Below, in pieces: positions 1-64,000 of a stretch of 64,000 nucleotides of DNA; position 1 is the first letter of the stretch; every line of letters starts with the position of its first letter. The notes beneath the pieces are model-generated. The model did no database searches. It was not told the DNA's origin and saw nothing but the letters and a program-made list of their open reading frames with translations. The translations under genes were made by a program, and so were the position numbers. Source of the DNA: Euryarchaeota archaeon TMED173 (GTDB lineage Archaea > Thermoplasmatota > Poseidoniia > Poseidoniales > Thalassarchaeaceae); NCBI GenBank assembly GCA_002172185.1, contig NHHW01000007.1:40116-104115 (forward strand), given 5' to 3'.

Positions 1-986
1 AGTCGTTGCCAATCGCCATCAGTAATACTTTCCATCTTCTTTAGAATTTCACCATTCAAATCTGATCTCAAGATGCCATCCCATCCAGAACCCCAGATTA
101 CTTTGATTACCTTCCATCCTGCTCCTCTGTATAGCCCTTCTAATTCCTGGATAATGTTTGAATTGCCCCTTACTGGGCCGTCTAGTCTCTGAAGATTACA
201 GTTTACTACTACTACTAAATTGTCTAATCTCTCACGGCCAGCTACTGCGATGGAGGCTATTGACTCGGGTTCATCCATCTCTCCATCACCTAAGAAAGCA
301 AAAACTCTACTTTCTGATGTATCTGCAAGCCCTCTCTGATTGAGGTACTTCCAGAATCTGGCCTGCATTACTGCTCCCAGTGGACCCAATCCCATTGAAA
401 CAGTTGGATACTCCCAGAAATCTGGCATCAATCTAGGATGTGGATATGAAGAAAGACCATCGACAAATGCCTCCTGTCTAAAATTAGAAAGTTGATCTCT
501 TGAGATTCTGCCTTCGAGAAATGCTCTGGAGTAAATGCCAGGACTTGCATGACCTTGGATGAAAAGAGCGTCACCAATCCCATTGAACTCTTTTCCTCTG
601 AAAAAATGGTTGAATCCGACTTCATATAGTGTTGAGCTGGAAGAATATGTCGAAATATGGCCTCCGATTCCATCCATCCTCCTATTTGCATCTGAAACCA
701 TTACTGCGGCGTTCCAAAGAACGTGGTTCTGGATTTCTTTTTCTAAGGCAATATTACCAGGATATGGTGGCTGCTGATCTACCGAAATAGAGTTCAGATA
801 TGGTGTTCTTGATGGAGATGCAATGGGTATTCCGAGAGCCTTTGCCTCGGACATTAGTTCCTGCAGGAGCAAGCGAGCTCTGTACCCTCCCTGAGAGGAT
901 GTTAGGGTCCTCAGTGCCTCCAGCCATTCATCGGTCTCCTCCATATCTGGATCAGGTAGTGTCTGTCGAGGCTCTGGGGAAGACAT
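1..986 (-). CDS. aceE: Pyruvate dehydrogenase E1 component, homodimeric AceE type (partial, C-terminus outside window)
   Basis: Thiamine-diphosphate enzyme that decarboxylates pyruvate and passes the acetyl group to lipoyl E2. About 328 N-terminal residues are present. The thiamine/Mg motif starts at GDGEMDEPES, continues through ERLDNLVVVVNCNLQRLDGPV and is followed by LEGLYRGAGWKVIKVIWGS; these strings closely match the bacterial AceE family (homodimeric E1), not the alpha/beta E1 type. The ATG at 986 gives MSSPEPRQ; upstream in this frame a stop occurs within about 60 bases of it. It lies 84 bases after the GNAT gene on the same strand. AceE-type E1 is uncommon in archaea, which mostly use ferredoxin oxidoreductase, so bacterial ancestry is likely (inference). 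The partner E2/E3 genes are not in the window. Confidence 0.93.
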   Translation of the reverse strand, partial: MSSPEPRQTLPDPDMEETDEWLEALRTLTSSQGGYRARLLLQELMSEAKALGIPIASPSRTPYLNSISVDQQPPYPGNIALEKEIQNHVLWNAAVMVSDANRRMDGIGGHISTYSSSSTLYEVGFNHFFRGKEFNGIGDALFIQGHASPGIYSRAFLEGRISRDQLSNFRQEAFVDGLSSYPHPRLMPDFWEYPTVSMGLGPLGAVMQARFWKYLNQRGLADTSESRVFAFLGDGEMDEPESIASIAVAGRERLDNLVVVVNCNLQRLDGPVRGNSNIIQELEGLYRGAGWKVIKVIWGSGWDGILRSDLNGEILKKMESITDGDWQR

Positions 987-1070
987 GGTATCACTGGCCC
1001 GTAGGACAATTTTCCAGAAGAGGGGTGTTTTTTGAATGGGTCGTCTTGCAAGTGTGAGGTGACAATGAAA

Positions 1071-1667
1071 TTAGTCACCTATTTCTATGAGATGACAATG
1101 GTGTAAAGTTCGTACTCCAGCAACAGTAATTGGAGAGTCGCCAGACACGCATCTTTCACCGCCCCATTTTTTAAGAATCATCTCTACGGTTTTTGATCCT
1201 GGAATATTATTTGGATCTACCTTGACTTCTACTAATATTTTTCCAGTCTGGGCGAGCCAGTGGAGTGATGCGTCGATACTCCTCCTAGCGTATCCATGCC
1301 TCTGTTCTGAACTCCTTACCCAATAACCAAGATTCCAAATTGCTCTTTCTGATCTGGTAACTCTGTCGAAGCCCAATAATCCTACCACATACCCATCCCA
1401 AGGTCGAATCATACACCAGTGGTGTAGTAGACCTGCCCTTCCCTTTCTCTCAGTATCAAGAATAAAATTCTCTATTTGTGGTTTGGTAGCCTTATCGGGG
1501 TTTATCCAAGGCATCGCCCTGATTACATCGGGCCAAGTCTCCTCAAAGGCCTCTATTATCTCGGGGATATACCTCTCGGATGCTGGCCGAAGGACGAGGC
1601 CGTCATCGACTCTAATTGAAGAAGTTGCTCTCCGCTGCATTGGGCGTGGCACGGAGGTCCTGCGCAT
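1071..1667 (-). CDS. GNAT-family N-acetyltransferase (RimJ/RimL-like)
   Basis: Predicted acetyl-CoA-dependent acyltransferase of about 198 residues. The region GLVLRPASERYIPEI resembles strand 1/helix 1 of GNAT folds. The block around NLGYWVRSSEQRHGYARRSI fits the acetyl-CoA pyrophosphate-binding loop of RimJ-like enzymes (the usual Q/RxxGxA pattern), followed by VEVKVDPNNIPG, typical of the strand/helix-4 asparagine region. An ORF extends up to 1790, but that would run into the zinc-ribbon gene ending at 1690; the ATG at 1667 avoids this and is preferred. It is codirectional with both neighbours. Substrate unknown. Confidence 0.8.
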   Translation of the reverse strand: MRRTSVPRPMQRRATSSIRVDDGLVLRPASERYIPEIIEAFEETWPDVIRAMPWINPDKATKPQIENFILDTERKGRAGLLHHWCMIRPWDGYVVGLLGFDRVTRSERAIWNLGYWVRSSEQRHGYARRSIDASLHWLAQTGKILVEVKVDPNNIPGSKTVEMILKKWGGERCVSGDSPITVAGVRTLHHCHLIEIGD

Positions 1668-1689
1668 AGTATTGCGTGTAGACGGGGGG

Positions 1690-2817
1690 TTAAGAAATGA
1701 GTTTCTCCATTGCTCTTTGGACGTCTGCATTGTCAGGGAATACATCATTCGCAGATTCGACCATTCTTCTTGCCTCCCTATCCCTGCCAATCGACATTAA
1801 CAATCTGCCAACGGAATAGATCAAAGAGGTACGATTCCCAAGATGGGGGCCAACTTCATCTAGAAGTACTGTTGCCTGTGCGATATTCTGCTCCTTGGCT
1901 GATCTTATAGCAGCTTGAAGTTGCTTGATAATTTCTGGTGCAGCCCATTCATCCTCTTGGTGCCATGGCCAGAAAGAAGGTTTTACTTCATTGAAATCTA
2001 AGCTATTCTCGCTGAATCCCTCTGAATGGAATACTGGTGCAGAAGGAATCTGCTCCACATCTCCTTCTCCTTCTTCCTTTCTTTCATGCGATGGGGCCGG
2101 TTTTGCTTCTATCCTTGGAATATCCAAAGATGGAGCAGATGGTATTTGCGTAATAGAGCCCGCAGGATCCTGTATTTCATTCGCAAATGCTGCCTCGAAT
2201 TCGTCAACTTTTCCATCGCCATCAAAATCACCAGGAGTCGAGGATTGAGGAGCTTTTTCCTGGTAGGGCGTATCGCTTACATCTGGTATTTCACTAGCTG
2301 AAACCTGATGTACGAATTCGGGAGTGTCGGCATTTGGATGGATTAGCTCTATCTTCTGAATCTCAACCTCATCTTCATCCTCTTGCTGACTCTTGGGAAC
2401 CTCGAATTTCTTAACATAAAGTGGAATATCTTCTGAAGTTAATTCGTAATCTTCCTCTTCAACGGCTTCAGTTGGTTGAATCATTGAAGCTAGATCTGGT
2501 TGGCTGTTGAGCAAAATCTCCTCTCCACCTTCATATTGAGCAACCTCCACAGTTAGATCTTCCATAGCAAATGAAGGAGGAGTCGCTTGATCCGAAGTCT
2601 CCTCTTGCTCTAATGAGCTCATTAACTCATCTAGTAGATCGGAAGACTCATGCTCTCCAATATCTGAATCCTGTTGAAAGGCTGCTCTGTCAATCTGATA
2701 ATAGCATCTTGTACATACTTTGGAGCCTTCTTGGTTAACATGCTGGCAAGAAGGACAGATTTCTCCCTTAGGAGTAGCCTTCCTCCATGATTTGAATTTA
2801 TCAAATACCATCCGCAT
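1690..2817 (-). CDS. Zinc-ribbon acidic protein with C-terminal helical (TPR-like) region; function unknown
   Basis: 375 residues. A CPSC...CTRC zinc ribbon sits near residues 20-40. A long, very acidic, low-complexity segment (about 45-290) follows. It contains one DxDxDGxxDxxE loop (DFDGDGKVDEFE, around 197-208) that fits an EF-hand/dockerin calcium loop. The last 80 residues are helical and alternate in a way that suggests TPR-like hairpins (LLDEVGPHLGNRTSLIYSVG, then a second helix pair). There is no signal peptide, so it should be cytoplasmic. It is divergent from the helicase operon across a 118-base gap. A scaffold or adaptor role is possible but no function can be assigned. Confidence 0.8.
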   Translation of the reverse strand: MRMVFDKFKSWRKATPKGEICPSCQHVNQEGSKVCTRCYYQIDRAAFQQDSDIGEHESSDLLDELMSSLEQEETSDQATPPSFAMEDLTVEVAQYEGGEEILLNSQPDLASMIQPTEAVEEEDYELTSEDIPLYVKKFEVPKSQQEDEDEVEIQKIELIHPNADTPEFVHQVSASEIPDVSDTPYQEKAPQSSTPGDFDGDGKVDEFEAAFANEIQDPAGSITQIPSAPSLDIPRIEAKPAPSHERKEEGEGDVEQIPSAPVFHSEGFSENSLDFNEVKPSFWPWHQEDEWAAPEIIKQLQAAIRSAKEQNIAQATVLLDEVGPHLGNRTSLIYSVGRLLMSIGRDREARRMVESANDVFPDNADVQRAMEKLIS

Positions 2818-2935
2818 CCCCCTCGGATAGTCCTCTCTACATAGGCAAGCGTTTAATCCTCACTGGAACAAGTTAGAGGATTATTCCTGAGCTCTCTCAG
2901 GTAATCGTGATAGAGGCTAGGTGTGACGGCCTCCT

Positions 2936-4864
2936 GTGGTCAAGTCGCAGGTAACGGTATCCAGTCGATTCAAGAGAAGCCAGGATTACCATGAGACCTA
3001 TCTGAGACTAATCAGATGGGAGCTTGAAGATGAGTTAGCCATGACTGAGAAGAGATTGAAAGATTGGTCGGATAAGAAGCTAGAAGCCAATGGTATCGCT
3101 CTATTCGGACTTGTTGCAAAGACCGATGGATGGTTATTCGGCCAGAGGATCATCAAGCTTAGACCAAAATCTGGAGGTAGCTTTGGAAGCCACAGATTTA
3201 GACAGGGAGATATAGTGATGCTGAGTAGATCCAACCCTCTGAAAGAGAGGCCGATAGAGGCAATTGTCAGCGACAGGTCTCGAGGGGTGATCAGGGTAGT
3301 TCTTCCTGAGGCTCCCTCAGGGCTTAGAGGTGGAACTTGGAGGATGGATAGAGGTGCAAATAGAGTTGCATTTGATAGGATGAGAGATGCTCTGAATATG
3401 ATTTTCGAAGAAGATGGCGGGGTCCCTCTTAGAGACTTACTGTTGGGAATGGTGCATGATCCATCTGGAACTGCTTCACTAGTCCCTGAAATGGGGGGAG
3501 TTAGGTCCCAAACTACTACTCTAACAAGTGTTTTGAACAGAGCGCAGAGAGAGGCTGCCGAACATGCGATCCATAGTAGGCTGACTTTAATTCAAGGTCC
3601 ACCGGGTACTGGGAAGACGTACACAGCAGTCAGAGTTCTAGAGACATGGGCCAAGCAAGACTATGGTACAATTTTAGCTGTGGCCGACTCCAATGTAGCG
3701 GTTGACAACTTGTTGGAAGGATTGCTAGAGCTTGGAGTCAGGGCCGTTAGATTAGGTCAACCTGTCAAGGTACGGGAAAATTTGAGGGAGGCAACAATGG
3801 ATGCTCAAATGGAAATACATGATTTAAACAGGGAATTAGTTGAAGAAATCGAAAGAAATGAGAAATTATCCAGGAGGATAAAGGGTATGAGGGGGGGCAA
3901 AGAAAAAGGTCTGGCCCATAGAGACCTGAGTAGGGGGTGGAAGGAGGTACGAAGAATTGAAAGAGAGATAAGGGACGATATACTAGATAGATGTCAAGTT
4001 CTTTGTTGTACTTGCATAGGCTCAGGTCATGATTTACTAGATGGTAGGAGGTTCTCAAGAGTTCTTATTGACGAGGCTACACAGGCAACGGAGCCTGCAT
4101 CGCTCGTCCCTCTAGTACGAGGTTCTAGGCAGATTGTGCTTATTGGGGACCACAAGCAGCTTCCACCAACTGTAATTTCAAGAAGAGCCGAGGATGGAGG
4201 GCTTAGTAGATCTCTTTTCGAGCGATTGATAGACATGGGGATAGAACCAAAACTACTTACTACTCAATACAGAATGCATCCATCAATATCTGAATTTCCA
4301 AATGTCCATTTTTATGAAGGGATGTTAGAAGACGGAGTAAGTCCTGAGGAAAGGACGGCCCCTGTGGGAATGCTATGGCCGGATTGGGATGCTCCAATGG
4401 CTTTCGTTCCTGTAGATGGAGACGAAGTTCTCTCTCCTGATGGGGCATCAAAGGAAAACCCTGCAGAAGCCTCTTGGACTGTAAAAATTCTAATTGAGTT
4501 AGTAGACGGTGGGGAGGTTGATCTATCTGATATTGGAATTGTCACCCCATATGCTGGACAAGTCAGAGCAATAAGGGACATGATTCCTGAGTCTCTACAG
4601 GGTGTGGAGGTTAGAACTGTTGATGGTTACCAGGGAAGAGAGAAAGATGTGATTATCTTCTCTTGTGTTAGATCCAATCGTGAAGGTAATGTAGGATTTC
4701 TATCTGATCCCAGGCGACTAAATGTAGCTTTGACCAGATCGAAAAGAGGTTTGGTGGTTGTAGGGGATCCAGAAACTTTGAGGAATGATGAGAATTGGGA
4801 ATCATGGATAGAACATATTCGGAGTAGGAAGCTTGAGGCATGGCATCTTCTCGGTACAGCATGA
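2936..4864 (+). CDS. Superfamily 1 helicase, UPF1/SMUBP2-like (DNA2/NAM7 group)
   Basis: ATP-dependent nucleic-acid helicase, 642 residues. The N-terminal beta-barrel-like region (about 15-150) matches that of IGHMBP2-type enzymes. Walker A GPPGTGKT is at about 221-228. Motif II is LIDEATQATE (about 376), motif III GDHKQLPPT (about 404), motif V DGYQGREKDVI (about 562) and motif VI LNVALTRSKRG (about 596). The proposed start is a GTG; the first dozen residues could be excluded by a later start, but the helix beginning at YHETYLRL is expected for the family. It leads a tight operon with an RDD protein, YrdC and Map. Confidence 0.93.
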   Translation: MVKSQVTVSSRFKRSQDYHETYLRLIRWELEDELAMTEKRLKDWSDKKLEANGIALFGLVAKTDGWLFGQRIIKLRPKSGGSFGSHRFRQGDIVMLSRSNPLKERPIEAIVSDRSRGVIRVVLPEAPSGLRGGTWRMDRGANRVAFDRMRDALNMIFEEDGGVPLRDLLLGMVHDPSGTASLVPEMGGVRSQTTTLTSVLNRAQREAAEHAIHSRLTLIQGPPGTGKTYTAVRVLETWAKQDYGTILAVADSNVAVDNLLEGLLELGVRAVRLGQPVKVRENLREATMDAQMEIHDLNRELVEEIERNEKLSRRIKGMRGGKEKGLAHRDLSRGWKEVRRIEREIRDDILDRCQVLCCTCIGSGHDLLDGRRFSRVLIDEATQATEPASLVPLVRGSRQIVLIGDHKQLPPTVISRRAEDGGLSRSLFERLIDMGIEPKLLTTQYRMHPSISEFPNVHFYEGMLEDGVSPEERTAPVGMLWPDWDAPMAFVPVDGDEVLSPDGASKENPAEASWTVKILIELVDGGEVDLSDIGIVTPYAGQVRAIRDMIPESLQGVEVRTVDGYQGREKDVIIFSCVRSNREGNVGFLSDPRRLNVALTRSKRGLVVVGDPETLRNDENWESWIEHIRSRKLEAWHLLGTA

Positions 4865-4873
4865 GGTCGTATA

Positions 4874-5446
4874 ATGGAAGATCATGACTCTCCAATTTCC
4901 ATCCATGGAGGGGGTACTCTTGCAAAGGCAATTGTTTCTCAGAGTCAAGATCATTGGTCTGTTCCAGATGGAGCGATATTGTCCTCTTGGACAAGGAGAG
5001 TGGTTGCTTTCGTGGTTGATGTCATTATTGTATACTCGATGCTCTCTCTGGCTACAAATGGGATGATCCAGAATTTCTTGAATCTTTCACTTTGGTTTTC
5101 TAAGGATTTCCACTATGCTGCTGCTTATGCAGTAATCTTGCTCACCAGTCTCTGGTTATACTGGAGAGTGACTGGATTAACATTTTCCAGATCTCTCGGT
5201 CAAAAGATGTTCGGAATAGCAATAGTAAGAGAAGATGGTTCGGAGGTCACAAGTAAGATTTGGGATAGGCGATCAGCTGGAAAGTTGCTTTATCTTATAC
5301 CAATTATTGGTTGGTATATTGTACTTTATGAGGTTGCTAGGATTACTCAAAGGCACACGCACCAATCAAATCTTGATCTCAGAAATGGTACAATAGTAGC
5401 TCATGCAAATTCTCTTCCTCCGGCTAGTAGAAGGCATGTGCGGTAG
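4874..5446 (+). CDS. RDD family membrane protein
   Basis: 190 residues. The RDD signature is present: SWTRRVVAFVVDVII at the start of the first membrane helix, and a second hydrophobic pair near 75-100. The FSRSLGQKMFGIAIV motif is characteristic of the family. A third hydrophobic stretch, LLYLIPIIGWYIVLYEVA, lies near 140-160. RDD proteins are small membrane proteins, some implicated in ion exchange, but the role here is not known. It starts 9 bases after the helicase stop and ends 8 bases before the YrdC start, so it is probably cotranscribed. Confidence 0.85.
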   Translation: MEDHDSPISIHGGGTLAKAIVSQSQDHWSVPDGAILSSWTRRVVAFVVDVIIVYSMLSLATNGMIQNFLNLSLWFSKDFHYAAAYAVILLTSLWLYWRVTGLTFSRSLGQKMFGIAIVREDGSEVTSKIWDRRSAGKLLYLIPIIGWYIVLYEVARITQRHTHQSNLDLRNGTIVAHANSLPPASRRHVR

Positions 5447-5454
5447 GCATAACA

Positions 5455-6057
5455 ATGGATAGAGCGATGGATTTTGTTCTTTCAGAGGGTTGCATTGTTT
5501 ACCCAACATCAACTCTTCCGGCCTTAGGATGTATTCCAACAATTAATGCGCTGGACATTTTATTCAAGATCAAAGGTAGGTCGAGAAACAATCCTGTAAG
5601 TCTTGGAGTTTCTAGTTTGAACCAAGCTAGTGAAATTGTAGAGATTCCAGAAGATGTGAGGTTAATCCTGAAGTCTTTCCCCGATGGTTCTCTTACTATT
5701 ATTCTAAAATCTCATCGAAAGATGGATGCACGGCTTGGAGGAGAGAAGGTTGCAATAAGGGTCGTTACAGATACTAAAGCTAGGGAACTCATAGAAAGGA
5801 CCGGTCCGCTTACTGCCACTAGTGCGAATATCTCTGGAGAAGAGCCCCTGCTGAATTGTATCTTGGCGGCAAACCAATTGTCTTCTCCAGAATTGCCTGT
5901 GTTAGGGATTGAAGGAGTTTGTGAAGGCGGATCACCCAGTACTTTGATAGCATGGCACACAGTCTGCGATTCACCTGAGTCGATGCGGATAGAGGTAGTC
6001 AGAGAAGGTAAGATTAGTTCAGAGGAAGTGCTAGCATGGTGGAAGAAGATGATTTGA
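5455..6057 (+). CDS. tsaC: Threonylcarbamoyl-AMP synthase (YrdC/TsaC type)
   Basis: Makes threonylcarbamoyl-AMP from threonine, bicarbonate and ATP for the t6A37 tRNA modification. The 200 residues match the single YrdC domain without the extra Sua5 C-terminal domain. Visible family motifs are the opening VYPTSTLPALGC, the KGRSRNNPVSL substrate-binding loop with the conserved lysine/arginine, VAIRV in the core and the TATSANISGEEP signature near residue 125. The stop overlaps the start of the map gene by 22 bases, suggesting translational coupling. Confidence 0.92.
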   Translation: MDRAMDFVLSEGCIVYPTSTLPALGCIPTINALDILFKIKGRSRNNPVSLGVSSLNQASEIVEIPEDVRLILKSFPDGSLTIILKSHRKMDARLGGEKVAIRVVTDTKARELIERTGPLTATSANISGEEPLLNCILAANQLSSPELPVLGIEGVCEGGSPSTLIAWHTVCDSPESMRIEVVREGKISSEEVLAWWKKMI

Positions 6058-7049
6058 AGCAATGGCGAGATGCAGGTCATGTTGCTAGAAGAACCCTTGA
6101 GGGGATAAAAGGAGAGATTGTAGCTGGAAAACCCTGGTCAGATGTCATAGATTCTGCGGAGAGATTCATCAGAAGGCATGGTGGCCAAGCAGCATTTCCC
6201 GTTACAATTTCAGTTAATGAGATCGCAGCTCACTATACTTCAAACACAGAACTGATTCCTCCAGAAGGATTCGAAGATGAGATGGTCTTTGAGAAAGGGG
6301 ATTTGGTCAAACTCGATGTGGGAGTTCACATCAAAGGAGCTCTAGGAGATAATGCAATGACGATCGAGGTTGGGAATGGTGGAGAGCATACGGATCAAAT
6401 TAGGGCAGCAAAGGAGGCTAGAGATGCTGCAATAGAAAAAATGCATCCAGGAACTCCATGGCATGTTGTGGGAGAAGCTGCAGAGCAAGTATCGGTGGAC
6501 GCAGGTTTTGTGCCTATTAGGAATCTTAGTGGGCATAAGATGGAAAGGTGGAATCTACATTCGGGAGTTTCTATTCCGATGTACTCATGTGGGCCAAATA
6601 ATCCCAATTATAAGGGCGAGGTTGAGGTTGGTGGAGTTTACGCTGTTGAGCCATTCAATACTACTGGAAAAAGTGGGATGATTGAGAATATTCCGCCCTC
6701 GGGGTCTTCAAATATTCTCAGAGTTACGGGAAATGTGCAAATCAGAAAGGCCCTATCCAAAGGAAAGCTGAAGCCACTAGGTGCTACAATGGCCAGATAT
6801 ATCGAAGAGCGATATAGCACACTTCCATTTGCCGAGAGGTGGGCTTACCCACTCCTAGCTAAGCCATTCCCAGAGGAAAGCGAGGAGTCATTGAGAAGGA
6901 AGTGGAAGGCGATGATAAAGAAGCTCACATCAATAAGGTTCCTTGAGGTTTACAGTGCACTTAAAGATGTAGATAATGGCATAGTAGGACAGTTTGAACA
7001 TACTGCTTACATCTCTGAAGGAGGCCCGGAGGTTCTAACTGTTGAATAA
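6036..7049 (+). CDS. map: Methionine aminopeptidase, type II (archaeal)
   Basis: Removes the initiator methionine from new proteins. The 337 residues contain the pita-bread fold ligands: FPVTISVNEIAAHYT (substrate histidine region), VKLDVGVHIKGALGDNAMT (two metal aspartates), NLSGHKMERW with the metal histidine, VEPF with a metal glutamate, and a final GQFEHT carrying the last glutamate. The type II insertion between the last two ligands is present. The C-terminal EGGPEVLTVE ends the chain as in archaeal Map. It is the last gene of the helicase-RDD-tsaC-map operon. Confidence 0.95.
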   Translation: MVEEDDLKQWRDAGHVARRTLEGIKGEIVAGKPWSDVIDSAERFIRRHGGQAAFPVTISVNEIAAHYTSNTELIPPEGFEDEMVFEKGDLVKLDVGVHIKGALGDNAMTIEVGNGGEHTDQIRAAKEARDAAIEKMHPGTPWHVVGEAAEQVSVDAGFVPIRNLSGHKMERWNLHSGVSIPMYSCGPNNPNYKGEVEVGGVYAVEPFNTTGKSGMIENIPPSGSSNILRVTGNVQIRKALSKGKLKPLGATMARYIEERYSTLPFAERWAYPLLAKPFPEESEESLRRKWKAMIKKLTSIRFLEVYSALKDVDNGIVGQFEHTAYISEGGPEVLTVE

Positions 7050-7124
7050 TTGAGTTAGAAGCCATAATTTTAGAAAATTGATTTTCTCACAATGATTAAC
7101 TATTGTCGCCCCTCTGGTATGACC

Positions 7125-7186
7125 GTACAGGACGAAGGTTCTCGCAGAGTGCATCCCATCCCCTCGCAATTATCTCTCTCCTGTAC
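7125..7186. repeat. 8-bp perfect inverted repeat in a convergent intergenic region
   Basis: GTACAGGA at 7125-7132 is matched by TCCTGTAC at 7179-7186 with about 46 bases between. The 162-base gap lies between the convergent map and EamA genes and has a locally higher GC content than its flanks. It could be the basal stem of a small RNA or simply a convergent transcription-end structure. No known RNA family was recognised. Confidence 0.35.
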
Positions 7187-7211
7187 ACCTATCAGAACGT
7201 TGGTCGGTAGG

Positions 7212-8159
7212 CTATTGACTGAATACAGTTTTTTTCTTAATCGGATCTTCCGTTCTACCAAATAGAGTTACGGCTATGATTGCAGAAAACATCAGAGTCA
7301 TACCTGTAACTTGCTGAGAAGATGGAGTCTCTGATAAAATAATGATGCCCCATAGAATGGTCAGAACTGGTTGAAGAAGCAAAGCGAACGATGTATGGGC
7401 TGCCGGCAGGCGAGGAAGTGCGAATGCTATGGCTATCCAGCCAGTAACTTGACATGACAATGATAGCAATACCAACCATCCGTGTTCTGGCCATGAAATA
7501 GAGAAGTCTATTTGTTCTATCCCAAGAGTCGATAGAGGCATGATGCCGACTATCAGCAAGCCGAAGGCGGCTCCAGCTGTCGCATCCATCTGAAGATTGA
7601 CCGAGGGAGCTTGTATTCTATTTGAGAATCTAAATAATATCAGGAAGGAGGAGTAGAAAATTGCTGCAACTATTCCTCCGATCACCCCCTTAATAGGATC
7701 TGAACCATATGGATCATCATCCCAAACACCAGAGATAAGCAATAGACCAAGAATCACCACTGGGAGAGAAAGTAGAATCAATCTATTCGGGCGTTCTCCA
7801 AATAGAATCCAGCTACAAATAGTGACTATGAAAACTTGTGAATTACCAATCAGTGTTGCTATGCCACTTCCAATGTAATCTATAGCACTATGATATCCTA
7901 CGAAATCGATTGCTAGAAGAATTCCAGAAATAAATGCGAGAAATCGAAACTGTTTGTCCCTAGGGTCATTTTGTTTAAGAATCAGAACCAGAAATACAAG
8001 GATTGGGATGGCATATATCATCCTGAAGAAGGCTCCGGTTAGAGGACTAGTGTCGGACTGAATGTACAATAGGGGAGCAAATGACAGCAACGTTGCTCCG
8101 AGCAGAGCTATTGCCATCGTCCGACGATCGTCGGCTGAAGCCGACATCAAAATCCTCAC
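7212..8159 (-). CDS. EamA/DMT-superfamily transporter
   Basis: 315 residues with about ten hydrophobic helices arranged as two EamA repeats. The first opens at MAIALLGATLLSFAPLLYIQ; the second covers the region around GVIGGIVAAIFYSSFLILF. The helix ending each repeat has the usual pattern (SGIATLIGNSQVFIVTICSW in the first, HTSFALLLQPVLTILWGIII in the second). Such proteins usually export or import amino acids, nucleosides or other metabolites; the substrate is unknown. Its ATG overlaps the glutaredoxin stop by four bases, placing it last in the rpe-bolA-grx operon. Start in the window could be a few codons later. Confidence 0.85.
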   Translation of the reverse strand: MRILMSASADDRRTMAIALLGATLLSFAPLLYIQSDTSPLTGAFFRMIYAIPILVFLVLILKQNDPRDKQFRFLAFISGILLAIDFVGYHSAIDYIGSGIATLIGNSQVFIVTICSWILFGERPNRLILLSLPVVILGLLLISGVWDDDPYGSDPIKGVIGGIVAAIFYSSFLILFRFSNRIQAPSVNLQMDATAGAAFGLLIVGIMPLSTLGIEQIDFSISWPEHGWLVLLSLSCQVTGWIAIAFALPRLPAAHTSFALLLQPVLTILWGIIILSETPSSQQVTGMTLMFSAIIAVTLFGRTEDPIKKKTVFSQ

Positions 8160-8497
8160 TCACTATTGTCTTCCGAAAGAATCCGGTTAAGATCACCGGA
8201 TTGATACATCTCGAGAGCAATGTCGGAACCACCAATTAATTCTCCTTTGACAAAGATCTGTGGAATAGTAGGGAAGTCTGACCATTCTTTCAATGCTGGT
8301 CTAGCTCTTGGATCGGAAAGGACGTTGACACTCGCGAATGTTTCCATACCAAGTTCATTGGCTACCATGCTTATCACCTGAGCACCTCTAGCTGAAAAGC
8401 CACATTGAGGTTGATCCGGAGTCCCCTTCATGAAAATTACAATCTGGTTCTCTTCTACTACTTTTTGAAGCTCTTCTTGTGTCCATTCAAAACTCAT
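8156..8497 (-). CDS. grxD: Monothiol glutaredoxin, CGFS type (Grx4/GrxD)
   Basis: 113 residues. The opening helix (EELQKVVEENQIVIFMKGTP) and the CGFS active site near residue 32 identify the monothiol class, which binds and transfers [2Fe-2S] clusters with glutathione or another thiol. The later WSDFPTIPQIFVKGELIGGSD segment carries the cis-proline and glutathione-contact residues. It sits 4 bases downstream of a BolA gene. CGFS glutaredoxin and BolA form a well-known complex that shares an Fe-S cluster, so the pairing supports an Fe-S trafficking role. Confidence 0.94.
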   Translation of the reverse strand: MSFEWTQEELQKVVEENQIVIFMKGTPDQPQCGFSARGAQVISMVANELGMETFASVNVLSDPRARPALKEWSDFPTIPQIFVKGELIGGSDIALEMYQSGDLNRILSEDNSE

Positions 8498-8501
8498 TTT
8501 T

Positions 8502-8825
8502 TTAATCCCTCACTGTTCTGCGAATGTGTACCCCATAGAACTCCTGCTCTTGACCATGTGGGTCAAAAGCGGTATTTGTGGATGCTTCAGCTTGCTCTGG
8601 AGTCATACACTTCAGATCTAATGCATGAACTGTATTTTCTGCTATATGCTTCTTGAAGTGATTGAGGATGGGCTTCTGCCGTTGTAGAGGCATTACACCA
8701 TCGTAACTCTGTGAGATTACTCTGACATGAAAATGATCACCTGTACCGTGCAAATCGGAAACCTCCACGATTGCATCGGGGACTACCTTGAGTACCTCCT
8801 GCTCCATCCAATCTGCAGTTACCAC
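8502..8825 (-). CDS. bolA: BolA/IbaG family protein
   Basis: 107 residues. The family pattern is visible: a helix, then VEVSDLHGTGDHFHVRVISQ with the conserved HFHV core, a YDGVMPLQRQKPI segment and a second helix leading to VHALDLKCMTPEQA. The histidine of HALDL is the usual cluster ligand or partner contact in BolA-glutaredoxin complexes. The C-terminal 25 residues are an extension beyond the compact BolA domain. It is immediately followed by the CGFS glutaredoxin on the same strand, 4 bases away. Confidence 0.9.
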   Translation of the reverse strand: MVTADWMEQEVLKVVPDAIVEVSDLHGTGDHFHVRVISQSYDGVMPLQRQKPILNHFKKHIAENTVHALDLKCMTPEQAEASTNTAFDPHGQEQEFYGVHIRRTVRD

Positions 8826-8860
8826 ATACGGTGCAGTAATCTGACAGATATAAACTACAG

Positions 8861-9535
8861 TTAGAGAGCACTAGTAATTGATTCCAGATTTTCTCTGATT
8901 GATGCTTGATTGTTGATAAGTCCTGAACCCACTACCGCAATATCTACTCCCCAATCAGCAACTAGTTTAGCATTGTAATCTTTTATGCCTCCATCAATCA
9001 TTAGCTTTGTTTCTCTTCCTCCTGTCTCGATCTGCTTATTTATCTCTGATCTGAATAACCTAACCTTTCCTTCTACTTCTGGAATAAATGATTGGCCACC
9101 CTTGCCAGGTACCACTGACATTACGAGTACTAAATCAAGTTCAGGTAACAAATCGAAAACTGGTTCTGCTGGAGTATCGGGATTAATCACACAGCCCACT
9201 TTAGTACCTGATTCTCTGATACTAGTAATTAGACTTGGAAAGTCTTCAACAGCTTCGAAATGCGCAATTATAATATCAGCTCCCGCATCTACGAATTGCT
9301 GCCAAGTTTCTTCGGCGTTTGTAATCATAAGATGACAGTCGATGATTATGTGATTGCCTACTCTTTCTCTAACAGATCTAATCAAAGCTGGTCCAAAGGT
9401 GATTGTGCGATTGGCGACCCAGTTACCATCCATTACATCCATGTGCAGCCATTTTATGCCAGCATCCACGGCCTCTTCGATTGTTTCGCCTAGTCTGCAG
9501 AAGTCTGCGGTAAGTATGCTTGGCGTTATCTCCAT
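8861..9535 (-). CDS. rpe: Ribulose-phosphate 3-epimerase
   Basis: Interconverts ribulose-5-phosphate and xylulose-5-phosphate. The 224 residues show the TIM-barrel landmarks: ITPSILTADFCRLG at the N-terminus, WLHMDVMDGNWV (metal aspartate), IIIDCHLMI with the metal histidine, LVLVMSVVPGKGGQSF and LMIDGGI with the catalytic aspartate, then the phosphate-binding VVGSGL near the end. The start ATG at 9535 gives the expected MEITPSILT. It is the first gene of a minus operon with bolA, grx and a transporter. Confidence 0.94.
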   Translation of the reverse strand: MEITPSILTADFCRLGETIEEAVDAGIKWLHMDVMDGNWVANRTITFGPALIRSVRERVGNHIIIDCHLMITNAEETWQQFVDAGADIIIAHFEAVEDFPSLITSIRESGTKVGCVINPDTPAEPVFDLLPELDLVLVMSVVPGKGGQSFIPEVEGKVRLFRSEINKQIETGGRETKLMIDGGIKDYNAKLVADWGVDIAVVGSGLINNQASIRENLESITSAL

Positions 9536-9650
9536 ACGCTCCCTCGATGTAACGGCAGGGGTTTAGGTTCTCAATTCCTCCTATTGTAGTGATGTCTAGA
9601 ATACACAATAGTTGATAGGGTAGAGGGCTATCGTTTGGCTAGGTGAATTG

Positions 9651-9968
9651 ATGGGAAAGGTTGTAGACGCAGGAGATTCAGACTTCGATGTGGCAACAAA
9701 GAGTAGCGAGTGGGTGTTAGCAGATTTCTGGGCGCCATGGTGTGGACCATGCCGGATGGTAGCCCCTGTACTCTCACAGATAGCAGAAGAAAGGGAGATC
9801 ACTATTGCAAAGGTAAATACTGATGTCAATCCACAAACCTCTGGGAGATTTGGTATTCGTGGGATTCCTGCATTGATTCTCTTTAGAGACGGCGAGGTAG
9901 TAGACAGAATGACTGGGGCCATGCCTAAGCAGTCTATGGATTCCTGGTTAGATAGGCATATGAGCTAG
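9651..9968 (+). CDS. trxA: Thioredoxin
   Basis: 105 residues, standard thioredoxin size. The WCGPC active site near residue 30 follows VLADFWAP. The cis-proline loop RGIPALILFRDGEVVDRMTG is intact. The ATG at 9651 is preferred over the TTG just before it because AGGTGA at 9641-9646 makes a ribosome-binding site with suitable spacing. It is divergent from rpe and convergent with the STAND ATPase, which it overlaps by 4 bases. Confidence 0.93.
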   Translation: MGKVVDAGDSDFDVATKSSEWVLADFWAPWCGPCRMVAPVLSQIAEEREITIAKVNTDVNPQTSGRFGIRGIPALILFRDGEVVDRMTGAMPKQSMDSWLDRHMS

Positions 9969-11521
9969 GATTTGAATTTTCTTAATTTATTCAATCTTTC
10001 TTCTAATGGATTCCCCACCTCTCTTAGAAGTCTAGATCTGAGAGCCTCATGTAACCACATTCCATCTTCTATCTCCAGCATTAGGCCTCTCTCGATTAGT
10101 AAATCTGGTGGGGGGCCATGGACTCCAGATGCTCTGGCTAGATCTGCCCAGGGAACGGGCCTATCTGAAACAGCAAGAACCGAGAGAATCTCTCGATGGT
10201 CATCTGGTAGAACCTGGAGGATCTCTTGATCTAGGAAGCGTAGCCAGTCTTCGTGAATTGTTTGGCCATATATCTCCATTAGCTCCATAGCAAGAGGGTG
10301 CCCGCCTGTAACTCTGTGGATTTCCTCTGCTGGGGCGTATTCAGAAATTTCCATCCCCTCTAGCCATTTTTCTATTTCTTCTAATGACAATCCAGAAAGA
10401 ACTAGTTCTTGGACTCTTTTTCTCGTATGAACATCTCTTCTATCGTAGAACGCTAGAGTGGCTCTAGAAATCAGAAGTAGTCTCAACTGAGTTGCCTCTG
10501 AGACCTGTAGAAGTGCACCGAAAAAGTGATCTCCTAAGCTCCCTATATTGTGAACATCATCTAGAATTACTAATAATTTAGAGTTTTCATCACTGGAATC
10601 AGAAGACTCTAAGATTGATTTTTCATCAAGTAAATGAGCGCAAAGTCTTCTTCTGAAGGAATCTATATCCAATCGCGCGGCTGGTTTGTATGGTAAAGTT
10701 GAGAGTACGTTGTAAGGATCACCTGATTCCTCAGAAATCCCAATCCTATGTAGAAGACTAGTAGCGATTCCCAATTGAGAGTCCCAGGGCTGACATGGGT
10801 AATACATAGCTTTGAGGCTGATATCAGACTTTAGCAAGTCTTCAATACAATCCGAAACTAGTGTAGTCTTCCCGCAACCAGCTATTCCAGAAAGAGAAAA
10901 GAGTGGAGTTTCGGATTCATACCAATTTTTGATGATTTCCTTCTCTTTTTTTCTTCCGTGAACGATTCTAGTTTTTGGCGGCCTGGTGTGATAAGTTGAA
11001 TGAGCTCCTGAAAGGATAGAAAGAGATCCAGGAGGGGGATCTTGCTCTTCCTTGCTAACAAGTGCTCCAAAGCGGATATCTCCGAAGTTAAGTGCCCCTT
11101 CATGTTGAGCATGCATTAGTACTTGTAAAAGACTGAGTCCTGCTCTAAGTCTGTCTGCAGCCTCGTCTGCTCTAATTTCGAGTATTTTTCCTTCCTTGGA
11201 TCTAATCAATACTTGGATAGACCTTAGTTCGGAAATTCTCTCCAGAACAGCATCTCTACCCTCATCTGTTAACTGCCATGTTTTCTGTCTTCGATTATCG
11301 CCTCTAACAGACCTAGTATGCTGCGAAATCAATCTATCTGATGATAGCTTCCTCATTGCTCTAGACACGTTTGGAGGGTGCATTGCACAAGATTCGGCTA
11401 TACCTGAACGAGTAACATGTCCGGACACTATGTAATGATCCGCCTGGTGGTCCTGCTCCCAAAGATGTAGGAGAATACGATCTGAGACTGGTACATTCGG
11501 ACCTAAGTCATTGCGTGGCAC
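9965..11521 (-). CDS. Winged-helix STAND (NB-ARC-like) ATPase
   Basis: 518 residues. Residues 1-100 form a MarR/ArsR-like winged helix, with the recognition helix near HPPNVSRAMRKL and a wing ending TWQLTDEGRD. The ATPase follows: Walker A GIAGCGKTT at about 212-220, Walker B LLVILDD at 316-322 and a sensor strand LLLISRA near 348. After the helical lid, residues 435-505 look like the second winged helix of NB-ARC proteins, including DHREILSVLAVSDRPVPW and a helix-turn-helix. STAND proteins are signal-responsive ATP switches; with a DNA-binding head, this is probably a ligand- or stress-gated transcription regulator. No C-terminal repeat sensor is present. The target is unknown. Confidence 0.8.
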   Translation of the reverse strand: MPRNDLGPNVPVSDRILLHLWEQDHQADHYIVSGHVTRSGIAESCAMHPPNVSRAMRKLSSDRLISQHTRSVRGDNRRQKTWQLTDEGRDAVLERISELRSIQVLIRSKEGKILEIRADEAADRLRAGLSLLQVLMHAQHEGALNFGDIRFGALVSKEEQDPPPGSLSILSGAHSTYHTRPPKTRIVHGRKKEKEIIKNWYESETPLFSLSGIAGCGKTTLVSDCIEDLLKSDISLKAMYYPCQPWDSQLGIATSLLHRIGISEESGDPYNVLSTLPYKPAARLDIDSFRRRLCAHLLDEKSILESSDSSDENSKLLVILDDVHNIGSLGDHFFGALLQVSEATQLRLLLISRATLAFYDRRDVHTRKRVQELVLSGLSLEEIEKWLEGMEISEYAPAEEIHRVTGGHPLAMELMEIYGQTIHEDWLRFLDQEILQVLPDDHREILSVLAVSDRPVPWADLARASGVHGPPPDLLIERGLMLEIEDGMWLHEALRSRLLREVGNPLEERLNKLRKFKS

Positions 11522-11587
11522 GTAACATACGACAGAGGATTATTGAATCAATGGTTCGTATCACTGATTGCTTACGAATTAATGAAA

Positions 11588-12019
11588 TTAATCCTTAAGC
11601 ATCATTCTGAGTTCCTCTACAGACCTCTGTTCGTCGAAGTATACAACTTCTAATGCATCAAAAAGCTCAGTATCCCCGATTTCCTCTACCAAAGGTAATA
11701 TTTCGGCATATGTTTCGGCTGCCTTCTTTTCTGTCTCAAAGGCCTCGGAGAGCATTTCTTTAAAGTTTGAAGTATGAACGATTTCTGTTTTATCTCTCTT
11801 AGTTATCGCAATTGCATCAAGTTTCACTATAGCAGAACGAACAGTGGAAGCATGCATTACAGACTCATTGACCTCGTTATTGAAATGGTTAGTAAGATGA
11901 AGACGATGAATTCCTGAAACATAAGCAGAATAATGTGCATACATAGCAATTGCACGTAACTCCCATGCTAGTGCTTTATTCAGTGCTTCAACCAAATTCT
12001 CTTTTGTGATACTATCCAT
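11588..12019 (-). CDS. Ferritin-like diiron protein
   Basis: 143 residues predicted as a four-helix bundle. Candidate iron ligands are E20 in ALAWELRAIAMYAHY, the ExxxxxxxH of FNNEVNESVMHAS, a glutamate in ETEKKAAETYAE, and the E/Q run in YFDEQRSVEEL. The spacing suits bacterioferritin or a Dps-like ferritin more than a rubrerythrin, as no rubredoxin CxxC is present. It would oxidise and store iron or detoxify peroxide. The exact subfamily is uncertain. It starts divergently from the M32 carboxypeptidase across about 100 bases. Confidence 0.75.
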   Translation of the reverse strand: MDSITKENLVEALNKALAWELRAIAMYAHYSAYVSGIHRLHLTNHFNNEVNESVMHASTVRSAIVKLDAIAITKRDKTEIVHTSNFKEMLSEAFETEKKAAETYAEILPLVEEIGDTELFDALEVVYFDEQRSVEELRMMLKD

Positions 12020-12118
12020 CAGTATTTTGAAGCAAGGCGTGTGCTTTGAACGCTCCCTTTGTAATGTTAGGTAGTTGTCATCCGATACATATGTGTCTAA
12101 GTCCCGTGTGCGAGCGAT

Positions 12119-13621
12119 ATGAATGCTTACGAAGAGTTACTTGGGAGACTGAAGAATATTGATCTAATAGGCCAGATTGGTAGCTTGCTTAGTTGGGACC
12201 AAGAGGTATTGATGCCGCCTAGTGGAGCACCGATTAGAGCTGAGCAACTCGCATGGGTATCAAAAACTGCCCATGAAAGAATTACTGATACCAAAATCGG
12301 TTCCCTCCTAGAAGAACTGGAATGCAGTGAAGATCTGGATGATATCCAGCTAGCTAATCTAAGGCTGACTAGACAAGCTTATGACAGAGCGACAAAATTA
12401 CCTATTGATTTTGTTGAGGAAATGGCGAAACATCGATCTGAGTCATTAGTTTCATGGACTGAAGCTAGAGCGAAGGATGATTTCTCAATTTTTCGAGACG
12501 ATTTAGCTAAATCGATTGAGCATGCTCGGATGAGGGCTGAATTCTATGGATATGAAGACCAAAGATATGACGCTCTTCTTGATTTGTATGAGAGTGGACT
12601 TAGTGTGAAAAGACTGGATCCCCTTTTCTCTGGCCTCAGAGATAATGTAGCCCCGCTAATTAAGGCAGTAGTGGAAGAAGGAAGTGCTCCAGATTTGTCA
12701 TGGTTAGATCAAAATTCTTGGGATTTGGAAGCTCAGGAACAGCTAAGCCAGAGTATTTCAGAAGCAATAGGTTTTGATTTCGATTCAGGAAGGAGAGATA
12801 AATCAACACATCCTTTCTGTGGAGGCCCAAATCCTGATGATGTTCGGTGGACTACGCGATACAACCTCGAAGACCCCTTTGGTTCTCTTTTCGGATCGAT
12901 GCATGAAACTGGTCATGGAACATATGAACAGGGGAGGCCCAGGAATCTAGATTTCCAGCCTGCCGGGAAGGCAAACGGGCTAGGCATACATGAAAGCCAG
13001 AGTCGTCTTTGGGAGAATCAAGTAGGCAGATCTTTAGAGTTCTGTCAGTGGTCTCTACCTCTATGGAAGAAGTTCTTTCCAGAGAATATGGAAGGAGTTA
13101 ATGCAGAAAATCTCTGGCAGGCGGTTAACCTTGTCAGACCTGGTCCAATCAGAGTAGATGCGGATGAAGCCACGTATAATTTGCACATTATGGTAAGGTA
13201 TGAAATCGAAAAAGAGATGATTTCTGGCAATCTAGAAGTAGATGAGTTGCCTGATGCTTGGGACGAGATGTATTATCAATTCTTAGGAATTAAGCCCTCA
13301 AATCGTTCTCTTGGAGTGCTTCAAGATATCCATTGGTCCATGGGAGCAATGGGATATTTTCCCACATATACTCTTGGAAATCTGTATGCAGCTCAACTTC
13401 TGGAGGCTGCGAAAAATGATCTTTCGGATTACGATGGAGATATTAAAAAAGGAGATTTCTCAAAGCTATTGAGTTGGATGAGAACAAAGATACACACAAG
13501 AGGAAGCATACTTGAGCCCGCGGAACTAATTGAAGAGGCGACAGGTTCATCCCCTTCTCCGAAGGCATTTGTTGAATATCTTAGTTCCAAAGTAGAGAAG
13601 CTGTATGGAGTTGTTGCTTGA
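12119..13621 (+). CDS. Metallocarboxypeptidase, family M32 (Taq type)
   Basis: Zinc-dependent carboxypeptidase that trims C-terminal residues from peptides. The 500-residue length is normal for the family. The HExxH site is HETGH near residue 261 (MHETGHGTYEQG), preceded by the HPFCGG and DVRWTTRY signatures and followed by GIHESQSRLWEN with the third zinc ligand. The C-terminal LGILQ-like region reads SLGVLQDIHWSMGAMGYFPTY, also diagnostic. Start ATG at 12119. It is followed 30 bases later by the beta-propeller gene. Confidence 0.95.
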   Translation: MNAYEELLGRLKNIDLIGQIGSLLSWDQEVLMPPSGAPIRAEQLAWVSKTAHERITDTKIGSLLEELECSEDLDDIQLANLRLTRQAYDRATKLPIDFVEEMAKHRSESLVSWTEARAKDDFSIFRDDLAKSIEHARMRAEFYGYEDQRYDALLDLYESGLSVKRLDPLFSGLRDNVAPLIKAVVEEGSAPDLSWLDQNSWDLEAQEQLSQSISEAIGFDFDSGRRDKSTHPFCGGPNPDDVRWTTRYNLEDPFGSLFGSMHETGHGTYEQGRPRNLDFQPAGKANGLGIHESQSRLWENQVGRSLEFCQWSLPLWKKFFPENMEGVNAENLWQAVNLVRPGPIRVDADEATYNLHIMVRYEIEKEMISGNLEVDELPDAWDEMYYQFLGIKPSNRSLGVLQDIHWSMGAMGYFPTYTLGNLYAAQLLEAAKNDLSDYDGDIKKGDFSKLLSWMRTKIHTRGSILEPAELIEEATGSSPSPKAFVEYLSSKVEKLYGVVA

Positions 13622-13651
13622 GAAAATATTCGCTCGAGAAGGTGGCAAATC

Positions 13652-14749
13652 ATGTCTAGACTAATTTCAAGTCTCGAACAATTATCTTCCTTTGTTCGAG
13701 AAATAGAGTCGGGGTGTGTTTTTGTTGGAGTTACCGAGGGTTTTCTTTTAGCAGGATCGAAAGCTGGAGAGTTGTGGTGCTGGAGTGTTTCTAGCGGCTT
13801 ACAAGAATGGAAAGTAAAATTTGAGGGTCCTTGTTCAAAGTATGACTTTTCAGAAGGTAAAATAGTATTCAGTGAGTCTGACAAGATTCATGCAGTAAAG
13901 ATCGATTCTGGAGAAATATTGTGGAGCGTTGATCTAGAAGGCTCAAGTGATTTTATTTTCTATGACAAAAAAGGAGTTTGGGCCTCTAGTTCGGTATACA
14001 ACTTCGAAATACAAGATTATTCTGAAGGAAGTATTTGGAGAATAAATAACTCCGGAGAAAAAGTTTTGAGGGTTCCGATAAAGGGTAGGGCTTGGTCTCT
14101 GGATCGCTTCCAAGATAGTGCTTTGTTTGGACTGAGTAGGCCAAATTGTGGTTACGGAATTGCTAGCAATGATGGAGCCATAGAATATTTCTCATCTGAT
14201 CAAGTGGATTCGCCTGTCACCGTTGGAAAGGGTGACGGACGTGAGGTAGTTGTTCTTGGCCATAGTAATGGCACGCTCTCAGTAATTTCTGAACACATAG
14301 TTCAAAACTATGAAATTGGTAAGTCATCAGTAGTATCCATTGACTATCTAGAGGAATGGGCTGCCGCCCTTGAGTCTGGGGTATTGGCTGTCGGGGATAG
14401 GTTAGGTTCCTGGTCGATCGAAACTGGAAATTCTTTCCAATCGTTATGCTTTGGTCCGACAATAGAAGGAGAAAGTGGAATTTGGACATTTTCTTGGGAT
14501 GAGAAATCAGTAATCAGACTCTTAGATCAGTTAGATGGGACCCAGAAAATAGAAGTTTTTCATGACGCTGAAGTAGGAGCTTCATTTGGTTCGACGGATC
14601 ACCTTTGCATTGGAGATAACTCTGGAATGATTTACTTAATCGAAAAAGATGTTCTCCGGCGTAGAATTATCGAGTCTTCGGACGAATCCGCAGAAGACGA
14701 GGGAGTTCGTAATCTTCGAAAGAAAATACGAAGGCTGCGAGGAGGTTGA
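13652..14749 (+). CDS. Beta-propeller (PQQ/WD40-like) protein, function unknown
   Basis: 365 residues made of repeated four-strand blades: units such as GSKAGELWCWSVSSGLQEWKV, KIHAVKIDSGEILWSVDLEG and VLGHSNGTLSVISE show the alternating G-x-L/V-x-x-x-x-x-x-G-x-x-x-W pattern of quinoprotein-type or WD repeats. The C-terminus ends in a basic tail, KKIRRLRGG. No signal peptide is evident, suggesting a cytoplasmic scaffold. It lies between the carboxypeptidase and the structured non-coding region. A binding partner cannot be named from the sequence. Confidence 0.75.
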   Translation: MSRLISSLEQLSSFVREIESGCVFVGVTEGFLLAGSKAGELWCWSVSSGLQEWKVKFEGPCSKYDFSEGKIVFSESDKIHAVKIDSGEILWSVDLEGSSDFIFYDKKGVWASSSVYNFEIQDYSEGSIWRINNSGEKVLRVPIKGRAWSLDRFQDSALFGLSRPNCGYGIASNDGAIEYFSSDQVDSPVTVGKGDGREVVVLGHSNGTLSVISEHIVQNYEIGKSSVVSIDYLEEWAAALESGVLAVGDRLGSWSIETGNSFQSLCFGPTIEGESGIWTFSWDEKSVIRLLDQLDGTQKIEVFHDAEVGASFGSTDHLCIGDNSGMIYLIEKDVLRRRIIESSDESAEDEGVRNLRKKIRRLRGG

Positions 14750-14813
14750 TTTGCAGTGGAAAAATACTCTTTGAGACCTGTATTTCCAGTGAACTGCGGC
14801 TAAATTGGCGAAA

Positions 14814-14821
14814 TGTTTATG
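14814..14821 (+). promoter_or_regulatory. TATA-like element upstream of the structured non-coding region
   Basis: TGTTTATG, preceded by CGAAA as a possible BRE, fits an archaeal TATA/BRE promoter. It would place a transcription start near 14842, just before the first stable hairpin of the candidate RNA. Inferred by eye only. Confidence 0.4.
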
Positions 14822-14841
14822 AGCCTGGCATTACCCTGTGT

Positions 14842-15430
14842 TTCTTGCCGCTCCGGGGGAGTGGTGTGAGGGCGCTTCGGCGCGACTCGCGGGCCACAAT
14901 AACCTAGCCTCGAAACCGAGGCGGTAGAACCGAGATCTGAAAAGAAATCGGGGAAAAGCTGAAGCGTCTGTGGACGCTAAAGCTGCGGCGAATAAATCGG
15001 ACAAACCGGAGGAAACGAAGGGGAGAGCGAGTAATGAGCTGAAGAGATACATGTGCGTAGGGTGAGGAAAACAATCCTGGGTCACATTAGTGGGAAACTA
15101 GATGGAAGAAACTGGAGGCAACGAAAGGGACAGAAACTTAGGGAAACACTGGGCAACAAGAGCGAGGAGACTCGTGGAGAAGCTAGTATCGAGACGTAAA
15201 AGGAAAAACGGAGACGATGTACCAGATACGGATGCGGCGAAAGAGAGGGAGATCTCTCAAGAGTCGGAAAATGACAAAGGAAGAGCATGAAGTTCCGGAG
15301 TCATCTAACCCGGGGAATCCCGGGCCTTCGGGCCCGGGAGAACCGGACCCTGCGGAGTTAACAGGGGGGGAAGCTCCCCCATGTGCGGAACCCCCTGTTG
15401 CTCCACCTGAATTTCGGCCCTGTTTTTTTC
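14842..15430 (+). ncRNA. Candidate large structured RNA, about 590 nt, family not recognised
   Basis: The 720-base gap between the beta-propeller gene and pth2 has no credible ORF but holds a chain of hairpins with purine-rich loops on the plus strand. Examples: 14861-14897 (GUGG/CCAC, GAG/CUC, then GCGC-UUCG-GCGC); 14904-14927 (GCCUCG-AAAC-CGAGGC inside CUA/UAG); 14957-14984 (GCGUC-UGUG-GACGC inside AGCU/AGCU); 15271-15304 (AUGAC/GUCAU enclosing GGAA/UUCC); 15319-15338 (CCCGGGCC-UUCG-GGCCCGGG); 15360-15399 (AACAGGGGG/CCCCCUGUU). A T-run at 15423-15429 is a plausible end and a TATA-like box precedes it. The conserved motifs of RNase P RNA (GAGGAAAGUCC) and the SRP helix-8 loop were sought and not found, though a divergent member of either family cannot be ruled out. 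Ends are approximate. Confidence 0.6.
15423..15429 (+). terminator. T-run terminator of the candidate RNA
   Basis: Seven consecutive T after the GC-rich hairpin at 15360-15399 and a spacer. Oligo-T is the usual archaeal intrinsic termination signal. Confidence 0.4.
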
Positions 15431-15469
15431 TCTCTTAGCTTGTCTTTTGAAATAGAGTTATTGGCCCTA

Positions 15470-15844
15470 TCAACTGACTAAAGATAGCTGCCCTGTTATT
15501 TTGTCTACCTCTCTCCTTGGTCCCGGACCTATGCCGACGACAGTCTCAGTTCCTGCAGGAATTTCTGTATGTCCTGCGTCTACAACCAAATAACAGATCA
15601 AGCCGGCTTTCTTCGCTTGAGCCAGAACCTTTCGGAGTGATATTGCATCTGCTACTTTACAGACGATCTTTCTAGCCCCTTCTCTCCTATACCTGTCTAG
15701 GTTGCGAGGAGACTCTTTCTTCGCTCTAATAGTGCATTCCATTGTAGCATGGCCACATTGAGCCGCCAACTTTCCCTTGGATAGATTTAGATCTGCACGA
15801 GTCACTAGGACCATGGTGATTTCATCAGTTGGCGGCAATTTCAC
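15470..15844 (-). CDS. pth2: Peptidyl-tRNA hydrolase, type 2 (archaeal/eukaryotic)
   Basis: Releases tRNA from stalled peptidyl-tRNA. Of the 124 residues, the Pth2 core starts at MVLVTRADLNLSKGKLAAQC, with the conserved K of GKLAAQ, then GHAT, KIVCKV, ICYLVVDAGHTEIPAGT and the closing VVGIGPGP. These are the family hallmarks. The ATG at 15844 overlaps the upstream ECF gene by 20 bases; a later ATG at 15814 gives the compact family start and may be the true one. It is the last gene of the minus run from mcm. Confidence 0.93.
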   Translation of the reverse strand: MKLPPTDEITMVLVTRADLNLSKGKLAAQCGHATMECTIRAKKESPRNLDRYRREGARKIVCKVADAISLRKVLAQAKKAGLICYLVVDAGHTEIPAGTETVVGIGPGPRREVDKITGQLSLVS

Positions 15845-16493
15845 CCACCGAGTTGCCGCTTAGCTCTGTTCTATGGCGTGACATGAGGTCTCCTAAGGGG
15901 CTGGCAAGCCAGACCACGAATACAGCATTTCCTATAGCATGGTAGACGTCGAAAACAAGTCCATTTGCTAGATAAGGGATCAGCATAGATATGTCGTTAT
16001 TTAACAGTATACTCATTGATACTATCCAGTCAAAGACAAAAGCAGAAGCTACTGCAAAAAACATCAGTCTTCCAACAGCAATTCTTCCATCTACGAGGAG
16101 CTTCTGTGAAAAAAATGAGCTGGCCATACCCAAGAAACCCCATCCGAATACTTGGAAAATTGTCCAGGGACCATGGCCGAGAAAAAGCAGATTTGTGCTT
16201 AGTGCCACTACACCTGATATTGCTATCGCCCATGGAGCTCCATAGAAGATTCCGACTAGGATTATCGTAACAGTCACTGGTTGGACATTAGGGATTGGCT
16301 CTAGTAAGATTCTCCCTGCAATACAGAAAGTTGTGATGATCGCTAGAATCGTTAATGGACTTGATTTCTCTAGAGTTTGCTCTCCTTTGAGAATCGCAAA
16401 AATCAGCGAGGATAAAATCACTATATTGAGAAATAAGTCTTGCATGGGAGTGAGAGCAAAGTTGTGAAAGTCGTACATATTTGCTCCCAGCAA
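15825..16493 (-). CDS. ECF-type transporter S component-like membrane protein (cobalamin or other vitamin)
   Basis: 222 residues with about six hydrophobic helices. The segment PNVQPVTVTIILVGIFYGAP followed by GVVALSTNLLFLGHGPWTIFQVFGWGFLGM resembles energy-coupling-factor substrate-binding (S) proteins of the cobalamin/queuosine type. S components capture a vitamin and need an EcfT/EcfA module to import it; none is encoded in the window. The gene upstream encodes a DUF4430-like lipoprotein, a common companion of S components, which supports cobalamin or a related corrinoid as substrate (inference). The ATG at 16493 starts 49 bases after that gene's stop. Confidence 0.65.
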   Translation of the reverse strand: MLGANMYDFHNFALTPMQDLFLNIVILSSLIFAILKGEQTLEKSSPLTILAIITTFCIAGRILLEPIPNVQPVTVTIILVGIFYGAPWAIAISGVVALSTNLLFLGHGPWTIFQVFGWGFLGMASSFFSQKLLVDGRIAVGRLMFFAVASAFVFDWIVSMSILLNNDISMLIPYLANGLVFDVYHAIGNAVFVVWLASPLGDLMSRHRTELSGNSVGEIAAN

Positions 16494-16542
16494 TGCTCAC
16501 TTCATAGTCATTCTTGGAAATCTGTCCAGAATGAGTGAGGGC

Positions 16543-17013
16543 TCAATAGTCGCCTGCGGGCGTTAATATCCAACTGATGTTGACGTCCGAGGTAATTGGG
16601 AATGTTGAGGCTCCAACCTCAGCCATTTCACCCTCATCATAGAATCCCCAATATGTGGACCAATCATCAGCACCTGATACACCATCAATAGTATGAACAA
16701 AGGCACCCATTCCAACGTAGTATGTCACGTCAATTGTAAAGTTCTCTCTAAGCTGTAATTCTTCCATAACCCTGTATGCAGTAACGTTTGGAGCAACTAA
16801 AACTGGGTCAAAGGTAATACTGTCATCAGTAAGTCTCTCTACTAAATTTGCTGTTTGATTTCCTTGGTCTCTGAAATCTAGTGTTACAACTACTGCCAAA
16901 TCTCCTATCTCATCCTCAGTAAGTGGTTCTGTCTCAGAAGTACATCCAGAAAGAAATGAGGCTGTTGTCAAAATTATTGCAAGGGTAATTGTTAACCTAG
17001 TCATAGAGTTCAT
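16543..17013 (-). CDS. Lipoprotein with a DUF4430/transcobalamin-like domain
   Basis: A membrane-anchored extracellular protein. The preferred start (ATG at 17013, or 17004) begins just before the signal peptide TRLTITLAIILTTASFLSGC, which ends in a lipobox (LSGC). The C-terminal 100 residues follow the DUF4430 pattern: a hydrophobic helix VTAYRVMEELQL, then VTYYVGMGAFVHTIDGVSG, DWSTYWGFYDEG and a final strand ISWILTPAGDY. DUF4430 is related to the C-terminal domain of transcobalamin/intrinsic factor and typically presents corrinoids to transporters. A longer ORF to 17061 lacks a signal-peptide start. It is followed by the S-component gene. Confidence 0.72.
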   Translation of the reverse strand: MNSMTRLTITLAIILTTASFLSGCTSETEPLTEDEIGDLAVVVTLDFRDQGNQTANLVERLTDDSITFDPVLVAPNVTAYRVMEELQLRENFTIDVTYYVGMGAFVHTIDGVSGADDWSTYWGFYDEGEMAEVGASTFPITSDVNISWILTPAGDY

Positions 17014-17071
17014 TGCAAAAAAATAAGGCGTATAACCTATTCTAATAATTGAGAATTCCAAAGATAATATT

Positions 17072-19099
17072 TTAGATGATCTCGGAGATTTTTTCTCTGA
17101 GGATTTTACTTACAGATTTGCCATCTGCTGAGCCAGCTAATTTCTTCATTACCAAACCCATCAATGGTCCAACAGCTCCCATTCCTTTCTCATTTACTAA
17201 TTCCATTTTCTCTGAAAGAATTTCATTTACAGCATTCTCGATTAGTGCTGAGTCTGCAGGGACATATCCCCTAGTTTTCGCTTCAGATTTCATCCATTCT
17301 ACAATTTCTTGTATTTCTCTTTCGGAAGACTCGACCAGAAGTCTCTCTGCTCCCTCTCTACTTAGGAGTCCCTGTTCTCTCAGAGATATTGCAGCAGCAA
17401 GAGATTTTGGTTTTTCGGTGCCATAATCCAAAAGTGCGCTGGCCCATGCCTTCGCAGGTAGCTCCATTGGCCCCTCTATCCCCTCAAATAGAGCATCGTC
17501 CAACTCGCCATTCAATATTGACTCGATTTGATTTTGAGAAAGACCTAATCCTTGAATCCTTGATTCTCTCTGCTCGGCGGAGAGAGGGAGAGTTGAGCAA
17601 ATCTTCTCCCAACGCTGTGTTGATATTTCTAGTAGAGGAATATCTGTCTCTGGATACATTCTTGCTACTCCTGGTAGGGGCCTGAGTGCAGTAGTTGTTC
17701 CATCGACAGGCTTTCCTTTGCGGATAGTTACATTCCTTACTTCTCTTGGAATTCTATGGTATGCCTTCCTTGCTCTATTGATCACAGCCTCTAGTGCCAA
17801 TTCTGCCTGCCATGTAGGCGCCAAACAAATAGCAAATGCATCTTTCTCTGAGAGCATTAGTTCATCTCTGATAGACAAAACATCGTTTTCTGATATTCCG
17901 TATGCTGGAAGCTCATCAGAATGGAATATACCAGCAACCCCTGCTAACTTCGCTGCACTAGCCAATTCGCTTCCTAATCGAGGTAGCTGAGCACCATTGC
18001 TATCCAAGGACTTGCTTCCCAAATGACCCGAGAATCCAGGAAGAGCTACTGCGAGGATTGATTCGCCCCTCTCTAGTGAAGAACATACCATCTCAGATTC
18101 GCAAGATGATAGTGTATCGGTCAGGTTTTCGATTTTCAATGGGATTCTCTTCGAGCAAGACAGAGCGACTCTGTTCTCCACTGGTGTGGAGTCGTCTTTC
18201 CTGTTTGACGGGAGGGGGGGTAGGGAGGCCTCGCTTCGTAATTCATTAGCTAGGCGAAAAAAATGTAATTGACGAGCCATCTCCAGTCTGATAATCATGG
18301 GAATCCAGTCTAAATCCTGACAACCCTTGATTTCTACCCTATCCCCACAAGAAATGCTAACATTTAGATCCTGTCTGATTGATCCGAGCCCCCTTCTTAC
18401 TCTGCGAGTATCTCTGAGGATCCTCCCTAGGGCGATCGCAGTTTCCTTTGCATGCTCAGGAGATCTGACCTCAGGAGAAGTTGCTATCTCGATCAGGGGC
18501 GTTCCTAATCTATCCAGATTGTATAGCACTGTCTCACCATTCTCGCTCTTAGATGATCTGAGTTTTCTTGCAGAATCCTCTTCAATTGATATCAGGTCTA
18601 AACCAACCTTGGCGGGTCCAGCATCTATGCTACCTCCTGTAGATACTATTGTGGTTCTCTGGAAGCCGCTCGTGTTCGATCCGTCTACTACTGTTTTCCT
18701 CATAGCTTGTAGGATAGGAATCGGATTAGATCCTGTCATAGCAGAGACTGTTAGAACGATATCCACGGCATCGATATCGTGAGTTTTTGGAGGAGATTCA
18801 TCTAATTCGATTAGGCCTGCATTTGGGGGTTGTACGTATTCGAAAGTCCTATTTCGCTTCTGCTCGAATCTAGCTGCAACATCTGTCCTACCTCCTTCTC
18901 CCTCTGAAGCTCTAAGTCTCCTGGATGATCTGGGCCACTCATCCGGAATTTCTTCTGACTTGAAATCATAGAGCTCGGTTGGTAATCTAGAGTGCAGCTT
19001 GCCGGTTGCAAGTTGCTGATGAATCTCTAGACCGCACATGAATCCAAGTGCTACAGAGTCCAATTTATCCGGTTTGGAAATATCCCCTATTGGCTCCAT
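17072..19099 (-). CDS. gatE: Glutamyl-tRNA(Gln) amidotransferase subunit E
   Basis: With GatD converts Glu-tRNA(Gln) to Gln-tRNA(Gln); GatDE is found only in archaea. The 675 residues include the GatB-like catalytic start GFMCGLEIHQQLATGKLHSR, the RKTVVDGSNTSGFQRT signature, the AspRS-like insertion in the middle (about 265-420), and the GatB/YqeY tail with GAVGPLMGLVMKKL near the C-terminus. The partner gatD is not in this window. It begins 30 bases after the mcm stop, and the tail ends shortly before the DUF4430 lipoprotein gene. Confidence 0.95.
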   Translation of the reverse strand: MEPIGDISKPDKLDSVALGFMCGLEIHQQLATGKLHSRLPTELYDFKSEEIPDEWPRSSRRLRASEGEGGRTDVAARFEQKRNRTFEYVQPPNAGLIELDESPPKTHDIDAVDIVLTVSAMTGSNPIPILQAMRKTVVDGSNTSGFQRTTIVSTGGSIDAGPAKVGLDLISIEEDSARKLRSSKSENGETVLYNLDRLGTPLIEIATSPEVRSPEHAKETAIALGRILRDTRRVRRGLGSIRQDLNVSISCGDRVEIKGCQDLDWIPMIIRLEMARQLHFFRLANELRSEASLPPLPSNRKDDSTPVENRVALSCSKRIPLKIENLTDTLSSCESEMVCSSLERGESILAVALPGFSGHLGSKSLDSNGAQLPRLGSELASAAKLAGVAGIFHSDELPAYGISENDVLSIRDELMLSEKDAFAICLAPTWQAELALEAVINRARKAYHRIPREVRNVTIRKGKPVDGTTTALRPLPGVARMYPETDIPLLEISTQRWEKICSTLPLSAEQRESRIQGLGLSQNQIESILNGELDDALFEGIEGPMELPAKAWASALLDYGTEKPKSLAAAISLREQGLLSREGAERLLVESSEREIQEIVEWMKSEAKTRGYVPADSALIENAVNEILSEKMELVNEKGMGAVGPLMGLVMKKLAGSADGKSVSKILREKISEII

Positions 19100-19129
19100 A
19101 ATCCCGCCACGGGGGTCATACTCATAGGG

Positions 19130-21328
19130 TCAACGGGTGGGCTTGTACTTCTCGAGGCCTTCTTCATATAGCTCGCCACTTCTTAGCATATTGCTGATTA
19201 CTCGATCAACTTCGATCTCAGAAATCTTCCTTGGTAAGGCTAGATTGTATATCTGGGTCAACTCAGCGACTCCCTTCTGCTCGATTAAGTCTCGGACCAT
19301 ATTCATTATTGTAGTGTTTTTTGATCTGGACCTAGCTGATACTCCTGAATGTAGTTCGGACTCATCCTCTATGCCGGACTCCTCCCTCCAGTGCTTGAAG
19401 ACCGCAAGAGCTACTGCTGCATCTTGAGAAGTTGCTACTTCCTTGAGATGCATCCTAGCATGAGCTTCAGTTAGCCGGATTAGAGCCTCCAATGCTCTAG
19501 CAGTAATTGGAATAACTGACTCCCTATCTCTCTGGTCCGATTGAAACTGATCCTCTCTACCGAATGACTGCCTCTCCTCGGTGTAATACTTCAGAATCTC
19601 AGCCTTTGCGTCCTCATCCAATTGTGGGTGGATGGTTCTCTTGGAGAAGGCAATGTATTTTCTAAGGAAATCTTGGGAAAGATGTTCCTGTCCATCATTA
19701 GCTATTGTGATAAATGAGTCGGATTCTGATGCTGATGATCTCAATTCTATTGATTCCTCCATTAATGTCTCACTTCTACCAGATGTCCGATTATCCAAAA
19801 TATGTCTTGCAATCTTCTCATCGTCATGGATCCTAATCTCGTCCCTAATCATCCAAATTATATCGAATCTTGAAGCCAGAGGGGGAGGTAGTCCCGTTTC
19901 CTGAAAAGACCTCATGACGCTTTGATTGGGACCTCTTTTGCTGAATCGGCCGTCCTTAGGGTTTGCAGCGGCCAAAATAGCGCATCTTGAGTGAAGGGTT
20001 GCAGTAATTCCTCCCTTTGCTACGTGAACCTGCTGCTGCTCCATTGCAGGGTGCATCATTCTCCTATCATCTTCGGAGATTTTATCGAACTCGTCAATTG
20101 CCGCCAAACCCCGATCGGATAATGGTAGAACTCCTGCCTCAAGGGCAAACCTCCCATCTCCGAATGCATCTCTGACTGCAGCGGCTGTTAGACCTGCGCC
20201 GGAGACTCCCCCCCCAGTGGCGAACCTCCCCCTAGGAGATAGCTCAGAAATGAAAGATAGCAGATGAGACTTCGCGACACCGGGATCGCCCATCAGTAAA
20301 ATATGGATATCTCCCCTAGATCTTGTCCTATCGTTAAGTCTCCTGGAGACACCTCCAAAAAGCTGTAGAGCGAGTGACCTCTTGACATGGCCAAGGATTC
20401 CGGTTGCAAATACCGATGGTGCGATCGACCTCTGAATTAATGACATGAGATCGGCTCTCTTAGATACCTCATGGATTCTGTCACTATCCTGCTCATCTAT
20501 CGAAATCTCTGTGAATGGAGTACTCTCATGCTCAGAACTAATTAGATGGAAGATAACATCAAACATTGGAGTTTTCTTTCTATTCCTAACTTCGCTCCTG
20601 ACCACGGGGATAACGTTAGCAGTGACTCTTTCCCCTGGTAGATGCTTGTTGACTTGATCTCCCTCGATAAGTACCATTCCCCTTCTAGGTTGAGCACCAC
20701 TAGGAACATTCTCAGGTTGTTCTTGAATCTCTATCCACTGGTTGTTCACCATTCTGGAGCTAATTAGTACTAAGTCGAATCTGGTCTTTGGTCTTGAACT
20801 CCCACAACCTCCCAATGATTGGGGGCAGGTCAGTGGCTCCTTTAGCTCCCTTTCATTTTCCTGGCCTACTTCGATATCGTGCCCGCATGATTCACACTTG
20901 AATACGGCTCTATGAATCCTAGGTTTGATTTCAGAAATTTTAGTAATTATTACGTCAACACTTCGAAGCTTGTCGATATCAGAACTACCAATTTCTCTCA
21001 GAGGTTTTCTGGTATCTCCCGGTAGCTCTCCCACCCTTAGGAAGGCGTCCATTTCCTCGCCCCTCTCCCTACAAATCTCGATTAGTGTTTTGGATCCGGC
21101 AGAAAGTATTGTTTTTGGATGCTCCAGAATATCCTCTGCAAAGTCTGGATCAAATGTCTGCAACTCGTGAAATGGGACTGATAAATAAGGAAAATTAGAC
21201 TGCCTGGACAAAAGTGCCATCACTTCTGATTCCTTTGCCTCTTCTAAGAAAGTCCTCCATCTAGAAGAAGCATCATGAGCGGCCATTGTCATACTTCTCA
21301 ACCTCGGGCTTTGCTTGTGCGAAGACAA
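19130..21328 (-). CDS. mcm: Replicative DNA helicase MCM
   Basis: Hexameric replicative helicase, 732 residues. An N-terminal OB region contains a zinc site (CESCGHD near 146 and CPQSLGGC near 168). The AAA+ core has Walker A GDPGVAKS at about 347-354, Walker B IDEFDK at about 411-416, the pre-sensor insertion, and the SRFDIIW arginine-finger motif near 486. The C-terminal winged helix is present (SEIEVDRVISNMLRSGELYE). The first 12 residues may not be translated, as a second ATG at 21292 also fits. It heads the minus run mcm-gatE-DUF4430-ECF S-pth2. Confidence 0.96.
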   Translation of the reverse strand: MSSHKQSPRLRSMTMAAHDASSRWRTFLEEAKESEVMALLSRQSNFPYLSVPFHELQTFDPDFAEDILEHPKTILSAGSKTLIEICRERGEEMDAFLRVGELPGDTRKPLREIGSSDIDKLRSVDVIITKISEIKPRIHRAVFKCESCGHDIEVGQENERELKEPLTCPQSLGGCGSSRPKTRFDLVLISSRMVNNQWIEIQEQPENVPSGAQPRRGMVLIEGDQVNKHLPGERVTANVIPVVRSEVRNRKKTPMFDVIFHLISSEHESTPFTEISIDEQDSDRIHEVSKRADLMSLIQRSIAPSVFATGILGHVKRSLALQLFGGVSRRLNDRTRSRGDIHILLMGDPGVAKSHLLSFISELSPRGRFATGGGVSGAGLTAAAVRDAFGDGRFALEAGVLPLSDRGLAAIDEFDKISEDDRRMMHPAMEQQQVHVAKGGITATLHSRCAILAAANPKDGRFSKRGPNQSVMRSFQETGLPPPLASRFDIIWMIRDEIRIHDDEKIARHILDNRTSGRSETLMEESIELRSSASESDSFITIANDGQEHLSQDFLRKYIAFSKRTIHPQLDEDAKAEILKYYTEERQSFGREDQFQSDQRDRESVIPITARALEALIRLTEAHARMHLKEVATSQDAAVALAVFKHWREESGIEDESELHSGVSARSRSKNTTIMNMVRDLIEQKGVAELTQIYNLALPRKISEIEVDRVISNMLRSGELYEEGLEKYKPTR

Positions 21329-21502
21329 GGCCTATCAATAGTATGGTTAGGAAATCCAACCCCCTTGTTTCCATTGGAGAATTTGCTCATTAGCAAGCAT
21401 CGAATTTTAATTTTTGATACTTCTACTGGACTGCATTCTTTTGGAGCGCCATATGAAGGATCTGAATAGTATGGTTGAAGTCCCGAATCTCAATCCGATG
21501 AC

Positions 21503-21934
21503 ATGGAGCATACAAGATCGGGCAGCGATCTGTTCGTCAGATTGGATCCAGGAGAGGAAATTCACGAGGCTCTGAAGAATCTCGCAGATGAAGTTGGATT
21601 TGATGCGGCAGCCATCACAAGTGGTATTGGAAGAACACGTAACAACAAATATGGATACATGAATGAAGAAGGAGTTTACCAAAGGAGAGATTTGGAAAAT
21701 CCATCGGAATTAGTAAGCTTATCTGGAAACATAGCTAGGACAGAAGAGGGTGCGGCATTCACACATATCCACTGTTGCTGGTCTGATGATGATAACAATG
21801 TCCATGCAGGACACATGTTTCAATCAGTTGTCCATGTAGTGGCTGAGATACATATCAGAATCATGGCGGAAGCAATCATGACTCGGTGCCCCCTTGCAGA
21901 CTTCGAGTTACTAGGTCTGCAATTCAAGGAATAA
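21503..21934 (+). CDS. PPC domain (DUF296) protein
   Basis: 143 residues that form a single PPC/DUF296 domain. The core pattern is FVRLDPGEEIHEALKNLADE, a glycine-rich AAITSGIGRT strand, then LSGNIARTEEGAAFTHIHCC and HAGHMFQSVVHVVAEIHIRI. In plants the domain is joined to AT-hooks, but the stand-alone prokaryotic forms have no settled function and often trimerise around a metal (the histidines here fit that). It is 22 bases upstream of the hydrolase-HhH fusion, so the two are probably cotranscribed. Confidence 0.85.
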   Translation: MEHTRSGSDLFVRLDPGEEIHEALKNLADEVGFDAAAITSGIGRTRNNKYGYMNEEGVYQRRDLENPSELVSLSGNIARTEEGAAFTHIHCCWSDDDNNVHAGHMFQSVVHVVAEIHIRIMAEAIMTRCPLADFELLGLQFKE

Positions 21935-21955
21935 ATGTGTGGTGGATGAGGAATT

Positions 21956-23731
21956 GTGACACGAGTACTATTCGCACATGGATTTGAAGGAAGCCCCAAT
22001 GGGTCTAAGCCTAGCTATATGAAGGAGGCTTTAGGATGGGAAGTAACGGCTCCAAAAATGTCTGAATTAGGTTGGAGTATAGCGAATCAGACCGAAGTTC
22101 TAACAAGACTAATTGATGAATTTGAGTTTGACATAGTAATCGGCTCTTCCATGGGAGGTCTGGCTGCCGCAAATGCCTCTTCAATGAGGCCTGATGCAGA
22201 TTTTGTCTTAATTCTGATCGCTCCAGCATTTGGTCTCGCAGAAAACTGGGAAGGTATGGAGGAAACAGGCAGGAATGCTTGGAAGACCACTGGAGAGAGG
22301 CGTTATACTGGATTTGAGTTGGACATCATGCTTCCATGGGAATTCATGGAATCGGCAGAGAAGATGTCCTGGCCAGTTCCATTACATCCTACAGCAATAA
22401 TGCATGGTAAAAACGACGAGTTAGTACCAATAAGTTTCTCAAGAAAGGTCGAGAAAGAGTGCTCAAATGTGACTCTTCATGAATTTGATGACACGCATAG
22501 GATGAAAGACTCCATACGTTTTATCTCCAATATCTCTGACTCACTAATGGAAGGAAAGGAGTTGAAAATCTCAGATGGATGCACAGAGTCGGATAAAGTT
22601 ACACTCCATGAGGTGGATGAGTTTGATGTATCTGAACATGAAGGGGGCATAGTGGACGATACCGGTGAAGAGGATTTTTCCATTGAGGGGCTAGATTCTG
22701 AAGATAGTTCTGATAGCGAAATAGAACAATTGGAAGCAGAGATGAAGAGTCTGGAAGCTAAGATGGCCGAGAAGAAAGAGGCCTTGGAAAACACAAAGGA
22801 AGAGGCTAGGTTGGAACAGAAGATTCGAGAAGAGGGAGAAAAGCTAGCAGACAAGGAAGCCGAAAAGAAGCGCGCCGGAAAGGAGGTAGAAGAGGCAATC
22901 AAAAATGCCGAAAAGGAAGTTATTGTTGCTAAGGCAGAAGTGGACGAGGCTCTGAAGAAAGCGGAAAAAGAAAAATCAGAGGCTGAAGATGCGAGGCTGA
23001 TCGCGGACATTGAAGAGGAAGAGGCTAGGGAGGCCAAAGCTGACGCGGATGTCGCTCAAAGGAAGTTAGACGAGGCGATGAAGAAAGCAGAAGATATGGG
23101 GAAGAATGTGGAAAAAATCACTGAAGACTTGGAGAAGGACAAAAGAGAGGAGGAGATTCTCCAGAGAGTCAGTAGCCGGGTAGATCAGATAGATTGGACC
23201 CTAATTGGGAAGGTGGATTTAGAAGTTCATGACGATCTAACGATGATAAACGGGATTGATGATTTTATCCAGAGGAAGCTAAATGTTCTCGGAATAAGAA
23301 CCTATGAACAGATCTCAAAGATGGATTCTGAGATTTCGAAGGTTGTGAATGATGCTTTGGAGTTCCTTCCAGAACGGGTTAGCGAGATGGAATGGACCCA
23401 GCAAGCAATAACTATGCTCGATCTAAAAGACGTAGATGTGAGGGCTAGTGTGGAAGAAGATACAGTAGTTGCCGATTTGAGTGCTTCGAAAATTAACTGG
23501 TCTCAGATAGGGGAAGCCGGAGATAGGAAGTCTGACAGAATGACGGAAATCAAAGGAGTAGATGCGGATATTGAAAAGAAGCTAAAGATTCTCGGAATTC
23601 GGACATTCGATCAAATTTCCAAGATGGACAAGGAGACGTCAGAGGCCGTGAATGGAGCACTTGGCTTTGCACCGGGGAGAGTCACTAAGATGATGTGGGC
23701 ACAGCAAGCGATGTCGCTATTAGAAGAATAG
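21956..23731 (+). CDS. Alpha/beta hydrolase fused to a coiled coil and two helix-hairpin-helix repeats
   Basis: 591 residues, GTG start. Residues 1-200 are a small alpha/beta hydrolase: HGFEGSPNGSK oxyanion loop, nucleophile elbow GSSMGG near 61-66, an acid in HGKNDELVPI and a histidine in FDDTHRMKD. An acidic linker is followed by a long charged coiled coil (about 240-400). Two copies of a helix-hairpin-helix unit close the chain: DDLTMINGIDDFIQRKLNVL...GIRTYEQISKM and DRMTEIKGVDADIEKKLKIL...GIRTFDQISKM, each ending with a V-x-x-M-x-W-x-Q-Q-A helix. This unit is common at the C-termini of NuoE or L21-like proteins. The combination is unusual; a nucleic-acid or scaffold-bound esterase is one guess. 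Confidence 0.8.
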   Translation: MTRVLFAHGFEGSPNGSKPSYMKEALGWEVTAPKMSELGWSIANQTEVLTRLIDEFEFDIVIGSSMGGLAAANASSMRPDADFVLILIAPAFGLAENWEGMEETGRNAWKTTGERRYTGFELDIMLPWEFMESAEKMSWPVPLHPTAIMHGKNDELVPISFSRKVEKECSNVTLHEFDDTHRMKDSIRFISNISDSLMEGKELKISDGCTESDKVTLHEVDEFDVSEHEGGIVDDTGEEDFSIEGLDSEDSSDSEIEQLEAEMKSLEAKMAEKKEALENTKEEARLEQKIREEGEKLADKEAEKKRAGKEVEEAIKNAEKEVIVAKAEVDEALKKAEKEKSEAEDARLIADIEEEEAREAKADADVAQRKLDEAMKKAEDMGKNVEKITEDLEKDKREEEILQRVSSRVDQIDWTLIGKVDLEVHDDLTMINGIDDFIQRKLNVLGIRTYEQISKMDSEISKVVNDALEFLPERVSEMEWTQQAITMLDLKDVDVRASVEEDTVVADLSASKINWSQIGEAGDRKSDRMTEIKGVDADIEKKLKILGIRTFDQISKMDKETSEAVNGALGFAPGRVTKMMWAQQAMSLLEE

Positions 23732-23735
23732 ATGA

Positions 23736-24455
23736 TCAATGGCCTGTCGAACCTAGGAAGTACTCCCCTATCTCAGGGTCGGTGAGGATATGACTGGCAT
23801 CACCAGAATGTACCACCTTGCCGTTAGACATAATATATCCACGATCTGATCTGGCAAGGGAGAGTCTTGCATTCTGCTCGACAATCAGGATGGTGATTCC
23901 CACCCCCCTCAGGGAGTCTATGCTCTCGATTATTTGTTGCTGATATAGCGGAGAGAGGGCAGCAGTAGGCTCATCGAGAAGTAGGAACTTAGGATCCGAA
24001 ATCAATGCTCTGGATATCGCCAACATCTGCCTTTCCCCCCCGGATAGAGATGCGGCCAAATCGTACTCCCTATTCCTCAGATCAGGGAACATCTCCAGAG
24101 ACCTTTCAATCCTCTCATTAAGCAAGATCCTAGGGATAGAGTTACCCCCCATCTGAAGGTTCTCTAACACGGATAAAGATGGGAAGACGTTGTCAACTTG
24201 GGGAACATAAGCAATTCCTAGATTTACCAGTCGATCGGTCCTCCAACCCGAGACATCCTGCTCGAGGTACTCGACGCCTCCACTGTAGAAAGTTGCAGAA
24301 CCGAAAATAGTCTTGATCAGCGTTGACTTGCCGCATCCATTGGGGCCGATGATGGTCACGAACTCGCCTTCGTCGACGTACATGTCGATCCCATACAGGA
24401 TTTGGACTGAACCGTAACCTCCCTCGAGATTTTTAATTTCCAAGACTCTGGTCAT
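23736..24455 (-). CDS. livF: Branched-chain amino-acid ABC transporter ATP-binding protein LivF
   Basis: 239-residue ABC ATPase. Walker A is GPNGCGKST, the Q-loop is AYVPQVDNVFPSLSVLENL as in LivF, the signature is LSGGERQMLAISRAL and Walker B is FLLLDEPTAAL. The length and the C-terminal SGDASHILTDPEIGEYFLG match LivF rather than LivG. It is last in the Liv operon and overlaps livG by 4 bases (ATGA), indicating translational coupling. Confidence 0.93.
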   Translation of the reverse strand: MTRVLEIKNLEGGYGSVQILYGIDMYVDEGEFVTIIGPNGCGKSTLIKTIFGSATFYSGGVEYLEQDVSGWRTDRLVNLGIAYVPQVDNVFPSLSVLENLQMGGNSIPRILLNERIERSLEMFPDLRNREYDLAASLSGGERQMLAISRALISDPKFLLLDEPTAALSPLYQQQIIESIDSLRGVGITILIVEQNARLSLARSDRGYIMSNGKVVHSGDASHILTDPEIGEYFLGSTGH

Positions 24456-25252
24456 TCTTCTTCAGCCCCTCTTTCACCGGATGATCCGAGATAGGCCTCT
24501 ATTACCTCTATATTCCCTTTGACCTCATCAGGAGTCCCTTGCATCATTATCTCCCCTTCGTTCATCACGATTATTCGGTCCACCCCTTGACGGAGGATGA
24601 AGTCCATATTATGCTCAATGATTAGGATCGAAATGCCGGTATCATCGACCATTTTCCTCAGATTGTTGAATATCTTCATTGCCAATGGTCCTGCTACTCC
24701 GGCTACTGGCTCATCCAGCAGTAGGAGTTTGGGTCCTCCCATCATTGACCTACCTATATCTACCAGTTTACTTTGTCCTCCTGAGAGTTCGCTAGTTAGG
24801 TTATGGGCCATGTGGGGGACCTCGAGTTGATCCAGGACCGAATAGGCACTATCCAATCTGGCTTCCTCGTCCCTAGTTGAGCGATATTGGAAAAGATTTC
24901 TGATTTTTTCCTTGATGTTTGGGCCTAATTGGTTCCTGGGTGGGACCAGTAGGTTCTCGATTACTGTCATCTGTCGCCATAGTCTGGTGTGCTGGAATGT
25001 CCGGGTCATGCCTATTTTCTGAATCTGTTCAGGCCTCATGCTAGTGATGTCAGTCCCGAAGAGCTCGACACTACCGGCGGTCTTGCCGAGCAGTCCGCTA
25101 ATGCAGTTGAATGTGGTTGACTTACCGCAGCCGTTCGGTCCGATTAGGCCGACGAACTCACCGGGCCCTATCTCGAAGGAGACTCCATTGACGGCTATTA
25201 GTCCGCCGAACTCTTTCTGGAGCCCTTTTACCTTGAGGAATGGTCCTATCAT
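24452..25252 (-). CDS. livG: Branched-chain amino-acid ABC transporter ATP-binding protein LivG
   Basis: 266-residue ABC ATPase. Walker A is GPNGCGKSTTFNCISGLL, followed by the LivG-type IGMTRTFQHTRLWRQMTVIENLLV Q-loop. The signature is LSGGQSKLVDIGRSMM and Walker B is LLLLDEPVAGV. The internal helical insert with ARLDSAYSVLDQL is typical of LivG. The signature carries QSKL instead of the usual QRKL. It overlaps both the fused permease gene and livF by four bases. Confidence 0.93.
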   Translation of the reverse strand: MIGPFLKVKGLQKEFGGLIAVNGVSFEIGPGEFVGLIGPNGCGKSTTFNCISGLLGKTAGSVELFGTDITSMRPEQIQKIGMTRTFQHTRLWRQMTVIENLLVPPRNQLGPNIKEKIRNLFQYRSTRDEEARLDSAYSVLDQLEVPHMAHNLTSELSGGQSKLVDIGRSMMGGPKLLLLDEPVAGVAGPLAMKIFNNLRKMVDDTGISILIIEHNMDFILRQGVDRIIVMNEGEIMMQGTPDEVKGNIEVIEAYLGSSGERGAEEE

Positions 25253-28200
25253 ACAGCATCCTCCGAGGGCCTTTCGGGTCTACTAGGAACCTCTGGGAGC
25301 AATCCCTTGGGGTTTAGTATCAGTGAGACCAGCATCAGTGTCCCTACCAGCATTAGTCTGACATAGGACATCCCGCCTCCGCTGATAGTGACCTCTCCAG
25401 TATAATCTGAGGCAGCCATCAGGGATCTATAACCTCCCATGAACATAGCTGTGAAGCAGAAGACTATCGATCCCCAGAACCCATATTCAACTAGTCTCGA
25501 CCTTCTAGCAATGACCCCCACGAACATTACAATTAGGAAAATTCCTGTTATTTCCAACTGATCGGTCACGATCCATTTGAACGTTTTATCGATAGTGATT
25601 GCAGTCTCGTACAGTGGGAGGTCCGGAGTAGATGCAACTGCTAGGACATTGAAAACGAAGCCAGTAAGTACGATAATCGACGCACCGATAACCATCCCCT
25701 TGTTGTTCGCAGACCCGCCTATGATGAATGCTGCCCAAACAAGGAACGTGGATCCTGCAGGGCTCATGAATGTGGGACTCAGTCCTGTTAATTGCCATGC
25801 CCAAATCGCACCTGCGAGACCGCATATTCCAGCTCCGAGGGCTAGGCTAGCTGCTTTGTGCTTGAGGACATCGTGTCCATGGTGTTGTGCGACCTCCTCA
25901 TCCTCCCTGATGGCTTTGACAATCCTGCCCCAGGGTGAAGTTAGTATTCTCTCGAGTATCCACCAGATAGTAAGCACGCAAAATATGGATATTGTGGCCA
26001 GTAGGAGTGAGTAAGGTGCTGGTTCGCCTAATGAGAGCAGGTCTGAGATGGAGTTGGCAGGTGAGTCCAGAGCGGGACTAGCCCACTTGCAGTAGTCAGG
26101 ACTTAGGAATTCCTCCTCCAGACCTGTCTTAACCCCTCTCCCGCAGAACCACCACTCCTTGAGAGGGAGCGGGTAGCTCCCTATCCCTATGGCAGATTTT
26201 ACAGGACCTGTTCGAAGTAATGGCTCTGCAGACATTAGCATCCTCACCACTTCTCCAAGCGATATGGTGACGATTGCGAAGTAGTCTGTTCTAAGTCTAG
26301 CAGTCGGGAATGCGAGTGTCCAGCCTATTATCGCAGCCAGTAAAACAGCGAAAATGGTAGCTGGGAGTACTCCCCACCCGTATCCATGATATCTCTCAGG
26401 GGAAGAGAGCACACTTACAGTGATAGCCCCGACCCCTACGAAGAAGATGATCCCGAAATTCACCATACCGGTGTATCCTGTATGCAAGTTTAGTGAAAAT
26501 GCCATAAGGATGAAGACGCACATCGCTATGGTTACGTTTGAAACTTGGAAGATCTTGTCCCACCAGAACTCTTCTGGGCTTGAGTTAACTGGGAGCCACC
26601 AGATAAGGTACAGTATTATGGTCGCCAGGGCTGCGAAGGCAATCCATGACCCTTTCTTCCCCTCCCTTCCATAGGGGTCTCTTATTCTGTTCAGTCTTTC
26701 ATCTGAGAGTAAATTTATCACTTTCTGGGATTTATCGGTTATCATACTTCTCCACTTGAGAAATAGGTCTGAGATTCCAATCTCGATTTTTGTGATCATA
26801 GCTGAGTGTGCTTTATTCGCTTCTGATATACTGGTTGAGACTTTCAAAATAGGTTCTTTGAGTGAGGAATTAATAGTATTTCTAACACGGAGAAGTTGCA
26901 TAGAAATGGCATCTACTCTATCCTCATTTTCATTGATTTGTCCGTTCTTAAGAATTTTCAGGCCCTGCCCAATTGCGAACACCCATAGGACAAGTGGGAT
27001 CCATGGCCAAAGCCAATCCGATATATCTGAGATTGCGTTAACGATCTGAATCTCGAGCTCCATCAATTCAAACCATTTTTGATCCAGATCGCTGGCATCG
27101 ACATCGAAGTAGGGGGAGTCTTGAATAGACAGGGAAGAATCTGGGTTACTGGTTATCAGCTCGATATTCGAGGAGCTTGATTCGGATTCAATACAAGAGT
27201 CTGAGCAGGCCCCATCTGCAAGGGAGTTCTTTCCAATGAATCGCATTACTTTTTGGGCCACATACGACCCGAATGCGATGATTGAGAAGTTTTGTGCCTT
27301 GTCGGATCTCCCACGCACCCAATGATGCAGACCTAGTATCCCTGTAGGAAGCAGGGCTAGAATTGCGACGATCCTTGTGTCGATCTCTGACGGGATCTTT
27401 CTGTTTCTATTCCTCTCCTTCTCTATGTTCCACCGCTCTATTGCGTCGCCCAAGCCCTTCGGTAGCACGATCAGGATGGCTACTAGGAACACGTATGGCA
27501 TAACTCCGCTGAGTGCTGAGTAGCCCGATCTATCGAGAGGGAATCCGACTCCGGTTAGTATAGGAGTAGAGGATGCTCGTACGAAACCGACCATGAGGGA
27601 TGCGATGATCGCTCCGGACACCGATCCAATGGTCCCCAATACGATTACAGCGAATGCCGGCAGCAGGAGGGCAAAGCCCGTGGTGGGGTTGAATAGTAGA
27701 GTGACGGAGAAGATTGCTCCCCCGACTCCGGTGATGCCCGCAGATAGGAATGCGCTTGTTTGCTGGACCCTCTCGACATTTATGCCACTGCTTGCAGCTA
27801 GCTCGGGGTTGTCTGCAACCGCTCTCATCCTCATACCGAGTCTAGTTTTGTTTAGTAGTAGAACCAACATAGCTACAGAAATGAACACCACTACTGGTAG
27901 AGAACCATTTGCGTATGATAGATTGGAGGTTATGGGAGAGACACAATCGATTCCAATGTCATAAATTTCCAGAGTTGGCCGGATCCCCTCTGAGACGGTT
28001 CTCTCCATAATGGGCTCCCCGGATATCTCATCGATGCCAGTCTGCTCGCAAGTCTGATGCGTGTAGGTGCCTCCCTCTGCGAGCGACCTCTCGCCCAGAT
28101 TGAGCTTGATGCGGGAGGTTGGAAGCTCCCAGCGGTTCGTGGTCGCAGTGAAGTCTGAATCTGGGATGAACCTGACCTTGGCGCTGGAGAATCTCATGAA

Positions 28201-28911
28201 GTAAATAGATCTTAGAATCAAAGCTATTCCCAGGGAAGCGATCATCATCACTTGCGGGCTTGAGTCTCGTAGTCTGAAGCCCCTGTAGACGATCCTGTCG
28301 ATTAACACCCCTAGAAGTCCGGTCATGATGAATGCCATTAACAGTGATCTGAGTAGGAGCGACCAGGCTATTACTCCGTCAATGGGGGCCTCCTTGAGTA
28401 CGAAATAGTACTCGCTCCAGCCTAGGATCATACCAAAGTACATGCCCACCATGAACAGCTCGGACTGTGCGAAGTTTCCGTATCTCTGGACCTTGTATGT
28501 CAGTGTCAGACCGATTGCTATCGAGAGGTATGTCGCAGCCCACATCAGGGTGGATGTCCCTAGGTTGGTCAAGTCGAAGGTTATCGATGCAGCCTCTCCC
28601 TTTCCCTTGAGTAGCATCTCTATCGTGAAAAGCACCAGGGCGAATAGTAAGGCTGGAGAGGAGAGTATCGCTGCTGATCTCAAACGATTGACAGCAGGGG
28701 AACCCCCTGGTTTTGTGTCTAACAGAATCTTGACGATTGCGAATCCGCATGAGAGGGACTGGACTACTTGGAGAAGCCAAATCATGTCATTTGGTATAGA
28801 TCCGAATAGAATGCTATCCAGGAGATTCAGGGCCCCCAGTCCGTATAGCAGGCCGAGAAGCAGTGCGTCTAGAAGCAGGAAAATAGCTAGGGCGGCTCGT
28901 CTGCTCAGCAT
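25249..28911 (-). CDS. Fused Liv-type permease LivH-LivM with a large insert
   Basis: 1220 residues, about four times the size of a usual Liv permease. Residues 1-115 are extra hydrophobic helices. LivH runs from about 120 to 485: YGNFAQSELFMVGMY, the EAA-loop signature MRAVADNPELAASSGI, and MVGFVRASS. An extracellular-looking insertion lies at about 245-335. Residues 500-755 are a linker holding a short hydrophobic, TM2-like GILGLHHWVRGR stretch, a Ser/Asp-rich part, a helix at 633-652 and an amphipathic helical segment. LivM runs from about 755 to 1200: MAFSLNLHTGYTGMVNFG, then VKAIREDEEVAQHHGHDVLK. Joining the two makes the heterodimer one chain. The overlaps with livG and the receptor gene upstream define its transporter. 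Confidence 0.9.
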   Translation of the reverse strand: MLSRRAALAIFLLLDALLLGLLYGLGALNLLDSILFGSIPNDMIWLLQVVQSLSCGFAIVKILLDTKPGGSPAVNRLRSAAILSSPALLFALVLFTIEMLLKGKGEAASITFDLTNLGTSTLMWAATYLSIAIGLTLTYKVQRYGNFAQSELFMVGMYFGMILGWSEYYFVLKEAPIDGVIAWSLLLRSLLMAFIMTGLLGVLIDRIVYRGFRLRDSSPQVMMIASLGIALILRSIYFMRFSSAKVRFIPDSDFTATTNRWELPTSRIKLNLGERSLAEGGTYTHQTCEQTGIDEISGEPIMERTVSEGIRPTLEIYDIGIDCVSPITSNLSYANGSLPVVVFISVAMLVLLLNKTRLGMRMRAVADNPELAASSGINVERVQQTSAFLSAGITGVGGAIFSVTLLFNPTTGFALLLPAFAVIVLGTIGSVSGAIIASLMVGFVRASSTPILTGVGFPLDRSGYSALSGVMPYVFLVAILIVLPKGLGDAIERWNIEKERNRNRKIPSEIDTRIVAILALLPTGILGLHHWVRGRSDKAQNFSIIAFGSYVAQKVMRFIGKNSLADGACSDSCIESESSSSNIELITSNPDSSLSIQDSPYFDVDASDLDQKWFELMELEIQIVNAISDISDWLWPWIPLVLWVFAIGQGLKILKNGQINENEDRVDAISMQLLRVRNTINSSLKEPILKVSTSISEANKAHSAMITKIEIGISDLFLKWRSMITDKSQKVINLLSDERLNRIRDPYGREGKKGSWIAFAALATIILYLIWWLPVNSSPEEFWWDKIFQVSNVTIAMCVFILMAFSLNLHTGYTGMVNFGIIFFVGVGAITVSVLSSPERYHGYGWGVLPATIFAVLLAAIIGWTLAFPTARLRTDYFAIVTISLGEVVRMLMSAEPLLRTGPVKSAIGIGSYPLPLKEWWFCGRGVKTGLEEEFLSPDYCKWASPALDSPANSISDLLSLGEPAPYSLLLATISIFCVLTIWWILERILTSPWGRIVKAIREDEEVAQHHGHDVLKHKAASLALGAGICGLAGAIWAWQLTGLSPTFMSPAGSTFLVWAAFIIGGSANNKGMVIGASIIVLTGFVFNVLAVASTPDLPLYETAITIDKTFKWIVTDQLEITGIFLIVMFVGVIARRSRLVEYGFWGSIVFCFTAMFMGGYRSLMAASDYTGEVTISGGGMSYVRLMLVGTLMLVSLILNPKGLLPEVPSRPERPSEDAV

Positions 28912-28959
28912 ATGACCATATTCTGCTATCTAGTCATATGGCATTAAATTTGAGTTGGG

Positions 28960-28989
28960 GCAGTGCGGCGGGAATACCCGCCGCACTGC
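28960..28989 (-). promoter_or_regulatory. Intercistronic 13-bp perfect hairpin between receptor and permease genes
   Basis: GCAGTGCGGCGGG at 28960-28972 pairs perfectly with CCCGCCGCACTGC at 28977-28989 around a 4-base loop. It lies 33 bases downstream of the receptor stop codon and about 50 bases before the permease start, with no strong T-run after it. Such structures between a binding-protein gene and its permease usually stabilise the upstream mRNA or partly terminate transcription, giving more receptor than permease. That role here is inference. Confidence 0.65.
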
Positions 28990-29021
28990 TTTACGTCTTC
29001 CCTGTTTGTTCGTCTCTAAGC

Positions 29022-32000
29022 CTACATAGTGGGCTGGTCTGAGACCGTTCCAAGGAGCCAGGCCTTGGTACAATCATAGCTCACTGCGTCAGTCGTTGCT
29101 GTGAACGTTCCAACGCAGAAGCCAGTTCCGTCTATTTCCCCATGCGCGTTGAACGCTATGACTCCGGAGGCTCCGTTGAAGTTGGCTCCTGTGGACGCTA
29201 TGGCTTGAGCCGGCGTCGCTCCTGCTAGAGAGGCGAAGGCCGAGAGCGCCATGATGACCGATGCGTCGAAGGCTTGCTCGGCGAACTGTCCCTTGGGTAT
29301 GTCCACTAGGGTGTCATCTACTCCATCGCCATCAGTATCTACCATTGCCTTGGCGAACTGTGCCCATAGAAGTGGGAACACATCCTGCACTGGGTTAGTC
29401 CCACCATCGGCATCGGACTGCGCCCATGTGGGAAGTCCTGGATTCGTGGTGATGATACCGTTCAGGATCGACTTGTCGGTTAGGGTGTCACCTAGGGTCA
29501 CCGATCCTATTCCGTCAGCTCCGTAGATCTGGCCGGACCATGAGTCGCTGGCCAGTTCCTGAATCAGTCCTGCTCCATCCTCGTTGTAGGCGAATATGGC
29601 CACTGCATCACAGTTGTTGGACTGCAGTTCTTGTGTGGCATCGTTGTACATGGTCGCGGATGCGCTGGCTGCATCGTAGGTCGATTGGCTGCAGAGGGTG
29701 TGTCCCTTTGCTTCCATTGCGTTCTTGAAGCCGTTGGCCAAACCAGCGTTGTATGCGTCCGCACCGCTGACGATCGCTAAGCTGGTCCCGTGGCCGTTTG
29801 CATCGACGACGTCAGCTAGAGCTTGTGACTGCTCTGCATCGCTAGGCACGACTCTCCAGAAGAGAGGGTGTATTACCTCGTCGCTCAGTATGGCTCCGGT
29901 AGATGCATAGGAGATCATTGGTATCCCGGCTGGGGCCAGCACTCCGTTGGCAGCTATTGAGGCTCCTGAGCAAGCAGGTCCGACTACTCCCCATACACCA
30001 GACGAAACTAGAGAGCTTGCTGATACTGTGGCAACGTCTCCGTTTCCGCAAGCCGAGTCAATTGGTATGAACTCGAACTGCACATTCTGGTTCCATGCGA
30101 TTCGGTTGGCTAGGGTCTCCGCGATCTGGTAAGAGACTGCGAAAGACGGCCATAGCGCACTGATATCCGGGCTGGTAATGTCGCCCATGAATCCGAGTTT
30201 TACAGTCGTGCCAGCGAACGTGACGTCAGCAATTCCTCCTGCCACGGTCCAGGTCCTCTCGACGTTGAAGTAGTCTCCATAGGTTGGAACGTTGTAGAAG
30301 GTGCCTACGCTGTAGGTGTAGACTTCTCCGGATACGTCACCGCTTGATGTGAAGACGTGGGTACCGGAGGCACCTGTGTGCCCGGTTCCGGATCCGACCA
30401 TCGGGACATGCGCCCCCATATCGGCTCCGTCATCCATCAGTGCTGCTGCTCCAATCATCATGATCGCGTCGTACAGCTCGGAGGTGAATATCCCGGCAGA
30501 ACAGTCGGCATCGGCGGCGCAGGTGGCTGGGAAGTCACCTGTGCTAACACCAGTTCCTCCTGGTTGTGTGGATACCATGCCATTGAGAGCAGCGGTATCT
30601 ATTCCGGCTGCAGTGAAAGCGTCGACCACCGCGCCTCCGGCCATTCCGTCTGGACCGAATGCGGGAATCATGCTTCCCTGCCCCCTAAGGCCACCGAGCA
30701 TCATTGCTCCGTCAGGACTGTAGGAAGCTAGTAGCACAGAGTCGCAAGCGGTTCCATCAGCGGATCCTGCTAGAACTGCCGCAACTGCATCCCCGACCGT
30801 GGCCGTGGAGAGTCCTGAGGTGTCGTATGTAAATCTCGTACATACCTGGTGGTCTGCCTTCGCATTGAAGGCAGTGGTGAATGCATCACCGACTCCAGCA
30901 CCGTAAGCGTTGGTCATCGATAGGATTGCCGTGCTCCTAAGTCCTGCTGCAGAGATTACATCGGCCAATGCGTCGCCCTGGTAGGCGTCGCTAGGTACTA
31001 CTCTGTAGAAGTGTGGGTATGACACAGCGTCGCTCAGTGCGGGTGAAGTGCTCGCGAAGGATATCATCGGGATACCTGCCGCGTTTAGCACGGAGTTAGC
31101 TCCCATGGATGCTCCAGAGCAAGCTGCTCCTGCTACTGCTACTACTCCTGCGTCCTTTACTGCTTGAGCAGCCGCGATTCCACCGGCCTCAGAGCACTGG
31201 GTGCTCGCGTAGCTCATCTGGAAGTCGTAGGTTGGGTTCGCGGAGTTGAGGTCAGCAAAGGCATGATCTCTAGCGAAGGTGAAGGCTGGGGCGAAGTTCG
31301 CCAGATCAGCCTCGTTGTCGTAGATTACACCAAGCTTGATTACCTTCTTCGACGCATCGTTTGCAGCTCCAGCATAATGGGCTGCAATCTCGTCAGAAAC
31401 TGCGTGAGCAATGTCAGCATCGAAACCGACAACGTTGTTGTCAGCATCGTAGCTCTCGAAGGGCGGGTAGAATGGGTCTGTGCAGACCTTCAATTGCCCG
31501 GACTCGAGTACTCCAGTGAGGGTCGATCCCTCGGAAGGAGTGGGGTATGCTGTAGCCGTGTCAGCGGTAGAGTCATCTGCCAGCCTGTTGGTGTCAGAGA
31601 ACGAGTTCCCGTAGATGACGTCGTACTCGCCTGATGCAACTACTGCAGCGATAGCGACGTTCAGTGCATCTAGGAGCTCGCTCGAGTCCTCGCGGACTGC
31701 GAAGCCGAAGTTCTCGTCGGAGAAGGTATCCAGAAGGGTACCCTCCAGCTCCAGAACTGGAGCATCGCCCATGGCATACTGTACGTCACCGTTGTCCAAA
31801 GCGGCGATTACCGATGGGAAGTCTTCGTAACCCGATACTGTGGCCATTGCTAGATTGTCAGCGGCGTAAAGATCCGAGGTTGTACCAGACTGCACGCCAA
31901 TTGTGACTCCGGCTGCGTTCAGCTCGGATACATCGGTGATGGAAGCAGCACCGGTGCCGCCAATCACTCCCTGCGTACTAGTGTAGTACGCAGACGTGAA

Positions 32001-32249
32001 GTCGACTACCTCGTCTCTTGCATCAGTCTTGGTCATCGCCGAGATTATGACGTCGCACATCTCGCCGGCATTCAGGTTAGGGATAATGGGGTCCCATCCG
32101 GACTCCACCCAGACAACGCTGACGTCATTAGCCATCGATATGGTCCATTCAACATCATCATCGTCATCGTCCCCCCCTGCGCATCCAGCTAGGCTTGCAG
32201 CCAGCATGCTCAGGGTAAGCATCATTGCTATCATTTTCTTGTTATACAT
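29022..32249 (-). CDS. Three-domain receptor lipoprotein: permuted SBP_bac_3 plus two Peripla_BP_6 domains
   Basis: 1075 residues. A signal peptide ends in a lipobox (LAGC, Cys23) followed by an aspartate run. Residues 38-218 are an amino-acid-binding SBP_bac_3 fold that starts in its middle: WDPIIPNLNAGEMCDVIISA comes first, through VVASGEYDVIYGNSFS, the usual C-terminal end. The normally N-terminal segment follows at about 247-295 (GQLKVCTDPFYPPFESYDAD...GFDADIA). So the domain order is permuted. Residues 303-660 and 683-1070 are two LivJ-like domains, each with a VGPACSGAS-like/AGIPMIS pair. It is the first gene of the Liv operon. In animals the same two folds form ionotropic glutamate receptors, in a different arrangement. 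Ligands are probably amino acids. Confidence 0.88.
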   Translation of the reverse strand: MYNKKMIAMMLTLSMLAASLAGCAGGDDDDDDVEWTISMANDVSVVWVESGWDPIIPNLNAGEMCDVIISAMTKTDARDEVVDFTSAYYTSTQGVIGGTGAASITDVSELNAAGVTIGVQSGTTSDLYAADNLAMATVSGYEDFPSVIAALDNGDVQYAMGDAPVLELEGTLLDTFSDENFGFAVREDSSELLDALNVAIAAVVASGEYDVIYGNSFSDTNRLADDSTADTATAYPTPSEGSTLTGVLESGQLKVCTDPFYPPFESYDADNNVVGFDADIAHAVSDEIAAHYAGAANDASKKVIKLGVIYDNEADLANFAPAFTFARDHAFADLNSANPTYDFQMSYASTQCSEAGGIAAAQAVKDAGVVAVAGAACSGASMGANSVLNAAGIPMISFASTSPALSDAVSYPHFYRVVPSDAYQGDALADVISAAGLRSTAILSMTNAYGAGVGDAFTTAFNAKADHQVCTRFTYDTSGLSTATVGDAVAAVLAGSADGTACDSVLLASYSPDGAMMLGGLRGQGSMIPAFGPDGMAGGAVVDAFTAAGIDTAALNGMVSTQPGGTGVSTGDFPATCAADADCSAGIFTSELYDAIMMIGAAALMDDGADMGAHVPMVGSGTGHTGASGTHVFTSSGDVSGEVYTYSVGTFYNVPTYGDYFNVERTWTVAGGIADVTFAGTTVKLGFMGDITSPDISALWPSFAVSYQIAETLANRIAWNQNVQFEFIPIDSACGNGDVATVSASSLVSSGVWGVVGPACSGASIAANGVLAPAGIPMISYASTGAILSDEVIHPLFWRVVPSDAEQSQALADVVDANGHGTSLAIVSGADAYNAGLANGFKNAMEAKGHTLCSQSTYDAASASATMYNDATQELQSNNCDAVAIFAYNEDGAGLIQELASDSWSGQIYGADGIGSVTLGDTLTDKSILNGIITTNPGLPTWAQSDADGGTNPVQDVFPLLWAQFAKAMVDTDGDGVDDTLVDIPKGQFAEQAFDASVIMALSAFASLAGATPAQAIASTGANFNGASGVIAFNAHGEIDGTGFCVGTFTATTDAVSYDCTKAWLLGTVSDQPTM

Positions 32250-32313
32250 AGTGTTCTCACTATCCGTAAGCCTCCCGAGCGAACTATGAGTTATAGAGAT
32301 TGTTGATTTGTTC

Positions 32314-32323
32314 TTTATAAGTA
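32314..32323. promoter_or_regulatory. TATA-like element in the divergent receptor/purM region
   Basis: CTTTATAAGT is close to an archaeal TATA box on both strands. On the minus strand it is about 65 bases before the receptor start, and on the plus strand about 78 bases before the purM ATG. It may serve either or both genes. Judged by eye. Confidence 0.45.
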
Positions 32324-32400
32324 AATATCAAAAAATGTGTTTTTTCGCCCTTTCCGAGGCATTTACAGATTCAAGATTTTCAGAATCTGAGAGGTTCATC

Positions 32401-33561
32401 ATGCGAGAGTATGAAGATGCCCTCACTGCACGGGGGAACATGGAGGAGCCACCGCTCGATTACGCGACAAGTGGAGTTGACATTGATCTTGAAGCAGAGG
32501 CTGTTTCCAGCCTAGTGGGCTCAATAGAGTCTTCAGCAAGGCTTCCTGGTGAGTTAGGGGCTCCTATTCAACTTCCAGGCGGTTTTGGAGGAATTGTTGA
32601 GTTCGGAGACTCATGCTTGGTTCTGGCTACTGACGGAGTCGGTTCAAAGTTGCAAATTGCTAACGAGGTGGGACATCTCGGGGGGGTTGGTTTCGACTGC
32701 GTTGCCATGAATGTGAATGACCTGATCTGTGTTGGAGCTGAGCCATTAGCGTTTGTTGACTACATTGCGGTGACTGAGGCCGATCCGATCGTACATGCAG
32801 AACTAGGAGAGTCTTTGTCCAAGGCATGTATGGAGGCAAGAGTGACCCTAGCAGGGGGGGAGACTGCTACTCTTCCCGGGATAGTAAAGGAGCTGGATCT
32901 CTCTGGCACTGCACTTGGTTGGTTCCCCAAGGGAAATGGGGTCACTGGGGAGAGTCTAACGGAGGGCGATGTCTTGATTGGTTTACCAAGTAGTGGTATC
33001 CACTCTAATGGTTTCACACTGGTAAGAGCTGTTTTAGATAGGTCAGGACTAAGCCTAATGAAGGAAAGTCCGTTTGAAGCTAATTGTGATTTCAGAAAAA
33101 TCGAGAGGTTCTCCGATTCCGATGCCTTAACACTGGGGGAGGTCCTGCTGAATCCGACTAGGATTTATGTCGACCCCTTGGTTGATCTAATAAATGAGTC
33201 TAGGATAGAGGGCGGTGTTTGCGATTCAGATTCGATCAAGGCCCTAGCTCACATTACAGGAGGTGGGTTATCAAATCTGTTGAGACTTCACGATTCACTG
33301 GGTTGGCACATTGATCAACCATTGACTCCTCAACCAGAGTTTCAGTGGATTTCTGAAGTCGGAGGAGTTAGTGATTTAGAGATGCACAGAACATTCAATA
33401 TGGGCATGGGAATGTTGGTGGCAGTAGATGCAGCCAGTGCAGCTTCAATCTCAAATTGGCTAGGCGAGCGTTTGCCTGGGACTCGAATAGTTGGATATGT
33501 TACTTCAGGAGATAGAGTGGTTACCCACTCCAACCCAGAAGTTGTTTTCGACAAATACTAA
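32401..33561 (+). CDS. purM: Phosphoribosylformylglycinamidine cyclo-ligase (AIR synthetase)
   Basis: ATP-dependent closure of FGAM to AIR in purine synthesis. The ATG at 32401 gives 386 residues beginning MREYEDALTARG; the upstream in-frame 31 codons from 32308 are low-complexity and lie over the promoter. Family motifs: YATSGVDIDLEAEAV near the N-terminus, LATDGVGSKLQIA, the CVAMNVNDLICVGAEPL phosphate-binding loop, the GGETATLPG core, LPSSGIHSNGFTLVR and the C-terminal HITGGGLSNLLR. The gene is followed 21 bases later by trm1. Confidence 0.94.
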   Translation: MREYEDALTARGNMEEPPLDYATSGVDIDLEAEAVSSLVGSIESSARLPGELGAPIQLPGGFGGIVEFGDSCLVLATDGVGSKLQIANEVGHLGGVGFDCVAMNVNDLICVGAEPLAFVDYIAVTEADPIVHAELGESLSKACMEARVTLAGGETATLPGIVKELDLSGTALGWFPKGNGVTGESLTEGDVLIGLPSSGIHSNGFTLVRAVLDRSGLSLMKESPFEANCDFRKIERFSDSDALTLGEVLLNPTRIYVDPLVDLINESRIEGGVCDSDSIKALAHITGGGLSNLLRLHDSLGWHIDQPLTPQPEFQWISEVGGVSDLEMHRTFNMGMGMLVAVDAASAASISNWLGERLPGTRIVGYVTSGDRVVTHSNPEVVFDKY

Positions 33562-33582
33562 TGACGGTCAATTCCTTTTGTA

Positions 33583-34932
33583 ATGTCTCCTCCGCCCGAC
33601 ATGGAACGAGAAGCCAAGATGCCAGAAATGGGTTCTCCGTACAGGGAAGGGAGGACCATGTTGTTGCTCCCAGAAAATGCTTCTGATGGCTTGCTTGGCC
33701 CTAGGAGTAAGAGTTCTGGTGAGGTCTTCTACAACTCAGCAATGTCGGGAAGTAGAACGAGAAGCGTGTTGCTACTCAGGCATTCAATAGAATGTGGTCT
33801 TCTAGGATTAGGTAAGATTTACGCTATCGATGGTTTGACTGCCTCCGGACTTAGGGCAAGAAGGTGGCTAAACGAGGTTCCTGAAGAGATGGCTGCTAGA
33901 GTTTTCGTAGAAATTGTCGATCTAGATGAGCTATCCTTGGAATGGGCCAAGGCGTCAAACAACCGCTTCCCTCCTTTACATGGAAAGGGGACGATTGAAG
34001 CTATTCATGGAGATCTGAGATCTTCAGTTCTGAGAAGCGGGAGACACTGGGTCGACATAGACCCATATGGTTCTCCAGTACCATTCCTGGATTCGGCGAT
34101 GCAGTCAATGGCCAGGAGTGGAGTAATGGAGGTAAGTGCCACGGATACGGCTGCTCTAACTGGATCTTCGAAGACGGCACTAATGAGAAGATATGGTGCT
34201 AGAGTTAGGAACGATTCGCTGTCTCATGATTCTGGAATGAGGGTTTTGCTTGCGATAATTTCTAGAATTGCGGCAAGACACGATAGGACATTGCATCCAC
34301 TTCTTTCTATCTGGGATTCGCACCATCTGAGGGTCTCCTTCAGGATTAAGAAAGGAATTTCTGCTGCCAATGATCTGGAAACTAATATCGGTTGGAGGGT
34401 CTTTTCTCCCAATACAGAGGAAGTGATCGCGTCCATGGAATACGGGTTCCATCACGGGGAATCATTGGAAACTCTGCCTATGCACTGTATGCTACCGTTG
34501 GAATATCCAGTCAATAGGAAGGATCCTAGGATTTCGGGACCTATGTGGGTCGGACCGACTGGGGACTGTGATGCTATGGCATCGATGACTGAGGACTCCG
34601 CTCTGGAGAATTGCGGCCCGATATTCTCACTTGACGATCCGCTTGAGTGGGATGAGAAGAGATGTGAATTGGAGAGAAGGGCGATTGCCAGGAGCGTCAG
34701 GCACATTTCGGAGGAGTCTCTGGCGATCAAATCCAATCAACTGATTGTAGTGGATGATCTTTCTTCTTGGCTTGGGACCGGTGCTCCGCCTAGCCCAAAG
34801 AGAATTGTCGAGTCTCTCAAAGATGCTGGATATTCCGCTGGTGTGTCTAGTTATGGAAGGCCGTCATTCAGGACTGATGCCCCATGGGAAGACGTGATTG
34901 ATGCTGCAAAGTCCATTCAGCCACCGATGTAG
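33583..34932 (+). CDS. trm1: tRNA (guanine-26 N2)-dimethyltransferase
   Basis: Methylates G26 of tRNA using S-adenosylmethionine. The 449 residues contain the Trm1 pattern: VFYNSAMSGSRTRSVLLLRH near the N-terminus, the SAM-binding IDGLTASGLRARRW, the acidic VEIVDLDELSLEWAK, the catalytic WVDIDPYGSPVPFLDSA near 150, and VSATDTAALTGS. The C-terminal domain lacks an evident zinc finger. It overlaps the convergent moaA by 16 bases at the 3' end. Start ATG at 33583, or a nearby internal ATG. Confidence 0.93.
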   Translation: MSPPPDMEREAKMPEMGSPYREGRTMLLLPENASDGLLGPRSKSSGEVFYNSAMSGSRTRSVLLLRHSIECGLLGLGKIYAIDGLTASGLRARRWLNEVPEEMAARVFVEIVDLDELSLEWAKASNNRFPPLHGKGTIEAIHGDLRSSVLRSGRHWVDIDPYGSPVPFLDSAMQSMARSGVMEVSATDTAALTGSSKTALMRRYGARVRNDSLSHDSGMRVLLAIISRIAARHDRTLHPLLSIWDSHHLRVSFRIKKGISAANDLETNIGWRVFSPNTEEVIASMEYGFHHGESLETLPMHCMLPLEYPVNRKDPRISGPMWVGPTGDCDAMASMTEDSALENCGPIFSLDDPLEWDEKRCELERRAIARSVRHISEESLAIKSNQLIVVDDLSSWLGTGAPPSPKRIVESLKDAGYSAGVSSYGRPSFRTDAPWEDVIDAAKSIQPPM

Positions 34933-35900
34933 GACATTTCCACTCTTGGAAGAGAGTTCGGCTTTGGGGACCTGAGTTCGCTATATCTGTCAGATCTAGC
35001 GGACCAAATCTTAGATATTTCATCTGTTAGACCCTGTAATGGCTCGGAGACTATGAGTTTGTCAGCCAAGTCATGGCCCCTGTTGCTGAAAAGGCATGTG
35101 AAAAGCTTCCCATCCGAGGAGAGTCTCGCCCTCACACATCCTCCACAAAATGGTTCAGTTACGGAAGAGATGAATCCTATCTCTCCAGAACCATCCGAGT
35201 GAGACCATCTAGAAGCGACATCAGTTGGAGATTTTCTCTCCATAGGAGATAGGTCGAACTCACTTGATAGTGACTGCAGGACCTCGGAGGTGGGAACTAC
35301 CTGCCCTAAAGACCAATCGTTGGTAGATCCGACATCCATAAACTCGATGAAGCGGACTATGACACTAGAACCCCTAAAGTGCCTAACTATTGGGGCTACC
35401 TCAGACTCATTTATTCCCCTTCGAACGACGCAATTTACCTTTACAGGATAGAGTCCTGAAGATACTGCCGATTCAATTCCACGCATTACCTCTTCAACAG
35501 GGATTATTGAGTCGGTAATCTTTGAGTGGAGCTCTGGTTCGAGAGCGTCTAGACTTACGGTTACCCTGTTAAGTCCTGCTCTTGAGAGCTGCTCTGCTCG
35601 GTCTGCAAGAAGAGAACCGTTAGTTGTTAGAGCCACCTCTATTCCCAACGAGGAAACCATCCTGACCAGTTCGGACAAATCTCGTCTAAGGAGTGGTTCA
35701 CCACCAGTGATCCTGACCTTGTTAAGGCCCAGTGGAATACAGGCAGTAACAAATCTCTGAATCTGCTCATAGGACAGGATGCTCTTGTTTGGAAGGAATT
35801 TGTGCTGTCTTCCGAACTTCTCTTTTGGCATGCAATATCCGCATCTGAAGTTACATCTGTCAGTAACAGACACTCTGAGGTCCCTCAGGGGTCTGCCCAT
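34917..35900 (-). CDS. moaA: GTP 3',8-cyclase MoaA (molybdenum cofactor biosynthesis)
   Basis: Radical-SAM enzyme that makes the first intermediate of the molybdenum cofactor. The CNFRCGYC cluster motif is at the N-terminus after LRDLRVSVTDR. The GGEPLLRRDL motif, the conserved ALTTNGSLL and the VSLDAL region follow. The C-terminal second cluster is visible in CGGCVRARLSSDGKLFTCLF, and the chain ends in the functional Gly-Gly tail (SYIGG). A longer start at 35990 would overlap the divergent nfuA gene; the ATG at 35900 gives the family start MGRPLRDLR. No other moa gene is in the window. Confidence 0.94.
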   Translation of the reverse strand: MGRPLRDLRVSVTDRCNFRCGYCMPKEKFGRQHKFLPNKSILSYEQIQRFVTACIPLGLNKVRITGGEPLLRRDLSELVRMVSSLGIEVALTTNGSLLADRAEQLSRAGLNRVTVSLDALEPELHSKITDSIIPVEEVMRGIESAVSSGLYPVKVNCVVRRGINESEVAPIVRHFRGSSVIVRFIEFMDVGSTNDWSLGQVVPTSEVLQSLSSEFDLSPMERKSPTDVASRWSHSDGSGEIGFISSVTEPFCGGCVRARLSSDGKLFTCLFSNRGHDLADKLIVSEPLQGLTDEISKIWSARSDRYSELRSPKPNSLPRVEMSYIGG

Positions 35901-35998
35901 TTTGTCTCTCGCCACAGAATCACGACTGGGTGGAGGCTGAATAGTTTGTCTTATGGAAGAACAGGTTGAAGAATGAGTGTTTTCTGCCACCTATCAGG

Positions 35999-36559
35999 AT
36001 GCTGGAAATAACTGACAAGGCTAGGGAGATGCTCGGCAAGTTCTCGGAGCAATCTGAAAACGATTTAGTTGCACTAAAGGTTGAGATTGTAGGAAGGGGA
36101 CCGAAGGGGTTTGAGTACGATTTACAACTCATAAGCAAGGAGGATGCCATGGAAGACGATGTTGAATCGGATATCGGGGGCTTGGTCGTTTTCGTAGGAG
36201 CTAGGAGCGCTCCCTATCTTGAAGGGACCGTCCTAGACTACAAGGAGACATTGATGGGAGGTGGGTTTAGTTTCGAGAATCCGAATCCGCTTTGGATTGA
36301 TGATATTTCTAAGGCAGTTGCAGAGGTTATTTCCGACCAAGTCAACCCCCTAGTAGCATCTCATGGAGGACATGTTGACCTAGTGGGAGTGGATGGGGGG
36401 AATGCCATGATCTCATTCGGCGGGGGATGCCAAGGATGCGGAATGGTTGATGTAACCCTGAAAGAGGGAATTGAGGTAATGATTACCGAGGAGGTTCCCG
36501 AGATTACTGCGGTAATCGACATGACAGATCACGAAGCAGGGGCTAATCCGTTCTACTAA
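35999..36559 (+). CDS. nfuA: NfuA-like Fe-S cluster carrier
   Basis: About 186 residues. The first 100 look like a degenerate A-type (HesB-like) domain without its cysteines (opening LEITDKAREMLGKF). The C-terminal NifU domain holds the cluster-binding CxxC: GGGCQGCGMVDV, preceded by LVASHGGHVDLVGVDGG. This order is that of NfuA, which delivers [4Fe-4S] clusters. The ATG at 35999 is preferred over 35966 because it matches the family start. It starts divergently from moaA with a short shared region, and moaA itself needs Fe-S clusters. Confidence 0.88.
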   Translation: MLEITDKAREMLGKFSEQSENDLVALKVEIVGRGPKGFEYDLQLISKEDAMEDDVESDIGGLVVFVGARSAPYLEGTVLDYKETLMGGGFSFENPNPLWIDDISKAVAEVISDQVNPLVASHGGHVDLVGVDGGNAMISFGGGCQGCGMVDVTLKEGIEVMITEEVPEITAVIDMTDHEAGANPFY

Positions 36560-37327
36560 TTAGTAGACCATAGGAACATCGTCCTCGTCATCTTCTGGAG
36601 GTGCTGGCAGGGCATTTGCCTGTGCCCTCTCGAATGCTTCTCGGACTCTTTCTTCGATATTCTTAGCATCTTCAAGCAACCCTCCTAGGGGGATTTCCAT
36701 CCCAATGAACTCGCTAAGACCCTCCAAAGCGATCAAAGCAGCTCTTGCATCTGGATATATTGGATTGCACTCAGCTAGCAGAGCAGTAACATCTAGACCC
36801 CTTCTCTCTCCCTCAGCTATAAGATACCCTGCTATTCCTGTCACTATGCCCTGTTGAATTCTCTGTATGCTTGAGCCATCCAGCTGATCCCTACCCGTGG
36901 GAGTTGAAGATACCCCCCATAATTCACTGTCCTCTTTGATACCTAAATCGTTGCTTACGACTCCATCGATAACTACCAACCTATCGAATCCACCTTTGGT
37001 GAACCAATCAAGGACAGTATTCGCGAAATATGAATCATGCTCACTCGGGAACTGTATCTCTGAGGTGAAAACGCCAATTCCGTCTCCTTGGTAGACTCTG
37101 ACTGGATGCTTAGGTACCGAATCATGGATTAGGGCCACAGCAGGAAATTTTGGATGGAGGACGGTACCCATTGGACTTAGATCTAGGGAGCCGACGAGAT
37201 GAGACGTCGCTATAACTCCAACAGAGCCGACTGTGGAGAAGCCGCATACGGCAGTTCCTCCTAATCGAGTTGGGTCTGCCTCGGAGTGAAGAACTAGAGG
37301 ATACCCCCTTGTCGTTTCCTCGCTCAT
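36560..37327 (-). CDS. PAC2 family protein (proteasome assembly chaperone-like)
   Basis: About 255 residues from the ATG at 37327 (MSEETTRGYPL); the longer ORF to 37399 begins with an implausible hydrophobic leader. The PAC2 pattern is visible: GFSTVGSVGVIATSHLV, the strand LHPKFPAVALI, PVRVYQGDGIGVFTSEI, a central LDWFTKGGFDRLVVIDGV, and the GIAGYLIAEGERRGLDVTALLAE helix. The family resembles eukaryotic 20S proteasome assembly chaperones, but archaeal members lack a proven role. A paralogue lies at 42555-43358. It meets nfuA end to end. Confidence 0.85.
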   Translation of the reverse strand: MSEETTRGYPLVLHSEADPTRLGGTAVCGFSTVGSVGVIATSHLVGSLDLSPMGTVLHPKFPAVALIHDSVPKHPVRVYQGDGIGVFTSEIQFPSEHDSYFANTVLDWFTKGGFDRLVVIDGVVSNDLGIKEDSELWGVSSTPTGRDQLDGSSIQRIQQGIVTGIAGYLIAEGERRGLDVTALLAECNPIYPDARAALIALEGLSEFIGMEIPLGGLLEDAKNIEERVREAFERAQANALPAPPEDDEDDVPMVY

Positions 37328-37452
37328 AGCGTTTGGTTGCGGGTACGCTCTTTGAATATCACGGCTGAACATCATGAAAAAATTCTGTAAAGTAAACAAG
37401 AGGAAAATTAACCTGATAAAGCCGAGCGCATGGGAGTACCACGGAGCCTAAT

Positions 37453-37995
37453 ATGTCCAAGAGGAATCTCGGGGAGTTGTACCTAGTACTTGGGTCTCAA
37501 GAAATAAACCTAGCCGATTTTACCCGAGAAGCAGGTGATCGGTGGTTGAAAGTCACACCTCAGGATACTTGGTCTTCTACTCTCTCCAGAGTCAGGATCG
37601 CTCGGCAGGAAGCATTGGAGAGTACTCTAGAGGCAATTAGGACAAGTGGCTTTCCAGATAGGGGTTCTTCCTTCTCCAGAATTCTAAGTTCATGTGGCAT
37701 AGAAAATAAGTCTGATGTGATTCTCGCAGCTATTCAATACATGAGGTCGGTCGAGAAGGAGGGATATACAACTCCAAGAGAGTTGAAGAGACTGATATCA
37801 GAAACTGGAAAATGGACAAAAAAATCGATTCGTGGATGGAATATCTCTCTGTATATTGGAAGAATGTTACAAGGAGGATCCGATGTTTCGGAGCCTCTTC
37901 TTGAGTATCCTCGTAGGAGACCGAGGAAGTATGCATACGTGGTTCTAACAGAAGCTGGAAGGGATCATCTGGACAGGCTCTCTCTGATGAGGTGA
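37453..37995 (+). CDS. Conserved-looking hypothetical protein, possible winged-helix
   Basis: 180 residues, no signal peptide, charged and helical. The segment REGYTTPRELKRLISE-like region (near 110-125), the basic patch YPRRRPRKYAYVVLTEAGRDHL at the C-terminus and two helices before it suggest a winged-helix DNA-binding fold, where YVVLTEAGRDHL would be the wing and last helix. Not recognised as a named family. It starts divergently from the PAC2 gene and is followed 4 bases later by a pentapeptide-repeat protein. Confidence 0.6.
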   Translation: MSKRNLGELYLVLGSQEINLADFTREAGDRWLKVTPQDTWSSTLSRVRIARQEALESTLEAIRTSGFPDRGSSFSRILSSCGIENKSDVILAAIQYMRSVEKEGYTTPRELKRLISETGKWTKKSIRGWNISLYIGRMLQGGSDVSEPLLEYPRRRPRKYAYVVLTEAGRDHLDRLSLMR

Positions 37996-37999
37996 ATAT

Positions 38000-38386
38000 T
38001 TGACTGAAGAAAAAAAGGATTGGTCTTTCACCTCGCATGTGGGTGAAGATTTGAGGGGAGCCGATCTATCAGGAGCTAATCTTCGACGCGCAATCCTTGA
38101 TAGAGCGGATTTGGAAGGAGCAGATCTATCTGGAGCTGACTTACGAAATGCATCTATGAGAGAGACTAATCTGATGAAAGCGGCTTTGGATGGAGCAGAT
38201 CTGAGAGGAGCTAGGATGGTCAAAGCGAGGCTCGGTCTTTCTAATCTCCAAGGAGCCAGACTTGATGGGGCAGACATGAGGGGAATAAGAGGAAAGTACG
38301 CAGTTTGGAGAGAGGCGAACTGGTGGGATGCAACAATGGACGAGAGCTTGTCCAAGTCTCTTTCCAAAAAATGGCCGCGAGATTAG
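38000..38386 (+). CDS. Pentapeptide-repeat protein
   Basis: 128 residues. From residue 15 the chain is a run of A(D/N)LxG units (GADLSGANLRRAILDRADLE, GADLSGADLRNASM, GADLRGARMVKARL), the right-handed quadrilateral beta-helix repeat. The proposed start is TTG, five bases after the stop of the preceding gene, with GGTGA as a possible ribosome-binding site. Pentapeptide proteins can mimic DNA or act as scaffolds, but the function is not known. Its 3' end overlaps the convergent thioesterase gene by 4 bases. Confidence 0.85.
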   Translation: MTEEKKDWSFTSHVGEDLRGADLSGANLRRAILDRADLEGADLSGADLRNASMRETNLMKAALDGADLRGARMVKARLGLSNLQGARLDGADMRGIRGKYAVWREANWWDATMDESLSKSLSKKWPRD

Positions 38387-38802
38387 GCCTCAGGAGACAT
38401 CTTTGTCAGGCCGTCTCTCATCCATCCTGGAATAGGAATTTTCTTCCTCACCTCCAAAATATCGGTACAAACGGTTACTTGCTCTGCTGTCCAGCAAGTT
38501 ACTCCATTCTGATTCTTGAACTCGTAGTTCCAAGTAATGGATGTTTTTCCAATCTTTGGAACGGAGATGGAACATTGTACTGTATCGCCATAGGAGATTG
38601 GGTACAAGAACCTAGCCTCACTATGTACGAGAGGAAACGCTATCCTTTTTTCACTAAGAATTTCATTGTAGTGAATCCCGCACGAGAACTCCCATGACTC
38701 CTCATAGAATCGATGAGCAAGATCCCAGAATCTTGGATAGTAGACTATCTTTGCGAGATCGACCATTGGAAAGTCTATCCTCCTTTCAGAAACGAATGTC
38801 AT
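38383..38802 (-). CDS. Hotdog-fold acyl-CoA thioesterase (4HBT/YbgC-like)
   Basis: 139 residues. The motif RIDFPMVDLAKIVYYPRFWD with the catalytic aspartate (as in DxxG-type 4HBT, here VDLAKIVYYPRF) opens the hotdog fold; the central helix is HRFYEESWEFSCGI, and strands such as FLYPISYGDTVQCSISVPKIG and VTCWTAEQVTVCTD follow. It probably hydrolyses acyl-CoA thioesters. The usual DxxG is replaced by DLAK, so substrate preference is uncertain. The gene is close to the two tRNA-Arg genes. Confidence 0.85.
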   Translation of the reverse strand: MTFVSERRIDFPMVDLAKIVYYPRFWDLAHRFYEESWEFSCGIHYNEILSEKRIAFPLVHSEARFLYPISYGDTVQCSISVPKIGKTSITWNYEFKNQNGVTCWTAEQVTVCTDILEVRKKIPIPGWMRDGLTKMSPEA

Positions 38803-38845
38803 GCCCTCTCCTGCGTGGTTTTTGGCTTGAACCTAACCTTAGTAG

Positions 38846-38918
38846 CGGACCCACCGCGATTCGAACACGGGTTTCCAGCTCCGGAGGCTAGAGTGATATC
38901 CAGCTACACTATGGGTCC
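38846..38918 (-). tRNA. tRNA-Arg (anticodon CCG)
   Basis: A cloverleaf is visible on the minus strand. Acceptor GGACCCA/TGGGTCC, anticodon stem CTAGC/GCTGG with loop CTCCGGA giving anticodon CCG (codon CGG), a 4-base variable loop AAAC, and a T arm CCGTG-TTCGAAT-CGCGG. Discriminator G; no encoded CCA (CTA follows). Length 73. It is nearly identical in acceptor and T arm to the next tRNA. Confidence 0.92.
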
Positions 38919-38979
38919 AGAACGTATCCAATATCCAGTACTAATTGAAAGATTGCTAATATTTCCTCGCTATTATTGG

Positions 38980-39053
38980 CGGACCCACCGCGATTCGAAC
39001 ACGGGTTACAAGCTCCGCAAGCTCATGTGATATCCAGGCTACACTATGGGTCC
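38980..39053 (-). tRNA. tRNA-Arg (anticodon GCG)
   Basis: Minus-strand cloverleaf with acceptor GGACCCA/TGGGTCC, anticodon loop TTGCGGA giving anticodon GCG (codons CGC/CGU), variable loop TAAC and T arm CCGTG-TTCGAAT-CGCGG. The discriminator is G and CCA follows at 38977-38979, so it appears CCA-encoded. The D-loop has one more base than in the neighbouring tRNA-Arg. Confidence 0.92.
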
Positions 39054-39102
39054 AGCATTTATTCGACTGAATGATACGGCTTAATCTCGACGGTGTTAGA
39101 AA

Positions 39103-39453
39103 TCACATCGAGAGAGGTAGTACTGTCTTCCAACTAGGTACAGCTAGCTTCTTTGACTTAGGTCCAGTCATAGTCTTAGGATTCTTCTGAGTGAGAACTC
39201 CATGCATTCCGCGAACATTGAATTTCACCCTGAGCTCAACCATTCTATCTCTTTCTGCAGTAGTTACCTGCTCTGAATCTAATTCGAAACTTGAGGATGC
39301 GAATCCTCCATCATTTTCTATATTCAGGGTGTTTCCCTCCAACCTAGCTCTTGGTGAGAAATCAAAATCCTGTGGATTTTCCATGAACACCTTAGCGTCC
39401 ACTATCAGTCTCCCCCTCACTGAAGCCTTTGTAATCTCAATAGACTTCACCAT
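39103..39453 (-). CDS. Small hypothetical beta-rich protein
   Basis: 116 residues, no signal peptide or membrane helix. The pattern of alternating strands (VRGRLIVDAKVFM, FSPRARLEGNTLNIEN, MVELRVKFNVRGM) suggests a compact beta fold. It lies between the tRNA-Arg pair and the PKD lipoprotein gene. Not recognised; no function assigned. Confidence 0.6.
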   Translation of the reverse strand: MVKSIEITKASVRGRLIVDAKVFMENPQDFDFSPRARLEGNTLNIENDGGFASSSFELDSEQVTTAERDRMVELRVKFNVRGMHGVLTQKNPKTMTGPKSKKLAVPSWKTVLPLSM

Positions 39454-39497
39454 GACCCTGCCACGGATTACTGTATGAAAGGCCTTCGCTTGGATAT

Positions 39498-40667
39498 TTA
39501 GACACTAATCTCGCTAACTCTAAGAACTAGGATCACAAATCTTGCTTCCAGAGCCCAGTCATTTCCTTGATCTGGGTCGATTCCGTCAATCGGAGTATCT
39601 GGATCGCATTCTAGTGCGGTGATAATAAAATTCCAATCTCCTTGTCCAAACCTTCCATCGGGATCGTTCAATAGCTGCATCTCGACTTCTTCCTTCGAGT
39701 TAGCGAAAACCGTATAGTCCGACTCTGGTACTGGATTCATCGAGCTTCTATCCAGAACCGCCGAGGAGTTCTCAGTAATATTATCCTGGGCAGTAATGAC
39801 ACTAAATGACCATCCAGAAGATGGCACATCGACTCCAAGAGTGAAGTTGTCCTCAGGCCACATTATTGGCAGAATGTCTCTTGAGAGAGTTAGTGTGGAG
39901 GTGAAGTCAATGAGTCTGGACCCATCCCCCGGTTGGAACTGAATTTCTTCTGTTTGGCCCTGTTCAAGATACCCGGACCAATCGTAATCTACGTGTCTCT
40001 CTTCCCAGATTATTCTGAAGGTTCTAGAGATTACTCTGAGATTCCATGTTGTTGTGTTAGATCCTCCGCTATCGTCTACGACTGTCACAGTTCCAGAAAT
40101 ATTTGTGGCTTGAGAAGTACCTAGGCTAGTTATTGCACCACTCGCATCTATGTCGTTTAGTGGATCACTGTCTCCGTCGGAGTCCTGGGTGGAATCGAAA
40201 TCCCATGTGACATCTACAGCCCCTCCCTCGGGATCAAAGGACTCGCTCGCATCCAATCTTGCCTCTTGACCGGATTTTACAAAGTCTGGAAGATTCAAGA
40301 TAATGTGAGGGAGCGCATTGACAATAATTAGTAGTGATGCTGAGTCGGATCCTCCCTCATCGTTGAAGACCTCAACTCTGACCTCAATGGTCCCGGATTC
40401 ACCAAAAATATGGCTAATCACTCCCTGTTTTGTAGTACGGATTTCTCCATCTCCAAAATCCCATCTATATTCATCGATAATAGTTGGATCAGGAGTGGTG
40501 GAATCTCTAGCGTCGAAATTTACTGCTTCCCCTTGGTTTACAATATCTCTATCTGAGCTCAAACTTGCATTTGGATTTCCGGGACCGATGCCTCCGCATC
40601 CAGCAAGAATTTGGGAGATCACAAGGATAGAAAGTAGAATCGATACCTTATCTCGGCCCTTTGCCAT
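39498..40667 (-). CDS. Secreted lipoprotein with PKD domain(s)
   Basis: 389 residues from the ATG at 40667. A signal peptide (KVSILLSILVISQILAGC) ends in a lipobox, so the protein is anchored outside the membrane. Two immunoglobulin-like PKD domains follow: the first has the diagnostic DEYRWDFGDGEIRTT and ISHIFGESGTIEVRV; the second carries DASESFDPEGGAVDVTWDFDST. The C-terminal half is beta-rich with no recognised domain. Surface attachment or protein binding is likely. A longer ORF to 40829 would overlap the divergent exonuclease gene. The start codons of the two genes lie 43 bases apart. Confidence 0.85.
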   Translation of the reverse strand: MAKGRDKVSILLSILVISQILAGCGGIGPGNPNASLSSDRDIVNQGEAVNFDARDSTTPDPTIIDEYRWDFGDGEIRTTKQGVISHIFGESGTIEVRVEVFNDEGGSDSASLLIIVNALPHIILNLPDFVKSGQEARLDASESFDPEGGAVDVTWDFDSTQDSDGDSDPLNDIDASGAITSLGTSQATNISGTVTVVDDSGGSNTTTWNLRVISRTFRIIWEERHVDYDWSGYLEQGQTEEIQFQPGDGSRLIDFTSTLTLSRDILPIMWPEDNFTLGVDVPSSGWSFSVITAQDNITENSSAVLDRSSMNPVPESDYTVFANSKEEVEMQLLNDPDGRFGQGDWNFIITALECDPDTPIDGIDPDQGNDWALEARFVILVLRVSEISV

Positions 40668-40710
40668 GATACGAGAAAACGAATACCCCTCATATGTGTG
40701 TTGGGAGTGA

Positions 40711-41349
40711 TTGAGGAAATTCGAAGATTGCGAGAGTTCATGGACGGTGTCCGTAAGACAGGTGCGAGGGAGTGCCTTGCTTGAAGGATTGAAGGTTCTA
40801 GGATTGGATCTTGAAACAACTGGATTCAATCCTAGATCTGACAGGATTGTAGAATTCGCTTTAGTTGGAAGCGATGCTGATGGGTCTCGCGTTTATCTCC
40901 AATCTGTTGTTAATCCGGGTGTCAAGATTCCTCCGGAATCAAGTCGAGTCCACGGTATTTATGATACTGATGTAATGGAGAAATCTGATATTGGAAGGTA
41001 CTTTGATGAAATCCTAAATTTAATTGATAATGCGGTAATTGTAGGTCATAATATTGTTGATTTTGACTGGAGATTCATAGAAATAGAGTTCACAAGGTTT
41101 GGCCGTGAGGCTCCTAAACCATTATCAATTCTTGATACGATGTTAATAGCAAGGAAGCTAAAGATTCCGAGGCCTCACAAACTAGGTTCCCTATGTGGAA
41201 GATTTGGGATTGTTCTTGAAAGGGCACATAGTGCTGACGCTGATGCTGGTGCAACTCTCCTTCTTCTATGGAAAATAATGAGTTCTTTCCCAGAAGAGTT
41301 TCGGGGTTCGACCGAGAAAATATTGGAATTATTTGGATACAGGCCCTAG
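40711..41349 (+). CDS. DnaQ-like 3'-5' exonuclease (DEDDh)
   Basis: 212 residues with the DEDD motifs in order: Exo I GLDLETTGF near 34, a central VGHNIVDFDWRFIE (Exo II) and AHSADADAGATLLLLW (Exo IIIe, H-x4-D). A 3'-5' DNA proofreading or repair role is likely, though it could also act on RNA. The start is not certain: the TTG at 40711 is the most upstream candidate and a GTG about 39 bases later is possible. The 3' end overlaps the convergent RecB-family nuclease by 21 bases. Confidence 0.85.
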   Translation: MRKFEDCESSWTVSVRQVRGSALLEGLKVLGLDLETTGFNPRSDRIVEFALVGSDADGSRVYLQSVVNPGVKIPPESSRVHGIYDTDVMEKSDIGRYFDEILNLIDNAVIVGHNIVDFDWRFIEIEFTRFGREAPKPLSILDTMLIARKLKIPRPHKLGSLCGRFGIVLERAHSADADAGATLLLLWKIMSSFPEEFRGSTEKILELFGYRP

Positions 41350-42492
41350 CAAAGGAGACCATGGTATGATCTCTGACCAATCCCCAAGATGTACGACTTT
41401 TCCCGTCACTCTTGCACTGCCAAGAAATATGGGGTCGTCTCCGATAGAATCTACGAGTTTCTTCATTTGTTCTAGTGCACCGTCCTTTAGAATCGCTCCG
41501 AATCTATGGTTTGATTCTGCTAACTCTCCATTTTTTCCAGATGGTGGAGCCCTTTGGAAAAGGGCAGCTCCGGATTCATGGTCTAACCTAACTAAATTAA
41601 CAACCTCGTCTATGAACATCCCGCCTGGAGGAATTGCGCCTTCCATCCTTGCCACCCACCAACTCGGACACCAAGGCTTCCACTCACAGAAAGTGCATGC
41701 TTCTTGGCTGGGTGTAGCTGAGAGTGGTTCTTGAGTAGGGGTCATCCCCTCCCATGCCTCTAAGGCTTCTTCAATAACAGATGGCCCTTCTGCTGTGTGG
41801 GTAGTCTGATTTGCTGAATACCATCCTTCTGCTACTAATATAGGGTGGTCAGGTTCGTTCTGCTTTAGGATATCTCGATAAAATCTAAGTTGCCTGCTGA
41901 CTTTAGGACCTAACTCGCTCATGGGTGGTTTTCCCGTTTTCAGATCGGCAACGATCCATTCTTCTGGTTCGCCAGACCGTTTAATCGAGATCAGCAAATC
42001 CAAGCGTCCCATTAGCTTGCCACAGTTTGAAGTTAATGTGGCCTCATTAGCTATGATGTTGCTTTGAGTTTCAGCCCAATCTGATGGTTCTATCTCGGAA
42101 GGCTCACTAGTTTTGCCGGTTGTCTTTTCGGACAGCATTTTCAAACTCACAACTAGTCCTTCGAGAGCCTTTTGGTGCAGTTCTGACTTCCATCTAGGGT
42201 GCCTTGGAGCCTCCATAAACAAATCTCTTTCGATCTCCCAATGCTTGTCCAGAGTGCTCTTGACGATTTCTTCGAACCATCCCTTCTCATAATCGAATTC
42301 TTTGAAAATCTCGGTTTTGCAAATTTCCTCGAACGAATTGTGAATCACATTGCCCATCGAAGCAGGCATACTGGCTTTTCGCGGGAGGCTTTGTCTCGAT
42401 AACCAATACTTTCTGGGGCATTCCTCGAATCTATTCCAAGATGAAGGTGAAACCTGGTGGCTTTTCTGTTGACTTTCTTTCTCGGCGGCCAT
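41329..42492 (-). CDS. PD-(D/E)XK nuclease of the RecB/Cas4-like family
   Basis: 387 residues. The N-terminal SPSSWNRFEECPRKYW is the opening motif of PD-(D/E)XK RecB-family nucleases and contains a first cysteine. The catalytic core is GRLDLLISI ... EEWIVADLKTGKPP (the D...D-x-K pattern). Cysteines in CTFCEWKPWCPSWW near the C-terminal side would complete a [4Fe-4S] cluster, as in Cas4 or AddB. It may resect or process DNA ends. No cas genes or CRISPR repeats are nearby, so it is probably a general repair nuclease. Confidence 0.85.
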   Translation of the reverse strand: MAAEKESQQKSHQVSPSSWNRFEECPRKYWLSRQSLPRKASMPASMGNVIHNSFEEICKTEIFKEFDYEKGWFEEIVKSTLDKHWEIERDLFMEAPRHPRWKSELHQKALEGLVVSLKMLSEKTTGKTSEPSEIEPSDWAETQSNIIANEATLTSNCGKLMGRLDLLISIKRSGEPEEWIVADLKTGKPPMSELGPKVSRQLRFYRDILKQNEPDHPILVAEGWYSANQTTHTAEGPSVIEEALEAWEGMTPTQEPLSATPSQEACTFCEWKPWCPSWWVARMEGAIPPGGMFIDEVVNLVRLDHESGAALFQRAPPSGKNGELAESNHRFGAILKDGALEQMKKLVDSIGDDPIFLGSARVTGKVVHLGDWSEIIPWSPLLGPVSK

Positions 42493-42554
42493 GACTAAGT
42501 CAATCTGAACCAGAGGGAGGCAACGGTTAACACCATTGAGTGATTTCTCGAATT

Positions 42555-43358
42555 ATGGCGGAAGGTCCGATGGTCGAAGTAGACGAGGGAGTCAACTCTT
42601 CTGGAGCCCTGCTGGTGAGCTGTTTCCCATCGGTTGGTTTCGTAAGTAGTATTGTAGCTCATTTTTTGGTAGAAAAACTAGAGTTGGAACTTGTAGGAGG
42701 AGTTCGCCATCCAAAACTCCCTCCAGTATGTTTGGTTCAGGAGGGTAAGCCTTTGCCACCAATAAGATTCTATGCAGGTGAGCCAATATGTAACATGGAT
42801 CAGTGTGATAAGGTTGTCCTGATCGCATCAGAGATTCAGATTCCTCCGGAGCTAATTCTTCCCCTGTCTACCGGATTGATTGACTGGATTGTTTCTTCGG
42901 GAGTTAGTTCAACGATCTTGATAGATTCATTCGCTCATGGGATTGACAGTAGTCACAGTATTTTCGATGATGACGAGGGAATGGAGTCTATGCTAGGAAT
43001 TGGGTCAAATGAGTCAACTCATGATCTGCTGAAAAGCATCGGAGTACCTCTACTGAAGCAAGGCCTGGTGGGAGGGATGACTGGAGTAATGATGGGGGAA
43101 TGTAGGAGACGTCGGATTGATGCTCTTGCCATTCTGGCGGAATCTGACGGTGAGATTGGGCAGGGAGTAATTCCTGATGCTAGAGCCGCAGCTAGAATAA
43201 TCGGGCGTATGGATGGCCTACTTCCCGCTGTTCATTTAGATCCAGAACCACTAATGGAAGAGGCCCAGAGGATAGAGGGTCAGATCAGAGACATGATGGC
43301 GGTGAATCTGAATCCACCCCAGGATAGTAGTGGTGCCCCCACTGGAATGTATGGTTAG
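42555..43358 (+). CDS. PAC2 family protein, second paralogue
   Basis: 267 residues from the ATG at 42555 (GTG at 42540 also possible). It shares the PAC2 layout with the gene at 36560: SCFPSVGFVSSIVAHFLVEK, VRHPKLPPVCLV, PPIRFYAGEP, LIASEIQIP and QGLVGGMTGVMMGECRRR. The two proteins are clearly related but have diverged. In eukaryotes the PAC1-PAC2 heterodimer aids proteasome ring assembly, so a heterodimer of these two is conceivable (inference). It overlaps the convergent ligA by 4 bases. Confidence 0.83.
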   Translation: MAEGPMVEVDEGVNSSGALLVSCFPSVGFVSSIVAHFLVEKLELELVGGVRHPKLPPVCLVQEGKPLPPIRFYAGEPICNMDQCDKVVLIASEIQIPPELILPLSTGLIDWIVSSGVSSTILIDSFAHGIDSSHSIFDDDEGMESMLGIGSNESTHDLLKSIGVPLLKQGLVGGMTGVMMGECRRRRIDALAILAESDGEIGQGVIPDARAAARIIGRMDGLLPAVHLDPEPLMEEAQRIEGQIRDMMAVNLNPPQDSSGAPTGMYG

Positions 43359-45466
43359 AACTCTCCTAGAATTGTCTGTCTCTCTTCGGGAAGATCTTCT
43401 AGAATTGTCCCGCCAAGTAAATCGTCAAGTTCAGTTTCTGAGATTACCCTGACTCCTAGTCTTCTTGCCTTCTCCATCTTAGATCCCGCTGAGGAACCTG
43501 CTACCAAGTAGCGTAGGTTTCCAGATACCGAAGATACCACCTTGCCCCCCTCTGACTTTATTGACAATGCTATTTCCTTCCTAGGTCTGGAAAGAGTGCC
43601 AGTAATACAAAATGTACTTCCAGAAAGTGGTCCTTCTGAATTAAGTTGGTCCCCTTCAATTATCTCTATTTGGGAGTGTAGGTCCAATATGGAGTCGCGC
43701 CTATCTGAGATACCATCTAGGAGGAGTTGCGCTACAGTCTCACCTATCCTGTCTATCGATACCAATCTCTGTATTGCTTCATCCCTTTCATCGGTCATCT
43801 CGATCAGCTCTTCGAATGTCTTCACCTCTGAGCAGACCAATGTGGCAATCTCGGGACCTATCCTAGGCAATCCAAGTGCCGAAATGAAATCGATTAGCGT
43901 CATTTTCCTTGTAGTTCTAAGCTCGTTTAGAACGTTTTTTGCGGACTTTTCTGCCATCCTTTCCAGACCGATTAGCTCTTTCTCCCTGTCCTCAAGACGA
44001 TAGAGATCTGCTAGACTAGAAACCATTCCAGAAGAGCAGAGTTGCTCTGCGAGCTTCTCCCCAATTCCATCCATTCCTAACTTTCTGCACCAGTATAGAA
44101 TAGTTCTCTCTAAGCGAGCAGGGCAGCCGATGTTTATGCATCGAATGAATGCTCCTTCCTCCTCCAGTTCACTACTGCAGCGTGGACAATTTGCGGGGAC
44201 CTCTATGGTGGACCTACTAGGAATTTCTTCTGAAAATTTGGTTCCGTCTGCATGTGACCTGTCATCCAAATCTATCTGACTGGCTGGACCTAGAACCTCT
44301 GTGATCTTTGGGATGACGTCCCCCCTACGCACTAACCTCACTTTATCACCGAGCATTATTCCGAGCCTTTCCACCTCTCCCTTGTTATGCAGAGTTGTGT
44401 TCTCTACCGTTACTCCAGAAACTACTACTGGAGCGACTCTAGATACAGGCGTAACATTGCCTGTCCTTCCTGTCTGCCAGTACACCTCCATCAGAACAGT
44501 AATTGCTTCCTCCGGGGGGAACTTCCAGGCCAGAGCCCATCTCGGATGATGAGCAGTTTGGCCGAGAAGTTCTCTTTTGTCAAGACGATCTAGTTTAATC
44601 ACGACTCCGTCCATCTCCCAATCTGCTGAATCCCTTGATTCGAACCATTCCTTCGTTACGGAGAGGATAGCATTGGTGGTCGAGGTATCGTCTTCACCGG
44701 AAACTACCGTGTTTCCGGCTATATCTATGCCCATTTTTTCTATCCATGAGATGACTTCGGAGTCTAATTTGAAGTGAGGCGGCTCTGGGCTGTCCGGATG
44801 ACGATCTTCTTCGGATGGGAATTCTACCCCGTATGCTAAGAAGGCTAAATCCTCAGGACTGCCCTTACCTGCATCAACATGTTTCTGTCGAAGAGCCCCC
44901 GCTGCGAGATTTCTCGGGTTTGGAGCTATTTGTGAGTACTTTTCTTTGAAGATTTCGAGAGGCATTACCACCTCTCCTCTGATGTGGCAGTCTCCCTCCC
45001 AATCGAGATTGGCTGGGATGTTCATCATTCTTCGAACGTTTGCTGTGACGTCTTCCCCTCTCTTTCCGTTGCCTCTAGTTGCTGCCTTGGCCAATCTTCC
45101 CCTTCTGTACTCAAGAGAGAGTGCGGAACCATCTAGTTTCGGCTGACAAACGAATCTTCTTCCCTTCGCAGTAGTTTCTGATACGAAGTGAGCGACCTCT
45201 CCGTCCGAATTAGCCTTATCAAGGCTCATCATCCTGAATAGATGTTCCACCTTTTCAGAACCAGGTGGAGGATCCGATCCGACTCTTCTTAGTTGTGGGT
45301 GATCGGGAGATAGGGTTTGCAACTCGTCCCTTAAGGCATCAAACTCGGAATCTGAAATCGTTGGATTGGCTTTGTTGTAATATAAATCTGAGTGGATTTC
45401 CAGCTGCTCTGCAAGCCACTTTATTCGGCCCAGAGAGGCTTCATTCGACGGGGCTTCGGCATCCAT
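43355..45466 (-). CDS. ligA: NAD-dependent DNA ligase
   Basis: 703 residues with the complete LigA order: the NAD-binding Ia domain (EIHSDLYYNKANPTISDSEFD), nucleotidyltransferase KxDG motif as KLDGSALSLEYRRG near 107, the downstream DGVVIKLD and a WALAWKFPPE motif. The OB domain, the four-cysteine zinc finger (CPRCSSELEEEG...RCINIGCPARL), helix-hairpin-helix units and a C-terminal BRCT domain (GSTFCITGTLSRPRKEI) follow. LigA is the bacterial replicative ligase; in archaea it is rare and usually horizontally acquired. Its start is followed closely by a tRNA gene on the same strand. Confidence 0.95.
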   Translation of the reverse strand: MDAEAPSNEASLGRIKWLAEQLEIHSDLYYNKANPTISDSEFDALRDELQTLSPDHPQLRRVGSDPPPGSEKVEHLFRMMSLDKANSDGEVAHFVSETTAKGRRFVCQPKLDGSALSLEYRRGRLAKAATRGNGKRGEDVTANVRRMMNIPANLDWEGDCHIRGEVVMPLEIFKEKYSQIAPNPRNLAAGALRQKHVDAGKGSPEDLAFLAYGVEFPSEEDRHPDSPEPPHFKLDSEVISWIEKMGIDIAGNTVVSGEDDTSTTNAILSVTKEWFESRDSADWEMDGVVIKLDRLDKRELLGQTAHHPRWALAWKFPPEEAITVLMEVYWQTGRTGNVTPVSRVAPVVVSGVTVENTTLHNKGEVERLGIMLGDKVRLVRRGDVIPKITEVLGPASQIDLDDRSHADGTKFSEEIPSRSTIEVPANCPRCSSELEEEGAFIRCINIGCPARLERTILYWCRKLGMDGIGEKLAEQLCSSGMVSSLADLYRLEDREKELIGLERMAEKSAKNVLNELRTTRKMTLIDFISALGLPRIGPEIATLVCSEVKTFEELIEMTDERDEAIQRLVSIDRIGETVAQLLLDGISDRRDSILDLHSQIEIIEGDQLNSEGPLSGSTFCITGTLSRPRKEIALSIKSEGGKVVSSVSGNLRYLVAGSSAGSKMEKARRLGVRVISETELDDLLGGTILEDLPEERQTILGEF

Positions 45467-45519
45467 GATTGTGCAAAGGGCCAGTGGACTTCAAACTGAC
45501 CTTTTTTTCATCCACGGTA

Positions 45520-45597
45520 TGGTGGGCCTGCCAGGATTTGAACCTGGGTCGCGCGACCCCCAGCCGCGAAGTATAGGCCAAACTAACCTACAGGCCC
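45520..45597 (-). tRNA. tRNA-Pro (anticodon GGG), CCA encoded
   Basis: Minus-strand tRNA: acceptor GGGCCTG/CAGGCCC, anticodon stem CGCGG/TCGCG around loop CTGGGGG (anticodon GGG, codon CCC), T arm CCAGG-TTCAAAT-CCTGG, discriminator A and an encoded CCA at 45520-45522. The mature body is 45523-45597. The D-stem is irregular, with wobble or mismatched pairs. It lies between ligA and the rpoN operon. Confidence 0.92.
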
Positions 45598-45645
45598 CCT
45601 TTGGGCTTCAACCGAGAAGGCTACCAGTCAAAGCCCTGACGGGTC

Positions 45646-45852
45646 TCAGTGCTGCCTATCGATACTGAATGGTGCCACTTCGTCAATTAGATCGATATGA
45701 CCTACGAACATCCTTCTACAGCAATAGAGTGGAAAGCCCAATTTGTCTAGTGTTTGGCCCGCGTCCTTGCCCTCGTCTACGGCTTCTCTAAATTCGTTAT
45801 ACTTGTGAGCAATGACCTTTCCACAACTCCAACATCTAACTGGTATCAGCAT
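45646..45852 (-). CDS. rpoN: DNA-directed RNA polymerase subunit N (Rpb10)
   Basis: 69 residues from the ATG at 45852 (MLIPVRCWSCGKV). The zinc site is CWSCGK at the N-terminus paired with YCCRRMF in the C-terminal half, the Rpb10/RpoN pattern. Longer starts reach 45882, but the family always begins MIIPVRC-like. It closes the conserved archaeal eL18-uL13-uS9-rpoN cluster and lies 8 bases from rps9. Confidence 0.94.
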   Translation of the reverse strand: MLIPVRCWSCGKVIAHKYNEFREAVDEGKDAGQTLDKLGFPLYCCRRMFVGHIDLIDEVAPFSIDRQH

Positions 45853-45860
45853 CTTCTCAC

Positions 45861-46298
45861 CTACCTGTACGACTTCTGCCACTTCTTGCGAGCACCACGA
45901 CCCATTTGATGCTTGGGTTCCTTCCTACGAGGATCATTTACGAGAATTTTCCTTTCGAACCTGATGAACTCATCTCTGAGTTCTTCGTCGTCTCCTTCGG
46001 CGCCATCATTGAATTTAACCAGTCCTCTGGCAATAGCGGTCCTGATTGCGTCGACCTGTCCCATTTGTCCCCCCCCCTTGACATCGACTGAGATATCGAC
46101 TCGGTCAATTCTGTTCATAGCTTCAGCGATTCTGACTGGCTCAAGCGCCTTTCTACGAGCTAGCTCTGGTTCCATTATATGGATCGGTTTGCCATTTATC
46201 CTTACACGCCCCTTTCCGGACTTTAGAGTCGCTCGAGCTATGGCAGTCTTTCTCTTTCCGCTTGTGTTCACAACCTTGTTACCCTTCTTCTTGGCCAT
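45861..46298 (-). CDS. rps9: 30S ribosomal protein uS9
   Basis: 145 residues. The uS9 pattern is [20 protein letters not shown] near the N-terminus, a central [26 protein letters not shown] and a lysine/arginine-rich C-terminus ending KKWQKSYR, whose last residues reach the ribosomal P site. It lies between uL13 and rpoN in the standard archaeal order. Confidence 0.95.
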
Positions 46299-46299
46299 A

Positions 46300-46782
46300 T
46301 CATTGTCCCTCCCATCTCGATGAGTCTACTCCCAGATGAGAGCTGATCTCTCCAAGGCTGACGAACTTGTTTGGAGCGTTCCTATCTATTTTCTCTGTAG
46401 ATCCCCATTCGTGACCTTCTGGTAGATTATCTCCATTCAGGTTAGATGGGGTACCTATCATTACTCTGAGATCTCTGAGTGCCTCTCTTCCTGAGCTATT
46501 CTTCTGATAGGGAAGCATTCCTCGGACGGTTCTCTTGAGGATCTTATCGGGCATTCTAGGGAAAAATGGTCCCTTTCGAGCGTGATTCAAGTTGTATTTT
46601 GCTCTATAGTCACTAAGTACCTTTGACTTTGGGCCAGAAACTATTGCTCCCTCAGCATTGATAATGATCACGCGCTGTTGTCTACCAGACTTTCTTGCCG
46701 AAATCATTTGCTTGGCGACCTGACTGGCTAACCTACCAAGAATCTTGTCTGTAGCATCGTACACCATCGTTTGTTCAGACAA
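46300..46782 (-). CDS. rpl13: 50S ribosomal protein uL13
   Basis: 160 residues. The N-terminal [20 protein letters not shown], the internal [18 protein letters not shown] and the [19 protein letters not shown] motif identify uL13. A loop near 105-125 and the C-terminal extension are typical of archaeal versions. It overlaps eL18 upstream by 8 bases and abuts uS9 (1 base between). Confidence 0.94.
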
Positions 46783-47140
46783 GAATCCTCACCCCCTTTC
46801 CCTTTGGGTTCTCTTCCATTAGTTCCCTAATGCTCAGCGTTCGTCCACCTGATGACTCGATTTTTGTCTTTGCACCATCACTGAAACTGAATGCAGCTAT
46901 TATCTGGCCTCCGCTAATCTCGCCACTACCCAATACCTTCCCGGGCACCAGGATGGTTTCTTTTTCTGAGGAGTTCCTAGAGATGTGGCTTAGGTTGGGC
47001 TCTGCCCAATTCTTTCGGCTGGAGGATAGTCTTGTAGCAGTGTCCCTCCATATGGCTGAGCCTGTAGATCTGCCGTGTTCCTTTAGGTCGCCAATGAGAG
47101 AGACTAGGGCCGAATTCGTCTTTCTGTCGGGCTTACTCAT
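46775..47140 (-). CDS. rpl18e: 50S ribosomal protein eL18
   Basis: 121 residues. Motifs: DRKTNSALVSLIGDLKEHG near the start, IWRDTATRLSSSRKN, VLVPGKVLGSGEI-like (TILVPGKVLGSG), and the closing RTLSIRELMEENPKGKGVRI. eL18 is confined to archaea and eukaryotes, so it confirms the domain of the host. It is the first gene of the eL18-uL13-uS9-rpoN operon. Confidence 0.93.
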   Translation of the reverse strand: MSKPDRKTNSALVSLIGDLKEHGRSTGSAIWRDTATRLSSSRKNWAEPNLSHISRNSSEKETILVPGKVLGSGEISGGQIIAAFSFSDGAKTKIESSGGRTLSIRELMEENPKGKGVRILV

Positions 47141-47242
47141 TTCATGCGCCTCCGTGGTTGGGTAGCGCGGCCACCAAAGTCCGTGTTATGAATCCTGCGG
47201 GCTCCCCATAGGGACGGTCGAGGAAGTGTAAAGTGCAATTCA

Positions 47243-50200
47243 TCAAATCTTGAACCCTTCTTCGTCAACAGAGTCATCTATGCCTGCAAACCTAATGTTT
47301 CCATCGGCATCCACGAATTGGCCTGCCTTCACAGAGGGCCCGTAAAGGGAAGACTCGTTCGCTGAAGTCCTAGATAGTAAGCTATCACCCAATGATCTGT
47401 TCATTCTACCGATCATAGATTGGAAAATCTGTATCGCCCTATCTCTATCTTCGGAACCGATATCGTGGTCTGAGTATCTTGCCTCCTCGAAGATTGAGAA
47501 GAACATATCGATTTCCTCAGGCGGCACTATTCCTCCTAGCATTTTGTTGATTACATCTTCGAACTCTCTAGTAGTCTCGAAAACCTTCTTCATAGCTCCT
47601 CTCATTCTGAAGTATTTGATTAGGTCCTTGTAACAAGAGAATATTGCCTCTATGTAGTTGTTTGAAGCTTTCAAGGACATCAGTGCATCAGTGAGGATTC
47701 CTCTTAGGACCTCGATCTTCCTTCTCTCTCTGTAGTTGTTGTACATCACTGCACCAGCCAACAAAACTCCTGAAAGTGAGATTCCCACAAGGAGTAAAAC
47801 TTGCGTGGTCCAAATTCCGCTATTACCGGCAGTCGAAGCGGCTCCGAGACGGATTTCAGGGGTACTGTTTAGCCACTGCTCTACGAAATATGGCTTATTT
47901 GCATCTGCAGACTCGAAGTGTACCAATACTCTCCACTTTCCTCCCTCTGCAGTCCACTCAGGGTGTCCCGGGATAACTTCGCCTGTGTATGGGAATGAGA
48001 AGTTTGCAGAGCCTCTTTCGTTTGTAATCAGTATCTCTACCCTTTCAGTCTGCCATCCCGATCCGTTCCAGAACTGACGATGGAACTCAACTCTCTGCCC
48101 CTCAACTGTCAGATCGAGTCTGTCCCGGAGAATAGAAACCTCTCCAGCGATCATCTCTCCCTCGAGATATCCAGTAGGGCTTGACCAGTGTTCCTTTAGT
48201 AGGATATCGACTTTACTTCTTACAAGAACCTGGACGTCCGCTATCGAGCTGTTTAGGACGGGATTGGGCTCTAAAGCCTCGTAATCACACCCTCCTGGGA
48301 CGTACTTCTCAGGTTCATATGCGATTCTGACAGTTCTGAACCCCTCGAGGTTGTTTCCGCTGGGCTCAACACCCCTTCTGCTGGGGTTATCGTCTGGATC
48401 TGCGGAGTACCAAATGAATTCCCCCGTACCGTCGGTTGTGAAAGCTGAAGCAATGGGCCTAGTATTGATTTCTGGGTCTAGATAGATGTTGACGCATTTT
48501 CCTCCTACTGGCTTACCATTTGACTGAGAGAGTTTGGCGTTGATATGGAAAGCCTCTTTGAGATATAGTACATCAAAAGTAGATCCGTTTGGGAACGTGT
48601 ATGTCAGGTAGTCTGATCTGAACGGTCCTACTTCCGAAACCTCTATTGTCGAATTCGAGAATACCGGGAAAAACATCGTCTGTGTCTTGTTTTTGTATCT
48701 ATATCGATCGTTGTTCAGGGGATCCCATGCATTGTACTCAACCTTCACCTTGGCCATCCCCGCATCTACTCCTGTTAGTGGACAGTTGATGTCAAAGAGT
48801 CCATTTTCATCAGTAGCTCCAGGGATACACGCCTCGATTCCAGTATCTCCGGCTCTGAACTTCATTCTATTCTCTAAAGGATCGAAAATCATTGATCCCA
48901 TCTCATATGTAACTCTGATCTGCCTGTTAGTGAGATTGCCTCCCAACTCATCTGTAAGCTGTCCAGATACAATCATCGGTTTCTCTAGGATTTGACCGGT
49001 GTCGGGATCTATTTCCGAGGTGTAGACAATCTGCTGTTCGACATCCAATTCTGTATTTCCAATCAGACTGAAACCATCGACTTGGAATTGTAGTACTCTT
49101 CGGAAGTGATCGCTGTTCTGGATAATTACACAGGGATCCCATGCTCCCGAGGTAGTCAGCATTGCTGCATCGAGAGGCTCACATCCCTCATGTGGAAGGT
49201 TCTCCTCGAACCTGATAATGACGTTCACTGGTCCGAATCCATCGGGCAAGTAAGAGAAGGGGTCGTCTTTGAGGAGCTGAGGATCTAGGAAAGTTCTGTA
49301 TGAAATTGACCCTGCATTAGGACATGTTACGTTGACAATCTGTCTGTGGGTTCTATCCTCGAAGTCGATTCCCTCAAAAATTATTGTAATATTCCCCCCT
49401 ACGCCATATCCATCATCATTCAGTTCTCCGGCACATCCATTCAGTCCTTGTCCTGCATCTTTCTCAAACGGTGTTCTGGCATCGTCAGTGACTGCAGCCG
49501 AAAATGACCACAGGTCTCCATTTGATACGATATTTGAGCTGGTATTCTGAACATTGATGAAGGTTCTAGAAACAACCCAAAGGCTTACTTCAGCTGAGTT
49601 GCCCTGTCTTAGAGAATCTCCCAAATAGGTAAATCCTAGAGAGAAGTTCCCCAGTGTGTCTATATCAGTGAGGTTTACTCTGAAAACTCCGTTGTTGTCA
49701 GTGATTGCTACCCCGCTAGACAGATCCTCAGACCATGTCCAGTTTATCGGAACCTCTCTAACCGGTTGGTATGCATTATCAATTAGTCGGGCTTCCACAG
49801 TGGTATTCTGGCCACGATATAGTCGAGGTATTGTGTTCAGCTGGAAGTCAGTAGTACCGATGACTGAAACATTGCCGTATGCTCCAGTTGCAGCTAGAAC
49901 CTGTGCTTGATCTCCAGTGAAGTAGTAATCGGAAAGTGTGAAGTCGGCCTTAACTCCAAATGTTCCTGCAGGGTACTGAGAGTACCAAGTCCAGTTGTAG
50001 TCGAAGGTGGCCAGTCCCTCTAGCATGCTAGGTCTTCTAGAGAAAGCAGTTTCGAGGCTGCCTGCGAAAACTCCATTGTTATCGATGTCGACCTGCAGGG
50101 CTATGGCATCCTGTGTCCAAGGATCAAGAGTCCGGTTCCATACGTGTCCAATTACTCTGAATGTCTCACCTGTGAACATCTCAGGAACTATCTCACATCT

Positions 50201-53200
50201 TACACTCGTAGACGACGTCAGTGGATCAACTGGTCCACAAGGAGGGGAATCGAAATCTGCTCCATTCTGCATGGAGATTGTCCAGTGAGTCCCATTGGAA
50301 GACAGGAATGGAGATAGAGCGCCATCGGCGATCACATCAAGTCCGAGTTGGGTTCCGTCCCAAAGAATTGGGTATGATTTGCCCAGACTTGCCTCGGCGA
50401 AGGTTGTACCTGCGTTAGCTAGAGATGGTGCGTGGAATAGTGCCCTCCAAGCGCCGAATGACGAGCCAGTGAACTGGGTTGCGTCCCAGAAATAAACCGG
50501 TCTGAATGAGGAGACATACATCTCGGCCTCGACATACATTCTGTGCATTGCACGGATGTAGAATGTATCTGTCTTTGAACCCTCTAAATGCTCCCATGGC
50601 CACTCATATGACCCATCAAAACATCCTCCTAGATCTGGCCTTGAGAATCCAACGAAGCTGTAGTCGCCTACAGGGAGAGTTGTATTTTTGTATTGATATG
50701 GGCTTTCTATTACTGCGTGTTCACCGGGAATATTGGATTGACATTCTGTCCAACTAATTCTCTCATAACCACCAGTAGGGATGCCAAGACCATTATCCAA
50801 AAGAGAGTTCCATTGTACCTGCTCCCAATTATCTGCAGACTGATTGTACGAAAGTGAAACCCATCCGCCTGAGTCTGCCCTGTATCCGTTTCCATAACCA
50901 TCGTAAACAGTTGGATCGGTAATATTTCCGAACTGGGTTCCTGGATCACTAATAGTGAATGAAACCGGAGCGAAAGGTAGTCTGTTATCGAAAATTCCCC
51001 TATTGTAATCTGCGGTATAGTGAACTTTGAAGTCAAGCTTCAGAGGTTGCTCATCGGCTCTGAATCTCTGGCCGGCTACGAACCCTATTGTCGTATTCGC
51101 CCTGACCTCCACGGGGAAGCCTGTATCTCCAATTCCGTCTCCGTCGGTATCTGTCAGAGTAGAGCTGTAATCATGAACGAACATCTCAGTGACCTCAGAG
51201 TAGACCTCGTAAGTAGAGTTTGGACCGACTTGTATGTCCTCAGGGAAGAGGAACTGTCCGACAATATACTCCCCATTTTCATCCGTAAGAACGTCTATTG
51301 TCTCGATTACAGATGTCCCATTATCGATATACCTGATGTGGACTTGTACTGGTAAATCGGGTGCAGGAACGAATCCGGTATCATCTAGCCAGAAAACAGA
51401 TCCATTGAATATTGCAGGTCGATTTTCGTCCAGCCATAGAACAGGTTTGGAATATAGAGTAATCCTTGTCGGAATCTTATCATCGTCATCCAGAATTCCA
51501 TCATTGTCTGCATCCCAGTCAGAGCTCAAGGCCCCGTCTTCGGACTTATTTGATGGGTTAGCCCAATTACCATCAGAGGGATTGTTCCAATTGAGGTCAA
51601 CCCTTCCGTCGCCATCGTCATCGACATCGAAGTAGTCAGGACCAGTGGAGTTGTTTGCTGGATTAGCGATACCTACTCCTCCGCCGAAGTCGTCGTGATC
51701 CCAAGGATTTGTAGATTCCAATCCGAATCTAGAAGGCCAAAGCATCACTTCGTCCTCGTCCTTCATCCCGTCGTAGTCATCGTCATCGTCGAAATCGTCT
51801 CTGATGCCGTCATTGTCATGGTCCCATGGAGCTATCGGGAAATTCAAACAGCATGTATCGTCAAAAACATCTGCTGTTCCTCGCTGATCAATAAGATTCA
51901 ATAGTTCAATTGAGTTTGGGATTCCGTCTCCGTCCCAGTCATTATCTGCCCAGTTTAGGATTCCATCGTTGTCGTGGTCCCATGGACTCTGCTCCTCTCC
52001 GGAAAAACAAGATGGAGTTGCGTCGGACCCGAAAGGAGGAGCCTCCTGAACTTCATCGGGAATACCGTTGTTGTCATCGTCTGGGTCCTCGCCATCTGGA
52101 ACTCCGTCGTTGTCATTGTCCACGTCGTAGTATGTTGGAAATAGTAGTCCCTGACCTAAAACTCCTCGATCCCAGACGGCCTGATAGATTCCGTCTTCGT
52201 CTGGATCGGTATCTAAGCCGTCATCGTCGTTATCCTCACAGTTGCTACCAGTGAAGTAGTATGGTTCCTCAATAGAAGAATCGTCGTCGAGATCGTCATT
52301 AAAATCTAATTCCAAGAAATCCAATGTCCCGTCGTTATCGTCATCAACATCGAAGTGATCGTATACGATATCCCAATCATCATCTAGATCGTTGGTATTG
52401 TTGTACATACAATTGGGGACCCAAGAAACGGTAGGCATGGGTTGGCCACAATCTATGTCCGGATCTTCATAGTCATCTAGTTCGTCTGCTATTTCGTCCG
52501 GAAAGAAGTTGTTATTTACATCGGAAGTCCATTGGAAGAATTGGAATTCAGTAACTCCGAGATAGGCAATCCATAGGTCTCTGTTGTTCTTAATTTGGTT
52601 GTAGGTATACGCTACCGAAGGGGTTGGATTGCTTTGTGGATCGAATGTGAAGTAGAAGCAGTTATTGTCACATTTTCCATCCCCAGTTGGGTGATTGTCC
52701 CCATTGTATGCACCGTCATCCCAATCGGAATCTGGTCTAGAGCTGTACGGAACAGTAAATATCTGGCCGCTTGATTGAGTGGGGGTCAGCAGGGGGAATT
52801 TGTACAAGTATGCATAGTAGTGTCCACATTGGATTTCTCCAGGTACTGGTGTCTGCACCACTAGTGCAGCGAAGGTTGGACCACAAGAGTTCCCATCAAG
52901 AGACCCTCCCATCTTGACATCGTCTACATCTAAAACGCCATCATTACCCTCGTCCTGGTCCCACCAGTCTGGCAAACCGTCTGCATCTTGATCTATGTCA
53001 ATACCGTTAATTAGCGAGTCCCCATCAATGTCTATATCGAAGAAATTACCACCATTGTATGGACTCCACTTCATCAGAAGGAACCAATACATTTCGGGTA
53101 TTTTACCCGGGGTTGGTGGGAACGAGCTTTCATCGTACCCATTGTAATCAAGCATGAAGCTGTTATCAATGTTGAATGGATTAAAACCCCAAGTTATATT

Positions 53201-55168
53201 CCAATAAGTAGAATCTAGATTTGCATACAGTTGGCTGTCAGTAGAACCATCGATAGCATCACCATCTCCTTGGGGCCAACTGTTGCCAAAGAAATTGTCA
53301 GTGTTGTCGATATCTACGACTCCACAGTTTCCATCATCAGGGTCAAAGAAATCGTTGATACCATCGTTATCATCGTCCCAATCCTCATCGTTTTGAAGCC
53401 CGTCCCCATCAATATCTGTATCAATATCGTTCGGTCCATCGTCTCTAAACATAGATCCGTTGAGCTCGTGTAAATCTGCATCATTATCCAAATCACAGTC
53501 TTCGTCTATATCTAGCCAGTCTAGGATACCATCGTTGTCATCATCGACATCAACCCAATTGTTCACACCGTCCCCATCCCAATCATTGAACCCTGTATAT
53601 GATGTTCTCCAGAGTACACAATTGTCACTTGGCTGCTGTGGGTTTGGGTTTGCCACACTAGCGCAATCCCATGTAACTACCTCTGCAGAATCGTTCAGAG
53701 GGTATGGATCAACCTCATTCCTTAGTCCGTCGTTGTCTAAGTCCCATGGATTGGTTCCATCTCCTAGTGGGGTTGGATTGTCAGGAGTTGTAGTTCCTCC
53801 CAAATCTGGATCCAACCAGTCCCAGACCAAATCATAGTCCTTATCGATCGCTCTGAAGCGATCGTCGTCTAGATCTCCATCATAGTCTATTTCGCAGTCT
53901 TCTCCAGGGATCTCAATCGGGGGTACTGCATTGTTAAATGATTGAGTTGGGTAGTCTCCCTGACCGTCCCCGTTGGTGTCGAGTTGTCTACACTCATCGG
54001 GAATACCATCGTTGTCATCATCGACATCGTACATGTCAGCTAGACCGTCGTTATCGTCGTCTGTATCGGAAGAGTCCGGAGAGCCGTCATTGTCATTATC
54101 TGGGTCAAGAAAATTTGGAATTCCGTCGCCATCAAGGTCCCCGTCTAGTATGTTTGTGAATGCCTGGTCACGAGGATGCTGCAGAGCGTGCATTGCTACG
54201 TAATCAACTCCATCCACGTACTGTGCGTAATCTACTGCATCCCAACGAACCCAATCGTCCCACAGAATGTCTGGAGATTGTGAGATGTTCGACGTCTGTT
54301 CTGGATCCCAAGGATGGATATCGTTGATATCCAAGATTCCGTCTCCATCGTCATCTAAGTCGAAGTAATCCTGAATTCCGTCTGCATCGAAATCGCATGG
54401 CCAAACGAACTGGTCGATACGTCCGTCATTGTCATCGTCCTCGTCATAAGATCCTCTGCCCGATCCATCGATATCCTCATCGGGGATACCGTCGTTATCG
54501 TGGTCCATTGGATTTTGATCTACAAGATAATCTATCCCTACTAGTTGTCCTGTCCAAGGATGGGTGACGTTAGGGAGAACGTGTCTGTCCGAAGAGACGT
54601 TCCAGGGGTCTTGGCCTTGAGAGTAGTCGATTGGACCTTCGAGAATGCCATCGTTGTCATCATCCCAGTCAAACTCATCCTGTATTCCATCGTTGTCGTG
54701 ATCATATGGATCGGTGCCATAGCAGCCATCAAACCTTTCAATGAGGTCGTTTATTCCATCATTATCATCATCAAGATCATTCAAATCATCTATTCCGTCA
54801 TTGTCGTGATCATCGGTATTAGTCTCTTCGAGAAAGAAGCCATAGCTTGGGTCCAGAGTCAGAGCTGAGGTATCCGAGACCTTACCATAAATTGCTGCGG
54901 GATCATTGTAGAATGGATCTAGGAATGGAGAATGGAAGAATGGAATGGATTGTACAGATTGAAGTTGATTTTCTACTTGATTGGCTCCAGAAATCTGTTC
55001 AATTTGCTGAAATGCTGTTCTCTTGATGATTTCGACCTGCTTTTGACTCTCGGTTTCTTCTTTTTCATCTTGTAAAATACTTAGTTGAGTGCTTAGAACC
55101 ATTATTGCAACTAGTGAGATTGCAACTAACGCTGTCTTTTTCGTACTTTTCTCGTCATTTATGTTCAT
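47243..55168 (-). CDS. Giant surface protein with calcium-binding DxDxDG repeats, membrane anchor and cytoplasmic tail
   Basis: 2641 residues. A hydrophobic segment near residue 12-30 (ALVAISLVAIMVLSTQL) acts as a signal or anchor. Residues about 115-1245 are dominated by thrombospondin type 3-like units (DHDNDGI, DDDNDGI, DLDGDGIPN), each able to bind calcium. Beta-rich domains of carboxypeptidase-regulatory or Ig-like type follow (about 1250-2440). A transmembrane helix lies near 2452-2478 (VLLLVGISLSGVLLAGAVMY), and the final 165 residues resemble a DUF4129 domain with FSIFEEARYS. The layout is an outward fibre anchored in the membrane with an inner tail. Acidic composition matches a marine habitat. 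No catalytic domain was recognised. It is the only gene on this strand between 47.2 and 55.2 kb. Confidence 0.87.
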   Translation of the reverse strand: MNINDEKSTKKTALVAISLVAIMVLSTQLSILQDEKEETESQKQVEIIKRTAFQQIEQISGANQVENQLQSVQSIPFFHSPFLDPFYNDPAAIYGKVSDTSALTLDPSYGFFLEETNTDDHDNDGIDDLNDLDDDNDGINDLIERFDGCYGTDPYDHDNDGIQDEFDWDDDNDGILEGPIDYSQGQDPWNVSSDRHVLPNVTHPWTGQLVGIDYLVDQNPMDHDNDGIPDEDIDGSGRGSYDEDDDNDGRIDQFVWPCDFDADGIQDYFDLDDDGDGILDINDIHPWDPEQTSNISQSPDILWDDWVRWDAVDYAQYVDGVDYVAMHALQHPRDQAFTNILDGDLDGDGIPNFLDPDNDNDGSPDSSDTDDDNDGLADMYDVDDDNDGIPDECRQLDTNGDGQGDYPTQSFNNAVPPIEIPGEDCEIDYDGDLDDDRFRAIDKDYDLVWDWLDPDLGGTTTPDNPTPLGDGTNPWDLDNDGLRNEVDPYPLNDSAEVVTWDCASVANPNPQQPSDNCVLWRTSYTGFNDWDGDGVNNWVDVDDDNDGILDWLDIDEDCDLDNDADLHELNGSMFRDDGPNDIDTDIDGDGLQNDEDWDDDNDGINDFFDPDDGNCGVVDIDNTDNFFGNSWPQGDGDAIDGSTDSQLYANLDSTYWNITWGFNPFNIDNSFMLDYNGYDESSFPPTPGKIPEMYWFLLMKWSPYNGGNFFDIDIDGDSLINGIDIDQDADGLPDWWDQDEGNDGVLDVDDVKMGGSLDGNSCGPTFAALVVQTPVPGEIQCGHYYAYLYKFPLLTPTQSSGQIFTVPYSSRPDSDWDDGAYNGDNHPTGDGKCDNNCFYFTFDPQSNPTPSVAYTYNQIKNNRDLWIAYLGVTEFQFFQWTSDVNNNFFPDEIADELDDYEDPDIDCGQPMPTVSWVPNCMYNNTNDLDDDWDIVYDHFDVDDDNDGTLDFLELDFNDDLDDDSSIEEPYYFTGSNCEDNDDDGLDTDPDEDGIYQAVWDRGVLGQGLLFPTYYDVDNDNDGVPDGEDPDDDNNGIPDEVQEAPPFGSDATPSCFSGEEQSPWDHDNDGILNWADNDWDGDGIPNSIELLNLIDQRGTADVFDDTCCLNFPIAPWDHDNDGIRDDFDDDDDYDGMKDEDEVMLWPSRFGLESTNPWDHDDFGGGVGIANPANNSTGPDYFDVDDDGDGRVDLNWNNPSDGNWANPSNKSEDGALSSDWDADNDGILDDDDKIPTRITLYSKPVLWLDENRPAIFNGSVFWLDDTGFVPAPDLPVQVHIRYIDNGTSVIETIDVLTDENGEYIVGQFLFPEDIQVGPNSTYEVYSEVTEMFVHDYSSTLTDTDGDGIGDTGFPVEVRANTTIGFVAGQRFRADEQPLKLDFKVHYTADYNRGIFDNRLPFAPVSFTISDPGTQFGNITDPTVYDGYGNGYRADSGGWVSLSYNQSADNWEQVQWNSLLDNGLGIPTGGYERISWTECQSNIPGEHAVIESPYQYKNTTLPVGDYSFVGFSRPDLGGCFDGSYEWPWEHLEGSKTDTFYIRAMHRMYVEAEMYVSSFRPVYFWDATQFTGSSFGAWRALFHAPSLANAGTTFAEASLGKSYPILWDGTQLGLDVIADGALSPFLSSNGTHWTISMQNGADFDSPPCGPVDPLTSSTSVRCEIVPEMFTGETFRVIGHVWNRTLDPWTQDAIALQVDIDNNGVFAGSLETAFSRRPSMLEGLATFDYNWTWYSQYPAGTFGVKADFTLSDYYFTGDQAQVLAATGAYGNVSVIGTTDFQLNTIPRLYRGQNTTVEARLIDNAYQPVREVPINWTWSEDLSSGVAITDNNGVFRVNLTDIDTLGNFSLGFTYLGDSLRQGNSAEVSLWVVSRTFINVQNTSSNIVSNGDLWSFSAAVTDDARTPFEKDAGQGLNGCAGELNDDGYGVGGNITIIFEGIDFEDRTHRQIVNVTCPNAGSISYRTFLDPQLLKDDPFSYLPDGFGPVNVIIRFEENLPHEGCEPLDAAMLTTSGAWDPCVIIQNSDHFRRVLQFQVDGFSLIGNTELDVEQQIVYTSEIDPDTGQILEKPMIVSGQLTDELGGNLTNRQIRVTYEMGSMIFDPLENRMKFRAGDTGIEACIPGATDENGLFDINCPLTGVDAGMAKVKVEYNAWDPLNNDRYRYKNKTQTMFFPVFSNSTIEVSEVGPFRSDYLTYTFPNGSTFDVLYLKEAFHINAKLSQSNGKPVGGKCVNIYLDPEINTRPIASAFTTDGTGEFIWYSADPDDNPSRRGVEPSGNNLEGFRTVRIAYEPEKYVPGGCDYEALEPNPVLNSSIADVQVLVRSKVDILLKEHWSSPTGYLEGEMIAGEVSILRDRLDLTVEGQRVEFHRQFWNGSGWQTERVEILITNERGSANFSFPYTGEVIPGHPEWTAEGGKWRVLVHFESADANKPYFVEQWLNSTPEIRLGAASTAGNSGIWTTQVLLLVGISLSGVLLAGAVMYNNYRERRKIEVLRGILTDALMSLKASNNYIEAIFSCYKDLIKYFRMRGAMKKVFETTREFEDVINKMLGGIVPPEEIDMFFSIFEEARYSDHDIGSEDRDRAIQIFQSMIGRMNRSLGDSLLSRTSANESSLYGPSVKAGQFVDADGNIRFAGIDDSVDEEGFKI

Positions 55169-55286
55169 TTGAAATCACCGTATACCCGAGGGTGGAGTAA
55201 TGACGCTGTTTCAAGTGTTTATGAAAGGATTGTTCCTAATGCCTGATTGGGTATCACAACTAGGCTATCGTATCATAGGGAGTTTT

Positions 55287-55745
55287 CTACTTTCTATGGT
55301 AGGAAGTACCGCGGATTATCTCTGTCCCTCTGTATAGTTGCTCCATAAGCAATATTGCTGACATCTCATGGGTGAGGGTCAAACTTGATAGTGAAATGAT
55401 TTTGTCTGCTGATTCTTTCAAGTTCTCGCTGAAACCGTTATGTGGGCCTACAGCCAAATGAGTATTTTCTCGTTCTACTTGAGTAGACTTCAACCAATCT
55501 GCAAATTCTTGGCTGGACATTTGGATCCCAGTTTCATCCAATAGGTTGATTCTACCTGAAAGAGATGCGATTGTATTCTCATAACCGGTTATGCCATTTT
55601 TACAATTATGCACCTGCAAAGTTATTCCTCTGGAAATCAATCTCTTCTGGAAATCTTGCAAAATTTTTGCCATGGATTTATCTTTAGGCGATTCATCCAA
55701 GTGAACCACCAGCCTACCCATGATAATCCGAAGGGGTTTTGGCAC
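55287..55745 (-). CDS. rlmH: RlmH-like SPOUT methyltransferase (23S rRNA pseudouridine methylation)
   Basis: 152 residues. The SPOUT C-terminal knot and family end are clear: THLAVGPHNGFSENLKESAD, then SLSSLTLTHEMSAILLMEQLY and IIRGTSYHRK, which match bacterial RlmH (YbeA). RlmH methylates N3 of pseudouridine 1915 in 23S rRNA. The family start is probably the ATG at 55721 (MGRLVVHLD) rather than 55745. It opens divergently from the pair of small genes downstream. An archaeal RlmH homologue is uncommon but known. Confidence 0.92.
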   Translation of the reverse strand: MPKPLRIIMGRLVVHLDESPKDKSMAKILQDFQKRLISRGITLQVHNCKNGITGYENTIASLSGRINLLDETGIQMSSQEFADWLKSTQVERENTHLAVGPHNGFSENLKESADKIISLSSLTLTHEMSAILLMEQLYRGTEIIRGTSYHRK

Positions 55746-55797
55746 TTATGGGTTCACAAAGCATCAAGACGCATTCCTCACACGTAGCTTCGTTGCT

Positions 55798-56118
55798 ATG
55801 AGGTGGTGGCCGTTCCGGAAAGGGAGAGGGTTCGCGCACAATGAACCCCACATTAGGGGTTCAAAGATGTGGATTCAGGATCTCAGAGAGGCATGCGAGA
55901 AAGGGTTCAATGATAGGGAAGCTGGGCAAGCAGAAGTCGATAGTATGAGAGAAGAATGGAAAAAATCGTATTCCTTAGGAGAGGTGGAAGACTCTCTATT
56001 TGAAGGTCTAGAAAGAAGGGCCACATTACTTCTATCAGCAAATGATTCTGAGTGGCTACTTCTATTGGATAATGAAGATTTTTGGAAGGTTGGATGGGGA
56101 AGTAAGGTGGAGGATTGA
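55798..56118 (+). CDS. Small hypothetical protein
   Basis: 106 residues from the ATG at 55798 (MRWWPFRKGRG). Charged, helical, no signal. A longer ORF runs upstream to 55720 over the rlmH start. The stop abuts the ATG of the next gene with one base between, so the two are likely cotranslated. No family recognised. Confidence 0.55.
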   Translation: MRWWPFRKGRGFAHNEPHIRGSKMWIQDLREACEKGFNDREAGQAEVDSMREEWKKSYSLGEVEDSLFEGLERRATLLLSANDSEWLLLLDNEDFWKVGWGSKVED

Positions 56119-56119
56119 G

Positions 56120-56815
56120 ATGGTGTTCTGGTTGATTCTATTCCTTGGTCTTGGCACATATAGCATTTATCTCAGTAGGCTTCAGCCATTCCCAGAGAAA
56201 GGTGCACGCTTTGGTTGGGCTGTACTTATTTCTAGTCTTATATTGTGGATTTCAAGTACCAGTCCGCAGGGATCGGGTCAGGATTTGCCTGCCTCAATTT
56301 CAGTATTCCTTGGAGGTGTTTTTACTATAGCTGGAATTAGGGATATGAGTACGAACAAGACAGATGTGATTGTCGCCCCTCTGGCAGGAGTCTTATTCTG
56401 TCTTGGTGGGATTAGTCTTCTTTCTTCTAGGTGGGAATTTGCAGGACAGTCAGAACAGATTGGGTCTTTTGTTTTGGCAAGCACGATGGTTTCGGTTGAA
56501 ATGTACTTGGCATTTAGGGGACTTGTAATTGGAGTTCCTGGTATTGCATGGTCGAAATCAGGAATCAGGCAAATTCACAGAGGTCTTATTTTAGGTCAAA
56601 ATGGAGCAATATCTCATTTTGAAAGATCTTGGGATATGGAGGATCAATGGATAAATTCGATGAGCTATGCCGCTTTAGTTCTCATTCACAGAAGTCTGGG
56701 GAACTCAAAAGAAGAGGAGGAAAACTTGACTGAACTTGAGAGTCTCGGGGGTTGGGGGACAGTAGATGATTCATGGATAGAAGCCATAGAGAAGGGCCTC
56801 CAGAATTCTAGTTGA
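56120..56815 (+). CDS. Multi-helix membrane protein, unknown
   Basis: 231 residues with about six hydrophobic helices in the first 160 (starting MVFWLILFLGLGTYSIYLSR) and a soluble C-terminal part with WINSMSYAALVLIHRSLGNSKEEEENLTELE, a TPR-like pair. The start ATG at 56120 follows the previous stop directly. No recognised family. A membrane-anchored assembly or regulatory protein is possible. It precedes the cobalamin adenosyltransferase gene by 40 bases on the same strand. Confidence 0.6.
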   Translation: MVFWLILFLGLGTYSIYLSRLQPFPEKGARFGWAVLISSLILWISSTSPQGSGQDLPASISVFLGGVFTIAGIRDMSTNKTDVIVAPLAGVLFCLGGISLLSSRWEFAGQSEQIGSFVLASTMVSVEMYLAFRGLVIGVPGIAWSKSGIRQIHRGLILGQNGAISHFERSWDMEDQWINSMSYAALVLIHRSLGNSKEEEENLTELESLGGWGTVDDSWIEAIEKGLQNSS

Positions 56816-56855
56816 TGCTGAGTACTTTTGAAAACGCGGACCTTCTCGCCTTAAC

Positions 56856-57470
56856 ATGGTCCGGATAAGTAGAGTCCACACTGGTACAGGTGATGGCGGA
56901 GAAACTTCTCTGCTAGATGGAATGAAGGTTGGAAAGGAGAATCCAAGAGTTGAGCTCTTCGGAACTGTAGATGAGTTGAATTCGCAAATTGGAGTAGTAA
57001 GAATGGAGTTTGGAAGGATGCCGGGAATTACTCGTTTCCACAATCCGGGTGATGCCGAGGAGGCTTTAACGAGGGTGCAGCAAGAGCTCTTCGATCTGGG
57101 TGGTGAGTGTGCTTGCACCCCTGGGAAGCTTCCGAAGCAGATGGCTCTGATTGGGATTGATGAATGTGATAGACTAGTGGAAGAGATGGATAGCTGGCTG
57201 GAAGAGTTGGATCCACTAGAGTCATTTATTCTACCTACGGGATCTGCTCCCGTAGCCTTCCTTCATGTCGCAAGAACCGTTGCTAGGAGGGCTGAAAGAG
57301 AGGCTTGTCTGCTAAGGAGCTTAGAAGGTGACGAATCTGTAAGGAAAGAGGTGATTTGCTACCTAAACAGAATTTCAGATTGGTTATTTGTCTTAGGTAG
57401 ATGGATATCGATGAATACTGGAGAGGAAGAGTCCTTGTGGACTCCGTTGGGAAAGAGAGGAAGTAATTAG
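56856..57470 (+). CDS. Cob(I)alamin adenosyltransferase, PduO type
   Basis: Makes adenosylcobalamin from ATP and cob(I)alamin. The 204 residues hold the family pattern: VHTGTGDGGETSLLDGMKV (ATP phosphate loop), VELFGTVDELNSQIG, VQQELFDLGGECACTP, LPTGSAPVAFLHVARTVARR (with the R-x2-RR/E catalytic region) and CYLNRISDWLFVLGRW. The presence of adenosylcobalamin synthesis agrees with the DUF4430/ECF uptake pair at 15.8-17 kb. The stop overlaps the convergent Nudix gene by 4 bases. Confidence 0.93.
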   Translation: MVRISRVHTGTGDGGETSLLDGMKVGKENPRVELFGTVDELNSQIGVVRMEFGRMPGITRFHNPGDAEEALTRVQQELFDLGGECACTPGKLPKQMALIGIDECDRLVEEMDSWLEELDPLESFILPTGSAPVAFLHVARTVARRAEREACLLRSLEGDESVRKEVICYLNRISDWLFVLGRWISMNTGEEESLWTPLGKRGSN

Positions 57471-57901
57471 GGGATTTGCCCCTTTGATTGCAGATATTTT
57501 CTAGCGGACATCAGTAGTTCCCTTTCCTGTTCGAAAGTAATTTGTTCCTCTGCATCCTCAATCTCAAGCCAGAGGTAATTCGTATGCTCATGTGAGAGTG
57601 AGACGTCGATCTCTCCTGTCTTGGCAAGATACCAGAAAACCTGCTTAGGGACTTTTCTTCCCTTCCTGGTAAATGTATACTCGGTCCTTTCGCTCCATCC
57701 GTTGTCAATTGTGACGTCCGAAATACCTGTCTCCTCTTTCAATTCCCTTTTTGCAGTAGAGTGATGGTCGGAGTCTCCTTCTTCTACGTGGCCCTTCGGG
57801 AAGCTCCAGTGACCTTGTGGATATTGTAGGAGAAGAATGCTATCGAAATTTAGTAATATGAATCCACATGATGTCTCCATGGTGTCCGGTTTGCTCTGCA
57901 T
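57467..57901 (-). CDS. Nudix hydrolase (Ap4A-hydrolase-like)
   Basis: 144 residues. The Nudix box is complete (GHVEEGDS...AKRELKEETGI). The surrounding SFPKGHVEEGD and C-terminal YLWLEIEDAEEQITFEQE resemble the asymmetric dinucleoside tetraphosphatase group, which cleaves Ap4A. Other nucleoside-diphosphate-linked substrates are possible. It is convergent with the adenosyltransferase gene. Confidence 0.9.
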   Translation of the reverse strand: MQSKPDTMETSCGFILLNFDSILLLQYPQGHWSFPKGHVEEGDSDHHSTAKRELKEETGISDVTIDNGWSERTEYTFTRKGRKVPKQVFWYLAKTGEIDVSLSHEHTNYLWLEIEDAEEQITFEQERELLMSARKYLQSKGQIP

Positions 57902-57991
57902 AACCGTTCATGCTACAGTAATCAATGAAAACCTTCCGAGAAATTGTTTGACTATGGAAATCACCATTGAGGTGATGTGTGTCGGAAACAT

Positions 57992-58969
57992 ATGACAGTC
58001 CGACCAATTGATTTGGAAATACGTAGGATTGTCACTGACTCAGATTTAGATGGAGTTGTTACCGGGGCAATCCTACGAAGATGGTGGGTCGAGGCTGAGG
58101 TCTTTTTTGGGCACCCCGGACAGCTTAGAGCGGGTGTCTATGACGATCTAATTGATAGGTATACGGCAATATGTGATTTGCCCGGCCATCCCAATTGTGG
58201 ATTGAGTATTGACCACCATCAGTCAAATAAATCCAATTTGTCGGGTGATGGCGCGGTTGTAATTTGGAAGGACTACCCATCTGCGGCAAGGATTGCTTTT
58301 GAGTTATTTTCTGAACATATTGATCTCTCAGATATGAGGGATCTTATAGAGTGGGTAGACAAGCTAGATAGTGGAGGGATTACTAGAGAAGAGTATCTTT
58401 CAGATTCCCCCGTATTATGGCTAAGTAGGTTGATTGATGAGGGAGAGGATGTTGCAAATACAATTCTGAAGAGTCTGCAGAGAGGTATCTCAGTGGAAGA
58501 TATTCTAGGACAACCAAAATTCAATTCCTTGGTGAAGAAAAAGAGAATTAGGATAGAAGCGCTAAAGAGGAAAATAGATGAGAGTCTTAGGGTTGAAGAT
58601 CGTCTAGCAATAGTTAGACTGGAAAATTTAGGATTACGATCTAATGGATATCAGATTACTGCAATGGCCGGAGATAGATGTGACGCTTGTATTGTAATTC
58701 ATGGGGATGTGGGTGCTTCGTTCGATGATAAGGAGAAATATCCCGTATCAGCCTCGTTCTATACCAATTCTTTTCTCCATAGAAGTGGTGGAATTTTCGA
58801 CCTAACTCTAATGGCAACTCTGTTAGATCCGGATGGAGGGGGCCATGCAAACGCTTGTGGATGTAGAATAAAACCCATTGGTCAGAATGGTTTAGAGAAT
58901 AGGCAAGTATCTGGAGACGATATCCAAAGGAACATCGAAGTTTGGCAGAAAATGTGGTCGAAGAGATAG
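57992..58969 (+). CDS. DHH-family phosphoesterase
   Basis: About 325 residues. The DHH motifs are VTDSDLDGVVTGAI near the N-terminus, CDLPGH, then SIDHHQSN (the DHH motif), and a C-terminal DHHA1-like GGGHANACGCRI. A phosphoesterase or oligonucleotide exonuclease (NrnA-like) role is likely. The ATG at 57992 is preferred over the GTG at 57977, because the longer N-terminus lacks family support; the choice is uncertain. Confidence 0.88.
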   Translation: MTVRPIDLEIRRIVTDSDLDGVVTGAILRRWWVEAEVFFGHPGQLRAGVYDDLIDRYTAICDLPGHPNCGLSIDHHQSNKSNLSGDGAVVIWKDYPSAARIAFELFSEHIDLSDMRDLIEWVDKLDSGGITREEYLSDSPVLWLSRLIDEGEDVANTILKSLQRGISVEDILGQPKFNSLVKKKRIRIEALKRKIDESLRVEDRLAIVRLENLGLRSNGYQITAMAGDRCDACIVIHGDVGASFDDKEKYPVSASFYTNSFLHRSGGIFDLTLMATLLDPDGGGHANACGCRIKPIGQNGLENRQVSGDDIQRNIEVWQKMWSKR

Positions 58970-59038
58970 ATATTTGATATTACCAATATAGTCCAAAGAA
59001 TACTTGTATTGTCTCAAACTTAATCTGAGGTTTTTTTC

Positions 59039-59677
59039 TCACCTTGAATCTGAAGATTTTTTCCAAACTGCCCTGTATCTAGTTGATTCCTTACCAGGGA
59101 TTATCGAAGTATGAATTTCAACTTTATCCATTTCCTTTCCTATGTTTTCGATCTCTTCCATTGAGAGGGGCCATGGAGGTCCTTCTGGGTCTTCTTTGGT
59201 TTCGGCAAGCTTGCCAATACAAACTAGAAAGCCAGAATCGGAAACTAGTGGTGCTAGTCTATTGGAAGCTAATTCGCCAATTTGCTTTGGAATTGCTTGG
59301 ATGATGTGAACTTCGAGAACCAGGTCGTAAGCGCCTATCCATGAATCACTTAGTTCGAGAAGATTAGCGACTACCCAGTCTATGTTAGAATCATTATGGA
59401 TCTGCTTGGCCCAAGCAACGGCCGTTTCAGAAATATCAAATGCAGTTACTTCCAAGCCCAAAGAGCTCAGAAATGCTGCATCTTCTCCTAATCCACACCC
59501 TACGACTAGTGCTTTTCCTTCTGGCCTGTTCTCTCTAGCCCATTCTACGACGAACGGGTGTGGCTCCGTCCAGTCCCATGGAATCAAACCCCTGTCTCTT
59601 TCTGAATCTCTGTAAAGCTCCTCGAACCATGATAGCGGCTCTTCGGATTGTAATGCTCGATTGAAAATTTTCATCAT
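59039..59677 (-). CDS. Class I SAM-dependent methyltransferase
   Basis: 212 residues with the Rossmann motif I (ALVVGCGLGEDAAFLSSLG), the acidic motif II (VTAFDISETAVAWAK) and motif III (WVVANLLEL). The sequence resembles the thiopurine-methyltransferase/TehB-like group, in which the substrate may be a small molecule; no substrate can be named. It follows the convergent DHH gene and precedes the alpha/beta hydrolase on the same strand. Confidence 0.87.
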   Translation of the reverse strand: MMKIFNRALQSEEPLSWFEELYRDSERDRGLIPWDWTEPHPFVVEWARENRPEGKALVVGCGLGEDAAFLSSLGLEVTAFDISETAVAWAKQIHNDSNIDWVVANLLELSDSWIGAYDLVLEVHIIQAIPKQIGELASNRLAPLVSDSGFLVCIGKLAETKEDPEGPPWPLSMEEIENIGKEMDKVEIHTSIIPGKESTRYRAVWKKSSDSR

Positions 59678-59716
59678 ATTCTCTCTGGCCTCTTCTATTC
59701 TATCACCTCGTTTATA

Positions 59717-60766
59717 TCAGGATTCGAGAAGTTGTTTTTTCATCCATTTTTCGACCACACCTTTCCTCTCATCGAAATCGTATTGTGACGAATGAGGCAT
59801 GTCAATTACATGAATATCGGAGTTTTCCAGTAAGTGTAATTTTATCAATTCAAAGTGGTCTTTTCCAAGGACCTCATCATTTTCAGACTGAATGACCAGA
59901 GTAGGTACTTTAGGGATTCCACAATAAGGAAGCTGAGCATTGGCATACCTAATACTTAGATCAGGATGAATTCGCTCGTGTTCTCTCCTTAGGATGTGCC
60001 TTACCCAAGGCTTAGCCATAACGGCTCTGCCGGGTAGTAAATTATCGATTATCTTGGGGAATGATGCCACCGGCGATTCCAGAATAATCCCTCTAAGTGA
60101 TTGGGCCCACCAGCCAGAAGGGTGAGAGGAAAGACGTATGGCTAGAAGGCCCCCCATGGAATGACCGTAAATCCAAAGTCTCCTTGGAGTAAACCCGAGA
60201 ACCTCGGGAACCGACAAGAGGAGTCCCTCAATATCAGTCAGGACCTTCAGCATTGTCCAATCTTTCCTTTTTCCTTGGTTCCCGAATCCTCGCTGATCGA
60301 GGCTGACGATGTTTATTCTCATATTTTGCAGATGTGTAGCTCTTGATTCCCCCTTGAACATACTGGAGTTGTAACCATGAAGATATAGAATCAGGTCCTC
60401 ACTTTCCTCTTCGGATTCCATGATGTGTGCCCTGAGTGTTTCATTTCCCCAACCATTGAACTTGAAGGGTGACCATCGAGCATCAAGCTGGGGCACAGGA
60501 TCTGGCTTCTTGGTTACGAATACAGAAAGATATACCCTCCAATAAACCAAGAACCAAGCAAGGAATGGAGCTGTAATTCCGATAGAAAGCCAGAATAAAC
60601 CATACGAAGAAGCCTCTGGGATGAAAAAGTATGCTAGAATCTCACAAAAAATGACTGCAAGAAGGAATCCGGGGATAGAAGGAGTGAAATTCGATGGAGT
60701 CGATTGGTAGGATGAAGAGTTTCCCTTAATCAGATTTGAATTTTCCATATTCTTCTCAGAAATCAA
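59717..60766 (-). CDS. Membrane-anchored alpha/beta hydrolase
   Basis: 349 residues. Two hydrophobic segments near the N-terminus (FLLAVIFCEILAYFFI and the following ITAPFLAWFLVYWRVYLSVF) anchor the enzyme. The hydrolase core has the oxyanion LYLHGYNSSMF, the nucleophile elbow GHSMGG (about residue 200), the acid in VIQSENDEVLGK and the catalytic histidine in MPHSSQYDF. Lipid or ester hydrolysis is likely. Its start overlaps the acyl-CoA dehydrogenase stop by four bases, suggesting a link to lipid catabolism. Confidence 0.88.
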   Translation of the reverse strand: MISEKNMENSNLIKGNSSSYQSTPSNFTPSIPGFLLAVIFCEILAYFFIPEASSYGLFWLSIGITAPFLAWFLVYWRVYLSVFVTKKPDPVPQLDARWSPFKFNGWGNETLRAHIMESEEESEDLILYLHGYNSSMFKGESRATHLQNMRINIVSLDQRGFGNQGKRKDWTMLKVLTDIEGLLLSVPEVLGFTPRRLWIYGHSMGGLLAIRLSSHPSGWWAQSLRGIILESPVASFPKIIDNLLPGRAVMAKPWVRHILRREHERIHPDLSIRYANAQLPYCGIPKVPTLVIQSENDEVLGKDHFELIKLHLLENSDIHVIDMPHSSQYDFDERKGVVEKWMKKQLLES

Positions 60767-62568
60767 AGCATCGCCTCTGTGAATTCCATTAGAGGCGCTT
60801 GTCCAGATTGGATCTTAGCCGCCAGACTGATCGTCTCTGGAAATATCTTCGAAAAGAAGAAGCGGGCACTAGCCAGTTTAGCATCGTAGAATGTTTCTCC
60901 CTTTCTCTCTAGGGAAACTTTAGCCATCTTTGCCCACATATATGCAAGAAGTACATTCCCGAAATATCTACAGTAATCTGTTGCCCCAGAAGCTAGGAAT
61001 AGTGGGTTTGCAGCACCTTGAGAAACCATTAACAAAGTAAGTTGTTGTAAACCCTTAACTCCCTGATGTAGTGGTCTGTTGAATTCTGCCATTTCAGGGA
61101 CTTCCCTGTTCTTCTCGATAAATTCGGTTAGTGGCCACATAAGGTAACGAAGGTTCTTTCCAAAATCTTGGGTGATTTTCCTACCTGCTAAATCTAGTGC
61201 TTGAATTCCATTTGTTCCCTCCCATATTTTGGAAATTCTGACGTCACGATAGAATTGTTCAACACCATATTCGGAACAGTATCCTGCCCCCCCCATCACC
61301 TGCATACAAGTATCTGCTGTCTCACAGCCCAGATCAGTAAAATGAGCCTTAGCAATAGGTGTGAAAAGCGCTACTAGTGCCTTTGCTGGTTCTGATATCT
61401 CTGGATCATCGCTATGCATCTGATCCAGCAGAATTCCTGACCACGCTGCTAGAGCACGACAGCCCTCATTGTTTACTTTGGCTTCAAGGAGCATTCTCCG
61501 CACATCTGGGTGAACAAGTATATTGTCGGCGGCTTCGTTAGGATCACGAACACCGCGCAGATCTCTACCCTGTCTCCTATCCTTAACCCAAGAAAGAGCG
61601 TTTTGATAGGATATTTCGCCCAAGCCTAGACCCATCATCGCAGTGGCTAATCTCTCTCTATTCATCATCTCGAACATCAGCGGCATTCCCCCGTGAAGAG
61701 GTCCTACCAGCCAACCCACACTTTGGTCGAAATTCATTACGCATGTTGGACTTGCATGTATGCCCATCTTTTCCTCTGAACCGGAACATGTCACTCCATT
61801 TTCAGTGGAAGCTAGATCTTCGCTTAGACCAGCCAAGTCGCCCTCTTTCCACTCTGATGGAAGGTGCTTTGGAACCAAGTATAGTGATATTCCTTTGGTT
61901 CCATCGGGGCCCCCGGGTGCCTTTGCTAATACTAGATGCAGGATATTTTCCGTCATATCATGCTCTCCTGCTGTAATGAATATCTTAGTTCCAGAAATCC
62001 TGTAAGATCCGTCCTTTTCTGGCTCTGCTCTCGAGGTGATCATTCCCAAATCAGTTCCAGCATGAGGCTCGGTCAGGCACATGGTTCCGCTCCATTTACC
62101 GGAAGCAAGATTGTTTGCATAGTAATCGACGAGATCTTTGCTCCCATGCTCACTCAGAACCTCGTAAACTCCTGTTGACAGAGCTGGGAAAACGCTTAGC
62201 GCCATACAAGAAGATGTTCCGTATTCGGACCAAGTGACAGATTGGAAAAATAACGGGGCTCCCATTCCACCGTGCTCTGGCTTACAGGCTGTGGCGAACC
62301 AACCTTCCTCAACCCCTCTCTGATATGCATCCTTGAATTCAAGAGGCATAGTTATCTTTCCATCTTCAAAACTTAGGCCCTCGCTATCTCCAATTTTGTT
62401 TATTGGAAGCCAAACTTCCCTAGTATGGGTTCCCCATCCTTCAATCATCATTGAAAGGGACTCTTTGTCGAAGTCGTCAAAACCTAGACCTTCTATTGAA
62501 TGAATCGCATCGAAAACCTCGTTGAATAGAAATTCATAATCTCTATCCGGTGGGTTCCAAACTACCAT
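60763..62568 (-). CDS. Acyl-CoA dehydrogenase (FAD)
   Basis: 601 residues, a long-form family member (about 200 more residues than the short enzymes, with a C-terminal extension). Features: CMTEPHAGTDLG-like MCLTEPHAGTDLGMITSRA, KIFITAGEHDM, the flavin/substrate region CMQVMGGAGYCSEYGVEQFY and the signature DVRISKIWEGTNGIQALDLAGRK with the catalytic glutamate. It oxidises acyl-CoA in the first step of beta-oxidation. It lies between the fused hydratase/dehydrogenase and a membrane-anchored hydrolase, so it belongs to a lipid-degradation operon. Confidence 0.94.
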   Translation of the reverse strand: MVVWNPPDRDYEFLFNEVFDAIHSIEGLGFDDFDKESLSMMIEGWGTHTREVWLPINKIGDSEGLSFEDGKITMPLEFKDAYQRGVEEGWFATACKPEHGGMGAPLFFQSVTWSEYGTSSCMALSVFPALSTGVYEVLSEHGSKDLVDYYANNLASGKWSGTMCLTEPHAGTDLGMITSRAEPEKDGSYRISGTKIFITAGEHDMTENILHLVLAKAPGGPDGTKGISLYLVPKHLPSEWKEGDLAGLSEDLASTENGVTCSGSEEKMGIHASPTCVMNFDQSVGWLVGPLHGGMPLMFEMMNRERLATAMMGLGLGEISYQNALSWVKDRRQGRDLRGVRDPNEAADNILVHPDVRRMLLEAKVNNEGCRALAAWSGILLDQMHSDDPEISEPAKALVALFTPIAKAHFTDLGCETADTCMQVMGGAGYCSEYGVEQFYRDVRISKIWEGTNGIQALDLAGRKITQDFGKNLRYLMWPLTEFIEKNREVPEMAEFNRPLHQGVKGLQQLTLLMVSQGAANPLFLASGATDYCRYFGNVLLAYMWAKMAKVSLERKGETFYDAKLASARFFFSKIFPETISLAAKIQSGQAPLMEFTEAML

Positions 62569-62578
62569 GATTATCTCC

Positions 62579-64000
62579 TCAGTTTCTTAGCGGCTTTCCT
62601 GTTTGAAGCATGTGCTCCATTCTTTGGATCGTTTTTTCCTGTCTTCCTAGTCTACCTATAGAATCTCTTTCCAAGGTCAATATCTGCTCTTCACCTGTGC
62701 TATCCGTTAGGTCTGCTTCCCCCCCTGAAAGGACCTTCGCTAGCTCAGAGGTGACGATTATATCATGAGGTGTGGCGTTTCCTGATTTTTCTAAATCGGA
62801 AACTGCCATTTCTAGAGCTATTCTCGCTGTTTGTCCGGGTAGATTGAACGTATGTGGTTTAGGCGGCGTATACCCTTGTGACATTGACAGAGCTTTCATC
62901 TTTGAATCTGCGAGTAAACGGTCTCTGTTCATCGAAATGCTGTCATCGGGACCTATGAATCCCATTGATCTTGCCTGATCGGCTGACTTGGCAACCTGTG
63001 CAGTTCCGATTATCTCAAATGCTTTCATAATCGGCCCCATCGGACCTCCTGGAGCTAGATTAAAGTCTCTGATTCGGGCTAGCATCTCTTTACACCCCCC
63101 CCATGCAGGAATTATCCCTACCCCGACTTCTACAAGGCCGATGTATGACTCTGAGTGCGCTTGGATAGAGTCACAGTGTAATAGTACCTCTGCCCCTCCA
63201 CCCAGACACAAGCCTGCAGATGCGCCTACCACCGGAACACTACAGTACTTGAGCGCCTGATATGCCTCCTGACCTGATGTAATGAATCCCTCTACTTCAT
63301 TCCAAGCAGAAAGATTAACCGCAAATAGTACAAGTCCCAGATTTGCTCCTGCTGAGAAGTTCTTACCATCGTTTCCAATTACTATGCCTTTCCATGGCTC
63401 CTTCTCCGCCATGATAACTGCTTCTTTCAGCATTTCAATTGTCATAGGGTCGACTGCATTCATCTTTGAGTGATACTCAACAAGAAGGATGTCATCTCCC
63501 ATATCCCAGATGCTTGCAGATGGATTACGCCTTAATGGGCTACTTTTCCTCTTCAAATCAGAAATCGTAATTGTTTCTTTGGGTCTTTGAACTGCCACCT
63601 TTGTTCCGTCGGGTGTCAAACGCATTATTTCTCCATCAACAATAGAATAGAATGAGCCTATAGAGGCTGCTTTTTTTATCAGAGAGGGGATTTCTCTACC
63701 TGAGGATTCCAGTCTTTTAACAAAGTCTTTCACACCGATGGAGTCAATCATCTCGAACGGTCCTTTCTTCCAATTGTATCCGACTTTCATTGCTCCATCG
63801 ATGGAATAGATATCATCGCTTACCTCTGGGACTATGGATGCAGCATAGGAAAGAGTGTCGAGTAATACATCTTCAACGAAGGCGGCTCCTTCATCTGGAC
63901 TGTCCATAATTCGAGCTAAGCCCTGTTTTCCCATCTTAGCAGAAGGAAATCCAGCTTTCCTATCCGCAGGGGCATATTCGCCAGTTTTCAGGTTTCTAGC
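62579..64000 (-). CDS. 3-hydroxyacyl-CoA dehydrogenase/enoyl-CoA hydratase, FadN-like (partial, N-terminus outside window)
   Basis: Carries out two steps of fatty-acid beta-oxidation. The reading frame is open to the window edge, so about 473 C-terminal residues are present and the N-terminal NAD domain is cut off. The first part is the 3-hydroxyacyl-CoA dehydrogenase C-terminal domain (VGYNWKKGPFEMIDSIG), and the following part is an enoyl-CoA hydratase with NDGKNFSAGANLGLVLFAV and the oxyanion AGLCLGGGAEVLLHCDSI. The order dehydrogenase then hydratase matches FadN rather than FadB, where the hydratase is first. It is cotranscribed with the acyl-CoA dehydrogenase gene. Confidence 0.9.
   Translation of the reverse strand, partial: ARNLKTGEYAPADRKAGFPSAKMGKQGLARIMDSPDEGAAFVEDVLLDTLSYAASIVPEVSDDIYSIDGAMKVGYNWKKGPFEMIDSIGVKDFVKRLESSGREIPSLIKKAASIGSFYSIVDGEIMRLTPDGTKVAVQRPKETITISDLKRKSSPLRRNPSASIWDMGDDILLVEYHSKMNAVDPMTIEMLKEAVIMAEKEPWKGIVIGNDGKNFSAGANLGLVLFAVNLSAWNEVEGFITSGQEAYQALKYCSVPVVGASAGLCLGGGAEVLLHCDSIQAHSESYIGLVEVGVGIIPAWGGCKEMLARIRDFNLAPGGPMGPIMKAFEIIGTAQVAKSADQARSMGFIGPDDSISMNRDRLLADSKMKALSMSQGYTPPKPHTFNLPGQTARIALEMAVSDLEKSGNATPHDIIVTSELAKVLSGGEADLTDSTGEEQILTLERDSIGRLGRQEKTIQRMEHMLQTGKPLRN

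Follow-up and report, generated by a model that had tools for sequence, protein, structure and literature searches.

Our analysis indicates that positions 14845 to 15410 of the window (the whole 64,000-nt stretch of DNA that was analysed) very likely specify, on the plus strand, a real structured non-coding RNA of ~565 nt (~570 nt in round terms) with a conserved, covarying fold, no transcript data being available. We regard it as a real RNA because relatives across the Poseidoniales keep both its site and compensating base-pair changes. The delimitation rests on homologs, a consensus fold and a null test, the exact ends being inferred from conservation; the conserved span is slightly narrower than the interval 14842-15430 given in an earlier note, which had proposed from the sequence alone an unrecognised large structured RNA at this place. 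The Rfam search and the search for covariation in relatives that the earlier note had called for support that proposal. They also extend it: the RNA is found order-wide, it has long-range closing helices that had not been seen before, and it may have been sighted in part in an earlier study (Tan1, discussed below).

The segment, which has a purine content of 64%, folds on the plus strand with a minimum free energy of -205.1, as compared with -178.8 ± 6.3 for dinucleotide shuffles (z = -4.2) and -175.5 for the minus strand. Taken on its own, such an excess over shuffled sequences is moderate evidence only. We aligned 46 non-redundant sequences of the whole RNA from family f1 (pairwise identity 55-97%) with MAFFT and predicted a consensus structure on this alignment. 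As a null, independent sites were simulated along a FastTree tree, and each of 25 simulated alignments was refolded; this procedure is our own approximation and not R-scape. The real consensus fold contains 163 pairs, 90 of them with double-sided changes, vs 105 pairs and 14 ± 3 double-sided ones (maximum 22) in the null, and its energy is -219 vs -109 ± 9 kcal/mol. When the covariation test was restricted to the structure, 31 real pairs reached E<0.05, vs 0-1 in eight null pipelines; a less powerful test over all pairs retained six at E<=0.1, and four of these lie in the structure. The 5′ domain shows the same tendency in two sets of sequences. In f1, double-sided changes occur in 9 of 23 pairs and 91% of cells are paired, vs 36-51% with slid partners; in a divergent set, the corresponding values are 12 of 25 pairs and 94%, vs 38-55%. 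An independent alignment of genus g5 of the sister family f2 (n=18) yielded 240 pairs, of which 109 are double-sided. The 5′ and 3′ core domains are strongly conserved and the arms between them are lineage-specific.

The fold begins with hairpin P1, GCCGCUCC-GGG-GGAGUGGU (14847-14865; all features of the RNA are on the plus strand), which is conserved in both families and paired in 98% of cells over 46 sequences, followed by the UUCG hairpin P2, GUGAG-G-GCGC-UUCG-GCGC-GA-CUCGC (14866-14890), with covarying pairs and an inner GCGC-UUCG-GCGC stem at 14872-14883. Two long-range helices then start. The 5′ strand of the closing helix P3, GGGCC (14891-14895), pairs with GGACCC at 15345-15350 (95% of cells paired), and that of P5, GGUAGA (14923-14928), pairs with UCUACC at 15304-15310 (90% of cells paired, one double-sided change). 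Since both helices are nearly invariant, their support is conservation and not covariation, and as they hardly covary their pairing is less certain than that of the arms. The AAAC-capped hairpin P4, GCCUCG-AAAC-CGAGGC (14907-14922), shows double-sided change in four of its six pairs in f1.

Arms P6 to P15 are enclosed between the strands of the long-range helices and are followed by P16 and P17. Hairpin P6, CCGA..UCGG (14930-14951), has two pairs at two-set E<0.05 (14933-14948 and 14930-14951), and P7 (14958-14983), which includes GCGUC-UGUG-GACGC at 14964-14977, has three (14964-14977, 14966-14975 and 14958-14983). A GNRA rod module with noncanonical G.A pairs, CC-GGAG-GAAA-CGAA-GG (15004-15023), has a closing pair, 15011-15016, that swaps between G-C and C-G (two-set E 0.002). 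The central domain P9-P12 (15046-15190) contains many significant covarying pairs, for example 15091-15148, 15165-15172 and 15052-15086; it is made of a GAUAC/GUAUC closure, arms at 15052-15086 and 15088-15150, and the GAGA hairpin GCGAG-GAGA-CUCGU at 15162-15175. Pairs at two-set E<0.05 were also obtained in arm P13 (15195-15230; pairs 15196-15229 and 15209-15216) and in arm P14, CGGC..GAGAGG-GAGA-UCUCUC..GUCG (15235-15266; pairs 15247-15254, 15246-15255 and 15243-15258). Arm P15 (15273-15302) belongs to the consensus fold, with six double-sided pairs and 74-91% of cells paired. Arm P16 (15312-15344) carries the hairpin CCCGGGCC-UUCG-GGCCCGGG (15319-15338), of 8 bp, all GC, and has two pairs at two-set E<0.05 (15313-15343 and 15322-15335).

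The 3′ closing stem P17, GCGGAG..AACAGGGGG/CCCCCUGUU..GCUCC (15351-15405), ends in a conserved C-rich apical loop, and its pair 15365-15394 has a two-set E of 0.002. The sequence of P17 is unlike between genera, yet it pairs with itself in each (150 of 151 cells, vs 58% with swapped arms); the arms were picked by eye, which makes this contrast somewhat flattering. A G-rich partner for the C-rich loop was considered by eye and could not be established. Unpaired positions of the consensus are 51% A and 30% G (81% purine). We did not find conserved L7Ae kink-turns or C/D boxes, which were looked for by eye only. All hairpins named in the earlier note are thus present on the plus strand (the UUCG stems, the AAAC-capped stem, GCGUC/GACGC, and CGAG-GAGA-CUCG within 15162-15175), and its description of the loops and joints as rich in A and GA also holds.

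The RNA appears to have a promoter of its own. A TATA-like box, GAAATGTTTATG (14810-14821, plus strand), contains GTTTATG at 14815-14821; in the form (A/G)TTTA(T/A), it is conserved at constant spacing in every genus read, in agreement with the earlier claim of a TATA-like element upstream. From this spacing, and without transcript data, we infer a transcription start near 14845, ~26 nt downstream of the box. Further upstream lies a paired element, CAGTGGAAA (14754-14762) and TTTCCAGTG (14783-14791), which spans 14754-14791 on the plus strand and recurs in both families, in each case ~75-90 nt upstream of the RNA. In the genera read, it takes the form of two facing half-sites, CAGTGGAAA and TTTCC(A/G)(C/G)TG, with some variation, placed upstream of the TATA-like box. 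An exact-pattern scan found the half-site pair repeatedly at loci of the structured RNA; it was not seen upstream of RNase P RNA or SRP RNA, and the pattern scan for a wider regulon gave no other recurrent RNA-like target that we could recognise. A recurrent site of this element in f2 g2 lies at a protein gene. The upstream element suggests regulated expression of the RNA, and the presence of the half-sites across both families a dedicated transcription factor. A scan for a bacterial-type promoter and terminator found nothing. A T-run that could act as a terminator does exist at 15423-15429 (plus strand), as the earlier note had claimed; it is not conserved, the nearest relative being the only other genome to have it. 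The 3′ end of the RNA is therefore uncertain.

The RNA lies between a gene for a PQQ-type beta-propeller protein (13652-14749, plus strand; PF13360, E 1.4e-7) and a convergent gene for the peptidyl-tRNA hydrolase PTH2 (15470-15844, minus strand; PF01981, E 1.6e-37). Homologs almost always occupy the same site, the usual gene order being the beta-propeller gene, the RNA and a convergent fumC. The beta-propeller gene is upstream in every homolog with enough flanking sequence, and fumC is downstream in nearly all. PTH2 replaces fumC in the genome of the window and at one other homolog of the same genus, and the RNA is kept in both. Since the beta-propeller gene is constant and the downstream neighbour changes, the RNA is inherited at one site without a tie to fumC. 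The fumC gene of the window's own genome was located on a separate contig (G000:C8), its usual place being held by PTH2 at 15470-15844.

A nucleotide query recovered the RNA in 21 of 24 genomes of the same genus, with identities mostly of 75-95%; the 15 sister-family genomes searched gave no match. A query with a divergent locus exposed the 5′ domain in many genera. Covariance models built for the 5′ domain (R1) and for the divergent group (R2) match 146 and 143, respectively, of 319 Poseidoniales genomes; together they reach ~153 of the 319, covering 11 of 11 genera of f1 and 3 of 11 of f2 by our own count. Most of the genomes compared are incomplete assemblies. Among the weak matches we recognised full-length homologs in f1 (g9, g10, g12 and g14-g17) and in the sister family (g5, g7 and g22), which share the promoter, the 5′ domain and the 3′ stem. 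Homologs range from 430 to 1,260 nt (~430 nt in f1 g14, ~1,260 nt in f1 g10) and are nearly always single copy; the named records of the carriers are Poseidoniales, including Candidatus Thalassarchaeaceae, which bears out the placement in Poseidoniales implied by the earlier note. Two other weak matches within the order, in f2 g2 and g4, fall in coding DNA and were discarded as false.

We did not detect the RNA outside the order: two weak matches (G321 and G401) were all that a search of 390 genomes of the phylum returned beyond it, both in coding DNA, and none was found in 21 genomes of the sister order of the class, a search that had no positive control. A match of 18 bits in Clostridia was taken as chance. 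The RNA does not meet what would be expected of a mobile or viral element, as it usually occurs in one copy at one syntenic site. A viral origin was considered and rejected, pattern scans being empty or giving chance matches, and the viral-contig matches that were read lying in coding DNA. Within the order, the RNA is missing next to fumC in f2 g2, g3, g4 and g6 (seven genomes read; g18-g21 were not covered), and in one genome, G032, the beta-propeller gene abuts fumC directly, without the RNA. The simplest explanation is that part of f2 has lost or relocated the RNA, although a highly diverged copy could still lie elsewhere. This absence near fumC suggests that the RNA is dispensable in some lineages.

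Some loci deserve separate mention. A second, shorter RNA (L029:1477-1930, corresponding to G018:C32 ~3989-4440; contig L199) shares the 5′ domain (R1 E 1.9e-6) and the TATA-like box. The contig, which carries moaA and trm1, is cellular and archaeal, and the genome also holds an ordinary copy; the shorter RNA could be a paralog or come from a contaminant contig. Three genomes, G268 (C64, C69), G049 (C34, C42) and G021 (C18, C21), have two R1 matches each, which may be true copies or reflect strain mixture; the second match in G021 runs off the contig end. The 840-nt RNA at L070 (G047) contains, between offsets 184 and 695, six near-identical purine-rich rod hairpins in different arms, with CC/GG steps, G.A-rich internal loops between these and a GCAA cap, as if the RNA grew by rod copying; other g11 homologs have fewer rod hairpins. 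By eye, an internal duplication of ~200 nt is also apparent within the RNA at L133 (G094, g14).

The RNA could not be assigned to any known family. With Rfam 15 at gathering scores, the whole window gave no match except three tRNAs; at E up to 10, a 1.1-kb segment searched against all 4227 families gave only four sub-threshold fragments, and eight divergent homologs gave no match at E up to 0.5. Archaeal RNase P RNA (RF00373) has no model match at the locus and a true copy elsewhere (E ~1e-70) in 30 of 40 relatives, many of which also carry the structured RNA; no copy was detected in the genome of the window itself, whose completeness is just 45%. Archaeal SRP RNA (RF01857) likewise has no model match here and a true copy elsewhere in 35 of 40 genomes, that of the window's own genome being at G000:C5:59093-59405 (E 6e-30). 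The earlier impression that the RNA is neither RNase P nor SRP RNA is therefore upheld, as is the claim that a credible ORF is lacking: the four reading frames of 62-84 aa that could have encoded a small protein are intact in just 1, 2, 7 and 9 of 22 homologs of the same genus.

What this RNA does can only be inferred. Our best reading is that it is a free-standing gene for a trans-acting structured RNA that serves as scaffold of a ribonucleoprotein or RNA complex, to which we give a probability of ~0.55. The scaffold role is favoured because in anatomy the RNA resembles OLE, GOLLD and ROOL, ornate RNAs of bacteria to which no homology was found; the scaffold mechanism itself is slightly less likely than not, and that role, together with oligomerisation, is proposed by analogy. 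The RNA would be transcribed from the TATA-like box, starting near 14845; P1-P2, the long-range helices P3 and P5 and the 3′ stem P17 would join its ends into one compact core, and A-rich loops and GNRA/UUCG tips would pack the arms. The core may then bind a conserved partner, with the arms giving bulk or lineage-specific contacts in a ribonucleoprotein or RNA-RNA complex. No protein partner could be identified, the linked beta-propeller gene being retained also at loci that lack the RNA. It is tempting to go further and to suggest a new class of large RNA in archaea, already present in the ancestor of Poseidoniales and assembling into a particle that is RNA-only or RNA-scaffolded, with a fixed core and arms evolving by copied purine-rich rod hairpins; we would place the odds against this bolder reading.

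Alternatively, the RNA could be a trans-acting regulator and not a scaffold, acting on RNA polymerase, as bacterial 6S RNA does, on translation or on mRNAs; its conserved core would sequester one target and the upstream element would set its expression. This remains possible. The dedicated, conserved promoter element and the usual single copy would fit, and the conserved C-rich apical loop and the terminal CUCCCACC could contact another RNA; however, known regulators of such kind are far smaller and less elaborate, and long conserved unpaired stretches suitable as an antisense seed are almost lacking. A catalytic or RNA-processing role, as ribozyme, modification guide or precursor of guide RNAs, appears unlikely. 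The size, GNRA tips, G.A-rich internal loops and long-range closures do resemble those of catalytic RNAs, but no Rfam family, RNase P, introns and snoRNA included, was matched, RNase P is present separately, and we see no strictly invariant internal core such as an active site would need.

Still less likely is a cis element. It could belong to the beta-propeller gene as its 3′ UTR, or act on the convergent fumC as an antisense or terminator region. In its favour, nearly all homologs have the upstream gene on the same strand and a convergent fumC. Against it stand a TATA-like box and an upstream element that belong to the RNA and keep a fixed distance to it, the replacement of fumC by PTH2 at two loci that keep the RNA, and the genes of G032, which abut without it. 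A riboswitch or leader would call for a regulated gene downstream on the same strand; this condition fails, as nearly all homologs are followed by a convergent gene, and cis-regulation is thus unlikely on this ground as well as because the neighbour can change. Finally, any GC-rich spacer of 590 nt contains some hairpins, and those seen here could be chance products of a non-functional spacer. Conservation across two families and the excess of covariation over tree-simulated alignments already refute this explanation, which we consider all but excluded.

In surface seawater, Poseidoniales are among the most abundant orders of archaea (PMC6461757), and a non-coding RNA of this group has been reported before. 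'Thalassoarchaea ncRNA 1' (Tan1), an unknown 229-nt ncRNA of Marine Group II, was described in 2016 from a Red Sea metatranscriptome, where it ranked fifth in RNA-Seq abundance and had five homologs of 75-79% identity in the same family (PMC5069720). Like the RNA described here, Tan1 is a structured non-coding RNA of Marine Group II archaea; it was reported as far shorter. In the absence of a sequence comparison, Tan1 could be part of our RNA, a relative or unrelated. If it is part, transcription has already been shown, and the novelty lies in the full extent, fold and distribution of the RNA and in the definition of the family. Covariance models of the family offer a target for unassigned reads in metatranscriptomes.

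Very few RNA classes of such size and complexity are known. The closest in kind are OLE, GOLLD and ROOL, which are bacterial and phage RNAs (PMC12286853). None of their Rfam models matches the window RNA or the eight divergent homologs. Nevertheless, all share a length of several hundred nucleotides, many arms, long-range closing helices, A-rich joints, GNRA and UUCG tips, strong covariation and a lack of coding capacity. The RNA thus fits the type, being large and multi-armed with a fold supported by covariation, its long-range helices being conserved rather than covarying. In contrast to these RNAs, it is archaeal and chromosomal, usually present in one copy at one fixed site, and it is flanked by a beta-propeller gene and fumC instead of by OLE-associated proteins or phage tRNA islands. 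Among archaeal RNAs, it is comparable to RNase P RNA (RF00373) and SRP RNA (RF01857) in being structured and several hundred nucleotides long; those two are universal. What is new is an RNA class and not a demonstrated new mechanism, large ornate RNAs being known as a loose kind from bacteria. To our knowledge, no RNA class of this kind has been described from archaea; the bolder reading, if true, would give the ornate RNAs of bacteria their first counterpart in archaea. The RNA is as large as OLE RNA and its conserved core is open to synthesis and probing without a cultured host, so that the question whether archaea own ornate scaffold RNAs becomes directly testable.
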